This document shows positions 1 through 53,268 of a stretch of DNA of 53,268 bases, in pieces (within the stretch, counting starts at the first letter, position 1; each line of letters opens with the position of its first letter). The DNA comes from Candidatus Pacearchaeota archaeon. GTDB lineage: Archaea > Nanobdellota > Nanobdellia > Pacearchaeales > GW2011-AR1. The stretch lies in assembly GCA_017608305.1 (NCBI GenBank), contig JAFCGC010000002.1, positions 1 to 53,268 of the forward strand, in the 5' to 3' direction. The notes under the pieces were generated by a model. The model worked only from the letters and a program-made list of their open reading frames with translations, was not told the origin of the DNA and ran no database searches. The position numbers and the translations under genes were made by a program.

Positions 1-721
1 CCTTGGAAAACTTTTGTCCTAAAAAGTGTGTTGAAGGTTGTTGTAGTAATTTTGAGTCAGGCATTAATACATCTGAAGCGATTGAATAAACTGATCCTGG
101 AAAATGATCCCAATTTGGTCTTTTCATTACCAGAGAAGGAATTCCAAATTTCTGATGCATGACTTTTTCTGTTATTTGAATGTCTTCTTTAACTTGTTGT
201 TGTGCTTGTTTTTCTGTTGCAAAACAATCATGTCCTTCTATCCACATAAATTCTCTTGCTCGAATTAAGGGTCTTGTTGCTTTTGTTTCATATCTGAAAA
301 TATTTGCCCTTTGATACATTTTTAATGGAAGATCTCTCCATGATCTTATCCATATAGAATACATCTCATACATCGATGTTTCAGAGGTAGGTCTTAGTGC
401 TAATTTGTCTTCTCCTTTTATTTTTTCAAGCCAAAAAACATCTGGTGAAAATCCTTTAACATGAGAAGATTCTTTTTTGAAATTTTTTTCAGGAATTAAT
501 GTAGGAAAAAAACTTGGTTTGTGTCCTGTTTTTTGCATTTCTTCTTCATAGAGTTTATACATGTTTTCAATAGTCATTGCTCCCCACGGCCTTATTACTA
601 TGAATCCCTTAACTTTATTTCTTATGTCTGTGACTTCTGCTTTTTCAATAACTTGAGTATACCACTCACTAAAATTTGTTTCTTTTTTTGCGGTTATTCC
701 TTGAGTAGTTATTTTTTTCAT
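1..721 (-). CDS. proS: Proline--tRNA ligase (5' part of gene; runs off window start)
   Basis: Reverse-strand translation MKKITTQGITAKKETNFSEWYTQVIEKAEV...FIVIRPWGAMTIENMYKLYEEEM...RPTSETSMYEMYSIWIRSWRDLPLKMYQRANIFRYETKATRPLIRAREFMWIEGHDCFAT; class II ProRS motifs. Confidence 0.93.
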   Translation of the reverse strand, partial: MKKITTQGITAKKETNFSEWYTQVIEKAEVTDIRNKVKGFIVIRPWGAMTIENMYKLYEEEMQKTGHKPSFFPTLIPEKNFKKESSHVKGFSPDVFWLEKIKGEDKLALRPTSETSMYEMYSIWIRSWRDLPLKMYQRANIFRYETKATRPLIRAREFMWIEGHDCFATEKQAQQQVKEDIQITEKVMHQKFGIPSLVMKRPNWDHFPGSVYSIASDVLMPDSKLLQQPSTHFLGQKFSK

Positions 722-1578
722 ATTAATTCTTTTTCTAAAACATCTAAAGCAATTTCATTTACAGCATCTTTTAGATAATTGCTTTCGAGTGCAAATCCTA
801 GGCTTTCTCCTCCGCTTATTTTAAAATTGTTTATTCCAATGACTTTTCCTTGTTTGTCTATTAGTGGGCCACCTGAATTTCCTGGATTAAGAGCAGCATC
901 TGTTTGAATATATGCTTCTAATTGGCTAGGTCCGATTCTATGAACTCCTGAAACAATTCCTTCTGATACACTAAATTGTAATCCTAAGGGATTTCCTATT
1001 GCAATTACTTTTTCACCTATTTCTATATTATCTGAGTCTCCTAGGCTAAGTTCCTCAAAGATTCCTGGAATTTTTAATACTGCAATATCTAATCTCCCTT
1101 CATATCCTATAAATTCTGCTTCTAGAATTTCTTGCTCATAAGTTATTGCTTGAACTTTTTTTGCATCTACTAAAACATGGGCGTTTGTTAAAATATATCC
1201 ATCTTGGGTTATTAGAAATCCTGTTCCTTGGCCTACGTCTGTTCTTATTGTGACAACCCCTTTTACGGCATTTTCAATTATCCCAGAAAAATCCTCGCTT
1301 GCAGAGGCTTTTAATAAATCCATTTCCTGGCCAATTGACCCTACTTTTAAATTTAAAGTAGTGATTGTGCTTTCTAGGTTTGATTTAGTGTCTATTAAGT
1401 TGTCTGTTAGGGTATTTATGTTGCTTTCTGTATTTGTGACTCTTTGATCTAAAGAACCATATTGAACATTTTGTTTTATAAATAAAGTGTACATGAATAT
1501 TCCGCTGACTATCATAAAAACAAATACAATTGACCCTGCACTTCCAATTATGATCTTATGGTGTTTTTTAAGTGGCAT
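718..1578 (-). CDS. HtrA/DegP-like trypsin-family serine protease with N-terminal TM anchor
   Basis: GTGFLITQDGYILTNAHVL, DIAVLKI, NPGNSGGPLID motifs (His/Asp/Ser triad); N-terminal hydrophobic segment. Confidence 0.9.
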   Translation of the reverse strand: MPLKKHHKIIIGSAGSIVFVFMIVSGIFMYTLFIKQNVQYGSLDQRVTNTESNINTLTDNLIDTKSNLESTITTLNLKVGSIGQEMDLLKASASEDFSGIIENAVKGVVTIRTDVGQGTGFLITQDGYILTNAHVLVDAKKVQAITYEQEILEAEFIGYEGRLDIAVLKIPGIFEELSLGDSDNIEIGEKVIAIGNPLGLQFSVSEGIVSGVHRIGPSQLEAYIQTDAALNPGNSGGPLIDKQGKVIGINNFKISGGESLGFALESNYLKDAVNEIALDVLEKELI

Positions 1579-1657
1579 TGAAAACCTCCTGCGGGTTTTC
1601 GATCCAGCATCCTGGAGTTTCTTTTGATACCTCCTAGGGAAACTCGATGAAATCCTT
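1579..1657 (-). promoter_or_regulatory. Structured 5' leader (copy A): stem + possible pseudoknot + SD-sequestering hairpin upstream of the HtrA-like gene
   Basis: Reverse strand GAGTTTC...GAAACTC stem (1615-1621/1639-1645); loop GGUAUC (1626-1631) complementary to GAUGCU (1606-1611); GAAAACC-CGCAGGA-GGTTTTC hairpin (1580-1600) covering AGGAGG next to ATG. Similar copy at 33973-34050. Confidence 0.6.
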
Positions 1658-1694
1658 TTTGGTTATTAATAATAAAATATTAACATATAAAAAC

Positions 1695-1826
1695 CTAATC
1701 TTTTATTTTCTTAAGATATCCTCTAACCCTTTCACTTCCTATTTTTTTTAATTTTTGTTTTAATTTTTTGTCTATTCTGATAAGATAAATTTCAGGATAA
1801 TTCATCTTTTTTTCTTTTCCAGTCAT
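1695..1826 (-). CDS. Small basic protein (43 aa), possible ribbon-helix-helix/antitoxin-like
   Basis: MTGKEKKMNYPEIYLIRIDKKLKQKLKKIGSERVRGYLKKIKD*; below the ORF-track length cutoff. Confidence 0.4.
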   Translation of the reverse strand: MTGKEKKMNYPEIYLIRIDKKLKQKLKKIGSERVRGYLKKIKD

Positions 1827-1920
1827 TGTATGATTTAGTTTGCAGAGTTTATAAATATTTTTGTATTACAAATATATACTCTATTACAATAAAGTTTATA
1901 TACTTATATGTATTACAAAT

Positions 1921-2670
1921 ATGATGGTAGATATGACTCCGGAATTAGCTGAAATTTGTGGAATTCATGCTGGAGATGGTTATCTTAGACATAGGATCAC
2001 TAAGATAGAATTGGAGATTGGTGGAAGTAAAGAAGAAAAAGAATATTATGATGGCCATGTAATCCCTCTTATAAATAATTTTTTTAAACTTAATATCACT
2101 GGAAAATTTTATGTTAAAGGGACTTATGGATTTGTAACCACTAACCCTAATTTTAGAATTCTTAATGATCTAGGTTTCCCTTATGGTAAAAAATCTCTTG
2201 TTGTTCAAGCTCCTAGGGTAATTTTGGAGAGTAATAATAAATTGCTATATGTAAGATTTTTAAGGGGATTATTTGATACTGATGGATGCATTCATTTTAA
2301 AAATAGAAAAACAGGGAAAAATTATGGTGATTTTAAAAGAAAATATAATTATTACCCTATTATTTAGATTACAACGATTTCAAAAAGTTTAGTAAAATCT
2401 GTCCTTTTTATGTTAAATAAGTTAAACATAAAATACTCTCTTTATGGATATCAACCTAAAGATGTTAGGGATCGTTATAAATATGTTATTTATATTAGTG
2501 GAACAGAGATGCTTGAAAGATGGATGGATTTAATTGGTACTAAGAACCCTGTTAAATTAACTAGATATTTAGTATGGAAAAAGTTTGGTTTTTGTCCACC
2601 CCATACCACCCTCCAACAAAGGAAAGATATTTTAAATGATAAATTGGATATTTATAGTATAGGCTCGTGA
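1921..2670 (+). pseudogene. LAGLIDADG homing endonuclease-like ORF interrupted by one in-frame TAG (2365-2367)
   Basis: AEICGIHAGDGYLR and RFLRGLFDTDGCIHFK (two LAGLIDADG-type motifs); track ORFs 1861-2367 and 2410-2670 are in the same frame; continuous reading ...YNYYPII*ITTISKSLVKSVLFMLNKLNIKYSLYGY... Confidence 0.75.
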
Positions 2671-2731
2671 TGTAATGGACAACATAAACGGTTTCGGCCC
2701 GTTTTACGAGGGTTCGAATCCCTCCGAGCCT
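2661..2731 (+). tRNA. tRNA-Arg (anticodon UCG)
   Basis: Cloverleaf by hand: AGGCTCG/CGAGCCT acceptor, ATGT/ACAT D stem, AACGG-TTTCGGC-CCGTT anticodon arm, GAGGG-TTCGAAT-CCCTC T arm. Confidence 0.9.
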
Positions 2732-2817
2732 ATGTTTCAAAACATAGGCCAAAACGTGCTACTTTCGATGCGAGTCGCAGGAGAAAGATTTAAGTAGAGT
2801 TATTTTTCTTTTTGAAT

Positions 2818-3405
2818 ATGATAGAGAGAATAAACTTGAAAAGAGAAGTTCAGCCTTTTGTGTTTGCTAAGCTTCCTTTTAGGTTTCCTGATGTTGTAGT
2901 TTCTCAGGGTTATTTTGGGCCTTATAGTCATTTTGCTACTAGACATATTAGAGAGAATGGAAATAGGGAAGGGGTAGTTATGGATGATAGTTATTGTATT
3001 GATTTTGTACTTCCTTTAGGAACTCCTGTGCTTGCTTCATATGAGGCAGATGTTGTTGGAGGTTTTTATGATTGTGATGATTTTTATGAGGGAAGTGATT
3101 TTGAGATAGGGAGGAAAGTTAATACGAACTTTCTTTTTTTAAGAAATAATGATATTCATGATTCTGTTTGCATCTACTCTCATTTAGAGAGAGGGAGTGT
3201 GCAAGTTTCTCCAGGAGAAAGGGTTTTTGCTGGACAAGTTTTAGCAAGAACTGGGAAGTCTGGTTGGATTGGAGGAATACCCCATCTTCATTTTGGAGTT
3301 TATGAGTTTCCTAGAGATCAGAGAGGAATTTCTAGACTGAGTTTTCCAGTAAAATTTGATGGTTGTGACATGAGTTTTTTTCATAAAGATTTAAAGGATA
3401 AATAA
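2818..3405 (+). CDS. M23 (LytM) family metallopeptidase
   Basis: FVLPLGTPVLASYEADVVGGF, YSHLERGSVQVSPGERVFAGQVLARTGKSGWIGGIPHLHFGVYE. Confidence 0.85.
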   Translation: MIERINLKREVQPFVFAKLPFRFPDVVVSQGYFGPYSHFATRHIRENGNREGVVMDDSYCIDFVLPLGTPVLASYEADVVGGFYDCDDFYEGSDFEIGRKVNTNFLFLRNNDIHDSVCIYSHLERGSVQVSPGERVFAGQVLARTGKSGWIGGIPHLHFGVYEFPRDQRGISRLSFPVKFDGCDMSFFHKDLKDK

Positions 3406-3435
3406 CTTTTTATACAACCTCTCTTTCTTTAATTT

Positions 3436-4701
3436 ATGAGAAAATCAAACACAGCTCCAGGAGATTATGTAGAAGTTCATCTTACTAGGAAGGTTTATGA
3501 AGGGATTTTATTAGAAGCACCTGAAGAAGAGAAGAGTATTGTTTTGTTGAAGTTGAATTCTGGATATAATATTGGGCTTAATAAAAAAGATATTTTAGAG
3601 ATTAAATTAATTGAAAAGAGTAAAGAAGAAAAATCAGATATTAAGATAAAAGGAGATTCTTCTAAACCAAATATTGCTATGATTATTACAGGGGGAACTA
3701 TTGCTTCACGTTTAGATTCTAAAAAAGGAGGGGTTACTCCCCTTGAGACTCCTGAAGATTTGTTTAGATTTTATCCAGGAGTTTTTGATAAAGTAAATGT
3801 GGTAAAGGTGGAAGTTCCTTTTATGAAATTTTCTGAAGATATGAATTCTAAAGACTGGCAAAAATTAGCTAGAGTTACTGGAAAATTGTTAAATGACCCT
3901 AATATTAAAGGAATTATAATTACTCATGGAACAGATTCTTTGCATTATACTTCTGCTGCTTTGAGTTTTTTTCTTAGAGATCTTAATAAGCCAGTTGTTT
4001 TGACTTATTCTCAGAGGAGCATTGATAGAGGAAGTAGTGATGCTAATTTAAACTTACAGTGTAGTGCGATTGTTGCTCTTTCAGATATTGCAGAGGTTAT
4101 GTTAGTAGGTCATGCTTCTGGTAATGATGATTTTTGTTATGCAATGCCTGGAACAAAAGTGAGAAAATTACATAGTTCTAGAAGAGATGCGTTTAAAGTT
4201 GTTAATTCAAAGCCTTTTGCAAAAATTTTTCCTGATAAGATTGAGATTTTGAGGGATTATAATAAAAGAACAAAGGGTAAAGTTAAACTTGATATTAAGT
4301 TTGAAGATAAAGTAGGCTTGATTAAATTTTATCCTGGACAAGATCCTGATATTTTAAATTATTATTTAAGAAAAAAGTATAAGGGTCTTGTAATTGAATT
4401 TTTAGGTTTAGGTCAGATTGCTTCTAAAGATTCTAAATTAGGCTGGTTAAAAAAGTTACAAGAACTCCAGAAAAAAGGAATAATTGTTTGTGCTGCTAGC
4501 CAAACAATTTATGGTAGATTAGATGGTTTGGTTTATAGTTCTGGTAGAGAGTTTTTGAAAACAGGAGTTATTTATTTAGGAGACATGTTGAGTGAAACTG
4601 CTCTAATTAAGCTTGGTTGGGTGTTAGGGCATAGGAATTGGAATGTAAAAGAAAAAATGCTCGAGAATTTTGTTGGGGAGTTTAATGATAAATTAAAATG
4701 A
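3436..4701 (+). CDS. gatD: Glutamyl-tRNA(Gln) amidotransferase subunit D
   Basis: Asparaginase-like motifs IAMIITGGTIASRLDSKKGGV and GIIITHGTDSLHYTSAAL with GatD-type N-terminal extension. Confidence 0.95.
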   Translation: MRKSNTAPGDYVEVHLTRKVYEGILLEAPEEEKSIVLLKLNSGYNIGLNKKDILEIKLIEKSKEEKSDIKIKGDSSKPNIAMIITGGTIASRLDSKKGGVTPLETPEDLFRFYPGVFDKVNVVKVEVPFMKFSEDMNSKDWQKLARVTGKLLNDPNIKGIIITHGTDSLHYTSAALSFFLRDLNKPVVLTYSQRSIDRGSSDANLNLQCSAIVALSDIAEVMLVGHASGNDDFCYAMPGTKVRKLHSSRRDAFKVVNSKPFAKIFPDKIEILRDYNKRTKGKVKLDIKFEDKVGLIKFYPGQDPDILNYYLRKKYKGLVIEFLGLGQIASKDSKLGWLKKLQELQKKGIIVCAASQTIYGRLDGLVYSSGREFLKTGVIYLGDMLSETALIKLGWVLGHRNWNVKEKMLENFVGEFNDKLK

Positions 4702-5084
4702 AGAAAAAATATTGGATAGTTGTGATTGTTGTTTTAATAATCTTATTTATAATGGTGTTTAGACCTGGTGGAGAAGATTCTTGGATTCAGGATGATAGAG
4801 GGGTTTGGATTAAACATGGAGTTCCTTCTTCAATTCCTGACTATGTTCAAGAACAACAAGCAGTTATTAATCAGGCTTTGGTTTTGTATGCTGGAAAAAA
4901 AGGAGGTATTGAGTTTAATAGTCAGTGTTTAGGGGTAGTAGGGGATTATGCAATTGATATTGTTCATGTACCTAGAACTGATGAAGATGATTTAGTTGAA
5001 AATCAATGTGGGGATTATAAAAGAGGAAAAGTTAATCATTTTATTGAATTAGATAAATATGGGAATATTGTAAGAATTGAATAA
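4698..5084 (+). CDS. Membrane-anchored hypothetical protein
   Basis: ORF overlapping the gatD stop (ATGA); N-terminal TM segment. Confidence 0.6.
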   Translation: MKKKYWIVVIVVLIILFIMVFRPGGEDSWIQDDRGVWIKHGVPSSIPDYVQEQQAVINQALVLYAGKKGGIEFNSQCLGVVGDYAIDIVHVPRTDEDDLVENQCGDYKRGKVNHFIELDKYGNIVRIE

Positions 5085-5546
5085 TCATTTCTTATATCTT
5101 TTTCTTAATAATAGATTTCTTATTTCTCTAATTTCTCTTTCTGCTTTTTTATTTATTCTATAATCAAATTCAGCCTTTATTCTATCTCTTTGAGTTTGTC
5201 TGTTTTGACTCATTAAAATTATAGGGGCTTGAAGTGCGGCTAGACAAGATAAGGCTAGATTTAAGAGTATAAAGGGAAAAGGATCAAAAGCTTCTCCTTG
5301 TTTATATTGGATTAGATAATACCCATTAATAAACATCCATACTATTATGAAGAATAAGAATAATATGATAAAAAACCAACTTCCTGCCCATTTTGTTAAC
5401 CAATCTGATGCTCTTTGTCCAGCAGTTCTTGCTGTTTTTAGTTGAGCAATTGATTTTATGTAATTAATTTCTTGCTTTAATTTAGATTCTTTTGTTTTGT
5501 TTTTGGAAACCTTTTCTAAAGGTTTATCTTTCACCTTTTTTTTCAT
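5085..5546 (-). CDS. DUF1003 family membrane protein
   Basis: RASDWLTKWAGSWFFIILFLFFIIVWMFIN...FDPFPFILLNLALSCLAALQAPIILMSQNRQTQRDR typical of DUF1003. Confidence 0.9.
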   Translation of the reverse strand: MKKKVKDKPLEKVSKNKTKESKLKQEINYIKSIAQLKTARTAGQRASDWLTKWAGSWFFIILFLFFIIVWMFINGYYLIQYKQGEAFDPFPFILLNLALSCLAALQAPIILMSQNRQTQRDRIKAEFDYRINKKAEREIREIRNLLLRKRYKK

Positions 5547-5662
5547 GTAATCTAAATGATTGATTAGATTATAAATCTTTTTTTCTGCTCTTTATTATTG
5601 GTAGTAACTTTATAGGAGTTACAAATAGTAAGGTTTTTAAGTGTGGATGAAGTAGTATTATT

Positions 5663-5938
5663 ATGATAAAAAAAGGCCACATTCCCCATGGTTTAGAATC
5701 TTTTCCTTATTTTGTTGGTGGAAATTCTGAGATAATTCATTATACTTGTAATGCTCCTTCAAAAGAAATTCTTGAAAAATATGGCATCAAATGTATTGGG
5801 AATGATTTTAATTGTATTGATCCTAAGGAAGTTTTAAGAATACCCTTAAGGGTTTATGAAGGAAAAGGCTTTTCTGAGCTTAAAGATCGGGAAGTTCTCA
5901 AGATTAATCTAGAAAATATGTTAAAACAATTAAAATGA
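5663..5938 (+). CDS. Hypothetical protein
   Basis: ORF; overlaps the next ORF by 4 nt (ATGA). Confidence 0.55.
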   Translation: MIKKGHIPHGLESFPYFVGGNSEIIHYTCNAPSKEILEKYGIKCIGNDFNCIDPKEVLRIPLRVYEGKGFSELKDREVLKINLENMLKQLK

Positions 5939-6189
5939 AAGAAATTCATTTAGTGTATAATCCTCTTCAAAAAAACTATATTTTTTATGAAGGCAAAAAA
6001 GATGGGATACAGAGAAATAGGAATGAGTGGCCAGAAGAAAATTTAATTGATGGATTAAAAAATACTCTTGATTTTGATAGAAAAACCATTCTTTATTTAA
6101 AAGCAATTCCTGGAAATATGGCTCGAGAAATTTGGAAATTATTAAAAGGAACAAAAATCAGTCTTGACAAGAAACTAGAGTCAAATTAA
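5935..6189 (+). CDS. Hypothetical protein
   Basis: ORF in apparent operon with 5663-5938. Confidence 0.5.
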   Translation: MKEIHLVYNPLQKNYIFYEGKKDGIQRNRNEWPEENLIDGLKNTLDFDRKTILYLKAIPGNMAREIWKLLKGTKISLDKKLESN

Positions 6190-6215
6190 TAAACTCTTTT
6201 CTCTTTTATTTTTAT
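6186..6215 (+). promoter_or_regulatory. TATA-box-like archaeal promoter, apparently leaderless, for gatE
   Basis: TTAATAAACTC followed by pyrimidine-rich tract to the ATG; nearly identical to 10231-10261. Confidence 0.5.
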
Positions 6216-7658
6216 ATGGATCTTGATTATGGTAAATTAGGCTTTAAATCTGGATTAGAAATTCATCAGCAGTTAGATACTTCTAAATTATTTTGTAATT
6301 GCCCTAGTTTATTGAGGAATGATGAGCCTGATTTTGAGGTTAAGAGGAAATTGCATGTTGTTGCTGGAGAAAGTGGAGAGATTGATGTTGCTGCAAAGCA
6401 TGAGGTAGAACAAGATAAAGAATTTGTTTATCAAGGCTATGATAGTAATTGTTTAGTTGAATTAGATGAAGAGCCCCCACATGAAATCAATAAAGAGGCA
6501 CTTAAGATTGCAATCCATATTTCTTTGTTGTTAAATGCAAAAATGGTTCCTATTACCCAGATCATGAGAAAGACTGTTCTTGATGGTTCAAATACATCTG
6601 GTTTTCAGAGAACAGTGATGATTGCTTATGATGGTTATGTTGATAGTTCTAAAGGAAGAGTTGGAATTGATTCTATATATTTGGAAGAGGATTCAGCAAG
6701 ACGTGTTTCTTCAGATAAGGGGGGGGTTGTTTGGAGATTAGATAGATTAGGAATTCCTTTGGTTGAAATTGCAACTAGGCCAGATATTAAAGATGCAGAA
6801 CATGCAAAAGAAACTGCACTTAAAATCGGAGAGATTTTAAGGTCTTGTAGGGTTAAAAAAGGAATTGGAACAATAAGACAAGACATTAATATTTCTATTA
6901 GAGGTAGTAATAGAGTTGAGTTAAAAGGATTTCAAGATCCGCGTATGATGATTAAGACAGTTGAAAATGAAGTTAAAAGACAATTGGAATTTGTTGAGAA
7001 AAATAAAAAAAATAAACCAGAAGTTAGAAATGTTTTAAAAGACGGATCAAGCGAATTTTTAAGACCAATGCCTGGTTCTGCTAGAATGTATCCTGAAACA
7101 GATTTACCTTTATTGAAAATTTCTAGAGATCTTGTTAATGGATCTAGGAAAACAATTCCTAGATTAAGAAGCGATGTTGGAATTGAATTAAGGAAACAAG
7201 GACTTGGTGAAGAGTATGTTAAAATGTTGTTTAAACAAAATAAACTTGAATTGTTTAGGGAATTAATTGAGATTGTAAAAAATCCAAATTTAATTGCTAA
7301 AGTTATTTTGGTTTTTCCAAAAGACATTGCAAAAAGAAAAAATAAAAGTCTAGATAAGGTTGAAAAGATTTTAGAAGACAATTATAATAGTGTTTTAGAT
7401 TTAGTTAGGAAAAAGAAAATTAATGAATCTTCTATTAAAGATGTTTTAGAAGCTTTAGTTGATGGAGAAGCTCTTGAAGATGCAACCAAGTTCGAGAAAG
7501 TAGATTTAGGTGAAATTGAAGAAAAAATTCATAAGATGATTAAGGAAAAACCTGGATTAAGTGATAAGGCTTATATGGGTTTAATTATGAAAGAGTTTCG
7601 AGGAAAAGTGGATGGAAGAAGTGCGATGGAAATTATTAAAAAGTATATGAAGAAATAA
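6216..7658 (+). CDS. gatE: Glutamyl-tRNA(Gln) amidotransferase subunit E, short form apparently lacking the GAD insertion
   Basis: GLEIHQQLDTSKLFCNC, LDGSNTSGFQRTVMIA, FLRPMPGSARMYPETDLP; 480 aa. Confidence 0.92.
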   Translation: MDLDYGKLGFKSGLEIHQQLDTSKLFCNCPSLLRNDEPDFEVKRKLHVVAGESGEIDVAAKHEVEQDKEFVYQGYDSNCLVELDEEPPHEINKEALKIAIHISLLLNAKMVPITQIMRKTVLDGSNTSGFQRTVMIAYDGYVDSSKGRVGIDSIYLEEDSARRVSSDKGGVVWRLDRLGIPLVEIATRPDIKDAEHAKETALKIGEILRSCRVKKGIGTIRQDINISIRGSNRVELKGFQDPRMMIKTVENEVKRQLEFVEKNKKNKPEVRNVLKDGSSEFLRPMPGSARMYPETDLPLLKISRDLVNGSRKTIPRLRSDVGIELRKQGLGEEYVKMLFKQNKLELFRELIEIVKNPNLIAKVILVFPKDIAKRKNKSLDKVEKILEDNYNSVLDLVRKKKINESSIKDVLEALVDGEALEDATKFEKVDLGEIEEKIHKMIKEKPGLSDKAYMGLIMKEFRGKVDGRSAMEIIKKYMKK

Positions 7659-7730
7659 TTTCCCTGGGGTGTAAACCCCTACTCCATTTTCTGAAGAAAA
7701 TGTCGGATGGAAATTATTAAAAAGTATATT
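7626..7730 (+). repeat. Direct repeat of the gatE 3' end flanking two hairpins
   Basis: ATGGAAATTATTAAAAAGTATAT at 7626-7648 and again at about 7708-7730; between them GGGG-TGTAAA-CCCC and CATTTTC-TGAA-GAAAATG hairpins. Confidence 0.75.
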
Positions 7731-7744
7731 TAACTTTAAGAAAA

Positions 7745-9025
7745 ATGAAGAGGACTTATATTTCAGATTTGAAAAAAAGCGGTAAAGTAGGTTTGACTGG
7801 TTGGGTATTTGAGTATAGAGTATTGGCTAAAATGGCTTTTATTTTGTTAAGAGATTCTACAGGGGTTGTTCAGTGTATAACTAAAGAACCTAAAATAATT
7901 AAAAAAATTTCAGGGCTAACTTTAGAAAGTGTTGTTGGTGTTGAAGGTAAAATTAAAAAAGCTAAAGTTAAGGCAAGATATGCAAAACATGATATTGAAA
8001 TAGAAATTAATAAATTAGAAATAATGAATAAAGCTTCTAAGCTTCCGATTCATGTTAATGAGAAAACAGTAAAGAGTTCTCTTCCTTCTAGACTTGATTT
8101 TAGGAGTTTGGATATTAGAAAGCCAGAAATTAAAGCAGTGTTTAAAATTCAGTCTACAATTATCAATGCTTTTAGGGAATATTTTTATAGATTGAATTTT
8201 ATTGAGATGCAGCCTCCTGGAATAATTGCAACTTCAACAGAAGGAGGCACTGATTTGTTTGAAGTGAATTATTTTGATAAAAAAGCTTATTTGGCACAGA
8301 GTCCTCAGTTGTATAAACAATTAGCTGCAATTTCTTGGGAAAAAGTTTTTAGTACTAGTCCTGTTTGGAGAGCAGAAAAACATGATACATCTAAACACAT
8401 TAATGAGATAAGGCAAATGGATATTGAATGTGCTTTTAAAAATGATTTAGAAATTATGAAATATATGGAAGATGTTGTTAAATTTATTGCTAAAAAAGTG
8501 ATTAAAGAATGTTCTAGTGAATTGAGATTATTGAAAATTGATTTGAAAGTTCCTAAAACAAAATATTTAACATATAAAGAGGCAATTGATTTATTGGCTG
8601 GCAAAGGCCTTAAGATTGAGCAGGGTGATGATTTTGAACCTGAGGCTGAAAGAAAACTTTGTGAATTATTTCCTAACACAATTATTTTTACATATGAATG
8701 GCCTATTGAGTTGAAGCCATTTTATATTTGGCCAAAAGATGAAGTTTATGGTGTGAGTGGAGGATTTGATGCTGTTTATGGGAATATAGAGATTTGCTCT
8801 GGGGGTCAAAGAGTTCATATCCCTGATATGTTAACCAAACAAATTGAAAATAAAGGTCTTGATTCTAGTCATTTTAAATGGTATATTGATGCTTTTAGGC
8901 ATGGTGCACCTGTTCATGCTGGTTGGAGTATTGGTTTGGAAAGATTAACTCAAGCTATGTTGGGGTTAGATAATATTCGAGAAGCTACTTTGTTTCCGAG
9001 GGATAGGAAAAGGTTGACTCCTTAG
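7745..9025 (+). CDS. aspS: Aspartate--tRNA ligase (archaeal type)
   Basis: OB-fold N-terminus; ATSTEGGTDLFEVNYFDKKAYLAQSPQLYKQ; GAPVHAGWSIGLERLTQAMLGLDNIREATLFPRD. Confidence 0.94.
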   Translation: MKRTYISDLKKSGKVGLTGWVFEYRVLAKMAFILLRDSTGVVQCITKEPKIIKKISGLTLESVVGVEGKIKKAKVKARYAKHDIEIEINKLEIMNKASKLPIHVNEKTVKSSLPSRLDFRSLDIRKPEIKAVFKIQSTIINAFREYFYRLNFIEMQPPGIIATSTEGGTDLFEVNYFDKKAYLAQSPQLYKQLAAISWEKVFSTSPVWRAEKHDTSKHINEIRQMDIECAFKNDLEIMKYMEDVVKFIAKKVIKECSSELRLLKIDLKVPKTKYLTYKEAIDLLAGKGLKIEQGDDFEPEAERKLCELFPNTIIFTYEWPIELKPFYIWPKDEVYGVSGGFDAVYGNIEICSGGQRVHIPDMLTKQIENKGLDSSHFKWYIDAFRHGAPVHAGWSIGLERLTQAMLGLDNIREATLFPRDRKRLTP

Positions 9026-9055
9026 ATTTTTAAATGATATTTTCTTTGTAAATTT

Positions 9056-9922
9056 ATGAAAAATTTGCATAAAGGAATACTTGAAATATCTTTTGCTGCA
9101 ATTTTGTTTGGTTTGATTCCAATAATTGTTAAATTTAGTTCCCTTGATATTTATAGTCTTTCACTAGGGAGAATTATTTTTGCTACATTGTTTTTGGCTT
9201 TTTGGATATTTTTTACAAAAACAAAAATTCAGTCTGTTAAGCAAAATAAAGGTTTATTTTTTTTATTTGGATTATTCCATGCACTTATTATTATTTGTTT
9301 TTTTATTTCAATAAAATTAATTAGCACTCCTATTGCAGTTTTGCTTCTTTATGCAGGAGCAATATATTTGGTTATTTTGTCTAAAATATTTTTGAAAGAA
9401 AAGATCGAAAAAATAACTATCTTTTCTCTTGTAATTTCTTTTGTTGGATTATTTTTGATATTTTATACTCCTGAATTGAAGAATAATTTGTTTGGATATC
9501 TTGCTGGTTTTTTTGCAGGATTATTTATGGCTTTTGTTTATTTAATTGGAAAGATTTTATCTAAAAAATATGACCCGATATCAATTACTTTTGTTCAAAA
9601 TCTTATAGCTCTTCCGTTGATGTTGCCATTATTGTTTTTAGCAGAATTTAGTGGAACCTTTTCAGGTTTCTTTACCTTAATCCTATTAGGAATTTTTTGT
9701 ACAGCAATCGCGTTTCTATTATTATACTCCGGAATGAAAAAAGTAAAAGGGCAGAAAGTTGGTATACTTTTACTTTTGGAAGTCCTCACCCCCCTTATAT
9801 TAGCATTTTGTTTATTTAATGAAATTCCTCTCCTTAGGGAAATTGTTGGGGGAATTTTGATTTTTATTGGATTTATTTTGCTCATTTTATTTTCAAAAAA
9901 TCCTGAGCAGTTGACTCCTTGA
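9056..9922 (+). CDS. EamA/DMT family transporter
   Basis: About 10 hydrophobic segments; EamA-like repeats. Confidence 0.85.
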   Translation: MKNLHKGILEISFAAILFGLIPIIVKFSSLDIYSLSLGRIIFATLFLAFWIFFTKTKIQSVKQNKGLFFLFGLFHALIIICFFISIKLISTPIAVLLLYAGAIYLVILSKIFLKEKIEKITIFSLVISFVGLFLIFYTPELKNNLFGYLAGFFAGLFMAFVYLIGKILSKKYDPISITFVQNLIALPLMLPLLFLAEFSGTFSGFFTLILLGIFCTAIAFLLLYSGMKKVKGQKVGILLLLEVLTPLILAFCLFNEIPLLREIVGGILIFIGFILLILFSKNPEQLTP

Positions 9923-9975
9923 TGTGTATTCTTTAACACTATAATTTATTTAAATATTTTTACTAATTGTTTTGT

Positions 9976-10230
9976 ATGGATTTAAAAGATAAAGATTATA
10001 CTGAAGCTGATTTAGAAGATTCTTTAAGAAGAGCTTTTGTTGAGGGGGGTGCTGATTTTATTTTTCTTGATGGACATTCTATAAGCAACTCTTTTTTGGC
10101 AAATGGGATTAATTTTGGTATTGAAAATAAGTGGGTATATTTTGATAGAGAAGGTGGAGATTCTCAATACACTACCTTTGAATACAGATTAACTGGGGAA
10201 GGAAAAAAACATTTTGGGTTGGCCCCGTAA
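9976..10230 (+). CDS. Hypothetical protein
   Basis: ORF from internal ATG (MDLKDKDYTEADLEDSLRRAFVEGG). Confidence 0.5.
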   Translation: MDLKDKDYTEADLEDSLRRAFVEGGADFIFLDGHSISNSFLANGINFGIENKWVYFDREGGDSQYTTFEYRLTGEGKKHFGLAP

Positions 10231-10261
10231 ACTTAATAAACTCTTTTTCTTTATTTTTACT
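10231..10261 (+). promoter_or_regulatory. TATA-box-like promoter, near-copy of the gatE promoter
   Basis: TTAATAAACTCTTTTTCTTTATTTTTACT-ATGGAT compared with gatE TTAATAAACTCTTTTCTCTTTTATTTTTAT-ATGGAT. Confidence 0.45.
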
Positions 10262-10327
10262 ATGGATAAAGCTATTGGTCTTATGGATATGGGAATGCAT
10301 AGTTCTAGTGGAAATAGCAATAATTAA
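10262..10327 (+). CDS. Candidate 21-aa micro-ORF
   Basis: MDKAIGLMDMGMHSSSGNSNN* directly after its own promoter-like element. Confidence 0.3.
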   Translation: MDKAIGLMDMGMHSSSGNSNN

Positions 10328-10360
10328 AAATCCATTTTTCTTTTCTTAATATAAGGTAAA

Positions 10361-11659
10361 ATGTTAAAAAAATTTATATCAATTAGCGATGCAATACGTA
10401 AGGGACGAGGAAAAGTAGCTGTGCGTGGGTGGATTTATCGTGAGAGAGGTAGTGGTAAAATGAAGTTTGTGGTTCTTAGAGATGTTTCTGATATTATTCA
10501 AATTGTGATTAAAAGAGAGAAATTTGAAAAGCAGTGGAAAGATATTGATAAATTACAAGTTGAAGCTAGCCTTGAAATTGAAGGAACAATTAAACCAGAT
10601 AAAAGAGCCCCAACAGGTTATGAAATTGAAGCAGATAAAATTACAATTGTTGGAACTAGTGATGAATTTCCAATTCAAAAACATCTTAGTGAAGAATTGT
10701 TAGGAGATAGGCGTCATTTATGGTTGAGGAGTAGGAAGATGGTTGCAATTATGAAGATTAGATCAACTGTTATTGGAGCCTTACATGAGTATTTTAGATC
10801 AAAAGATTTTTATGAATTTCAAAGTCCAATTATTATTCCTGGTGGAGCTGAAGAAGGACCAACAATGTTTGAAATTGATTATTTTAAGAAAAAAATGTAT
10901 TTGTGCCAGACTTGGCAATTATATGCTGAAGCTGCAATGTATGGGTTGGAGAAAATTTATTGTGTTGCTCCTAGTTTTAGAGCTGAAAAATCTAAAACTT
11001 CAAGGCATTTAACAGAATATTGGCATACTGAAATGGAAGTTGCTTGGGCTGATTTAGATAAATTAATGGATTATGCAGAAGAAATGACAAAGTATGTCGT
11101 TAAAAAAGTTCTTGAAAAACATAAAAAAGAATTAGAATTTTTAGAAAGAGACTGGAAAAAATTAATTCCAACTACAAAAAAGAAATTTCCTAGAATAACT
11201 TATGATGAAGCTTTGAAAATTTTAAAACAAAAAAAGAAAATGAAAGTTGTTTGGGGTAAAGATCTTAGGACAATTGAAGAAGAAAAATTAATGGAAAAAT
11301 ATGATACCCCTGTTTTTGTTCATCATTATCCTAAAGAAGTTATGGCATTTTACAAACCTAGAGATAAAAAAAGCCCAAAAACAGCTAGATGTTTTGATAT
11401 GTTAGGTCCTGAAGCTCATGGGGAATTAATCGGGGGGAGTGAAAGAGATACAGATATTAAAGAGCTTAAAAAATCATTAAAAGCTAAAGGAGAAAAACTT
11501 GAAGATTATTCATATTATTTTGATATTCATAGTTATGGACCTGTTCCACACGGAGGATATGGTTTAGGTACAGAGAGGTTAATTAAGTGGATTTGTGGTT
11601 TAGATACTATTAAAGATGCAATTGGTTTTCCTAGGACAATGACGCGGATGAGGCCTTAG
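10361..11659 (+). CDS. asnS: Asparagine--tRNA ligase (archaeal AsnRS)
   Basis: [76 protein letters not shown]. Confidence 0.9.
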   Translation: MLKKFISISDAIRKGRGKVAVRGWIYRERGSGKMKFVVLRDVSDIIQIVIKREKFEKQWKDIDKLQVEASLEIEGTIKPDKRAPTGYEIEADKITIVGTSDEFPIQKHLSEELLGDRRHLWLRSRKMVAIMKIRSTVIGALHEYFRSKDFYEFQSPIIIPGGAEEGPTMFEIDYFKKKMYLCQTWQLYAEAAMYGLEKIYCVAPSFRAEKSKTSRHLTEYWHTEMEVAWADLDKLMDYAEEMTKYVVKKVLEKHKKELEFLERDWKKLIPTTKKKFPRITYDEALKILKQKKKMKVVWGKDLRTIEEEKLMEKYDTPVFVHHYPKEVMAFYKPRDKKSPKTARCFDMLGPEAHGELIGGSERDTDIKELKKSLKAKGEKLEDYSYYFDIHSYGPVPHGGYGLGTERLIKWICGLDTIKDAIGFPRTMTRMRP

Positions 11660-11722
11660 TTGTTACTTCTTTTAAGTAGTTAGGATAGAAAGATTTATAA
11701 AAGGAATTTGGGTTGGGATTTT

Positions 11723-12223
11723 ATGAAAAAAGTATATGAACCCAAGATACTCAAACCAGGAAATGTAATTTTAGCTAAAGTAGAAAATTTAAATCATTTG
11801 CTTAAAAGAAGAGATAGAGAAAGTGTGCAAAAAGTTAGAGATTTTTTAGCTGCGAAAGATATTGATACTTATCTTACTGGGGGTGTTATAGATTCGGCTA
11901 TTTTTTCTGGATCTAAACATTATGGGGATGTTGATCTTTTGGGAGTATTTAAAGAAGATAAAAAACCTGATTTTAATTCAATAAAAAAAGATTTAGGAAG
12001 TGGAGAATTTATTAGGATAAAAGGACTTGATTTTGTAGCATCGGATCTTCATAACCAGATAGCTTATTGTGGGTTTCCTGTTGATGCTAGGTATATTTTA
12101 TGTCCAGAAAATTATCTTGGGATTATAGAAAGAGCAAATATTGATTTAAGTTTTATCTCAGAAGAGAGATTTAATGCAGGAAATTATTTTACTGCTCGTC
12201 AATTTCCAAGTATTTACTCGTGA
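11723..12223 (+). CDS. Nucleotidyltransferase-fold-like protein
   Basis: TGGVIDSAIFSGSKHYGDVDLLG resembles the NTase GS...DxD motif. Confidence 0.5.
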   Translation: MKKVYEPKILKPGNVILAKVENLNHLLKRRDRESVQKVRDFLAAKDIDTYLTGGVIDSAIFSGSKHYGDVDLLGVFKEDKKPDFNSIKKDLGSGEFIRIKGLDFVASDLHNQIAYCGFPVDARYILCPENYLGIIERANIDLSFISEERFNAGNYFTARQFPSIYS

Positions 12224-12257
12224 GTAGTTTTATAAATTAGTTTTTCTTTTTTTTATC

Positions 12258-12395
12258 ATGAAAATATTAGTTATTGGAGATCCACACGGAGGATATGGTT
12301 TAGGTACAGAGAGATTAATTAAGTGGATATGTGGTTTAAGTACAATTAAAGATACGATTGGTTTTCCTAGGACAATGACAAGGATGAGGCCTTGA
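12258..12395 (+). other. 45-aa chimeric ORF: metallophosphoesterase N-terminus ([11 protein letters not shown]) fused in frame to AsnRS C-terminus
   Basis: [45 protein letters not shown]; 5' part matches 13745-13777 (3 mismatches in 33 nt), 3' part matches asnS 11546-11659 (about 90% identity over 114 nt). Confidence 0.85.
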
Positions 12396-12396
12396 A

Positions 12397-13059
12397 ATGA
12401 AATCTACAAAAGAACATACTTGGAAAGAAATTGAAGATGTTCTTATTAAAGAACTTAAAAAAACAAAACATATTATGAGTTTTGGAACAATTGGTTCTTG
12501 TGACGTTGAAAAGGATATTGATTTAATTATCCCTAAGAAACCTAAATCAAGACCTGTTGATTTTTATAAAGAAATACATGGTTTATTTGATAAATTAAAT
12601 AATTTTTTGAAGAAAAAATATAATAAAAAATTAATTAGGTTTTCTCACTTTATTACTGAAAAGGAAGTTTTAAAAATTGGGAAATACCAGAAAGGAGATT
12701 TAGCATTACATACAATGCTTTATTTATCCTGGTTTGATATAAAAACAAATTGGACTTTAACAAATAATTTTGATGTCAGAAAATTTTTTGTAAAAAATTA
12801 TAAAATCTTTTTTGGAAATCTAAAAGACTTATTTAAAAAAGAGTTTCAACAAAAGGGAGAGTCTGATCTGGTTTTTAAGAAAATTGTAAATATGGATAGA
12901 ATAAACTCAAATTATCCCCTAGATTTTTTAATAGAATGTATGGATTTTCTTTATAATTACATATCAAAACATTATGGGACAAATAGGAAATTTAAATCAA
13001 AAAATAGAATGGAAGTCAGAGAAAATTTTTACAAAGTGTGTGATGAATTAGAAAAATGA
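12397..13059 (+). CDS. Nucleotidyltransferase domain protein
   Basis: MSFGTIGSCDVEKDIDLIIPKK (GS...DxD); overlaps the next gene. Confidence 0.6.
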   Translation: MKSTKEHTWKEIEDVLIKELKKTKHIMSFGTIGSCDVEKDIDLIIPKKPKSRPVDFYKEIHGLFDKLNNFLKKKYNKKLIRFSHFITEKEVLKIGKYQKGDLALHTMLYLSWFDIKTNWTLTNNFDVRKFFVKNYKIFFGNLKDLFKKEFQQKGESDLVFKKIVNMDRINSNYPLDFLIECMDFLYNYISKHYGTNRKFKSKNRMEVRENFYKVCDELEK

Positions 13060-13748
13060 AAATAAATGATGTTTTAAAGTTCTTTGTAAAAGAAAGTTCA
13101 GAAAAACTTAATTTGATGTCTATTATCCAATTTGGATCTTCCACTTATTCTAAAGATCCTCAAGATATTGATTTAATTTTCTTTTCTAATGATGATGTGT
13201 TTTCTTCAGGAGATTATGTTAAGCTTTTTAAATTAATAAAGAAATTCGAAAATAATTACGAAGATGTTGTGTTTGATATAGGTGCAGGAATTAGAATAAG
13301 GCAGGGCAAATACAAAATTTCTATAGTTCCTTTACAAAATTTTAGCTTGGAATTGGAATCTGATCCCTTTTTTGCTAACAATATTTTTAAAGATAAAGAT
13401 AAAAAAATTCTTTTTGGAAAAAATCCTTTTAGAAAAGAAATAAAATTGAATAACAAATTTATTGCTTCTAGGATTTTGCTCCAGATTAATTGGTCCTTAA
13501 GAGAGTGTTTAGATAATGAAACAAGGAATGAAGCTATTAATTTTATGTTTAAATCAGTGTTAAGATATATGCTCTCTAATGAGAAGGTTTCTAAAAAGGG
13601 TCATTTGATAAAAACTTTTATTAAAATTTATCCCAAGATTAAGCTTCCAAAAGATTCAAAAGAAATATTGAGTAAGAAAATATCTAAGGGAGATTTAAAA
13701 GATACTATTGATTTTGCCAATGAATGTGTTAATTTTTTAAGAAAATGA
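13056..13748 (+). CDS. Nucleotidyltransferase domain protein with helical C-terminus
   Basis: IIQFGSSTYSKDPQDIDLIFFS (GSS...DxD). Confidence 0.65.
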   Translation: MKINDVLKFFVKESSEKLNLMSIIQFGSSTYSKDPQDIDLIFFSNDDVFSSGDYVKLFKLIKKFENNYEDVVFDIGAGIRIRQGKYKISIVPLQNFSLELESDPFFANNIFKDKDKKILFGKNPFRKEIKLNNKFIASRILLQINWSLRECLDNETRNEAINFMFKSVLRYMLSNEKVSKKGHLIKTFIKIYPKIKLPKDSKEILSKKISKGDLKDTIDFANECVNFLRK

Positions 13749-14521
13749 AAATTTTAGTTATTGGAGATCCGCATGGAAAACTGCCTAAAGGTTTAACACA
13801 GATTGTTAGAAAGAATAAGCCAGATATTCTAGTTGTTTTAGGTGACTTTGGAACTTCTAATAAAGTTAGAGAAATTTGTTTTGGAGAAAAAGAAGGAAAG
13901 ACCTATTCAAATAAAGAAAAGAGAAAAGCTTTAGACGGTCTTTATAACAGTACGCTTAAAGTTGTGAAGAATTTATCTGGTTATTGTTCAGTTTATGTTC
14001 TTTATGGAAATTTGGAGGCATTGCCAACTATATTATCAAAGAAAAAAACATTTGCAGAAGAATATAATTTGACTAGTAAATTGAATTCAATTAAGGACAT
14101 AAAGGTAATAGAAAATTCTTTTATTAAGGTAGAGGGAGTTAAAATAGGCTTTTTAGAATATTTTATTGATGATTGTTGGGTTAGAGAATTTAAGCCTGGA
14201 GATTATAAAAACAAATTAAAAAAAGCAAAAAAAGAAACAACAAAAGCTAAAAAAATTTTAAAGAGATTTGGTAAATTGGATATTTTGGTTTGTCATCAAC
14301 CTCCTTATGGATATTTAGATAAAGTTAATTTTAAAGGAGCTCCGAAAAATTGGCAAGGAAAACATGCTGGAAGTAAAGTTATCTTGAATTATATTAAAAA
14401 ATATCAACCAAAATATGTTTTATGTGGGCATATTCATGAGGCAAAGGGAAAAAAGAAAATAGGCAAAACAACAGTAATTAATGTTGGTGCTTATGGAGAT
14501 TATTTTATCATTAGCATATAA
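13745..14521 (+). CDS. Calcineurin-like metallophosphoesterase
   Basis: [45 protein letters not shown]. Confidence 0.9.
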   Translation: MKILVIGDPHGKLPKGLTQIVRKNKPDILVVLGDFGTSNKVREICFGEKEGKTYSNKEKRKALDGLYNSTLKVVKNLSGYCSVYVLYGNLEALPTILSKKKTFAEEYNLTSKLNSIKDIKVIENSFIKVEGVKIGFLEYFIDDCWVREFKPGDYKNKLKKAKKETTKAKKILKRFGKLDILVCHQPPYGYLDKVNFKGAPKNWQGKHAGSKVILNYIKKYQPKYVLCGHIHEAKGKKKIGKTTVINVGAYGDYFIISI

Positions 14522-14580
14522 TATCCAAAGGATTTATTAATAGCTTTTATGATTTATTAATTAGAAGATAAGAAAATAAA

Positions 14581-14985
14581 ATGACTAAATTTATTGTTGC
14601 ATCAGGGCCTGTGATTATTGAAGAAGGAAAATTATTAGTTAATAAAGATAATAAAGATGATTTTTATAAAATTCCTGGAGGAACAGTTGAATCTGGAGAT
14701 GGTTTATATGAGGCATGTATAAGGGAAGTTAAAGAAGAGATTAACGGAGAGATTGAAATTATTAGGCCCTTGAATCCGATGATAATATACAAAAATCCTC
14801 AGACTAGTGAAGAAATGACAATTGTTTTGATCCATTATGAAGCTAAACTAAAAAACAAAAATGAAATTAAACCTATTGATCCTATTAAAGAAGTTCAATG
14901 GTTAGATATTGAAGAGATAAAAGCAGGTAAACATAAAGTCGCTCCAAATATTGAATTTTTAATTGAAAAAGGAGATATCCAATGA
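14581..14985 (+). CDS. NUDIX hydrolase
   Basis: GGTVESGDGLYEACIREVKEEING Nudix box. Confidence 0.93.
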   Translation: MTKFIVASGPVIIEEGKLLVNKDNKDDFYKIPGGTVESGDGLYEACIREVKEEINGEIEIIRPLNPMIIYKNPQTSEEMTIVLIHYEAKLKNKNEIKPIDPIKEVQWLDIEEIKAGKHKVAPNIEFLIEKGDIQ

Positions 14986-15647
14986 AAATAGGTGAAGTGG
15001 AAATAAAATGGTTAGGGCATGCAGGCTTTTTGATTAAGAATTCTAAAGTAATTTATGTTGATCCATATAATATTAGGGATGGGTCGGAAAAAGCTGATTT
15101 GATATTAATTACGCATAGCCATTATGACCATTGTAGTGTTGCAGATATTCAAAAAATTGTTAAAGAAGACACAAAAATAATTCTTACTGCTGACAGTCAG
15201 AGTAAAATAACTCGTTTTGATGTGCCTATTAAGATTGAGATAATTGAGACTGGACAAGAGATTGATTTGCATGATGTTAAGATAAGTGCTGTTCCTGCGT
15301 ATAATACTGATAAACATTTTCATCCTAAAGATGAAGCTTGGATAGGTTATTTGATTAAGATGAATAATGTGATAATTTATCACGCAGGCGATACAGATGT
15401 TATTCCTGAAATGCAAAAGCTTACAGGATATAAACAAGAAGGCACAGAGTTTGTTGCTTTACTTCCTGTTGGTGGAAGATATACAATGACTGCAGAAGAA
15501 GCAGCAGAAGCTGCTAAGATTATTAAGCCCAATATAGCAGTTCCAATGCATTATGGAAGTATTGCAGGTAGTGAAGATGATGCCAAAGAGTTTGTAGAAT
15601 TATGCGAAGAAGTCGGAATAAAAGCAAAAATTTTGGAGAAGGAGTGA
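14982..15647 (+). CDS. Metallo-beta-lactamase fold hydrolase (UlaG-like)
   Basis: IKWLGHAGFLIK, LITHSHYDHCS, HAGDTDVIPEM, PMHYGSI. Confidence 0.92.
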   Translation: MKIGEVEIKWLGHAGFLIKNSKVIYVDPYNIRDGSEKADLILITHSHYDHCSVADIQKIVKEDTKIILTADSQSKITRFDVPIKIEIIETGQEIDLHDVKISAVPAYNTDKHFHPKDEAWIGYLIKMNNVIIYHAGDTDVIPEMQKLTGYKQEGTEFVALLPVGGRYTMTAEEAAEAAKIIKPNIAVPMHYGSIAGSEDDAKEFVELCEEVGIKAKILEKE

Positions 15648-15648
15648 A

Positions 15649-16125
15649 ATGAAAATTGGAGTTATTGGCCCTAGTGATTTTGAAGGAATTGACAAAGGAT
15701 TAGTTACTAAATTAGCAAAAATAGTAGCTAGTAAAGGACATGAAATTGTTATTGTTCCACATAAAGGATCTGTTTCTGAGTTTTTTGCTCAAGAATATTT
15801 ATCTAAAGGAGGAAAAAAAGTTTATTCAATTATTCCTTTGGATGATAAGGAGTTTGGTTATGATTGGGTTAATACTGAAATAGGGGAGCAAATTAGTTGT
15901 GGGGTATGGAGAAATCAACCTGAAAAATTAAATGAAGAATCTGATGTTTTATTGAGTATTGCTCATGCTGTTGGAGGCATGATTGAGATAGGATATTCAA
16001 AATGGTTTAAAAAAAAACCAGTTTATATTATAACAGATATTGATAATGATAGATTTCCTAAGAGAATTGAAAAAAAATTAGATTTAAAATATGTTTCTAT
16101 AGATGAATTTGAAAAATTAATTTAA
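15649..16125 (+). CDS. Rossmann-fold (SLOG/LOG-like) protein
   Basis: MKIGVIGPSDFEGIDKGLVTKLAKIVASKGHEIVIVPHKGS. Confidence 0.55.
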   Translation: MKIGVIGPSDFEGIDKGLVTKLAKIVASKGHEIVIVPHKGSVSEFFAQEYLSKGGKKVYSIIPLDDKEFGYDWVNTEIGEQISCGVWRNQPEKLNEESDVLLSIAHAVGGMIEIGYSKWFKKKPVYIITDIDNDRFPKRIEKKLDLKYVSIDEFEKLI

Positions 16126-16126
16126 A

Positions 16127-16777
16127 ATGATTTCTTTTAATCAACGCAAACAAGATATTTTTTCTAAAAAAGATAAAAGTTTTATTGGTTGTAGAGATGA
16201 AAAAATTAAGAAATTATGTGGTAAAATAAATAAAAAAGAAAGTTATTATACAACATCTTCGTGTTCTGGAAGAGTTGTTGTTATTAAAGATAAAGAGAAA
16301 AAAGAACCAGGAGTATTTGAATTTGTTAGCCATGATTTATTGGATTTGAGTGAGTTGAAGAAAGAATTGAGTAGAATAATTAGCCAACCCCTCCAACCAT
16401 TTCCCCAACCACCCGCCCTTAAAAATAAGTTAACAAAAAAACCTGTTAATAATAAAAGAGGTGATAATAATTTTCATACATTTTCATACAAATTCAAACA
16501 AGAACCATGTATACTTCATGTTGCTTGTAGAGAACTAGGAGATGCTGAAAAACTTTTGAAAAAAGCTCAATTAGCTGGATTTAAGAGAAGTGGAATTATT
16601 TCTTCTAAGGGGAAATTTGTTTGTGAGTTGCTAAGTACAGAAAAACTTGAATTTCCAATTATTGAAGAGGGTAGATTATTAGTGGGAGATGATTTTTTAA
16701 AAGTTGTAGTTAAGAAAGCTAATAAAAATTTAGAAAAGACTTGGTTGAAGATTGAGAACTTGGAGAAATCATTATGA
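16127..16777 (+). CDS. taw3: tRNA wybutosine-synthesis TYW3-family methyltransferase
   Basis: FIGCRDEKIKKLCGKINKKESYYTTSSCSGRVVVI; EPCILHVACRELGDAEKLLKKAQLAGFKRSGI. Confidence 0.9.
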   Translation: MISFNQRKQDIFSKKDKSFIGCRDEKIKKLCGKINKKESYYTTSSCSGRVVVIKDKEKKEPGVFEFVSHDLLDLSELKKELSRIISQPLQPFPQPPALKNKLTKKPVNNKRGDNNFHTFSYKFKQEPCILHVACRELGDAEKLLKKAQLAGFKRSGIISSKGKFVCELLSTEKLEFPIIEEGRLLVGDDFLKVVVKKANKNLEKTWLKIENLEKSL

Positions 16778-16821
16778 TAGGGTATAAGTAATTTTATAAA
16801 TAAAAAATCCTCTTTGTCTTT

Positions 16822-17139
16822 ATGCCAAAAAAAGAGATAACACAACATGTTGTGGATTTTATATATTTAGAGCTTAAGAAATCAGATTGTGAAGGGGTTG
16901 AGCTTAAATTATCTAAAAAAGATAAAGGATTTGAGATTGGAGGTTTTATTAATTTGACTCCATGTTCAAGGGATGATTTGCCTACTATTAGTGTGTTGGA
17001 GGGTAAAATTTCAATAGAAGAAATATATACTAATGAATCCCATTATACTAAACTCAAGAATTTTGCAGATTCTTTAACAACTTATTTACGGAAAAAACGT
17101 TATGAAGGACAAATAAGTACAAGTTTTAAACAAAAGTGA
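16822..17139 (+). CDS. Hypothetical protein
   Basis: ORF preceded by TTTTATAAATAAA promoter-like element. Confidence 0.5.
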   Translation: MPKKEITQHVVDFIYLELKKSDCEGVELKLSKKDKGFEIGGFINLTPCSRDDLPTISVLEGKISIEEIYTNESHYTKLKNFADSLTTYLRKKRYEGQISTSFKQK

Positions 17140-17182
17140 TTAATTAAGTTAATTTAATAAATTGTTTTTTCTTGTTTTTTAT

Positions 17183-17650
17183 ATGTATCCACAAACACAT
17201 TTTTTATTTTCATGGTTAGTAGGTTTGATATTCGCAAAGTTTGGAGTATTTAGTTATAAGGTTGCTTTTTTTATTGGGGTTGCGGCTGTTTTAGTAGACA
17301 TAGATCATTATTTAGTTTATATTTTTAAGAGAAAAGATATGAGTCTTAGGCATGCTTTTAATAAAATGTCTTTAGGCTTTATGGGAGGAAGGAGTTTTCT
17401 TCATCATTTGACTGGGTTTATTTTAGTGACTGCTGTTGTTGGATTTTTATATTTTTATAATAGCGATTGGTTTTGGATAATTGGATTGGGTTATTACACA
17501 CATATGCTTTTTGATTATGCTCATTTAAATATTTTAAAGATCAAAGGAAAAATGACAATTAAAAATTTAGGTTTTGTTGAGAGGATTAATAAGTTTGAGG
17601 TTTTATTAGATATTTTTCTAGCTATTGGGATTGTTTTGTTAATTTTATGA
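17183..17650 (+). CDS. Membrane protein, YdjM/DUF457-like
   Basis: MYPQTHFLFSWLVGLIFAKFG...VLVDIDHYLVY...HHLTGF...YYTHMLFDYAHL. Confidence 0.6.
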   Translation: MYPQTHFLFSWLVGLIFAKFGVFSYKVAFFIGVAAVLVDIDHYLVYIFKRKDMSLRHAFNKMSLGFMGGRSFLHHLTGFILVTAVVGFLYFYNSDWFWIIGLGYYTHMLFDYAHLNILKIKGKMTIKNLGFVERINKFEVLLDIFLAIGIVLLIL

Positions 17651-17854
17651 TAGACAAAAAACATCAAAATCTTTAAATAGAACTAACTACTATTATTTTT
17701 ATATATTAATTAATTCGCGGTTAATTAATGTTGTGTATAAAGGGGTGATACCCTCTTTTTTCTGATAATATTAGCTGGAAGTTTAAGGGGTATTTAAATT
17801 TTTCGCAACTTTTCTTTCAGTAGAGAGTTATAAGGAGGTTAGATAATAAAAAAG

Positions 17855-18934
17855 ATGGCTTTAGATTTTGCAAAAGAGGCAATTGATAATGCTAATTCCC
17901 ATAGTATTAATTTTGATGAATTAAGAGCAGGAAAAGCTAATATCAAAGTTATTGGTGTTGGAGGTTGTGGTTGTAATATGGTTACCTGGTTATTCAATAA
18001 AGGAATTAATGGTGCAACAGTGTATGCTTCTAATACTGATGCCTTACATTTAAGTGTAACAAAAGCTGATGAGAAAATCCTTATAGGTAAGGAACTTACT
18101 CGAGGGTTAGGTGCAGGTGGAAGACCTCAAACAGGTCGAGAAGCTGCAAAAGAGGCTCTTGTTGATATTAAAAAAGCTGTTGGTGGTGCTGATATGGTTT
18201 TTGTCTTAGCAGGCATGGGTGGTGGAACAGGAACAGGTGGAGCTCCTGTGATTGCTCAAATTGCTAAAGAAACCGGTGCTGTTGTTATAGGGGTTGTTAC
18301 AATGCCCTTTGAAGCAGAAAAAGCAAGAATAGACAAGGCTGAATTTGGTTTACAAGAACTCAGAGAAATGACTGATACTTGTATTGTTTTAGATAATAAT
18401 AGACTTGTTGATATTGCTGGTCAGTTACCTATTGAACAGGCTTTTGCTGTTGCCAATGAATTAGTGAGTACAATGGTTAAAGGAATTGTTGAGACAATTA
18501 CTCTTCCAAGTTTGATTAATTTGGATTATGCAGATGTTTCGGCGATTATGAAAGATGGTGGTGTGGCAGTCATAGGAATAGGAGAAGCAGATACGCAAGA
18601 TCGTGTTTTAGAAGCAGTTAAGCAAGCCCTTACTCATCCTCTACTTGACGTGGATTATCAAGGTGCTACTGGAGCTTTAATACACATTACTTGTGGACCT
18701 GACTTAAAATTAGAAGAATTTGATGTAATAGGAAGGTCTGTATCTGAGAACCTTAGTCCAAACGCCCAAGTCATTATTGGCGCAAGAATTAGCAAAGATT
18801 TTGTTGGTAAGGTACGAGTGATAACTATTATGACAGGAGTTAAATCTCCTTACATATTAGGAAGAGAAATAGAAGAGCAAGCTCTCCCTGCCTCAAAAGA
18901 AATTTCAGATCTTGGAATAGAAGTTTGGAAGTAG
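17855..18934 (+). CDS. ftsZ: Cell division protein FtsZ
   Basis: IKVIGVGGCGCNMV, GGGTGTGGAPVIAQIAKETGAVVIGVVTMPFEAEK. Confidence 0.96.
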   Translation: MALDFAKEAIDNANSHSINFDELRAGKANIKVIGVGGCGCNMVTWLFNKGINGATVYASNTDALHLSVTKADEKILIGKELTRGLGAGGRPQTGREAAKEALVDIKKAVGGADMVFVLAGMGGGTGTGGAPVIAQIAKETGAVVIGVVTMPFEAEKARIDKAEFGLQELREMTDTCIVLDNNRLVDIAGQLPIEQAFAVANELVSTMVKGIVETITLPSLINLDYADVSAIMKDGGVAVIGIGEADTQDRVLEAVKQALTHPLLDVDYQGATGALIHITCGPDLKLEEFDVIGRSVSENLSPNAQVIIGARISKDFVGKVRVITIMTGVKSPYILGREIEEQALPASKEISDLGIEVWK

Positions 18935-18946
18935 TTTTTATTTTTT

Positions 18947-18983
18947 ATTCTCCGGGGTTATTCTCCGGAGGTTTATTTTTTTA
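18947..18983 (+). terminator. Hairpin/T-rich terminator-like element after ftsZ
   Basis: TTCTCCGGGGTTATTCTCCGGAGGTTTATTTTTTT. Confidence 0.5.
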
Positions 18984-19025
18984 AAAAGATTTTTAAATTG
19001 TTTTTGATTGGATTAATTATAAAAG

Positions 19026-19514
19026 ATGGTGTATAAATTAAAAAAAATTGGTGTGATGAAATTAGCTCTGTTTATGGGGCTTTATGGTGTTTTTGTAGGA
19101 TTAATTACAGGAATAATCTTTTCTTTATTTTCTTCAATGGTAAGTTCTGTTGCAACTGCTGAAGCTAGTTTAGGTGTTGATCTTTTAAGTTTTGGATGGT
19201 TAAATATAATTTTTATGCCTTTGTTTTATGGAATTTTTAGTTTTTTGATGGGAATAGTCTTTGGCCTTATTGCTAATGTATTATTAAAAATAATTAAAGG
19301 GATGGATTTTCATTTTCTAAAAGTAGAAGATCCTTTGCCTAAAGCTCCAAAAATTCAAAAGTTAGTTAAATTTAAACCTTTGAGAGAAATTAAAGCCCAG
19401 GATAAAAAACTTGTTAAAACTCAACCTAAAAATCCTGTTTCAAAAGCCAATAAACCTATTCAAAATCAGAAAATAGTTCCTAAAATACCTAAACTCCCAG
19501 ACAAAAGAAATTAA
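19026..19514 (+). CDS. Membrane protein with two TM segments and basic tail
   Basis: Hydrophobic segments then Lys/Pro-rich tail; ORF. Confidence 0.55.
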   Translation: MVYKLKKIGVMKLALFMGLYGVFVGLITGIIFSLFSSMVSSVATAEASLGVDLLSFGWLNIIFMPLFYGIFSFLMGIVFGLIANVLLKIIKGMDFHFLKVEDPLPKAPKIQKLVKFKPLREIKAQDKKLVKTQPKNPVSKANKPIQNQKIVPKIPKLPDKRN

Positions 19515-20065
19515 ACATCTAATTTTTTGGGTTTTTTCATATTTTTGTTTTTATATTCATCAAAGTAAAGAATATTGTCTAGATCTATCTTGTTTTTTCC
19601 CCTTTGTTTTCCGAGTTCATATCCTACTGGAAAAATTGCTTCAACATTTATTTCTTTAGGGATTTTTAAGGTTTCTTTAATTAGATAATCTACAAAATGT
19701 CCTACCCATGTTGTAGCTAACCCTTTTTCTTGAATTTTTAATAAAAAGTTTTGAATTCCTGCTCCTGCTTGTTGCCTTAAATAGATTTTTCCTCTTTCTT
19801 CATAAGCATTTACTGTCCTAGAAGGATTGCTACATACAACTACAATATAAGGGGCTTTTGCAATATATGGTTGTTGTGCTGCTTCTGCAATTTTTTGTAT
19901 TTTTTCTTTATCACTTACCAGGATAAATTTTAGTGTGTAATTTCCTCCAGACATTGGGGCATAACGAGCTGCATCTATGCATTCAATTATATCTCTCCAA
20001 TCTGGTTTTTTGTCTTTAAATTTCCTAACACTATGTCTTGCCTTGATGACTTTGTTTATGTCCAT
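19511..20065 (-). CDS. Nitroreductase family protein
   Basis: MDINKVIKARHSVRKFKDKKPDWRDIIECIDAARYAPMSGGNYTLKFILVSD. Confidence 0.92.
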   Translation of the reverse strand: MDINKVIKARHSVRKFKDKKPDWRDIIECIDAARYAPMSGGNYTLKFILVSDKEKIQKIAEAAQQPYIAKAPYIVVVCSNPSRTVNAYEERGKIYLRQQAGAGIQNFLLKIQEKGLATTWVGHFVDYLIKETLKIPKEINVEAIFPVGYELGKQRGKNKIDLDNILYFDEYKNKNMKKPKKLDV

Positions 20066-20145
20066 AGAAAATCCAAGAAGATGCATTATAAAAATGTTTT
20101 GAGTATTAGTAACCTTTAAAAGTAAATTTAAATTAAAATTATCAG

Positions 20146-20274
20146 GTCCCCGTGGCTCAGTTGGTTAGAGCGATCGGCTGTTAAGGTTGAGAACATTTAG
20201 TTCACAAACTTGCTATGAAATCTTTTGATTTCACAGGAACCGATAGGTCGGAGGTTCGAGTCCTCCCGGGGACG
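20146..20274 (+). tRNA. tRNA-Asn (anticodon GUU) with about 55-nt intron after position 37 (about 20184-20238)
   Basis: GTCCCCG...CGGGGAC acceptor; GCTC/GAGC D stem; ATCGG-CTGTTA[intron]A-CCGAT; GGAGG-TTCGAGT-CCTCC T arm; intron contains TGAAATC-TTTT-GATTTCA hairpin. Confidence 0.9.
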
Positions 20275-20336
20275 CTTTATTTTCTTGAAAGAGGTTAAGC
20301 ACAAATTATTATTTTGGATTTTCTAGAAACAATTAA

Positions 20337-20651
20337 TCACTCATATTCTTTCTTAACCATAAATTCTTTTTTAAATCTTTTTTCATATGCTTTTGCTAAA
20401 TCTTTAGCTTGTTCAAGCAACTCCGGTGTATCTACCATAATTTCATTTCCTGACCAAAAAGCTTGAAAATATCTTAAACGTCCAATTGGTTTTGAGGATA
20501 AAAATCCTTTTTTATTAAATCTTACATATACATCCCCACCCCAATTAGATATGTTTGATTCAGGGAAAAGTTCAAAGGCAATTTTCTCCAATTCTTCAAC
20601 CCTGGCCTTTTCTTTCTTCTCTTTTTTGTTCAATCCTTCAATTTTTACCAT
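20337..20651 (-). CDS. Hypothetical protein
   Basis: ORF. Confidence 0.5.
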   Translation of the reverse strand: MVKIEGLNKKEKKEKARVEELEKIAFELFPESNISNWGGDVYVRFNKKGFLSSKPIGRLRYFQAFWSGNEIMVDTPELLEQAKDLAKAYEKRFKKEFMVKKEYE

Positions 20652-20706
20652 TTTAATTGATTAGAAAGAAGGTTTTTAAGGATTATTGCAATAAATAATT
20701 AGATGA

Positions 20707-21210
20707 TTATTTATCCTTTAGCCCTAAATCTTCAACAGATTTAACTTGGTGTTTTTCTAAATGAGAATAGACGTTTGTTTGTTTTGAACCTTTGATAATT
20801 GAGATGATTGATTCTTGGGCATTTTTAATACATTCTGGGCTTCCTATTATTCCCACAGAATTATCTTTGATTTCAAAATGACATTGAGATAGATTTGAGA
20901 GTGTTTTTAGTGTTTTACCTTGTTTTCCAATTATTCTAGCCCTTATTCTTTCTAAATCATGTCTTTTAGTATAATCTTTTATACTGATTATTTCAAATAT
21001 AAAATCATTTTCTTTGATGAAAACCGCAGTTGAAAATGGAAATCCAAAATTAAGAGCATCAATTACTTTTTCTGCAGCATATTCTGCTTCAGGTTTACCT
21101 GAAATATTTACTTCTTTTCCTCTATTAGTTATTTTAATATTTAGTATTTTTTCAAGTCTTTTTTTATTTTTAAGAATTCTAGGAAGTTTTTCAGAGATGA
21201 TTGTTTTCAT
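20707..21210 (-). CDS. KH-domain RNA-binding protein (Pno1/Dim2-like)
   Basis: RIRARIIGKQGKTLKTLSNLSQCHFEIKDNSVGIIGSPECI; adjacent to aIF1A as in many archaea. Confidence 0.85.
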   Translation of the reverse strand: MKTIISEKLPRILKNKKRLEKILNIKITNRGKEVNISGKPEAEYAAEKVIDALNFGFPFSTAVFIKENDFIFEIISIKDYTKRHDLERIRARIIGKQGKTLKTLSNLSQCHFEIKDNSVGIIGSPECIKNAQESIISIIKGSKQTNVYSHLEKHQVKSVEDLGLKDK

Positions 21211-21537
21211 TTAAAATCCTTCTTTTTCTGTTTTGAGGTAGTTGTTTCTTTTTAGCCAAGCTATTTGATTTGGCCTATATTTGAAGATTACATCTCCTCG
21301 AGTATTATCTAATTCCCAGGGTTCAATAATTACTACATCATTTGGCCTTAGCCAGAGTTTTCTTCTTAATCTTCCTGGAACTCTGCAATTTCTTGATTTT
21401 CCATCTAAACAATTCACCATCATTTTATTTCCCCCTAATCTTTGATCAATTATTCCTAAAACTTCTTTTCCTCTTGGAAGTCTTGCTCTTGTAATTTTTT
21501 GCTCTTCTTCTGGTTTCTTGTTTTGAAATCTTGCCAT
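21211..21537 (-). CDS. Translation initiation factor aIF-1A
   Basis: ARLPRGKEVLGIIDQRLGGNKMMVNCLDGKSRNCRVPGRLRRKLWLRPNDVVIIEPW. Confidence 0.95.
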   Translation of the reverse strand: MARFQNKKPEEEQKITRARLPRGKEVLGIIDQRLGGNKMMVNCLDGKSRNCRVPGRLRRKLWLRPNDVVIIEPWELDNTRGDVIFKYRPNQIAWLKRNNYLKTEKEGF

Positions 21538-21621
21538 AATTATTTTAGAGGAAGTTTGTTTATAAAATTAATTACATAAGGACTAAAGCAAAACAAAAGG
21601 TAAAACCTTTAGCTCGCACTT

Positions 21622-21918
21622 CTACATGAGTACAAGCGCGAAAGGAATTCCTTGAATTTTTTTAATTCCTCTTTGAGTTATTATTCCTGATTTTAAGGCC
21701 GCATTTATTGATCTTTCCCCCACAATATTAAAAGTTGCATCTTCTGTGGCCATATGTTTTATGATTTCTATTACTTCTGATTCTGTTTTTTTATCTCCTT
21801 TAAAGAAATTTTCCTTGATATCTAATTGATTTTTTCCTTCTTCAAAGTATTTACCAAGCAATTCTTTATCACAAATAGTTAAAACATCTCTGTAAGATTT
21901 AATAAGATTTACTAACAT
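21622..21918 (-). CDS. DUF424-like protein
   Basis: RDVLTICDKELLGKYFEEGKNQLDIKENFFKGDKKTESEV. Confidence 0.7.
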   Translation of the reverse strand: MLVNLIKSYRDVLTICDKELLGKYFEEGKNQLDIKENFFKGDKKTESEVIEIIKHMATEDATFNIVGERSINAALKSGIITQRGIKKIQGIPFALVLM

Positions 21919-21956
21919 TTAGAATAAAGAAAGAGGGCATTTATAAAAATTTGCCC

Positions 21957-22151
21957 TTAAAAATTCTTTTTCGCTTCACCAGCTTTGATTGCTGCTTCTG
22001 CTTTGTCTTTTGACATCATTGCGCAAACTGTTGTTCCACAATCAGGACATTTTCCTTTAGCCATATATCCACCCCTAGCAGTCTGATTTATGACTGGTTC
22101 TTTTATTTTTTGTCCTTTTTTCTTACATTTAACACAATATCCTTCAACCAT
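21957..22151 (-). CDS. Small zinc-ribbon protein (DUF5679-like)
   Basis: MVEGYCVKCKKKGQKIKEPVINQTARGGYMAKGKCPDCGTTVCAMM. Confidence 0.7.
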   Translation of the reverse strand: MVEGYCVKCKKKGQKIKEPVINQTARGGYMAKGKCPDCGTTVCAMMSKDKAEAAIKAGEAKKNF

Positions 22152-22187
22152 TTTTTTACCTCGTTTATTTAATTATTGATTAATTTC

Positions 22188-22499
22188 CTAAAGGAATTTT
22201 ATTTTATAAAGATTTGGTTCTTCAGTTTCGATGATTAATCCTTCAAGATTTTTGTATTGAAATCTTGTTGTTATTATTTCTCCTGTTTTTTTATCTTTAG
22301 AAAGAAGGTCATAAAATTTATTATTTTTATAGGTCTTGATCTGTCCTAGGAGATAATATTTTATTGTAGAATCTTTCACACTTGCATTTACTTTGTTTTT
22401 ATCTTTAATTGTTTTTATTCTTTCCTTTAAGGGAGTGCAATCAGATATAACAGTTATTTCTAGAAACCTATAATTAGGAATGTCCTCTTTTTTAATCAT
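22188..22499 (-). CDS. Hypothetical protein
   Basis: ORF in translation-gene neighbourhood. Confidence 0.5.
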   Translation of the reverse strand: MIKKEDIPNYRFLEITVISDCTPLKERIKTIKDKNKVNASVKDSTIKYYLLGQIKTYKNNKFYDLLSKDKKTGEIITTRFQYKNLEGLIIETEEPNLYKIKFL

Positions 22500-22597
22500 A
22501 GTAATTTATAGTTGCTGAATTTAAAAGAATTATTGAGGTGTATTATATTTTTCACTGATTTGATAATTTATTAGAGAATTAGTGAGAAACCTTTTTT

Positions 22598-23008
22598 TTA
22601 AATTTTCGCTCTTACAGGGTGTTTTGCACCACAAGCTAAACAATGTAAAAAAGTCAATCTACCTTGTTTTTTTAATTCTGTGTCGGGTTTTTGACATTCT
22701 TTACACAAGACAAATTCTTTAACATATTGTTTTATTTTTTGATTGATTTTTTCACTTGGGACTTTGATGTTTAAAACTAGCCTATCTTTATCTTGATGGC
22801 CTGAAGCAGCAAGTTCTTTTAATATGAATTTTTGAAAATGCTCTGGATTTCTTCTAATATGGGATGCAATTTGAAAGAAATTAGTTAATATTGTTTTTTT
22901 ACCTTCATGATGTCCTTTTATTTGAGGAATTTCAAACCTACCACTAGAAGAATCAGTTTGTTTTAGGTTTTTATATGCATTATCTAAAAGTTTTTCATAG
23001 TTTTCCAT
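22598..23008 (-). CDS. Translation initiation factor aIF2 beta subunit
   Basis: KKTILTNFFQIASHIRRNPEHFQKFILKELAASG; C-terminal zinc ribbon CKECQKPDTEL...HCLACGAKHPV. Confidence 0.93.
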   Translation of the reverse strand: MENYEKLLDNAYKNLKQTDSSSGRFEIPQIKGHHEGKKTILTNFFQIASHIRRNPEHFQKFILKELAASGHQDKDRLVLNIKVPSEKINQKIKQYVKEFVLCKECQKPDTELKKQGRLTFLHCLACGAKHPVRAKI

Positions 23009-23118
23009 TGTAAGACACCTAACGGTTTCTTGACAGTCAACTTCCCTTAAGATAGGGTTATGCCTGATTATATTGAACATAAGAAAGAGTTTATAAATGT
23101 TTTATGTTTTATTTATCC

Positions 23119-23655
23119 ATGAAGATAAAAGATATTATTTTAGGTATTGCAATTATAATCCTTACTATATTTGTGACTTTTTATGGAATTAATACTTTTT
23201 TCCCTAAATCTCAATATGAGGATTTTTGTGGTGAACCTAAGTCAATAGGAGTAATTGAGACATTAGAACAATGTGAAGCTGTTGGAGGAAAATGGGCTGA
23301 TTATGATATAGTTGCTAAGCCTAGTGTTGAGGGAGAGAGGGTTGTAGAAGGGTATTGTGATAGGGACTATGAATGTAGGCAAGAGTTAGAGGATGCTAAT
23401 AGAATGCGTTCTAGAAATGTGTTTTTTATTGCTTTGCCTTTAGGAATTATAATAATTATTCTTGGAGCTTTTTTATTTAAATTAGATGCTGTTGGTGCTG
23501 GTTTGATGGGGGGAGGAGTTGGAACCCTTATTTATGGCGCTGGAGCATATTGGCCTTATTCTGAAAACTGGATAAGATTTTTGATTTCTTTAATAGGATT
23601 AGTGATTCTTATTTGGTTTGTTTATTATTTTAATAAGAAGTTGAGTGGGAAGTGA
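23119..23655 (+). CDS. Hypothetical membrane protein
   Basis: ORF with multiple TM segments. Confidence 0.55.
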   Translation: MKIKDIILGIAIIILTIFVTFYGINTFFPKSQYEDFCGEPKSIGVIETLEQCEAVGGKWADYDIVAKPSVEGERVVEGYCDRDYECRQELEDANRMRSRNVFFIALPLGIIIIILGAFLFKLDAVGAGLMGGGVGTLIYGAGAYWPYSENWIRFLISLIGLVILIWFVYYFNKKLSGK

Positions 23656-23757
23656 TTGTTGGTTTTTCTTGAGTAAATAATCTACCCCCACAACAATATA
23701 TTGCTTATAAAGGAAAAAATAAGAAATAAATAATTATCTGATTTTTTAGGAGAAGAG

Positions 23758-24492
23758 TTAGTAATTTATCTCAATATTAAATTTATCTGCAAGTGATAAT
23801 AATTTATGTGCCCAAGATAATGATTCACTTCCTCCCCCTATTGCAACCTTTATGGTTGCTTTTAAATTATCCAGCTTAATATCACTAGGAACTTCTACAC
23901 TAACACCTTTTTCTTCTGCATATACAAGGACTTCTAATGCAGAGGCTGTAAAGGGAGGGTTTTCTCTTATTATTTTGTAGGCTTCTTCAGCTACTCGTTG
24001 AGGATCAATTTCCACGAACTTTTTAGATTCTTTACCAAATACCTTGTGCCGCAATTTTTTAGGATCATTAAATAACTCATCAACACGTCTAAACGATTTA
24101 TCACCATAATTCGGTATGTTTCTATAAGCCCATTCAACTATTTTCTCACTTTCCACTGGAAACCCCATATCTTTTAGTGTTTTTAAAGCCATTAATCCCT
24201 CAAAATTCTCATCAAAAGAACCAAGAACTAAACTGTATAATTTCTTTTTAAATGCCGACATATCCGCGGAGGGATTTGTACATAAAGCATCTTGATAAAG
24301 TGAAACTATTCTCTTGCATCTAGAATTAGGAATGTATCCAGAATTAGAAGGTGAAGGAAGTTCCTTTAATAATTTATCCATTGCCCACATCTTTTCTCTT
24401 TCACTACGTGCATGAAAGGCCTGATGAATACTTCCCATAAGAAGACTATATTTTATCTGCTTAAATAAATTCTTGTTCTCCAAAACAAACAA
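23758..24492 (-). CDS. Hypothetical protein
   Basis: ORF of 244 aa, no recognised motif. Confidence 0.5.
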   Translation of the reverse strand: MFVLENKNLFKQIKYSLLMGSIHQAFHARSEREKMWAMDKLLKELPSPSNSGYIPNSRCKRIVSLYQDALCTNPSADMSAFKKKLYSLVLGSFDENFEGLMALKTLKDMGFPVESEKIVEWAYRNIPNYGDKSFRRVDELFNDPKKLRHKVFGKESKKFVEIDPQRVAEEAYKIIRENPPFTASALEVLVYAEEKGVSVEVPSDIKLDNLKATIKVAIGGGSESLSWAHKLLSLADKFNIEINY

Positions 24493-24504
24493 CCAGATGA
24501 TTAA

Positions 24505-25134
24505 TCATCCCAAATATCTAACTTTTCCTGGTCGAGGTTCAAATATGATTCCTTCTTCAAGAAGTTTTTTGATTTCTTGATTTATTATTGCTGGGGAAAT
24601 GTCTGTTAGATTTAAAATTATTTTATCTGTATCAATTCCTCCATTTTCTTCTGCGTTTTTTATTGTTCCTAGAATTTTATCTTTGACTGCTATTATTTGT
24701 TCTTTTCCAAGAGGATCTGTATTTTTTTCTTTTTCTTTTTCAGTTTCTAATTTTCTAACTAAAAGATATTTTGGATCTTGTTCTTTTACTATTTCAGGAG
24801 AAATATAAGTTTCATCATTCCAATGCCTTAACACTCCTATTACCACAACTGTTAAACCTTGGGTTATATATTTGAATTTTTCAACATCATCTCCAAAAAC
24901 TTTGAGTCTTATTTGACCTGAACCGTCATCTAACATAAAAAAAGAATATTTAGATTCTCCTTCACTTTCAAATTTGTCTACAATATTTCCAACAATATTT
25001 ACTCTGACTATTCTTTTGTTTCCTAATTCTAGAAAAGAAAATCTTTCGTTGTCAATTATTGGTTTTCCAATAAGAATATTCCCGATTCTTAATTTGTATG
25101 CTGTGTGTCTTTTGTATTGTTCTTGCTCAGCCAT
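24505..25134 (-). CDS. OB-fold nucleic-acid-binding protein (RPA32-like)
   Basis: VNIVGNIVDKFESEGESKYSFFMLDDGSGQIRLKVFGD. Confidence 0.75.
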   Translation of the reverse strand: MAEQEQYKRHTAYKLRIGNILIGKPIIDNERFSFLELGNKRIVRVNIVGNIVDKFESEGESKYSFFMLDDGSGQIRLKVFGDDVEKFKYITQGLTVVVIGVLRHWNDETYISPEIVKEQDPKYLLVRKLETEKEKEKNTDPLGKEQIIAVKDKILGTIKNAEENGGIDTDKIILNLTDISPAIINQEIKKLLEEGIIFEPRPGKVRYLG

Positions 25135-25227
25135 TGTAAGGAAAATTAATTGGGCTTTTTAAGTTTTTATGGGATTTAACTAAATAAGTATGGATATTTT
25201 TTTAAACTAGGAATAATTAAAAGATAT

Positions 25228-25464
25228 ATGGGTTTAATTAGAAAAATAATTAATACAGGTTCTAAAATTGCATTAACTGCTTCTTGTTTAGGGATGTTAT
25301 GCTACTTAGGAAAGGCTGAACTAGATTATATACCACATGAAGAGTTTGGTGTAGCTATCTTATGTCCTGTGATTGTAGCTTCGTCCCTTCTTGTTTATGG
25401 TTTTTCAAGGCCAGAGAAGAACCATCCTTCTTCTAATAATGAAAATTCAAACTATTCTATTTAA
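25228..25464 (+). CDS. Small membrane protein
   Basis: Two hydrophobic segments; ORF. Confidence 0.4.
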   Translation: MGLIRKIINTGSKIALTASCLGMLCYLGKAELDYIPHEEFGVAILCPVIVASSLLVYGFSRPEKNHPSSNNENSNYSI

Positions 25465-25465
25465 G

Positions 25466-27493
25466 TTACATCCTCTGAACATAACCTTTTCTTGGTTTAA
25501 AGATTTCTGAGTTGATTACTAATTTATTTATTGCTTCATCTATTTCTTCTTTGGTCATTTTATCTTCAAGCTCTTTTTCGATTTCTTCTATTGGAATTAG
25601 TTTTCCTAATCTGTTTTCTAGTTCAATTATTGTGTCTTTTACTGTGAATATTCTACTTCTTTGTGAACTAGAAAATTTACTTCCTATTCTGTCTATGTCG
25701 ATTGTTTTTGTTTCATAATCATATCCTACTTGCATTAAATAATATTTCATTATTTCTATCGCATTTCTTGCATCTTCCACTAAAACAGTATTGCTGAGTC
25801 TTATTTTTGCTGAGGCTTCTGCCATTCTTATTAAAGCTTGTAATTGTCTTGCTGAAATGGGAATTGGCCTCATTGCACTTTCAGATGCTACTGGTTTGTT
25901 TCTTAAATCAACGTAAAATGTTTTTATTTCTTCAACTGCTTCATTACTTAGAGTTGGTTTGATTCTTTGTTTTGCATAAGCAACATATTTTCTAAAAATT
26001 TCTCTTGGAATAAACATTTCTTCTCCTGTTTTTTGATGTTCTAATAAGACGTGGGTCGCTATTTTTTCATCTTTGTCTTTGTCTGGAATATCTCTTAGAG
26101 TAAAAATTATGTCAAATCTATTGATTAATGTTGGAGGTAAGTCAATTTGTTGGGCAACTGATTGATAGGGGTCAAATCTTCCGAATTTAGGATTTGCTGC
26201 TGCTAATACAGATGTTTCTGCTCTTAAAGTGGCTTGAACATTAGCCTTACTTATTGTGATTGTTTGTTGTTCCATTGCTTCATGCATGGCTGATCTATCT
26301 TGAGGATCCATTTTTTCTAATTCATCTATACATACAAGGCCTTTATTTGCTAGAACCATTGCTCCTGCTTCTAGGCTCCAACCCCTTAGATATTCATCTC
26401 TTACTACTGTTGCTGTAAGTCCTGCTCCTGATGCGCTTTTTCCAACAACATATCTTCCTTTTGGAGAAATGCTTGCCATAAAGGTCAATGTTACGGATTT
26501 TGCTACACCAGGATCCCCTATTAATAAAATATGAATGTCTCCTCTGCTTTTTTGTCCATCTGCATGAGTTTTTTTTACCCCACTAAATAATTGAAGAACA
26601 AGAGATTTTTTTATTTCTTCATAACCCCATACACTAGGGGTTATACTTTTTGCTAAGTTTTTAAAGATTTTCGGATCTTGAGATAATTCTAGGATTTGTC
26701 TTTCATCTTCTTCTGAAATATCAAGCTCTTCAAAACTCTCTTCTAAAGGAATGAGATTGTTTGACTCAATTGCTAATTCAAATCTTGTTGATAGTCCTCC
26801 TGTACTTAGAGGTACAGGAACTTCTTTTAAAACACCAATCACCTTTATTCTGCTACCAGGAGTTGTTTTTTCTTCCATTCTTGGTTCAACTAAATCTTCT
26901 TTTACAAAAGTGTTTATTCTTTTTGGTTGTTCTCCTCCTGATAAAGATTCAGGAGCTTCTTCTATTACTAGTCTTTGGGTATCAACCATTTCTTTACTTA
27001 TTAATTTAAAACCACCTCTTCTTCCACAGGAGCACCTCATTGGTTCTCTGAATTTTTTTTCCATTTGTAATACCCCTATAACTGTTCCACAACTAGGACA
27101 CTCAAATTTTGCATTGACTACTTGGGGCCTTACATCAGAAGCCTGTCTTATAATTCCTTCCACAACAATCATCTCATTAAGATGTTTAGAACGAATATTT
27201 CTTACTTTTATTTCTTGAGATTTTGGGAGATTGTACAATCTCACTCTGACATTACTTACTAATCCTGATTCTTCAATAGCAAGTTCGACTAATCTTAGAA
27301 TTTCTTCAGGGTTATTTAAAATTTCTTCAGAGAGAACATTAGAAAATTCAGTTAAACTCATAAAATCAATGTAGATTACATTTTTTCCTTTTCTTAAAGA
27401 ATCTCCAATATTTTTTTTATAAAAATTAAAAAAGTTTTTTGCTTCAATTAATAATTCCTCTTGTTTTGGTTTTGTGTCTTGTGCATCCCCCAT
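25466..27493 (-). CDS. mcm: MCM replicative helicase
   Basis: LIGDPGVAKS Walker A, GLVCIDELEKM Walker B, NRFDIIFTLRD; N-terminal zinc motif CPSCG...CSCG. Confidence 0.96.
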   Translation of the reverse strand: MGDAQDTKPKQEELLIEAKNFFNFYKKNIGDSLRKGKNVIYIDFMSLTEFSNVLSEEILNNPEEILRLVELAIEESGLVSNVRVRLYNLPKSQEIKVRNIRSKHLNEMIVVEGIIRQASDVRPQVVNAKFECPSCGTVIGVLQMEKKFREPMRCSCGRRGGFKLISKEMVDTQRLVIEEAPESLSGGEQPKRINTFVKEDLVEPRMEEKTTPGSRIKVIGVLKEVPVPLSTGGLSTRFELAIESNNLIPLEESFEELDISEEDERQILELSQDPKIFKNLAKSITPSVWGYEEIKKSLVLQLFSGVKKTHADGQKSRGDIHILLIGDPGVAKSVTLTFMASISPKGRYVVGKSASGAGLTATVVRDEYLRGWSLEAGAMVLANKGLVCIDELEKMDPQDRSAMHEAMEQQTITISKANVQATLRAETSVLAAANPKFGRFDPYQSVAQQIDLPPTLINRFDIIFTLRDIPDKDKDEKIATHVLLEHQKTGEEMFIPREIFRKYVAYAKQRIKPTLSNEAVEEIKTFYVDLRNKPVASESAMRPIPISARQLQALIRMAEASAKIRLSNTVLVEDARNAIEIMKYYLMQVGYDYETKTIDIDRIGSKFSSSQRSRIFTVKDTIIELENRLGKLIPIEEIEKELEDKMTKEEIDEAINKLVINSEIFKPRKGYVQRM

Positions 27494-27744
27494 ATTAAAA
27501 CAACCTACGGTTTTTTTAGATTTTCCCTTTTATTTAATGTGAACTGAATCTTTAAATGCCTTCCAAGGATTCAGATATTACACATCACCGAACTTCTAGT
27601 TTTTATAGATTTATATGCACTGAAAAAGAGTTTTGAAAGGAAATAGTCATTTGAAAGGGGTGGAATGAAATTATTTTGAAATAATGTGAATAAACCGAAA
27701 AATATATAAATTATAACAATTATAATATTTATAAGGATTATAAA

Positions 27745-27951
27745 ATGGAAATAACTACAATTGCTGTTGAAAAAAATGTTAAGGAGAAGATCAAAGAATT
27801 TGGAAATAAAGGTGAGACTTTTTCTCAAATAGTTGAAAGACTGTTAGAGAGTGCTAATAACAGGATATTACAGGATTTGTTGATGGATACTAAAAACACT
27901 GTTCCTATAGGAGTTGCATTAGCTAGAGCCAAGAAAAGATGGCAGAAGTAA
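27745..27951 (+). CDS. Putative antitoxin (VapB-like)
   Basis: Small protein KIKEFGNKGETFSQIVERLLES; overlaps the downstream RelE-like gene. Confidence 0.65.
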   Translation: MEITTIAVEKNVKEKIKEFGNKGETFSQIVERLLESANNRILQDLLMDTKNTVPIGVALARAKKRWQK

Positions 27952-28277
27952 TTGTTACTGAAAATTTAGAAAAAGAGATTAACAAAAAGTTTAAGGTAGA
28001 GTCTGTTAAAATTTTTGAGCTTATTTACTCTTTAAGGGAGAACCCAAAAAAAGGAAAGATTGTTGGTCAAGTGAAGGGAATTGTAATTAAAGAATTGAAA
28101 TATAAATCATATAGATTTTATTTTATTAAAGAGGGTTATAAATTAAAGGTTTTAGGTATTGGCGAACTAAAGAATTTAATAATTAAGTTTGTTAGAATGT
28201 CAGATAAAAAATCCCAACAAAAAATTATTAATGAAATAAAAATAGTTTTAAGAAAATTAGGTGAAGAAGGGTTTTAG
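27939..28277 (+). CDS. RelE/ParE-like toxin
   Basis: LRENPKKGKIVGQVKGIVIKELKYKSYRFYFIKEGYKLKVLGI. Confidence 0.65.
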   Translation: MAEVIVTENLEKEINKKFKVESVKIFELIYSLRENPKKGKIVGQVKGIVIKELKYKSYRFYFIKEGYKLKVLGIGELKNLIIKFVRMSDKKSQQKIINEIKIVLRKLGEEGF

Positions 28278-28348
28278 AATTGTTGCCCTAACGTTATATT
28301 ATTTTTAATTATCTATATCTTTATATATTATTTACTTATTGTTAAGTG

Positions 28349-28606
28349 ATGGCTAAAGTTTTGGAAGTAACTTTGCTTAGGGAAAAGTTATCAGAGGATT
28401 TTAACATAGCTTTTGCATATGTTAAACAGTTTGTTCCCGATTTAAAAGTAAATCTTTTATGTGCTCCATTAGGGTTGAATTATTCTGTTCCCTCTCCAGT
28501 GGTTGTTTTTAAAGATGATAACTCTGAATTTAATTTTAGAAGAGAGTATGGAAGAGAGGGATTGTCTTTAGTTCAGGATGTTGTTAAGGGAAAAAAATTC
28601 TTTTAA
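28349..28606 (+). CDS. Hypothetical protein
   Basis: ORF; TATA-like region upstream. Confidence 0.45.
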   Translation: MAKVLEVTLLREKLSEDFNIAFAYVKQFVPDLKVNLLCAPLGLNYSVPSPVVVFKDDNSEFNFRREYGREGLSLVQDVVKGKKFF

Positions 28607-28612
28607 AAATGA

Positions 28613-29173
28613 TTACTTTTTATAATTCTTCAATGCTTGTTTTACGTTTTTCAATAACTGTGTCATGCTAAATTCTAGTTGTTGTTTGTTTTTTGTTCCT
28701 GTACAAACAAGTTTTCCATTACTAAACAATAAGAAAGTTGCATTTGGTTCTATTAGTTTATATACTAAACCTGGAAATTGTTCTGGTTCATATTCTGTGT
28801 TTTCCATCTCCAGAGCTAAAAAATTGAGATTAAGTTTAAGGTTAATTGTTCCAGAAGCAACAATATTTTGAACTGTTATTTTTGGCTTTGTAGTTATTTT
28901 GACATTTATTTTTTTAAGTTGTTTGATTACTGCTTGAATAACTTGTCTTACTTGGGCTACTGATTTTGTTCCTGTGCATACAAGATTTCCTGAACTAAAT
29001 ACTAATACAGCTGATTTTGGTTCTTTTATTCTTAAAACAAGTCCTGGAAATGTTTCTGGATTATATTCTGTATTTGGTTGTGTCCTAGCTAATTTTGTCA
29101 AAGGAACTGGTTTTTCTAGAGAAGTAGTTGCTACAATATTTTGGATTTTGTAGTTTGATTTGGATTTTACCAT
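28613..29173 (-). CDS. tbp: TATA-box-binding protein
   Basis: Two direct repeats: NTEYNPETFPGLVLRIKEPKSAVLVFSSGNLVCTGTKS / NTEYEPEQFPGLVYKLIEPNATFLLFSNGKLVCTGTKN. Confidence 0.96.
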   Translation of the reverse strand: MVKSKSNYKIQNIVATTSLEKPVPLTKLARTQPNTEYNPETFPGLVLRIKEPKSAVLVFSSGNLVCTGTKSVAQVRQVIQAVIKQLKKINVKITTKPKITVQNIVASGTINLKLNLNFLALEMENTEYEPEQFPGLVYKLIEPNATFLLFSNGKLVCTGTKNKQQLEFSMTQLLKNVKQALKNYKK

Positions 29174-29254
29174 TTTCTATTAGTAAAATGATAGAAAAAT
29201 CTATTTATAAAGGTATCGAGGAGGGTTTTTAAACAATTTATTGTTGGTTTTTAG

Positions 29255-29821
29255 ATGGTAAAGAGATGCACATGGCCTGGTGAAAATAAGGTAATGATAG
29301 AGTATCATGATAAAGAATGGGGTGTGCCTTTACACGACGATAAAAAATTATTTGAGTTTTTAGTTTTAGATGCTTTTCAAGCTGGTTTGAGTTGGCAAAT
29401 AGTCTTGAATAAAAGACAAGGATTTAGAAAAGCTTTTTCTGGTTTTGATTATAAAAAGATAGCTAAATTTACTGATAAAGATGTTGAGAGATTAAAACAA
29501 GATGTCTCTATTATTAGGAATGGCTTGAAAATTAAAGCCACTATTACTAATGCTCAGAAATTTTTAGAAATACAAAAACAGTTTGGAAGTTTTGATAAAT
29601 ATATTTGGCAGTTTGTTAATCATAAACCTATTGATAATAAGTTTAAACATGTGAGTGAATTGCCTGCTAAAACAAAAGAGAGTGATGCAATGAGTGAGGA
29701 TTTAAAGAAGAGGGGATTTAAGTTTGTTGGTTCAACGATTTGTTATGCATTTATGCAAGCAGCAGGAATGGTTAATGATCATACTATAGATTGTTTTAGG
29801 TATGGGGAAGTTAGTAAATAA
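29255..29821 (+). CDS. tag: DNA-3-methyladenine glycosylase I
   Basis: RCTWPGENKVMIEYHDKEWGVPLHDDKKLFEFLVLDAFQAGLSW...VGSTICYAFMQAAGMVNDHTIDCFRY. Confidence 0.94.
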   Translation: MVKRCTWPGENKVMIEYHDKEWGVPLHDDKKLFEFLVLDAFQAGLSWQIVLNKRQGFRKAFSGFDYKKIAKFTDKDVERLKQDVSIIRNGLKIKATITNAQKFLEIQKQFGSFDKYIWQFVNHKPIDNKFKHVSELPAKTKESDAMSEDLKKRGFKFVGSTICYAFMQAAGMVNDHTIDCFRYGEVSK

Positions 29822-29931
29822 TCATTTGATTATTTGATTTCTACTTCAAATAATCCTTAACTCCCCTATCTGGGTGTTGCAGGATTTTATTAATTAGAAA
29901 GTCATTTAAAAGATTGCAACATTATTTCTTT

Positions 29932-30810
29932 ATGAAACCTTATGATTTACACAACCATACTTCTCTTTCACCAGATGGGGCAATAAGTGGGGAAGAATTA
30001 ATAGATCTTGCAGTAAAAAATGGGGTAAAGGGATTAGGTATTTGTGACCATGATACTTTTCCTGATGAAAGCCTATACGAATATGCTAATAAAAAAGGTT
30101 TACGGCTTGCTCTAGGAATTGAGTTTTCTTGTGATAAAGCCCATATTATTGGATATAATATGAAAATCAAGAAAGAAGATAAAGAATTTATTGAAAAAAG
30201 ACGCAACAAGATGAAAGAAAGTTATGTTTCTGTATCTAAAAAGTTAGTTGATGGATTAAAAAAAGATGGAATTGATATAACTTATAGTGAAGTAGAAAAA
30301 TTTTATAATAAGAAAAATCCTCAAAAGCTATTTGTATTAAAATATCTTGCAGAAAAACTCAAATTATTTCCTTCTTGGGCAGAGGCAAGAAAACACTTTC
30401 AAGATAAAACATACTATGTTAAAGATGGGCAAGATGTTGCTAAGCTTCCACCAGTAAAAATAATCAAATTAATTCATGATGCTGGAGGCTTTGCCATTTG
30501 GGCGCACCCGTTTATGACCCCAGAACCAACAAGAAAAGAATATTTTAAGTTGTTTCAGGAAAACGGAATTGATGCAATAGAAGCATCTTATGCATATCAC
30601 GAGAATGGTTATAATGGAACTGAATCAAATGAAGAATTAGAAAAAGGAATTAGAAAAAAGCTAGAAAAAATGCAAATCCCCATTTCTGGAGGGTCTGATA
30701 GCCATTTTCCCCTAAAAACATACGCTAATCTTAAACCAATTATGCCTGGAGATTTTGGGATAACTCAAAGAGAATTAGAAGATATTAATGTAATCTTTAA
30801 GAAGGAATAA
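29932..30810 (+). CDS. PHP-domain phosphoesterase
   Basis: YDLHNHTSLSPDG, GICDHDTFPD, AIWAHPFMTPE, SGGSDSHFP. Confidence 0.9.
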   Translation: MKPYDLHNHTSLSPDGAISGEELIDLAVKNGVKGLGICDHDTFPDESLYEYANKKGLRLALGIEFSCDKAHIIGYNMKIKKEDKEFIEKRRNKMKESYVSVSKKLVDGLKKDGIDITYSEVEKFYNKKNPQKLFVLKYLAEKLKLFPSWAEARKHFQDKTYYVKDGQDVAKLPPVKIIKLIHDAGGFAIWAHPFMTPEPTRKEYFKLFQENGIDAIEASYAYHENGYNGTESNEELEKGIRKKLEKMQIPISGGSDSHFPLKTYANLKPIMPGDFGITQRELEDINVIFKKE

Positions 30811-30886
30811 ACAATTCCCTGTTTGGGCGTTAACAGTTAATTTTATATATTTATTTTTTAGATAGTCCATTTTGGTATGGGGAAGT

Positions 30887-32599
30887 TCAACCATATTTCC
30901 AGTTTCTTTTTTGATTGAGAAAATCTCTTTTAACTTCTTCAAGATCTGCAATTTCCGATAGTGGTTTGTCATTTCTTAAGGCTGTAAATCTTGGAAATCT
31001 TAAAGCCCACCCAGAATTATAATTTGGAGATTTTTGAATTTCTTGATAGGTGACAGAGATGACTATTTTAGGTTTTATCTCAACTCTTTTTCCTTTTTCT
31101 TTAGTTATTAAAGGAGTTAGTAGTTTAGAGAGTTGATCAAAAGTTACTTTGCCTTCTGCTTCTTTTTCATTTATTCCTGTTCCCATTTTTCCTATTTCAA
31201 GATATTCCCCTTTATTTTTCCCTTTACATGATAAAATGAATGAAGACATCCAACCAGAACGTTTTCCTGCACCATATTCTGCTCCTGTAATTACTAAATC
31301 AAGATCTTTTTCTGTTGGTTTAACTTTTAACATGTGGCCTACTCTTGATCCTGGATTATATTCTGCTTTAAGATTTTTCATCATAATTCCTTCTTGATTA
31401 TCTTTCAGGGCTTTTTTGTAGAATTCTTCTGCTCTTTTTTCATTTTTAGTAATTATTTGTTTTGCATGAATTATTTTGTAAGGATGATTTTTAATTATTT
31501 TTTTAATTATTTTTGTTCTTTTTTCAAATGGTTTACTTAAAAGAGATTCCCCATTATAGTAAAGAATATCAAAAACATTTATTTCAATAGGAAGTTTTTT
31601 TTCAAGATCTTCTATATTGTATTTTCTTCTTATTCTCTGACTTATATTTTGAAAAGGTTGATATTCTTTTGTTTTTGAATCAAACCCCACTGCTTCTGAA
31701 TCTAGAATAAAAGAGTTGCCTTTGGTATATTTTTTAATATATTTTACAACTTCTGGAAATTGTTTAGTCACATTTTCTAAGCTTCTTGTAAAGCAAATTA
31801 TTTTTTCATATTGTTTGTGAATAATTAATCTAAATCCATCATATTTGTATTCTATTGCACAAGGTTTTCCAAGAGCTTTAAATCCGGCTTTAATGTCTTT
31901 TGCTTTTTGAGCTAACATTGCTTTAATTGGTTTTCCAATTTCTACATGCAGTTTTTCTAAATTTTTTGCTTTCCCTGTTTTTGCTAACTCAAAAACAGCT
32001 GCAAGATCATTTGATCTATCTATTGCTTTTTGAATTTTAGAAGATGCTTCCTTAGGGTCTTTGAAAAAAGTTTTAGCTAGGCAATCTCTAACTGTTGCTT
32101 CTTTTAATCCAATTCGTAAATCTCCAATTAAAGTTCTTATGAGATATTTTGCTTCAATAGGAGAAACAGATGTTAAAAGTTCAGTTATAAGTCCTAATTT
32201 TTTTGCAACTGTGCCTTTTCCTTCAAGTTCTGGAAGTTTTCTAAGATTTGTTAGAACTTTTTCTATTGTAATTATATGGGAATGTAGTGTGGATTGCTTT
32301 TTCTTTTTTGTGAGTTCTTCTGCGACTTTACCTAAATCTCCAATTTTTTTCCAGTGTTTTGTTACTTCATTTGCTTCTGTTCCTGTTGATTTTGAAATAG
32401 CTTTAATTGCTATTTGATTGCTGATCCCAATTCTTCTTTCATCATATTCTGGATAAATATCTCCAAGAAGCAAATACATTACATCTTTATTTTCTTTAGA
32501 TAGGATATTTAAAAATTTAGATAATATGTCTATTTTTTCGAGCCTTTTTGTTGTAGAAGATAAATTTTCATATAATTGTGCTAGTTTTTTGTATATCAT
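30887..32599 (-). CDS. lig: ATP-dependent DNA ligase
   Basis: CAIEYKYDGFRLIIHKQ nucleotidyltransferase motif; QEGIMMKNLKAEYNPGSRVGHMLKVK; start likely at MIYKKLAQ. Confidence 0.95.
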   Translation of the reverse strand: MIYKKLAQLYENLSSTTKRLEKIDILSKFLNILSKENKDVMYLLLGDIYPEYDERRIGISNQIAIKAISKSTGTEANEVTKHWKKIGDLGKVAEELTKKKKQSTLHSHIITIEKVLTNLRKLPELEGKGTVAKKLGLITELLTSVSPIEAKYLIRTLIGDLRIGLKEATVRDCLAKTFFKDPKEASSKIQKAIDRSNDLAAVFELAKTGKAKNLEKLHVEIGKPIKAMLAQKAKDIKAGFKALGKPCAIEYKYDGFRLIIHKQYEKIICFTRSLENVTKQFPEVVKYIKKYTKGNSFILDSEAVGFDSKTKEYQPFQNISQRIRRKYNIEDLEKKLPIEINVFDILYYNGESLLSKPFEKRTKIIKKIIKNHPYKIIHAKQIITKNEKRAEEFYKKALKDNQEGIMMKNLKAEYNPGSRVGHMLKVKPTEKDLDLVITGAEYGAGKRSGWMSSFILSCKGKNKGEYLEIGKMGTGINEKEAEGKVTFDQLSKLLTPLITKEKGKRVEIKPKIVISVTYQEIQKSPNYNSGWALRFPRFTALRNDKPLSEIADLEEVKRDFLNQKRNWKYG

Positions 32600-32637
32600 T
32601 TTCTCTTTTATTTTTATAAGAAAAATAACTTTAAAAC

Positions 32638-33009
32638 TTATTCGCTTTTCCAAAGCCCATGCAAGTTACAGTATTCTCTTGCAGAGACAGGTGTAAAAGA
32701 GAATTCAGCTTCTGGTTTTTGATTTGATTTAAGAAAAACTTTACAAGTATGTCCTGGTTTAGATGTTGCTTCGATCCACTCAATAAAGTGTTCAGGTTCC
32801 ATAGGATGTTCTATGCTTCCTATTTTTACTTTATTTCCTTCAATTACAGGAATATGTTTTTCTTGAATTCTGTCTGTTGTGTTTTCAGTCATTAAGTTCA
32901 TTGGTTTTCCGCAACAAACTAATTCTCCTGCTCCTGTGTGTAGAACCTCAACTATGTTTCCACATATTTCACACTTGTATATTTGTTTTAATTGAGTTGG
33001 TATTTTACA
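32638..33009 (-). pseudogene. Desulfoferrodoxin/superoxide reductase frame; N-terminal desulforedoxin domain in frame but no canonical start codon
   Basis: Open frame [65 protein letters not shown]...[13 protein letters not shown]...[13 protein letters not shown]; upstream ATG (33010-33008) is out of frame and followed directly by TAA. Confidence 0.8.
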
Positions 33010-33338
33010 TTATAAATGATGCCTCACCTTTTATAATTTTTTCCAATATTTTTATTGTTTTTTCTACTGGGGTATGCATTATGTGTGAAGAAGTATAATA
33101 GGTTTGTACTGTGTTTCTTGGCATATTAAATGAATTTTTTCTTCTTGTAGAATTTCGTTGTGTGTCATAATTTTTATGATATTCATTATATTCTTGAACT
33201 TTTTCTGGATTTTTTGATCTCCACCTTCTAGTATATAAGCACCTAATTTCTTTTCTTCCTTGTTTTAGTCCATATTCTTTGATTAAACATTTTTTTTTCT
33301 TTTTTGCTTACAATAGGAACTGCATATATTTGAATCAT
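33005..33338 (-). pseudogene. Small ORF of unknown function split by a frameshift in a 9-nt A tract
   Basis: MIQIYAVPIVSKKEKK | KCLIKEYGLKQGRKEIRCLYTRRWRSKNPEKVQEYNEYHKNYDTQ...KGEASFIM*; T9 on + strand at 33290-33298. Confidence 0.5.
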
Positions 33339-33405
33339 AATTTTTTTAGATTTAAAGACTTTTTAAAGATTGTTTTATTAGAATTAGTATTCTTCATAAA
33401 TTAGT

Positions 33406-33972
33406 TCATAATATGCTTTTGGGGTGGTCACAAGAAGGACATATTTCAGGAGGTTGAGTTCCATAAAATGTATAACCACACTCTCTGCATACCCACCAAA
33501 CTTCCTTTGATTTTTTAAAAAAAGTATCGTTTTTTACTTGTTCTAATAATTTTTTATATCTCTCTTCATGATTTTTTTCAGCAATTGCAATAGACCTTAA
33601 TCTTTTTGAAATTTCAGGTAAATTTTCTCTTTCTGTTATTTCTGCAAATTCTGGATACATTTTAGTGTGTTCATAATTTTCCCCATTAATTGCTGCTTGT
33701 AAATTGTCTTCTGTTGTGCTGTAAACAGTTGGTGCAACTGCTTCTACTGTAATTTCCTCATCAGCCTTTTTTCCTAGTTTTTTTTTGAGCTCTTGAATAT
33801 GTTCAAATAATCTTTTTGCATGAACTTTTTCTTGATCTGCTGTCAATAGAAATATTTCTGCTATTTGTTCAAATCCTTCTTTTTTTGCAATTTTCGCATA
33901 ATATGTATATCTATTACGAGCCTATGATTCACCTATGAATGCTTTTGTTAGGTTTTTTAGAGTTTGTTCCAT
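33406..33972 (-). pseudogene. Rubrerythrin with in-frame TAG at codon 17 (33922-33924)
   Basis: MEQTLKNLTKAFIGES*ARNRYTYYAKIAKKEGFEQIAEIFLLTADQEKVHAKRLFEHI...; conserved diiron and C-terminal rubredoxin (CRECGYTFYGTQPPEICPSCDHP) otherwise intact. Confidence 0.9.
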
Positions 33973-34050
33973 ATCAAAACCTCCTGCGGGTTTTAATGAA
34001 TCCAACATCCAAAGGAATCTTTTCTGATGCCTCTGATAAGATCCAAGTGA
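33973..34050 (-). promoter_or_regulatory. Structured 5' leader (copy B) upstream of rubrerythrin
   Basis: GGATCTT/AAGATTCC stem (34038-34044/34014-34021), loop GGCAUC (34026-34031) complementary to GAUGUU (34004-34009), AAAACC-CGCAGGA-GGTTTT SD hairpin (33976-33994). Confidence 0.6.
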
Positions 34051-34156
34051 TTAAGTAATATAATTATGGTTTAAATAAATTTTGGTGAAAATGATTTCAT
34101 AGGGAATTATTTTGGAATATCTAAATGCTTTTAAATAACCTCTCTCTTTTTTTTTG

Positions 34157-34678
34157 ATGAGTCGAGAAGGACATAGATATATTCTGGATGACCAAGATAA
34201 AGGAGTCAAGGTTGATATTACTGTAAATTCAATTCCTGTAGAATGTGATGGAAAAAAAGCAAGAGTTTATTTGCTTCCTGGTGTTCCAAAAGAAGCTGGT
34301 CGTATTGATTCAGAAATAGGAGTTAGTCTCGATAAGATGCTTTCTTTTCTTGAGGAAAAAGCAGGTATTTCTACTGATTCTCTTAAAAGATCTAAGAAAA
34401 TACTTGAAAAATACAAGGGTAGGTTAATTGATACTTCTAGTATCCTTTACTATGCTAACGAACAAAATAGGTTTGATGAGTTTGCTGAAAGATTAGAACA
34501 AGAATATTCTAAATTGAGTCATATTCCTTCTGATATGATGTTTGCTAGAACAGATGTTATGGCTTTTTTTCATAAACTTTATATGGATTTAGATATTGGT
34601 AATAAAAAAGAACAAAAGAAGTTTATTAATTTTGAGAAGAGTTTAGGTGGTCCTGGTCTTATTGTTTTTCCTGATTAA
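34157..34678 (+). CDS. Hypothetical protein
   Basis: ORF preceded by TTTTAAATAACC promoter-like element. Confidence 0.55.
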   Translation: MSREGHRYILDDQDKGVKVDITVNSIPVECDGKKARVYLLPGVPKEAGRIDSEIGVSLDKMLSFLEEKAGISTDSLKRSKKILEKYKGRLIDTSSILYYANEQNRFDEFAERLEQEYSKLSHIPSDMMFARTDVMAFFHKLYMDLDIGNKKEQKKFINFEKSLGGPGLIVFPD

Positions 34679-34680
34679 TT

Positions 34681-35253
34681 TTATTTCCCACGTCTTTTTC
34701 CTGCTCTGACACTTGGTCTTGTTTTTGAAGTAGGATGTTTGTTTCTTAGACCACGAGATTTTTTCCCTGCACTTGTTAATCCTCTTAGAACACGCTTTTT
34801 ATTTGCTGGTTTTGTTATCCAGTTTATTTTTTTATCTTTTTTTATCTCAGATTTATTTGGATCAACACAAATGACTTCATAAAAATAATGAATTCCATCT
34901 TGTCCAATAACATAAGAGTTTAGAACTTCGAGATTTTTATGTTTTCTTTGAACTCTTGATTCTGCAATCCATTTATAATTCATTTTTAGATTTTTACGAG
35001 TGTGTAATCTTTTTGATCTTCTTCCTTTATTTGGTCTTGGTCTTTTATGGCCACCCCTCTTTAATCTTATTCTTATTATCACAAACCCTTTTTTAGCTCT
35101 ATAGCCTAAACTTCTAGCTCGGTCAATTCTTAGAGGTTTGTCTACTTTAATCTGAACAGGATCTTTTCTCCAGACTATCATTCTCTCTCTCAGAGTTTTA
35201 GTATCTGGTTTTTTCCATGCTTGTCTTATATAGTGATACATTCCTTTAGCCAT
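34681..35253 (-). CDS. rpl15e: 50S ribosomal protein L15e
   Basis: MAKGMYHYIRQAWKKPD...RARSLGYRAKKGFVIIRIRLKRGGHKRPRPNKGRRSKR. Confidence 0.96.
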   Translation of the reverse strand: MAKGMYHYIRQAWKKPDTKTLRERMIVWRKDPVQIKVDKPLRIDRARSLGYRAKKGFVIIRIRLKRGGHKRPRPNKGRRSKRLHTRKNLKMNYKWIAESRVQRKHKNLEVLNSYVIGQDGIHYFYEVICVDPNKSEIKKDKKINWITKPANKKRVLRGLTSAGKKSRGLRNKHPTSKTRPSVRAGKRRGK

Positions 35254-35290
35254 TTTATTTTTTGTTCGAGTTAGTTTAAAAAGGTTAGCA

Positions 35291-35365
35291 TGAGGCTGCA
35301 CGGATTTGAACCGTGGACCCCTGCCTTATCAGAGCAGTGCTCTGGCCAGACTGAGCTACAGCCTC
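35291..35365 (-). tRNA. tRNA-Ile (anticodon GAU)
   Basis: GAGGCTG/CAGCCTC acceptor, GCTC...GAGC D arm, CTGCT-CTGATAA-GGCAG, CACGG-TTCAAAT-CCGTG. Confidence 0.92.
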
Positions 35366-35424
35366 ATGATATTGTAGTCAGAATGGTCTAGCTTTAGCTT
35401 TTGGCCAGACTGAGCTACAACCTC
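35366..35424 (-). repeat. Partial duplicate of the tRNA-Ile 5' half followed by unrelated hairpin-forming sequence
   Basis: GAGGTTGTAGCTCAGTCTGGCCA (35402-35424) matches tRNA-Ile 5' end with one mismatch, then diverges; TTGTAG...CTACAA and GTCTG...TAGAC can pair. Confidence 0.7.
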
Positions 35425-35467
35425 ATAATAATTTGATAAGAAAATCTTATTTAAAGCTTTTTGTTAG

Positions 35468-36139
35468 CTATTCCCCAAATCTTCTTTGTCTATCTGAGAA
35501 TTGTTGGATACACATCTGAAGATCTTCTTTTTCAAATTCAGGCCACATTTTATCTAAAAAAAACCATTCAGAATATGTTGCTTGCCAGGGTAAGAAATTT
35601 GAAGTTCTTTTTTCTCCTCCTGTTCTTATTATAAAATCAGGTTCATTTGTTAACCATAGGAATTGTTTTAAATTTTCTTCTGTTATTTTTTGTCCCGATT
35701 CTTTTAGTTTTTTTATTGCTTGGATTAATTCTTGGCGCCCCCCATAAGCAATAGCAAAATTAATCACATAGTTTGAGTAATTTTTTGTTTTTTCTTGGAT
35801 TTCATTACCTAAGTCTTGTAATTCTTGGTCTAAAAGTTCTGTTTTACCAACAAACCTTACTTTTATTTGATATTTATCTAGTCTTGAGTCTTGTTTTAAT
35901 TTTGTAGCTTCTTTTTTAAACAATTTCATCAAATATTCAAATTCTTTTTTGGGTCGATTGAAGTTTTCTAAAGAAAGACAGTAAAGAGTGAGTTCTTTTA
36001 TGTTAAATTCTCTACACCATTCCATTAAAGATTCTAGTTTTTGAGATCCATATTGGTGCCCTTTCCAAGGTTCTTTCATTAATCTTTTTGCAAATCTTCT
36101 GTTACCGTCAAGAATGATCCCTATATTTAGGCCTTTCAT
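35468..36139 (-). CDS. uppS: Polyprenyl (undecaprenyl-type) diphosphate synthase
   Basis: IGIILDGNRRFAKR, FAIAYGGRQEL, PDFIIRTGGEKRTSNFLPWQATYSEWFF. Confidence 0.95.
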   Translation of the reverse strand: MKGLNIGIILDGNRRFAKRLMKEPWKGHQYGSQKLESLMEWCREFNIKELTLYCLSLENFNRPKKEFEYLMKLFKKEATKLKQDSRLDKYQIKVRFVGKTELLDQELQDLGNEIQEKTKNYSNYVINFAIAYGGRQELIQAIKKLKESGQKITEENLKQFLWLTNEPDFIIRTGGEKRTSNFLPWQATYSEWFFLDKMWPEFEKEDLQMCIQQFSDRQRRFGE

Positions 36140-36185
36140 AGAATTATTTTAGAAAAACTATATTTAAATGTTTGTGTAGGATTAA

Positions 36186-36821
36186 TTAATTTTTAACTCC
36201 AAATTCAAGAATTAATTTTTCCTTTAGGATGTTATAATTTATTATTGGTAAGTTGAGAGGTATTATTTTGAAATATGCCTTATCTTTTGTAATGGCCTTT
36301 ATTTCAATACTATTTTCTAGTTTCATTATAGATATATCTTTTATAGATTTTACTCCTTTAAGTTCTATTTCATAAACTATTTTATCTGCTAATCTTCTTA
36401 GATTTGTTTTAGGTTCAATTCTAGGAAGTTTTGAGAAATTTTTTAACTTTGATTGGGGTAGATTTATTTGTTTTATTTTCTTTGGATTTTCAGATTTTTG
36501 TTGATTATTTAAATTAATCTCTTTTCCATTTATCATTAATCTAATATTTGTTTTAGGTTTTAAATTCTGAGTCTTCATTTCTTTTTGCATCTCTTTTTCT
36601 AACATTTTCATTGCACTGTTTAACATTTTATTAATCATATTTCCACTAATTCCTCCTAACATAGAATTAAAAGGTTGGTTTTGAATGTTTTGAGAATCAT
36701 TTTTTCCTAGCATCCCCCAATCTTCATTTTTTGAGTCTATAGGTGTTCCACAACTAGGGCAGAAATTATCTTTTCTGCTTATTTTGCTTCTACATTTTTT
36801 ACATTTATTTTTCTTGAACAT
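36186..36821 (-). CDS. Zinc-ribbon protein with C-terminal Hsp20-like domain
   Basis: CKKCRSKISRKDNFCPSCGTPID zinc ribbon; beta-rich C-terminus. Confidence 0.6.
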   Translation of the reverse strand: MFKKNKCKKCRSKISRKDNFCPSCGTPIDSKNEDWGMLGKNDSQNIQNQPFNSMLGGISGNMINKMLNSAMKMLEKEMQKEMKTQNLKPKTNIRLMINGKEINLNNQQKSENPKKIKQINLPQSKLKNFSKLPRIEPKTNLRRLADKIVYEIELKGVKSIKDISIMKLENSIEIKAITKDKAYFKIIPLNLPIINYNILKEKLILEFGVKN

Positions 36822-36858
36822 GGTTAGTTGTATGTGCTTATGTTTAAATAGTTTAGGG

Positions 36859-38223
36859 TTAGTTAAACCTCAAATATTTCTTAATTGAGGCTATTTCATG
36901 AAATTCTTCTAGAAGAGTTGGTTTGCCTTCTTTTAGAATTAGATTTTTTATTGATTTTGTTCCTTTAAATTTTATTGTTTTCCTGACTTCTTTGAATTTT
37001 GGTAACCACCAGAATACAGCAATCATTCTGATGATCCCACCCAATATAAAAATAAATAATAGGGGTTCTATGAAACTAGTATTAAGAAATTTAATTAAAA
37101 TTGCTCCTAGGCCTGCTCCTAAAAATACTCCAATTCCCACTAAAAGATTATAATATGAAATTCCTAATCCTGTTTTTTCATGCCTTACATTGTCATAGAT
37201 GAAATTTATTGCAGCTAGATTAAATCCTGCCCAGGCAATTCCCCCTACAACTGATGGGATTAATATTAAATATATTGGAGAAGGAGAAATAATCCATAAT
37301 ATGGGGATTATTGGAACCATAAGAGTTGTTACACATAGGACACTATAATTACCATATTTGTCTGCAAATTTACCCCATAATTCTAGAACAAGTAGAGAAA
37401 AAAGAGTGCCTGCCATGACAATTATCATGTATATAGAATAACTGAATTCTAAATGCCGTAAAAGATAAACAGCTACTAATGGGGAGGATACTGCTGTTGC
37501 AAATCCTAAGAAAGATCTAAAAATTGTGAATTTACCAAAATTAGTTTTTGGTGCTGCTAAAACAAAATCCCAAAATGAGAAATAATCTTTTTTTTCAAGC
37601 TTTAATTTTGGTTCATGGTGTTTTTTGAATATGGTCCAACTTATTATTCTTGCTAGAAATGCAAGAAAAAATAAAATTATAAAACCAAACATTGTCCAGT
37701 CGTTTTTCTTGAAATAATCTAAAAATAAAGAAGCAGAAATTGCTAATACAACAGAACTAAATCCTATTATTAAACTTCTTTTTGAAAACCATCTTCCACG
37801 TTTACTACCTGGTACAACATCTCCTATCCAAGAAAACCAGGCAGGAATTCCTATGTGTGCCAGTATGGTGAAAATAGCAAAAGTCAATAATAATAAAAGA
37901 GGGAGAGTGCTCACAATAATTCCTTTGTAAAATAAAAATGCGATTACAATTAAGGGTAACCAAGTTAGAGCTTCTAAGAAAACTGATTTGAGGACTATTT
38001 TTTTTCTTGAAAATTTTTCTATTAATCTTGATCCAGGCAATTGACTTAAAGGACCTAATAAACCTGCTACTGAACCGAATAAAGCTACTAAGGAATTGCT
38101 TGCATTTATTGCAATTGCAAAAGGAGAAATATAGTTGATACCAAAAGAAGATTCAACTGACCAGAATATACCTTCTTTTATGCTATTATCTCTTGTTTCT
38201 TTTTTTAAATCTTTTTTCACCAT
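36859..38223 (-). CDS. MFS transporter
   Basis: About 12 TM segments, MFS-like layout. Confidence 0.85.
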   Translation of the reverse strand: MVKKDLKKETRDNSIKEGIFWSVESSFGINYISPFAIAINASNSLVALFGSVAGLLGPLSQLPGSRLIEKFSRKKIVLKSVFLEALTWLPLIVIAFLFYKGIIVSTLPLLLLLTFAIFTILAHIGIPAWFSWIGDVVPGSKRGRWFSKRSLIIGFSSVVLAISASLFLDYFKKNDWTMFGFIILFFLAFLARIISWTIFKKHHEPKLKLEKKDYFSFWDFVLAAPKTNFGKFTIFRSFLGFATAVSSPLVAVYLLRHLEFSYSIYMIIVMAGTLFSLLVLELWGKFADKYGNYSVLCVTTLMVPIIPILWIISPSPIYLILIPSVVGGIAWAGFNLAAINFIYDNVRHEKTGLGISYYNLLVGIGVFLGAGLGAILIKFLNTSFIEPLLFIFILGGIIRMIAVFWWLPKFKEVRKTIKFKGTKSIKNLILKEGKPTLLEEFHEIASIKKYLRFN

Positions 38224-38270
38224 CTTTTATTACAATAATAATTAAATAGGGATTTATATTTTTAAATTAT

Positions 38271-38762
38271 ATGGCTGAAAGAACAGAGATTGAGAAGAGA
38301 GTTAGAAGATTAATCGCATCTGATATTACTTATAGGGTTTTACAGAACCTAGGAAACAAAGGAATTAGAAATCTTGATAAAAAAGTTACTGGTATACTGG
38401 AGTACATTGTTGAAAAAGAAATTATTGGAGATAGAGTTTTTGCTGAGGTGGTTTATGAACCAGAAGATAAAAAGGCAAGAAAAATTAGTGAAGCAATTTC
38501 AATTTTTAAAGAAAAGCATACAAAATATGGTAAAATTTTACAAAACCTTATTGATGAAAAAAGAAAACAAGAAAGTAATTATCTTATTTATGGACTAAAA
38601 CAAGGATTTAAATTATCTGAAGAAGATTATGTTCAGGTTATGATTGATTTGGGATTTGAAAAAAGAGAGGCTTCTTCTATTTATCCACATGTTTTATCTA
38701 TTTCTGAAAGGCTTAAGAAAGCTGATGAACAGGCCGAAAGGAAGATTTTGATTAAAAGTTAA
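38271..38762 (+). CDS. Hypothetical helical protein
   Basis: ORF. Confidence 0.5.
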   Translation: MAERTEIEKRVRRLIASDITYRVLQNLGNKGIRNLDKKVTGILEYIVEKEIIGDRVFAEVVYEPEDKKARKISEAISIFKEKHTKYGKILQNLIDEKRKQESNYLIYGLKQGFKLSEEDYVQVMIDLGFEKREASSIYPHVLSISERLKKADEQAERKILIKS

Positions 38763-38792
38763 TTTTTTATATCTCTTTTTTCTTTGTTTCCT

Positions 38793-40160
38793 ATGCCAAA
38801 AAAATTTTATATCACAACTGCAATTGATTATGTAAATGGAAGGCCTCATATCGGTCATGCCTTTGAGAAAGTTATAGCTGATGCTTTGGCTAGATGGCAT
38901 AAACAAAAAAAAGAAAAAGTGTTTTTTTTAACAGGAGTTGATGAAAATGCACAAAAAAACGTTCAAGCTGCAGAGGCTGCAGGAATTCCAGTTAAGAAGT
39001 TTGTTGATAAAAATACAGGACTTTTTCTTGATTTGGTAAAGACTTTAAACATTAGTCATGATAAGTTTATTAGGACTTCAGCAAAAGAGCATACAGAAGT
39101 TGTTTCTAAAATTTTAAACAAGATAATCAAAAAAGGAGATATTTACAAAGGAGAATATGAAGGATATTATTGTACTGGTTGTGAAACTTATATCACTGAA
39201 AAAGATTTAGTTAAGGGAAGGTGTCCTGAGCATGATAAAGAACCAGAACATAGAAAAGAAGAAGCTTATTTTTTTAAGCTTTCTAAGTATAGAGAAAAAC
39301 TAATTAGTTTTGCTAAAAAATATATTGTTCCTGAAAAAAGAAAAAACGAAATAGTTTCTAGGCTTAAAGAGGGATTAAATGATTTATGTATAACTAGAAA
39401 AGGAGCTGATTGGGGGATTGATTTCCCTAAAGATAAAAAGTATAAGGTATATGTTTGGGTTGATGCTTTAATTAATTATATTTCTGGTGCAAAGTCAGAG
39501 TGGCCTGCAGATGTTCATGTTATTGGTAAGGGAATTAATTGGTTTCACTCTGTAATTTGGCCAGCTATTTTAATGTCTGCAGGATATAAATTGCCAGATA
39601 CACTTCTTGTACATGGATATTTAATTACTGGTGGAAGAAAAATGTCAAAGTCTTTAGGAAATGTTGTTGATCCTTTAAAACTATTAGAGAAATATGATGC
39701 AGATTCTATAAGGTATGCTTTGTTAAGGTGTAGTATTTTTGATGATTCTGATTTTTCTGAAGAAATTTTAGTTGAAAGACACAATAATGAGCTTGCAAAT
39801 AAACTTGGAAATTTAGTTTCAAGAGTAAGTGGTCTTATTGAGAAAAATGGAGTTCAGAAGTGTGAGAATAAACTTTTGAAAAAGCTTAATGAAAAGAAAA
39901 TTGAGAAGTTTATAGGAGGATATGAGTTGGATAAAGCTTTGAATGAAATATTTGCTTTTATTGATATTTGCAATGAATATGTGCAAGCAAAAAAGCCTTG
40001 GGAAACTAAAAATGAAAAAGTTTTATTTGAGTTAAAAGAGTCTATATTAAAAATTTCTGATTTACTTTGGCCATTTATTCCAGAATCTGCTGACAAAATA
40101 AAAAGGATTTTTAGCGCAAAAAAAATTAAAAAATCAGAAATTTTATTTAAGAAAATTTAA
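38793..40160 (+). CDS. metG: Methionine--tRNA ligase, catalytic part without C-terminal tRNA-binding domain
   Basis: FYITTAIDYVNGRPHIGHAFEK, CTGCETYITEKDL, GRKMSKSLGNVVDP. Confidence 0.94.
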   Translation: MPKKFYITTAIDYVNGRPHIGHAFEKVIADALARWHKQKKEKVFFLTGVDENAQKNVQAAEAAGIPVKKFVDKNTGLFLDLVKTLNISHDKFIRTSAKEHTEVVSKILNKIIKKGDIYKGEYEGYYCTGCETYITEKDLVKGRCPEHDKEPEHRKEEAYFFKLSKYREKLISFAKKYIVPEKRKNEIVSRLKEGLNDLCITRKGADWGIDFPKDKKYKVYVWVDALINYISGAKSEWPADVHVIGKGINWFHSVIWPAILMSAGYKLPDTLLVHGYLITGGRKMSKSLGNVVDPLKLLEKYDADSIRYALLRCSIFDDSDFSEEILVERHNNELANKLGNLVSRVSGLIEKNGVQKCENKLLKKLNEKKIEKFIGGYELDKALNEIFAFIDICNEYVQAKKPWETKNEKVLFELKESILKISDLLWPFIPESADKIKRIFSAKKIKKSEILFKKI

Positions 40161-40741
40161 AGACTTCTTCTTTGTAAAAATTGAGAATCTATCTCTTGGT
40201 CAGGCATTTTGCAGGTTGCTTTTAAGGTTAAATATGGTTTTTTTGTAATTCTTTTTAACTTGTATAGACTTTTTTTTAATACAGTATAGGGGATCTGAAG
40301 TTCAACTAAAATAATATTATTTCTTCTTGTTCTATAATAGTGTTTTTCTATTCTTTTATTTGATCCTGTTCCTTGAAAAATTAAGTCTATTCCCCTCCCT
40401 CTTTTAATAATTTCTTCAAGGCTTTTAACTCCAGAATATAATTTTTCACAATCATCACCTATGGCCCTATAAATTTTTATTCTATCTAAAATAATTTTTC
40501 CATCTTCTTTTCTTACTTCTAATCTATTAATTTTTTTGAATAATTTTAGATTACTATTTATTTTTCTAGCAAAATTACTAATGCTATAGTATATTTCTTT
40601 AGAAAGAGTTCCATAAATAGTATTTTCTTCTTCTCTTTTAGGGGTTTTTATTTTTTCTCTTATTTTTTCTCTTATTTTTTCTCTTTTATATTCTTCAAAT
40701 AAAACTTCTTGAATAAATATTTTGTTTCTATTTAGTGCCAT
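40157..40741 (-). CDS. Hypothetical basic protein
   Basis: ORF; contains in-frame tandem 12-nt repeat encoding EKIR units. Confidence 0.5.
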   Translation of the reverse strand: MALNRNKIFIQEVLFEEYKREKIREKIREKIKTPKREEENTIYGTLSKEIYYSISNFARKINSNLKLFKKINRLEVRKEDGKIILDRIKIYRAIGDDCEKLYSGVKSLEEIIKRGRGIDLIFQGTGSNKRIEKHYYRTRRNNIILVELQIPYTVLKKSLYKLKRITKKPYLTLKATCKMPDQEIDSQFLQRRSL

Positions 40742-40801
40742 TAATTTTCTTGGTTTTAAGCATATATAAAAATTTATATATTGTTTTTTTGTGATTTTGC
40801 T

Positions 40802-41146
40802 ATGGTAGAGCGAGTAGTTGAGTTTAGTGATTGGAATAAGATTGATTTGCGAGTAGCTCAAATAATTGAAGTAGAAGATATTGATGGAGCTGATCAACTT
40901 TATAAAATAACTTTAGATGTTGGCCCTGAAATAGGTAAAAGAATTATTTGTTCGGGTCTTAAGTCTTATTATACTAAAGAAGAACTAAAAGACAAAAAAA
41001 TTATTTATTTTTCAAATTTATCTCCCAAAAAATTAAGGGGAGTTGAGAGTCAAGGAATGTTGTTAGCAGCAAGTACTGAAGATGAAAAAGAAGTTGTGTT
41101 ATTGACTCCTGAAAAAGATATTGAACTTGGTTCTAGAATTAGTTAA
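40802..41146 (+). CDS. Stand-alone tRNA-binding (EMAP/Trbp111-like) domain, MetRS C-terminal type
   Basis: FSDWNKIDLRVAQIIEVEDIDGADQLYKITLDVG...IICSGLKSYYTKEEL...KLRGVESQGMLLAAS. Confidence 0.9.
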   Translation: MVERVVEFSDWNKIDLRVAQIIEVEDIDGADQLYKITLDVGPEIGKRIICSGLKSYYTKEELKDKKIIYFSNLSPKKLRGVESQGMLLAASTEDEKEVVLLTPEKDIELGSRIS

Positions 41147-41147
41147 A

Positions 41148-42816
41148 TTAAAGATTAAAATTTAAGAATAAAATAGTCATTATTATAATAAACATGAATT
41201 CTGTTATAAATACTGCTCTTTCATTTTCTTTTATTGTAAATAGGAAAGCTAGAATAGCAAAGGGAATTGAAATAAGAAGAAGATATTTTATGGGATAGAG
41301 AATTGGAACCAAGATAAACATTAATGCAATTAAAATTCCTATTATTATTTTTCCTATTTTTTTCCAAAAACAACAGGAATTGTTTGAATATTATTTTCTT
41401 TGTCTCCTTTATAATCTTTGATATCTTTGAGTGTAGACCCAAAAGAATAAACAAGAAATACAAGTAAGGGAATTGGAAATGGGAGTATTGTAAATGTTGA
41501 AGCTTCCCCTAATAATGAGGTCCCAAAAAGAACAGCCATTAGACTACATAATCCTATGACAATATTTGGGATAAAAAAGAATCTTTTTAATTTATAGGGA
41601 GGTCCAGAATAAATAAATGAGTATGCTAGCATAAAGTAAAAAATAATGCTAGCTGCATAAAAATGTACTAGGAATGCAAATATTAAGGAGAAAGCAAAGA
41701 AAATTAAAGTAAAAATTTTATGATTTTCAGGTGTAAGCTCTTTTTGTATAAGCGGACGATATCTGTTTGAAATTCTATCTATTCCTCTATCAAATAAATC
41801 ATTAATCCCTACAGCAAATAACCAGGCAAAACTTAAAGAAATTAATAAGAATATAATTTTTAAAATCGAAATATCTGAAAAACTTGAATTAGTATAATAG
41901 GCTCCTAACATTATTCCAATAAAGACTAAAAATGAGTAGTGAATCAGTCTGAAAGGACGAATATTTTTAAAAAGAGATTTAATAGCTTCTTTATTAATTT
42001 TAAATTGTTTAAATTCTAGTAAATGTTTGGTGTCTATGATAAATTTTTTTATTCCTGATTTTTTATGTAGTATTATCCAAATAATTCCTAAGATTAACAT
42101 AATGGTTCCAAAACCTATTGCAAAATCTCTTGGATAAATTAGATAATAATTTATTGATGATAATTCAAATAACTTACTTATAGCTAGTCTATATGACATA
42201 TAGAAGAAAGTTATTGTATAGATTCCAAGTGCAGCAATTGTTGTTCTAAACCAACTTCTGGTTTTGGTTGCAATATATAAACTAGTAAGTAAAATTACTG
42301 CAGCTATCTCAATTCTTATTCCAATGGTTGCTTCCATTCCATATTGACCTGCACTATAAAAAGTATAATAGTTTTCTGCTAAATTATGAAGAACATAAGT
42401 CATCACAAATTTTTTCCCAAAGTAAACAATAGAGTTAATAATGGGTGCAATAAGGGTTACAAGCCAACCCAAGATAACTACTTTAGAAATATCTGAAATT
42501 TTTTCTTTACTAATTATTTTTAGAAAAACAACAATTGTGAAAAATAATGCAAACCAAAAAATGAGAATTCAAAATGCATGGCCCAATTTAATAAGAATTC
42601 TGGACATCCTATAAAATTTTCTAAGAAATCTCTTATAAGAGTTATAGAAATATAAGAAATAATCCATAACCAAGTACTAATTTCTAAATTAATTGATTTT
42701 TCTATAAAATCATTGAATTTGTTTAATAAATTGTTGAACCAACGAGTTCTTAAAAGTAGAAAAATCAAGATTGCTAAAATCAAAATTGATATTATAAAAT
42801 TAATTTCTAAACCCAT
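41148..42816 (-). pseudogene. UbiA prenyltransferase family membrane protein with N-terminal membrane extension, broken by two homopolymer frameshifts
   Basis: Track ORFs 42520-42816 and 41354-42472 join at A6 tract 42556-42561; C-terminus continues past A7 tract 41357-41363 (GKKIGKIIIGILIALMFILVPILYPIKYLLLISIPFAILAFLFTIKENERAVFITEFMFIIIMTILFLNFNL*). UbiA motifs NDLFDRGIDRISNRYRPL and GSTLKDIKDYKGD. Confidence 0.75.
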
Positions 42817-42869
42817 TTTTTCCTCTTTTGCAATTTAAGGTTCGAGAACTATATAAATTTGTTGCAAAA

Positions 42870-43646
42870 TTATTTTCTTAATCCTAATTTTTGAAGAATT
42901 CTGATAATCATTTTTTCTTTATCTTGATCTGAATCATAATTTATATCTAAAAGTTTTGCGGCTATTTCTTTGTAAGCTCTTGAGGCATTACTTTTTGGAT
43001 GAGTATGTACTACTGCATCTTTTTGACTTAATGATCTTTGAACATCTTTATCTTCAGGTACCATACCTATAATAGGAATTTCTAACATGTCTTTCACATT
43101 TTCAGGATTCATTTCTATATCATCTTTTTTAACTCTTGTAACAATAACTCCTAAAATTGGTTTTTTATAATATTCTGCTAATTTTATTGTTTTTAGTGCA
43201 TCTGTAATTGCTGCTATTTCTGGATTAGTTACTACTATTAATTCATCTGCCATTTGCATTGCTGCTCTTGCTTCTTCACCGAGTCCTGCAGCAGTATCAA
43301 TAATCACATAATCAGAGATTTTTCCAAAATCTTTTTTGAATTTTTTGAATTTTTCTGAGTCTACTTTTTTTAATTCTTTTATTGATAATGAAGAAGGCAT
43401 TATTTTTATTCCAGATTCATGTTCATATACTGCTTCAAATGGATCTGCTTTTCCTAATAACACATGGTTTAGGCTTATTGGTACTTCAGGTGAGTTTAGA
43501 TGGACTCCTATGTTAGGAGTTGTTAAATTTCCATCAATTACCAATACATCTTTGCCAAAATAATTCATAGCTGCACCTAGATTTATAGATGTGGTTGTTT
43601 TTCCTACCCCCCCTTTTCCTGATGTTATAATAATAATCTTTTTCAT
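42870..43646 (-). CDS. minD: MinD/ParA-family ATPase
   Basis: IIITSGKGGVGKTTTSINLGAAM deviant Walker A; YVIIDTAAGLGEEA. Confidence 0.94.
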   Translation of the reverse strand: MKKIIIITSGKGGVGKTTTSINLGAAMNYFGKDVLVIDGNLTTPNIGVHLNSPEVPISLNHVLLGKADPFEAVYEHESGIKIMPSSLSIKELKKVDSEKFKKFKKDFGKISDYVIIDTAAGLGEEARAAMQMADELIVVTNPEIAAITDALKTIKLAEYYKKPILGVIVTRVKKDDIEMNPENVKDMLEIPIIGMVPEDKDVQRSLSQKDAVVHTHPKSNASRAYKEIAAKLLDINYDSDQDKEKMIIRILQKLGLRK

Positions 43647-43682
43647 TTTATTATTAATTATTTCCAGAGAAACTTTTAATTC

Positions 43683-44123
43683 CTATGATAAAAGAAATTG
43701 CTTTGTAGTACTTATAAACTTTTCTAACTTATCTGCATAGATTCTTAATTGCTCTAAATTAATATTTACCTCCTTTCCTTTGTAAATAACTTTTAATGTA
43801 ACATTTTTTCTAAATTCTCCAATTCTTTCTTTTCGTAAATCTCTGATTTTTTTGAACATTTCATACATATCAATAGCTTCTAAAAATTCTTTGTCTTTTT
43901 TGAAAACTTTTCTTATTTGTTCTATTTTTCCTACTGGGTTTGTGGAAATTGATGAAATCTTTTTTTTCTTTTTTGCTTTTTTTAATAGGGAATCAATACT
44001 TGTTTCAATCATTTTACTCCATCTTAGAAGTAGATTAACTATTACATCACAAGTTTTAGTGTATTTTAAGCTTACATATAATAAATGGTCCGCGCTTATT
44101 TTTTCTTGTATTATTTCTTCCAT
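43683..44123 (-). CDS. Hypothetical protein, possible paralog of 44189-44653
   Basis: Similar size and layout to the neighbour. Confidence 0.5.
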   Translation of the reverse strand: MEEIIQEKISADHLLYVSLKYTKTCDVIVNLLLRWSKMIETSIDSLLKKAKKKKKISSISTNPVGKIEQIRKVFKKDKEFLEAIDMYEMFKKIRDLRKERIGEFRKNVTLKVIYKGKEVNINLEQLRIYADKLEKFISTTKQFLLS

Positions 44124-44188
44124 TCCTTTCTTCTTTCTAAATCCCCATTTAGAATTATACAGAATAAGGATAATGGGCTTTTTATATT

Positions 44189-44653
44189 TTATTGTAAAAT
44201 TTTATTTTTTGTTTTTTCTAGAATTTTTTTAGATAACAACAAAAACTCTTTTATTTTTTCAAGAGGGATTGTTTTTGTTTCTAAGTTTTCTGATAAAATT
44301 ACTATTTTATTGTTTTTAACAAATTCCATCGAGCTTTTTTTTTGTTTTTCAACAATATCAAATAACTCAGAAATTAGTTTTACTTCATCTTGACTTATAT
44401 TATAGTGTTTTGCACATTTTCTTTCAAAAGTTTGGAAATTTGTTTTAGGATTTTTGAAGAGCCTTATTCTCTTATAGAGATATTCATATTGAAGAATTGA
44501 ATTAATGCAATACTGAAGTGCTTTTTTTACTTCTATCATTGTCTTTAATAGAAGTTTTTTATCTTTAATTAAAGGAAAACTTACATATGTCCAGTGATCT
44601 GCTATTTGGATGATTTTTTCTGCTTCCTGTAAATTTTCCAGGAATTTTGCCAT
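44189..44653 (-). CDS. Hypothetical protein
   Basis: ADHWTYVSFPLIKDKKLLLKTMIEVKKALQYCINSIL compares with ADHLLYVSLKYTKTCDVIVNLLLRWSKMIETSIDSLL. Confidence 0.5.
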   Translation of the reverse strand: MAKFLENLQEAEKIIQIADHWTYVSFPLIKDKKLLLKTMIEVKKALQYCINSILQYEYLYKRIRLFKNPKTNFQTFERKCAKHYNISQDEVKLISELFDIVEKQKKSSMEFVKNNKIVILSENLETKTIPLEKIKEFLLLSKKILEKTKNKILQ

Positions 44654-44698
44654 GAATATATGAGATATTTAGAATTAATATGGATTATGGTTTTGGAG

Positions 44699-45031
44699 TT
44701 ATTCACTTAACTTTAAAATTGCTTCTGCTAAATCACCTGTCTCTTTAAGAGCTACTTTAGCTTCTGACTCTGATTTTCCTGTTTTTTCTGCAACGATTTT
44801 AATATCTTCTTCACTAATACCTGTTTCTTCTTGGGGTTGGCCTGTTATTTGAAAGGTATCTTGGCCTTGCATTGATATTTTAGCCACATTTGGATTATCG
44901 AAAACAATTTTAGAACCATCATTTTTCTCGATTATTACCTTTGAAGCATCTATTTCTGTTTGATCCATTCCTAATTGTTTCATCATTGCTTGCATTTTTT
45001 TTGGATTAAAACCACCTAGTCCTGGAAACAT
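44699..45031 (-). CDS. nac: Nascent polypeptide-associated complex (NAC) protein
   Basis: MFPGLGGFNPKKMQAMMKQLGM; C-terminal UBA EEDIKIVAEKTGKSESEAKVALKETGDLAEAILKL. Confidence 0.95.
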   Translation of the reverse strand: MFPGLGGFNPKKMQAMMKQLGMDQTEIDASKVIIEKNDGSKIVFDNPNVAKISMQGQDTFQITGQPQEETGISEEDIKIVAEKTGKSESEAKVALKETGDLAEAILKLSE

Positions 45032-45032
45032 T

Positions 45033-45191
45033 TTAACTGTAATATACTCCTAAGAAAACTCTGAAGATTATTATTAAAATTATGAATACAATAATATGAA
45101 GAGGCTTTAGCTTTATTTTACTAGTATATTCTTCACTAAATCTTGTTAAACCTCCAAATCCTCCTGGCAATTGAACTTTATTATCGGCCAT
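45033..45191 (-). CDS. Sec61-beta/SecG preprotein translocase subunit (52 aa)
   Basis: MADNKVQLPGGFGGLTRFSEEYTSKIKLKPLHIIVFIILIIIFRVFLGVYYS*; missing from the ORF track because of length. Confidence 0.88.
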   Translation of the reverse strand: MADNKVQLPGGFGGLTRFSEEYTSKIKLKPLHIIVFIILIIIFRVFLGVYYS

Positions 45192-45242
45192 GAAAAAAGT
45201 AATGACAAATAGTTTTTAAAACTTGTTGTGTGTTATTAGTTT

Positions 45243-47579
45243 ATGCCACAGCATAATACTAAGCAGGTCGAAGAAAAATGGAGGAATTTTTGGGAAAAAG
45301 AGAAAATCTACAAATTTGATCCTAAATCAGTCTCTGGAACAAAGTCCCAGGACTCATCCTCAAAACGAGAACGAAACAAAAAACCTTTTTCTATAGATAC
45401 TCCTCCCCCTTATGTTTCTGGAACAATGCATATTGGCCATGCATTTTCTTATTCTCAGCAAGATTTTATAGTTAGATTTTACAGAATGTTTACTGGAAAT
45501 GTATTTTATCCTTTTGGAACAGATGATAATGGTTTACCTACAGAAAGATATGTTGAGAAAATAAATAAAATTAAAAGTAAGAGTATGTCTAGGGCTAAGT
45601 TTATTGAGCTTTGTTTAAAAACTCTTAAGAAGATAACTCCTGATTTTATTAATGGGTATAAGGATTTGGGAATAAGCGCAGATTATAATGTTTATTATTC
45701 TACAATTGACAAAAATACTCAAAAAGTTTCTCAAAAAGCATTTATTGATTTATACAATAAAAAACTAGCTTATAAAAAAGAATTTCCTACTATTTGGTGC
45801 CCTGAATGCCAGACAACTATTGCTCAGGCAGAATTAGAAGATAAAGAATTTGAAGGAATTTTTTCAACACTTAAATTTTCTTGTAATGGAAAGAATTTAC
45901 TAATAGCTACTACAAGACCTGAATTACTTGGAGCATGTGTTGCTATTTTTGTTCATCCTGATGATAAGAGATATAAGGGTTTGATTGGGAAATTTGCAAA
46001 AGTTCCTATTTTTGATTATGAAGTTCCAGTCATAGGAGATAAATCAGCTGATCCTGAAAAAGGAACAGGGGCTATGATGGTTTGTAGTTATGGAGATAAA
46101 TATGATGTTGATGCAATTAATAGACATAAATTAAGTCCTAGGATTATTTTTGATAAAAAAGGAATTATTAAACAAGGAGAATACAAAGGATTGAAAATTA
46201 AACAAGCGAGAAAGAAAATACTTGAAGATTTAAAGAAAAATAATTTGATTAAAGAACAAAAAAAGATTTCTCATGTTGTTAATGTTCATGACAAATGTGG
46301 TACAGAAATTGAATTTTTGCCAACAGAACAATGGTTTATTAAAATTTTGGATAATAAAAAAACTTGGATTTCCCAGGGCAAAAAGATTAATTGGTATCCT
46401 AAATACATGTATCAGAGATATGTTAATTGGGTTAATGGTTTAGAATGGGATTGGAGTATTTCAAGGGAAAGACATTTTGGAATCCCTATTCCTGTTTGGT
46501 ATTGCGAAAAATGTAAGGAGATTATTTTGGCCAAAGAAAGTGACTTGCCTGTTGATCCTTTACAAACTAAGAAAATATGTAGCAAGTGTAAGCAAGAGGC
46601 TAAAGGAGAAGAAAAAGTTCTTGATACTTGGGCAACCTCTAGTTTAACTCCTCAAATATCTAGTTCATTAATTAATACGAGGTTTGGTGTTCCTTTTTCT
46701 TTAAGGCCTCAGGCTCATGATATTATTAGGACTTGGGCTTTCTACACAATTGTAAGGAGTTATTTACATGAGAAAAAATTACCTTGGAATAATATAATGA
46801 TTTCGGGCTATACTAAATTAGAAGGACAAAAAATGTCAAAGTCTAAAGGAACAGGTATTGATCCTAAAAAACTTTTACAAGAATATGGGGCAGATGCTTT
46901 GAGATTTTGGGCTGCAGGAGCTAGTTTAGGAAGTGATGTTAATTACCAAGAACAAGATTTAGTTGCCGGTAAAAGATTTATCAATAAGTTGTTTAACGCT
47001 TCTAGATTTGTTTTTATGAATTTAGTTGATTATAAACCAAAAAAGCTTAAATTAATTGAAACAGATAGATTATTTTTATCCAGATTAAATGGTTTGGTTG
47101 ATATATGTACTAAAAGTTTTAAAGAGTATGAATATAGTAAAGTGAAATTAGAAGCAGGGAATTTCTTTTGGAATTGTTTTTGCGCTAATTACTTAGAGCT
47201 TATTAAAAAAAGAGTTTATAATGGGACTAAACAAGAAAAAGAATCTGCTTTTTTTACTTTATATAATTCTTTATTGGTCTTATTGAAATTAATGTCTCCC
47301 ATAATTCCTTTTATTACAGAAGAAATTTATCAAGAACATTTTAGAAAAAATGAAAAATTTAAATCTATTCATGTTTCTAATTGGCCTGGAAAAATAAAAA
47401 TCAAGGAAAATAAAGATGATAAAAAAATCTTTGAGGAATTAATCAGATTTAATAGTTTTGTTTGGAAAAAGAAAAAACAAGCTGGAAAAACACTTAAAGA
47501 TGAAATTTCTGGAATTAAAATTCCTAAACCTCTAGCAAAAATTAAAAAGGATTTAGTAGATACTCATAATATAAAATGA
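45243..47579 (+). CDS. valS: Valine--tRNA ligase
   Basis: PPPYVSGTMHIGHAFSYSQQDFIVRFYRM; KMSKSKGTGIDPKKLLQEYGADALRFW. Confidence 0.93.
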   Translation: MPQHNTKQVEEKWRNFWEKEKIYKFDPKSVSGTKSQDSSSKRERNKKPFSIDTPPPYVSGTMHIGHAFSYSQQDFIVRFYRMFTGNVFYPFGTDDNGLPTERYVEKINKIKSKSMSRAKFIELCLKTLKKITPDFINGYKDLGISADYNVYYSTIDKNTQKVSQKAFIDLYNKKLAYKKEFPTIWCPECQTTIAQAELEDKEFEGIFSTLKFSCNGKNLLIATTRPELLGACVAIFVHPDDKRYKGLIGKFAKVPIFDYEVPVIGDKSADPEKGTGAMMVCSYGDKYDVDAINRHKLSPRIIFDKKGIIKQGEYKGLKIKQARKKILEDLKKNNLIKEQKKISHVVNVHDKCGTEIEFLPTEQWFIKILDNKKTWISQGKKINWYPKYMYQRYVNWVNGLEWDWSISRERHFGIPIPVWYCEKCKEIILAKESDLPVDPLQTKKICSKCKQEAKGEEKVLDTWATSSLTPQISSSLINTRFGVPFSLRPQAHDIIRTWAFYTIVRSYLHEKKLPWNNIMISGYTKLEGQKMSKSKGTGIDPKKLLQEYGADALRFWAAGASLGSDVNYQEQDLVAGKRFINKLFNASRFVFMNLVDYKPKKLKLIETDRLFLSRLNGLVDICTKSFKEYEYSKVKLEAGNFFWNCFCANYLELIKKRVYNGTKQEKESAFFTLYNSLLVLLKLMSPIIPFITEEIYQEHFRKNEKFKSIHVSNWPGKIKIKENKDDKKIFEELIRFNSFVWKKKKQAGKTLKDEISGIKIPKPLAKIKKDLVDTHNIK

Positions 47580-48658
47580 TCACAAAAGATGAACTAGAAG
47601 AGCTTATTGAAGAACTTGAAAATTATAAGGGCAGACATACAGAGCTGATAACTGTTTATATTTCAGAAGGTTATGATGTGAATAGTGTGCAAAAGCAGTT
47701 AGAGGCAGAAAAGAGTACTGCTAAGAACATTAAGTCTACTGCTACAAGGAAAAATGTTATTGATGCTCTTGAAAAGATTATTCGGCATTTAAAGACCTTG
47801 AAAAAAACACCTAAAAATGGGCTGGCTCTTTTTGCTGGAAATGTTTCTAAAACAGAAGGTCAGCAAGATTTACAATTATGGCCTATTGAACCTCCAATGC
47901 CTTTGAAAATTAGAATTTATAGGTGTGATAAAGAATTTGTTTTAGACGCTTTAAGAGAAATGCTTGAAGTTGATGAGATTTTTGCTTTATTGGTTATGGA
48001 TAGAAAAGAAGCAACTATTGGGTTATTAGAGGGAAAAAGAATTGAACTCTTGCATAAAATGACTTCGGGTATTCCGAGTAAGGTGAGGGCGGGTGGTCAA
48101 TCCTCTCAAAGATTTCATAGAATCACAGAGGGATTAACTAAAGATTTTTACAAGAGAATTGCAGAAGAAATGAAAAAAAGTTTTTTTGAAAATAAAAAAC
48201 TTAAGGGAATTTTGGTTGGAGGGCCTATTCCTACAAAAGATGAGTTTTTAGATAATGATTATCTAGCTACAAAACTAAAAGAAAAAGTTTTAGGGAGAAT
48301 TGATTTAGGAGATACAAGCGAGTCTGGATTAAGGGATCTTGTTGAAAAGTCTCAAGATATTTTAGCTTCACAAGAAATTATTCATGAGAAAAAAGTTTTA
48401 GAAAAGTTTTTTGAGACTTTGGGTGAAAATCCTGGAAAAGCGGTTTATGAAGAGACAAATTTAAGAACAGCTTTACAATATGGTGCTGTTGAAACTCTTT
48501 TCTTATCTAAAGAAACAGATAAAAAACTTGCAAAAGAATTAACAAAACTTGCAAAAGATACAGGAGCAAATATCGAAATTATTTCTACAGAAACTACAGA
48601 AGGAGATCAATTTAAAAAACTCTCTGGAATTGGTGCTTTATTGAGGTTTATGGTTTAA
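47576..48658 (+). CDS. prf1: Peptide chain release factor aRF1
   Basis: HTELITVYISEGYDVNSVQKQLEAEKSTAKNIKS; VRAGGQSSQRFHRITEG (GGQ). Confidence 0.96.
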   Translation: MITKDELEELIEELENYKGRHTELITVYISEGYDVNSVQKQLEAEKSTAKNIKSTATRKNVIDALEKIIRHLKTLKKTPKNGLALFAGNVSKTEGQQDLQLWPIEPPMPLKIRIYRCDKEFVLDALREMLEVDEIFALLVMDRKEATIGLLEGKRIELLHKMTSGIPSKVRAGGQSSQRFHRITEGLTKDFYKRIAEEMKKSFFENKKLKGILVGGPIPTKDEFLDNDYLATKLKEKVLGRIDLGDTSESGLRDLVEKSQDILASQEIIHEKKVLEKFFETLGENPGKAVYEETNLRTALQYGAVETLFLSKETDKKLAKELTKLAKDTGANIEIISTETTEGDQFKKLSGIGALLRFMV

Positions 48659-48659
48659 G

Positions 48660-49190
48660 ATGCCAGAGATGACAAGCAAAACTGCTAATGAAATTGATGA
48701 AGGTAAAATTAAAGAAAACATGAAAAAGTTAGAGGCCATATTTTTTGTTTCTGGAAGATTTTTGAATATGCAAGATTTTGTTGCTCTTTCTGACTTAAAT
48801 CCTATTGTTATTCAAGAGGTTTTGGAAAAATTAAAAGAAAAATATGATAAAGAAGATTCTGCATTGCAAATTATTGAAAAATCTGGCATGTGGAAAATGG
48901 ATGTTAGGCCCGAATATTCAGACATTATCAATAAATTGGCTACAGGTAATGCTGAGTTTTCAAAAGGAGAGCAAGAAACTCTAGCAATAATTGCATTTAA
49001 ACACCCTATAAAACAATCTGTTATTATTAAAATAAGAGGGACTAAAGCTTATGACCATATTAAAAAATTTGTTGATTTAGGACTAATAAAGAAGAAAAAA
49101 ATGGGCCATACTTCTGAGTTGAGCCTTAGTGATGAGTTTTATGACTATTTTAATGTACAAGAGTCCAATAATCCTTTTAAAGAGAATTAG
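48660..49190 (+). CDS. scpB: Segregation and condensation protein B
   Basis: LEAIFFVSGRFLNMQDF; FSKGEQETLAIIAFKHPIKQSVIIKIRGTKAYDHIKKFVDLGLI. Confidence 0.9.
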   Translation: MPEMTSKTANEIDEGKIKENMKKLEAIFFVSGRFLNMQDFVALSDLNPIVIQEVLEKLKEKYDKEDSALQIIEKSGMWKMDVRPEYSDIINKLATGNAEFSKGEQETLAIIAFKHPIKQSVIIKIRGTKAYDHIKKFVDLGLIKKKKMGHTSELSLSDEFYDYFNVQESNNPFKEN

Positions 49191-49309
49191 AAAGTTTTTT
49201 TAATTCTTTTTTCTATGAATTTAAATGAGGAAAAATAATTGGGGGTTTTTATTAGTTTTTTTGATCTTGCTTTTTTTATTTTTAATTCCTGTTTTGTCTT
49301 TTCCTAAGA

Positions 49310-49954
49310 ATGAAGAAGCTTGTTTTATCTTTAACTTTTGATGATGGGTTAAATTCCCATTATGAAATTGTTTATCCTTTGCTTAAAGAAAAGAATTTTG
49401 GGGCAACATTTTTTATTGTTGTAGATTTAGAAAAAGACCCTCTTGGTAGAGAATTAATGTCTTCTTCTCAAATCCAAGATCTTGCAAATTCTGGTTTTGA
49501 AATTGGAAGTCATACTGTAACTCATCCTTTTTTGACTCAATTAACTGAGAAAGAAATTGAAGAAGAATTTAAGAAATCAAAACAAATTTTAGAAGACAAT
49601 TATGGTGTTATTGTTAGTTCTGTAGCATTTCCTTATGGAAATTATAATGATAAAGTAATCAATATAGCAAAAAAATATTATTTAACTGGGAGAATTATTT
49701 ATAATCAGAGGCCAGTTGGGTTTTTACTTAATACAGTTGGAATAAACAAAACTAGTGATGTTGATTCTATTTGTAAGTACATGGATGAAGCTAAAGAAAA
49801 AAAATCTTGGGTAATATTGGTTTTTCACGATATTTCTGATTCTCCTGGAGTTTGGGATACTTCTATTGATTCTTTTAAAGAAATTCTGAAATGTGCAGAG
49901 AAAGTAGGTATTCGTGTTGATTCAGTTTCCGGATGTAGAGAAATTATCTCCTAA
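49310..49954 (+). CDS. Polysaccharide deacetylase (NodB-like)
   Basis: LSLTFDDGLNSHYEIVYPLLKEKNFGATFFI; EIGSHTVTHPFLTQL; SVAFPYGNYND. Confidence 0.92.
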   Translation: MKKLVLSLTFDDGLNSHYEIVYPLLKEKNFGATFFIVVDLEKDPLGRELMSSSQIQDLANSGFEIGSHTVTHPFLTQLTEKEIEEEFKKSKQILEDNYGVIVSSVAFPYGNYNDKVINIAKKYYLTGRIIYNQRPVGFLLNTVGINKTSDVDSICKYMDEAKEKKSWVILVFHDISDSPGVWDTSIDSFKEILKCAEKVGIRVDSVSGCREIIS

Positions 49955-50007
49955 ATGCTTAAATATAAGCTTTTTTTCTCAGATTAATCTTTAAAATAGG
50001 AGATAAG

Positions 50008-51243
50008 ATGGTGGAATTTGTTACCGCAGTATATTTGTCTTTAATGTTTATTTCAATATATATGGTTTCTTTTTTTATTATTTTGACAACTCGAAATAGG
50101 AAAAGACTTTTTGCATATCCTAAACCTAATTCGATTTATAGTGTGACTGTGATTGTTCCAGCTTATAATGAAGAAGATAGTATTAAGGAAACAATTGAAA
50201 ATGTTTTTGCTTCAAATTATCCTAAAAATAAATTACAAGTGATTGCAGTAAATGATGGAAGTGTTGATAATACAAAAAAAATAATCAAGGATTTATTAAA
50301 GAAATATAAGAATTTAAAATTATTAGATAAAAAAAATACAGGAAAAGCTGATTCTATTAATCAAGCAATTAAAATTGCAAAAGGAGAGTTAGTTGCTGTT
50401 ACTGATGCTGATAGTTTTCCTTCTAAAGAATCTTTGAAAAAACTCACAGGTTATTTTGACAATCCTTTAATGGCGGCAGTTACTTCTTTTGTTAGTGTTA
50501 GAAATAAAGAGGGAAATTTGTATGGTAAGGTTCAGGCCTTAGAATATATGATTATGGGGTGGAATAGAAAACTCTTGGATTTTATTGATAGTGTTTATGT
50601 GACTAATGGTCCTTTGAGTCTTTATAGGAAAAAATTTGTTTTAGGAGTAGGGGGTTTTGATCCTAAATCTATTACAGAAGATATTGATATTACTTGGAAT
50701 TTGCTTGCGCATGGTTATAAGACTGGAATGTGTTTAGATGCTCGTGTTTCTACTGTTGTTCCAACTAGTTTTAAAAAATGGTTTAGGCAGAGAGTTAGAT
50801 GGGGTATTGGAGGTATTCAGGCTTTAAAGAAATATAAAAAGAAATTTTTGAGAAAAGGTATGTTTGGAAGATTTGTCATGCCTTTTGTTTTGTTGAGTAT
50901 TGTTTTGAGTATTGCGGGTTTTGCATTTTCTAGTTACATTGTTGGAAAATCTATTGCAGCTAGAATTCTAACAATAGGATATTCTATTGCATCTGATATT
51001 TCTCTTTTTCATACACAAGATCTTAATTTAATCCCTTCTGTGATGATTTTTTATTTTATTGTTTTGTTTTTTACTTCTTCAATTTATTATAGATATGTTT
51101 TAACTAAAACAAAATTTTATGATAAGCTTACCTTAGGAAGGTTTTTGAACCTTGCTTTTTATATGTTGGTGTTCCTTGCATTTTACCCAATAATTTGGTA
51201 TGGAACACTATATAGATATTATAAAAAAGATTTTGCATGGTAA
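50008..51243 (+). CDS. Family 2 glycosyltransferase, membrane-bound
   Basis: VIVPAYNEEDSIKETIENVFAS; AVTDADSFPS; ITEDIDITWNLLAHGYKT; RQRVRWGIGG. Confidence 0.93.
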   Translation: MVEFVTAVYLSLMFISIYMVSFFIILTTRNRKRLFAYPKPNSIYSVTVIVPAYNEEDSIKETIENVFASNYPKNKLQVIAVNDGSVDNTKKIIKDLLKKYKNLKLLDKKNTGKADSINQAIKIAKGELVAVTDADSFPSKESLKKLTGYFDNPLMAAVTSFVSVRNKEGNLYGKVQALEYMIMGWNRKLLDFIDSVYVTNGPLSLYRKKFVLGVGGFDPKSITEDIDITWNLLAHGYKTGMCLDARVSTVVPTSFKKWFRQRVRWGIGGIQALKKYKKKFLRKGMFGRFVMPFVLLSIVLSIAGFAFSSYIVGKSIAARILTIGYSIASDISLFHTQDLNLIPSVMIFYFIVLFFTSSIYYRYVLTKTKFYDKLTLGRFLNLAFYMLVFLAFYPIIWYGTLYRYYKKDFAW

Positions 51244-51320
51244 ATGAACCTTTTAGAAACTGGAATTAGAAATTCCGTTAAAGACGTTTTAGAAAAACGC
51301 CTAAAGGTTCCCAAACCAGA

Positions 51321-51995
51321 ATGAGAAAAATAAAAATGACAAATAAGAATAAACATGTATTTTGGCAGGCACTCTTAATAGCTTTGCTTGTTTTTTGGTT
51401 GGGCATTTTAATTGGTATTTATTTTGAAAAATCAAGAGTAGAACAATTACAGGATTTTTATTTTAATATTGAGACAGATATTTTTGATATGGAACTGGCT
51501 TCTGATATTGTTTATGGATTTAATATGGATTGTGATCAAATTGATGATAGGAGCCTTGTTTTTGCTGATAATATTTATTGGCAGGCTAGAAAATTAGAAA
51601 AATATGATAATTCTAATAAAATTACCGCAGAATTAATTTCTCTACATAGGAGATATGATTTATTGAGAACTTTGCTTTGGAAAAAGATAATTGATCATGA
51701 GAATAGTTGCGAGAAAAAAATTAATACAGTTATTTATCTTTATCAATATGACAATCCTTCTTTAACCACTAAAGCGACTCAAGGTACAATGAGTAGCCTT
51801 TTGCTTGATCTTAAGGAAGAATATGGAGACAAAGTTGTTTTAATTCCTATTGCTGTTGATACAGGTGTAGAGTCTTTAGATGTTTTGGGGGATTATTATG
51901 GATTAGATAATTATCCTGTTGTTTTTATAAATGAAAAATATAAATTTGAGACAATTGATTCTTTAGTAGGAGTTAGAGAAGTATTATTAAACTAA
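51321..51995 (+). CDS. Membrane-anchored protein with thioredoxin-like C-terminal region
   Basis: TM segment near N-terminus; YGLDNYPVVFINEKYKFE cis-Pro-like segment; no CXXC. Confidence 0.55.
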   Translation: MRKIKMTNKNKHVFWQALLIALLVFWLGILIGIYFEKSRVEQLQDFYFNIETDIFDMELASDIVYGFNMDCDQIDDRSLVFADNIYWQARKLEKYDNSNKITAELISLHRRYDLLRTLLWKKIIDHENSCEKKINTVIYLYQYDNPSLTTKATQGTMSSLLLDLKEEYGDKVVLIPIAVDTGVESLDVLGDYYGLDNYPVVFINEKYKFETIDSLVGVREVLLN

Positions 51996-52044
51996 TATTT
52001 TGAACAATACAAATATTAAAAAATAGATAAATCTGTATGGTTTT

Positions 52045-52800
52045 ATGGTGGAGGAGTGTTTTAAGTGTGGAATTTCAGAAGAAAAAGTTCGTTTATTTGA
52101 TGCTATTTCTGAAAAAGGAATTGTGAAAATCTGTAAAGAATGTTCTCAGTTAGAAGATATGCCTGTAATTAATAAACCAACAACTTTGCAGCTTAAAGAA
52201 TCTGAAGCTAAAGCACAAAGTAAAAGTGTTTATGAGCGACTATCTAAGATGTCTGGATTTGATCCTAAAAACTATGTTGTAAATAATGGAGGTTTACCCC
52301 AACAAGATGTGAGTTTAAGGGACCTTGTAGATAAGAATTTTGAGAGAGAGGTTAAAGAAAAAATAGAGCCCCGAGAAGATTTAATTCATAATTTTCATTG
52401 GGTTATTATGAGGGCTAGGAGAAGTAAAAAACTTACAAGAGAACAACTTGCAAGAGAAATTGCAGAGGCAGTATCAGCTGTTAAGATGGCTGAACAGGGA
52501 ATCCTTCCTGAAGATGATTATAAATTAATTAATAAATTAGAAGCTTTTTTAGGAATTAAAATCAGAAAAGCTGAAGCTATTCCTCAGCTAGAAGATAAAG
52601 AAAAAGATCTTAGCTTTGATCCTATGGCCACCAAGACCATTACAATTTCTGATCTTAAGAAAATAAAAGAAGAGAAAAATGGGGGGTTGTTTGATAAGTC
52701 TGAAGAAGTGCCTGTTCCTGAAGAAGAATTAGAGATTGAAGATGAAGAAGAGGACCGGTTGTCTGATGAAGAGTTTGATGATTTAATTTGGAAAAAGTAA
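52045..52800 (+). CDS. aMBF1-like zinc-ribbon/HTH transcription factor
   Basis: CFKCGISEEKVRLFDAISEKGIVKICKECS; REDLIHNFHWVIMRARRSKKLTREQLAREIAEAVSAVKMAEQG. Confidence 0.8.
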   Translation: MVEECFKCGISEEKVRLFDAISEKGIVKICKECSQLEDMPVINKPTTLQLKESEAKAQSKSVYERLSKMSGFDPKNYVVNNGGLPQQDVSLRDLVDKNFEREVKEKIEPREDLIHNFHWVIMRARRSKKLTREQLAREIAEAVSAVKMAEQGILPEDDYKLINKLEAFLGIKIRKAEAIPQLEDKEKDLSFDPMATKTITISDLKKIKEEKNGGLFDKSEEVPVPEEELEIEDEEEDRLSDEEFDDLIWKK

Positions 52801-52831
52801 GGTTTATAAATCATGTTAAAGAATTCTTATT

Positions 52832-53095
52832 ATGGAAATTAATGTTTTACAAAACTCAAAAGAAGAAATTGAAATTGGAGTAGGAAGTTTAACAATTGTG
52901 GAGATTCTGAAAGTATATCTTAATAAAGATTCTAGTGTGGTTTTTGCTGCTTGGAAAAGAGACCACCCCACTGAAATGCCTGTGCTTAAAGTTAAGACTA
53001 AAGAAAAAACAGCAAAAAAAGCAGTTAATGATGCTATTAATGCCATTACAAAAGATCTTGATAAAGTTGAAAGTGATTTTAAGAAATTAAAGTAA
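52832..53095 (+). CDS. rpoL: DNA-directed RNA polymerase subunit L (Rpo11)
   Basis: Size and fold-like pattern GVGSLTIVEILKVYLNKDSSVVFAAWKRDHPTEMPVLKVKT. Confidence 0.85.
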   Translation: MEINVLQNSKEEIEIGVGSLTIVEILKVYLNKDSSVVFAAWKRDHPTEMPVLKVKTKEKTAKKAVNDAINAITKDLDKVESDFKKLK

Positions 53096-53231
53096 ATTTT
53101 TCTTATTTGAAATGACACTTGATGATAAAACAATAGATTTATTTGAAAAATTATTTAAATGCTAGCAAGAAATCTGTTTGTTTTAACTGACAGATGAATT
53201 GCGTTATATTTTTAGTTCTTAGAATATTATA

Positions 53232-53255
53232 GAGGTTAGGTTAGATACTAACCTC
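53232..53255 (+). terminator. Perfect 8-bp inverted repeat near window end
   Basis: GAGGTTAG-GTTAGATA-CTAACCTC; role unclear because the window ends. Confidence 0.35.
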
Positions 53256-53268
53256 TTTGAAAGTCCTA

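Follow-up and report, generated by a model that had tools for sequence, protein, structure and literature searches.

A palindromic pseudoknot element of archaea as the probable source of Shine-Dalgarno leaders in a Pacearchaeota genome

In a Candidatus Pacearchaeota genome, the gene of an HtrA-like protease is preceded by a structured leader carrying a Shine-Dalgarno (SD) sequence. What is this leader, and how would it have come to stand there? The locus lies in a stretch of 53,268 nucleotides, hereafter the window. The original prediction placed there, at 1579-1657 of the minus strand, a P1 stem followed by an AGGAGG hairpin, and considered that such a leader stood out among mostly leaderless genes. 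Direct reading bears out the layout, and an SD-bearing structured leader is indeed present in a genome whose genes are mostly leaderless. One base separates the terminal hairpin from the ATG (1576-1578, minus strand). The SD sequence is partly occluded by base pairing, with the GG of AGGAGG in the stem and the remainder in the loop. With the SD divided equally between loop and stem, an initiating ribosome has to unfold the hairpin, which may thereby temper initiation. No known class had been recognized in this leader and, indeed, an Rfam search over the whole window returned nothing at the gathering threshold and nothing meaningful at E<=5. As argued below, the leader is quite probably a copy of a small, dispersed, pseudoknotted palindromic insertion element of archaea, thanks to which a leaderless gene became SD-led, with its SD held in a hairpin.

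Copies in the window, in the genome and across archaea

The leader before HtrA (element A) has a second copy (element B), as had been claimed, located before a rubrerythrin gene. Element C, before the MCM gene, is a third, variant copy (type 2), in which the same P1 hairpin is followed by AAAAGGGAAAATCTAAAAAAACCGTAGGTTGTTTT. The features are collected in Table 1.

Table 1. Positions of the three elements, of their promoters and of the downstream genes in the window
Feature	Position	Strand	Basis
Element A, P1 hairpin, stem GAGTTTC/GAAACTC, loop with family motif GGAGGY	1615-1645	-	sequence; covariation over 10 copies
Element A, middle strand GGATGCTGGA; GCT within pairs with terminal loop	1603-1612	-	pseudoknot pair counts, 44 cores
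Element A, terminal hairpin GAAAACC-CGCAGGA-GGTTTTC	1580-1600	-	model R2 match 1578-1612, 48 bits
Shine-Dalgarno AGGAGG: AGGA in loop, GG in stem	1585-1590	-	sequence
HtrA-like trypsin-fold protease gene	718-1578	-	Pfam Trypsin_2, 1.3e-34
HtrA promoter stretch TTAGGTTTTTATATGTTAATATTTTAT, upstream of insertion	1672-1698	-	27 bases identical to relative L304
Element B: P1 (34014-34044), middle GGATGTTGGA (34001-34010), hairpin ATTAAAACC-CGCAGGA-GGTTTTGAT (33973-33997), ATG 33970-33972	33970-34044	-	
TTTATTTAAAC, probable TATA region ~24 nt upstream of element B	34069-34079	-	sequence; analogy with S10 promoters
Rubrerythrin gene downstream of element B	33406-33972	-	Pfam Rubrerythrin 2.9e-36 on read-through
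Element C, type 2: P1 (27544-27574), AAAAGGGAAAATCTAAAA (27514-27531), hairpin AAAAAACC-GTA-GGTTGTTTT (27497-27516)	27493-27583	-	R1 match 36.3 bits, E 2.3e-7
MCM promoter ATATAAATCTATAAAAAC, upstream of element C	27599-27616	-	same box directly before ATG in many relatives' element-free MCM genes
MCM replicative helicase gene	25466-27493	-	Pfam MCM 3.4e-91

Hairpins of the form AAACC-N7-GGTTT number 6 in the window, whereas base-shuffled windows yield 0.12, each site being counted on both strands since the pattern is symmetric. In the 720-kb genome, the core pattern CCCGCAGGAGG has 9 exact occurrences, and model R1, built from ten copies, finds 17 copies at E<0.001, including the third copy of the window. 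Homologues thus extend beyond the first two, and also beyond this genome. The pattern GGWTGCNGGA-N1-14-AACCCGCNGGWGGTT, scanned in one-per-species GTDB genomes, places the core in at least 118 stretches, almost all archaeal. Among the matches listed, the spread is broad, covering DPANN and DHVE2/Thermoplasmata; the lineages include Pacearchaeota, Nanoarchaeota, Woesearchaeota, Aenigmatarchaeota, Diapherotrites, Micrarchaeota, DHVE2/Aciduliprofundum, Hydrothermarchaeota, Bathyarchaeota and others, single lineages being possibly mis-binned as these genomes are mostly MAGs. Of the 56 genomes in the order to which the window belongs, 17 contain the core, and within a single genus the count varies, with 16, 15 and 0 copies. 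A single match in viral contigs, inside an ORF, was taken as chance, and so was the match in the sole bacterial contig (L100). No description of this element was found in the literature, and the family is apparently unrecorded.

Codon 17 of the rubrerythrin gene (33922-33924, minus strand) is an in-frame TAG. When it is read through, the product has GES-X-ARNRYTYYA at this point and otherwise matches Pfam Rubrerythrin. As no pylS turned up in the genome (84% complete), this codon is likely a nonsense mutation or an assembly error.

Structure and covariation

The element is about 38-90 nt long, with a core of 38 nt made of a single-stranded middle, GGWTGC-X-GGA, then a 9-bp hairpin with the 7-nt loop CGCNGG-W. 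In this Pacearchaeota genome, the covarying hairpin P1 usually precedes the core. Over ten copies, P1 is 89.9% paired against 77.7% in shuffles, with 11 double-change cells against 3.7, and its loop motif persists even though the stem varies. For the core, 44 distinct sequences were considered (A4). The hairpin together with a pseudoknot between the middle and the terminal loop has 94.7% of its cells paired, as compared to 80.4% in shuffles and 33-52% in slid controls, and double changes amount to 81 against 24.7 in shuffles.

The supported pseudoknot joins GC-X of the middle with the terminal loop CGCNGG-W. The pair formed by the middle base X and the last loop base W is UA in 31 cores and AU in 11, and the m1:l3 pair (a G or C of the middle with loop position 3) is GC in 40 and CG in 3. 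Two further variants fit the same scheme, one with CC facing CGG and A:T at X:W (L203), the other with G:C at X:W (L223). The shuffles leave the relatedness among cores in place; both X:W states are nonetheless found in several distant lineages. By contrast, the pseudoknot first proposed, in which GGUAUC of the P1 loop would pair with GAUGCU of the middle, finds no support in the ten copies (78.3% paired against 76.1% in shuffles), its covariation being reached by 313 of 500 shuffles.

Whether these pairings are selected in the sense RNA was considered through wobble pairs. On the sense strand, 31 G.T were counted against 46 A.C. Wobbles being no commoner than A.C mismatches, they give no sign of selection on the sense RNA, and a DNA palindrome is an equally possible alternative.

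Empty and filled promoters

Most relatives have no leader at HtrA, MCM and S10, and the TATA region of these genes lies some 20-30 nt upstream of the ATG. The HtrA promoter stretch shared with L304 is followed there by the ATG about 9 nt later, and here about 95 nt later, element included. For MCM, about 29 relatives are without the element, and the box ATATAAATCTATAAAAAC has been kept upstream of element C in the gene of the window. With S10, the element lies between promoter and ATG in 6 of 28 genes, two of type 1 (this genome and G072) and four of type 2. A type-2 element also stands before HtrA in G086. The same gene may carry an element in different genera, as seen before MCM in three genomes and before S3ae in two. 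The relatives compared belong to other genera, so that the empty sites at the HtrA, MCM and S10 promoters are between-genus comparisons; they are, like the family, its structure and the positions of its copies, direct observations. Finally, the 3′ end of the 16S RNA of the genome, GGATCACCTCCT, contains the anti-SD CCUCC. Being intact, it makes the SD usable.

These comparisons point to a likely scenario. A copy of the element landing downstream of the TATA promoter of a leaderless gene, ahead of its start codon, would become its 5′ UTR. The old promoter would then transcribe the element, and promoter comparison indeed suggests that transcription starts upstream of it. The GGAGG of the element, whose end lies some 8 nt upstream of the ATG, would act as SD, and initiation would shift from the leaderless to the SD-led mode. 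Translation of the gene would likely be set, and perhaps tempered, in cis. A concrete route from leaderless to SD initiation in archaeal genes would thereby be at hand, with matched empty and filled promoters visible.

In the S10 leaders of this genome (L029/L015) and of G072 (L247), an ATG at the expected transcription start opens a short upstream frame ending inside the element. Translation may formerly have begun, leaderless, at this ATG, and ribosomes may now reinitiate at the SD.

Location of the copies and origin of the leaders

Copies are far from being restricted to leaders. Predicted tRNA introns contain 19 of 125 copies, most of them in antisense orientation to the tRNA, against 103 of 33459 random places (0.3%); the introns were predicted with ARAGORN, long introns allowed, and individual calls may be wrong. 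An ATG is found 3-7 nt downstream of 18 of the 125 copies, against 615 of 35100 random places (1.8%). A direct repeat of at least 13 nt abuts the stem end in 13 of 125 copies, against 153 of 35100 (0.4%), four of these 13 corresponding to tandem arrays. The tRNA-associated duplications, of 20-23 bp, reach from the T-loop as far as the 3′ end of the tRNA. As for mobile repeats, the copies are multiple, gene-less and dispersed, with 17 in this genome, up to 16 elsewhere and none in many; target-site duplications occur in this minority only, and no clear one flanks element A, B or C. At L179, L071, L115 and L188, the core is repeated in tandem, with a period of roughly 38-54 nt. One copy (L086 against L036) interrupts a type-2 hairpin. 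Taken with the empty sites, these features lead us to infer mobility by transposition.

The regulatory function first envisaged, that of a riboswitch or an RNA thermometer whose SD hairpin is opened or closed by a ligand or by temperature, would agree with an SD located in a covarying hairpin associated with a covarying pseudoknot, and with a P1 loop motif that remains constant on a variable stem. However, the same core also occurs in tRNA introns, behind tRNA genes, in tandem arrays and, in antisense orientation, just past stop codons, where control of an SD would be meaningless. Moreover, the downstream genes (HtrA, rubrerythrin, MCM, DnaG, NDK, S10) belong to no common pathway, Rfam has no match, the sense-strand wobbles are outnumbered as stated above, and the element is patchy between congeneric genomes and missing from most orthologous promoters. 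A dedicated riboswitch or thermometer is therefore very improbable. The start-adjacent copies invite another reading, since they seem to favor translation and replication genes, including S10, S3ae, S19, L4, L11, L23, EF1A, aIF2-gamma, MCM and DnaG. The element might be the binding site of one RNA-binding protein or sRNA coordinating growth genes, and have spread as a regulon-building module. The presence of elements at MCM, S10 and S3ae in at least two genera each, in some cases with differing 3′ modules, goes in this direction, and the recurrence before MCM and S3ae could reflect conserved regulation or a shared regulator. Yet the same genes run without the element in most relatives, and the apparent gene bias may only reflect tolerance, making such a regulon rather unlikely.

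The antisense copies call for a third consideration. In this genome, they begin 0-5 nt behind stop codons, as would be expected of a 3′-end or processing hairpin working in both orientations, held by selection and not mobile. In two genera (L203 in G073 and L223 in G063), a probable ftsZ is directly followed by an antisense element with compensatory pseudoknot changes, which speaks for the same idea. It would nevertheless leave the duplications, tandem arrays, tRNA introns and empty promoters unexplained, and is improbable. On present evidence, a dedicated riboswitch is not indicated, and the data argue for a new family of small archaeal palindromic pseudoknot elements, exapted here as SD leaders. 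In this respect, structured leaders found genome by genome can be repeats rather than riboswitches, which calls for caution.

How does an insertion element of this kind compare with known systems? The preQ1-II and SAM-II riboswitches are translational, with an H-type pseudoknot and a sequestered SD. Element A resembles them by its pseudoknot and SD hairpin immediately before the start codon, but differs by the lack of an Rfam match and of a common pathway, and by many copies without any SD role. REP/RAYT and IS200/IS605 hairpins are likewise imperfect intergenic palindromes, possibly recognized single-stranded. However, the archaeal element has no linkage to a Y1 transposase and makes duplications, which IS200/IS605 transposition is not known to do. 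A likeness to the palindromic elements of Rickettsia (RPE) and to MITE-like palindromic repeats is also apparent, as these are short, multicopy, gene-less palindromes scattered over a reduced genome and inserted within or next to essential genes. RPEs measure about 150 bp and are inserted in frame in ORFs (PMC10969869). In contrast, the archaeal element has a 38-nt core with a covarying pseudoknot, favors tRNA introns, tRNA 3′ ends and start codons, and occurs in many archaeal lineages. Finally, integration of archaeal plasmids in tRNA genes and mobile tRNA introns (PMC3293823) also involve insertion in tRNA genes, duplicated tRNA pieces and intron gain; here, the insert is not a plasmid but a hairpin of 40-80 nt, mostly antisense in the intron. 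The element thus adds a small family common to DPANN and Thermoplasmata-related lineages, which also populates tRNA introns.

Candidates for an enzyme moving the element were sought in the genomes. Clustering of 863 ORFs from the neighborhoods of the copies gave housekeeping genes only. A Y1 transposase is present in 6 of 10 genomes with copies and in 5 of 10 without, no core was found at Y1 loci, and the presence of a tyrosine integrase has no link with copy number. Neither among these ORFs nor at the Y1 loci did an autonomous transposon with the same ends as the element turn up. Beside the core, a guide-like complement of at least 6 nt to the target, mostly at tRNA T-loops, occurs in 12 of 115 copies against 5.3 in shuffles (maximum 11 in 200 shuffles), which is suggestive only. 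It is tempting, though doubtful at this stage, to imagine an undescribed class of archaeal mobile elements, in which a pseudoknotted ssDNA or RNA hairpin would be transferred enzymatically to the T-loops and introns of tRNA genes and to start-codon regions. Some tRNA insertions would carry the target-complementary strand beside the core, and the conversion from leaderless to SD initiation would have been repeated across DPANN and other archaea.

Composite forms deserve mention. In two copies of this genome (L001/L027 and L026), an insertion of 45-50 nt with its own hairpin (AAGAGTAGAT...CTACTCT, then AGCTGGTT) separates the middle from the terminal hairpin. The nrdR-like and dnaG leaders (L014, L018) have their upstream flank in common, including a degenerate second copy (GAGGTTTATCTGGTCCTTGAATGGATCTAAGCTTTGAGG), which shows that a composite unit was copied recently. 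Lastly, type-2 modules (AAAGGAAAGTTTGATAA with a AACCTTGGTT hairpin) are themselves repeated at L197-L201 (G073) and L086, where they contain type-1 cores; a second element family nests there with the first.

Follow-up and report, generated by a model that had tools for sequence, protein, structure and literature searches.

The structured leader that precedes a rubrerythrin gene in a 53,268-nt stretch of DNA from a Candidatus Pacearchaeota archaeon (hereafter the window) is probably one copy of a miniature, non-autonomous mobile DNA element of approximately 45-110 bp, which has spread in one DPANN (Pacearchaeota-type) family. The dispersal of the element, its structure, the duplications around it, the empty sites in related genomes and its position at start codons were observed directly. 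The constant part comprises a Shine-Dalgarno (SD) hairpin, with GGAGG in its loop and 3' arm, and an upstream GCN strand, whose pairing into this loop is supported by covariation. The element, which would be moved in trans by a putative enzyme, probably inserts into tRNA T-arms, tRNA intron positions and start codons, in many cases with about 10-25 nt of the target duplicated. At start codons, a gene with apparently leaderless relatives would gain a 5' leader that ends in an SD.

Two copies in the window

The window contains two copies, A and B, which share AAAACCCGCAGGAGGTTTT. Two exact matches were observed against a chance expectation of 0.01 in shuffles, and allowing up to three mismatches revealed no further match. 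The first-pass annotation had described this segment as identical in two similarly built leaders, and the parts follow the order that it gave: a stem, a GATGYT strand and an SD hairpin ending at the ATG. The outer stem differs in sequence between the copies, yet is perfect in both (GGATCTT/AAGATTC in B, GAGTTTC/GAAACTC in A). The suggested loop and partner strands, GGCAUC/GAUGUU and GGUAUC/GAUGCU, are literally complementary in the two window copies, with wobble changes between them. Thus far the earlier description was correct, and a structured, SD-bearing leader common to unlinked genes is real. Transcription of copy B is expected to start at approximately 34045-34050, as judged from the usual archaeal spacing between TATA box and start. 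The coordinates are listed in Table 1, which also includes a window tRNA gene with a likely canonical intron.

Table 1. Features of the window and tRNA-associated copies in other loci
Feature	Position	Strand	Remark
Shared segment AAAACCCGCAGGAGGTTTT	33976-33994; 1581-1599	-	exact in B and A
Copy B, promoter-like box CACCAAAATTTATTTAAA	34070-34087	-	BRE/TATA-like; common to the rubrerythrin relative of G007 (L231)
Copy B, long-form stem-loop	34015-34044	-	GGATCTT 34044-34038 / AAGATTC 34021-34015, loop ATCAGAGGCATCAGAA
Copy B, GGATGTT strand	34004-34010	-	equivalent columns covary in 111 distinct copies
Copy B, SD hairpin	33973-33997	-	ATTAAAACC / GGTTTTGAT, loop CGCAGGA; outer pairs covary
Copy B, SD	33984-33980	-	GGAGG
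Copy B, predicted tertiary pairs	G34006-C33986, U34005-G33987, U34004-A33982		
Rubrerythrin gene	33406-33972	-	PF02915 (Pfam); in-frame TAG 33924-33922
Copy A, whole	1580-1645	-	
Copy A, stem	1645-1639 / 1621-1615	-	GAGTTTC / GAAACTC
Copy A, GGATGCT strand	1612-1606	-	
Copy A, SD hairpin	1600-1580	-	
Copy A, predicted tertiary pairs	G1608-C1591, C1607-G1592, U1606-A1587		
Trypsin-like (HtrA-type) protease gene	718-1578	-	behind copy A; PF13365
tRNA gene	20146-20274		insertion of ~56 nt in anticodon region; without element
Sense copies in tRNA introns			L044 (Ile), L047 (Phe)
Antisense copies in tRNA introns			L112 (Gln), L119 (Arg), L128 and L140 (Lys), L197 (Gly)
tRNA 3'-end duplications			L113, L120, L121, L122, L125, L129, L130, L136, L147, L095, L227

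A dispersed family of short elements

The source genome (G000; 720 kb in 40 contigs) carries nine copies of the core CCCGCAGGAGG, and none of its reversed control. The motif model found about 125 copies, and almost none beyond the family of the source genome. Matches to the covariance model, which was built on a 47-nt core, occur in 29 of the 95 genomes sampled from this family, with a maximum of 13 per genome and a patchy presence among genera. At a stricter cut-off, 41 of 211 genomes of the order contain copies, and a search of 382 genomes of the phylum at E<=1e-7 returned matches in this family only; all of these are incomplete MAGs. Most other exact occurrences of the 19-mer fall in MAGs that bear the label Pacearchaeota or Nanoarchaeota; one labelled Micrarchaeota and one labelled Aenigmarchaeum each have a match, and five bacterial matches look like chance. 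The first copies were gathered by this exact 19-mer, so that apparent conservation is inflated in that subset.

The element occurs in two forms: a short form consisting of the core alone, and a long form with an additional stem-loop whose loop approximates YCRGAGGC..GAAA. Both window copies are of the long form. Within each of two genomes (G069 and G143), unlinked copies are 96-100% identical over about 77 nt. As in MITE-like elements, the family thus has dispersed, near-identical, non-coding copies with patchy presence, and target-site duplication is seen at many tRNA copies and weakly at gene copies. No description of the element was found in open-licence papers. A viral origin was considered and rejected: the full 19-mer and the short-form core had no match in viral contigs, and the 14 viral contigs that match a 17-mer form are all weak partial matches to the model.

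Several variants were observed alongside. Tandem arrays of the element are present at L095, L149, L150, L123 and L225, some with periods of approximately 49-54 nt and some adjoining tRNA genes. A long-form copy of the source genome (L001, contig C1, ~1501-1590, minus strand) has an extra hairpin between its GGATGCTGGATCG strand and the SD hairpin. Another hairpin family, with the approximate sequence GGAAGTTTCATAAAAGAAACCATTGGTGTCTTTTATG, stands in tandem with the element upstream of SRP54 in G019 (L261) and in the L193-L208 arrays of G143 and G146. Like the element, it ends at a start codon, with GGTG as an SD-like motif, and it may be a sister element.

Conserved fold

The strongest couplings outside the SD stem, determined for 120 distinct copies, connect columns 13 and 36 (T-A 83, A-T 21, G-A 13) and columns 11 and 32 (G-C 112, C-G 7, T-G 1). 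In an Infernal alignment of 111 distinct copies, which was fitted to the stem and not to the two loop contacts, the contact pairs are GC 101, CG 7 and UG 1 for one and UA 73 and AU 21 for the other. With these contacts the structure contains 94.3% standard pairs in this alignment, versus 82.8% after shuffling and 37-53% in slid controls. None of 500 shuffles reached the observed covariation score or number of paired cells, and the observed values also exceed all slid controls, although the matches share ancestry and shuffles therefore overstate the significance. Judged from these aligned copies, the geometry is that of an H-type pseudoknot: the SD-hairpin loop is paired with the GCN strand upstream of it, and GGAGG spans the loop and the 3' arm. 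The additional stem of the long form is also real, because 21 different sequence pairs form it among the 24 long-form copies.

The pseudoknot of the first-pass annotation is a different one. Its six pairs are complete in both window copies, but in only four of the 24 long-form copies (L001, L008, which is copy A, L009, which is copy B, and L107; the pairing in L001, L008 and L107 was judged by eye). Of the six, the first three are, across the 24 copies, mostly invariant or formed with a wobble, and breaks are frequent in the remaining three. Compensation is not seen: in L133 and L148 the shared strand has changed from G to C with no matching change in the long-form loop, and both copies retain the contact with the loop of the SD hairpin. 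The tertiary pairing that is conserved joins the GCN strand to this SD-hairpin loop; both pairings use the same strand.

A conserved peptide as the source of the sequence conservation was rejected on two grounds. The linker between the two conserved blocks measures 12, 14, 15 or 16 nt, so that no reading frame is kept throughout, and what would be the wobble position of an Ala codon shows covariation with a base far away from it. The motif GCUGGAU resembles the 3' end of archaeal 16S rRNA.

Position at tRNA genes and start codons

Fifty of 126 copies end immediately in front of the ATG of a same-strand ORF of at least 60 aa, compared with 4 in antisense orientation and 9.5 at random positions. 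A tRNA gene contains the copy or lies within 60 nt of it in 27 of the 126 cases, as opposed to 3.8% of positions in the same loci (p=3e-13). The tRNA-associated copies are of three sorts: within introns that follow the anticodon, directly beside tRNA ends, and behind duplicated tRNA 3' ends. In the third sort, the element stands behind an intact tRNA, and the last 17-25 nt of this tRNA, in most cases from TTCRAAT onwards, are repeated after the element. In the source genome itself, no copy was found in a tRNA. The tRNA adjoining L130 (in G025) is called tRNA-Pyl (CTA) with a 72-nt intron by ARAGORN, possibly a mis-call.

Direct repeats around the insert (score >=12) were detected for 16 of 85 copies, two of which are tandem arrays and not simple duplications, and for none of 85 mismatched flanks; they are mostly tRNA 3' ends of 17-25 nt. 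Further flank duplications are present in a second set of copies. At gene copies the signal is weak (17.6% versus 7.5% in controls), and most of these, including both window copies, show no clear target duplication. Judged by eye, some tRNA copies have GGATTYGAA on the left and the matching TTCRAATCC on the right; no autonomous partner was found.

That the copies in tRNA introns and trailers keep this conserved loop could also be explained by a small-RNA or tRNA-processing function, in which a protein binds the hairpin and the intron and trailer copies act as sponges for the mRNA copies. We regard this as improbable: several intron copies are antisense, so their RNA would carry the wrong strand, and the target duplications do not require this function. 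Among proteins that bind GGA hairpins, CsrA is the best known; it was not found in the source genome and was rejected as the binding protein.

Empty sites and the rubrerythrin gene

Rubrerythrin is present in 34 of the 95 genomes. The element is absent from all 29 rubrerythrin relatives that were read, and the model finds none in those loci. In the relative from G007, CACCAAAATTTATTTAAAC is followed by the ATG 28 nt further on, and in the window the same box is followed by about 100 nt that include the element. SRP54 offers a second comparison: among the genes examined or scanned, only those of G146, G082 and G041 have the element. In G050, a sister species in the same genus as G146, the promoter CAACTTTATTAAC precedes the ATG at leaderless distance; G146 has an ATG at this same position, then approximately 50 nt of element and then the ATG of the gene.

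The rubrerythrin gene of the window has an in-frame TAG at codon 17 (GES*ARNRY), where the 29 relatives have Gln or, in one case, Met. Reading TAG as a sense codon was rejected, since TAG terminates 8 of 50 long window ORFs and is probably a stop. A nonsense change or an error of assembly is therefore more plausible than recoding.

Downstream genes and regulatory readings

The genes behind the copies include those for the ribosomal proteins S10, S19, S3Ae, L44e, L37Ae and L11, for EF-1B, SRP54, MCM, ArgRS, NDK and NrdR, for the trypsin-like protease and rubrerythrin, and for an EF-Tu-type GTPase (aIF2-gamma by eye). They are mostly translation and housekeeping genes and not a stress set; we do not claim an enrichment of housekeeping genes, because these make up a large share of genomes this small. 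Because two unlinked genes share the leader, the first-pass annotation had suggested a small regulon, possibly for redox or envelope stress, in which the GGYAUC/GAUGYU pseudoknot would be the control element. The rubrerythrin and HtrA-type protease genes behind the window copies fit this proposal, but it is now largely refuted and scarcely credible. Besides the incomplete and uncompensated pairing described above and the lack of the element at every rubrerythrin relative read, the remaining downstream genes are diverse, and many copies sit in tRNA genes, some antisense and with target duplications. Enrichment upstream of stress genes, whose lack had been named beforehand as grounds against the proposal, was looked for and is absent.

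A more general cis-regulatory RNA, either a translational riboswitch or a protein-bound leader with the long form as sensor, is also rather unlikely, even though it would account for the covarying stem and pseudoknot with the SD inside and for the sense orientation and spacing at start codons. In such a switch, the 5' half of the SD hairpin, GAUCUAAAACC, has a possible second partner in an upstream GGUUUUAUC, and the two competing folds would set translation on or off. A complementary upstream strand is seen by eye in several long-form copies (L041, L042, L053, L057), and such a strand competing for the 5' arm of the hairpin could make the long form a switch; however, the GGUUUU strand may be merely the 3' arm of a preceding copy. 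The fold is moreover kept where no gene follows, including the antisense copies in tRNA introns and those behind tRNAs, the genes have no common pathway, and orthologous genes lack the element. PreQ1-type riboswitches are likewise small pseudoknots that include the SD, but the element differs from them by its gene-free sites and diverse genes, and Rfam covariance models did not match the leaders, either at the gathering threshold or at E<=5. A single weak PreQ1 match, below its cut-off, lies in another part of L009. Against mobility, the recurrence of the element before SRP54, S19, S3Ae, L44e, MCM and EF-1B could also reflect conserved regulation.

Possible consequences for translation

An SD motif is present in 6 of 50 long window ORFs and missing from the other 44. 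SD motifs being uncommon here, a gene that is cut off from its promoter by an insert needs a new initiation signal, and the end of the element supplies GGAGG at SD distance. A short frame that begins with ATG, runs through the element and has its stop between -6 and +12 nt relative to the gene start was seen at 31 of 53 gene copies and at 12 of 76 others, a comparison between unlike sites; the stop often overlaps the gene start as TAATG or ATGA. The RNA hairpin would hold the SD back until unfolded; in many copies, the unfolding would be done by ribosomes on this short upstream frame, which would then restart on the gene. Neither window copy has an upstream frame that stops at the gene start; in copy B, the ATG inside GGATGTT is in frame with the gene.

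A mobile translation cassette is a tentative extension of the mobile-element reading. It would insert at or just inside the start codons of leaderless archaeal genes, which would be rescued by the SD and by a stop overlapping the new start; ribosomes on the upstream frame would open the pseudoknot and restart, and the element would be moved by an undescribed class of enzyme.

Candidate mobilisers and known mobile elements

Four candidate mobilisers were considered in these incomplete genomes and rejected. Cas1 is above the cut-off in 6 of 95 genomes, none of them a high-copy genome; a Y1 transposase was not found in G025, G069, G078 and G082, each of which has several copies; some high-copy genomes lack reverse transcriptase, and some lack tyrosine integrase. 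None of the four tracks copy number.

REP/REPIN sequences, which are moved by RAYT (TnpA-REP) transposases (PMC3116915, PMC8266576), are similar in being short, non-coding palindromic repeats with many extragenic copies, tandem arrays and no gene of their own. They differ in that our element has an SD and a pseudoknot, sits at start codons and tRNA genes and is flanked by target duplications of 17-25 nt. Its presence in genomes in which no Y1 transposase was found also separates it from REP/RAYT and IS200/IS605-derived elements. Casposons share the archaeal hosts, the insertion at tRNA 3' ends and the long, variable target duplications (1-27 nt, median 15; PMC4046053). However, casposons are large and carry Cas1, PolB and terminal inverted repeats, whereas the element is non-coding, spans 45-110 bp and is found in many copies in genomes where Cas1 is absent. 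The transposable tRNA introns of Thermoproteales, as far as they are covered by the citation of Fujishima 2010 in PMC4090602, resemble it in that similar sequences were repeatedly gained inside archaeal tRNA genes. In comparison with this account, most element copies lie outside tRNAs, and copies also occur before start codons and in antisense orientation.

Implications

The element is a warning that repeated structured leaders are not necessarily regulons. The family provides a concrete case of how SD-bearing 5' leaders can arise in archaea that mostly initiate without an SD (44 of 50 long window ORFs), and it points to a putative mobilising enzyme in DPANN archaea with a preference for tRNA genes and start codons.
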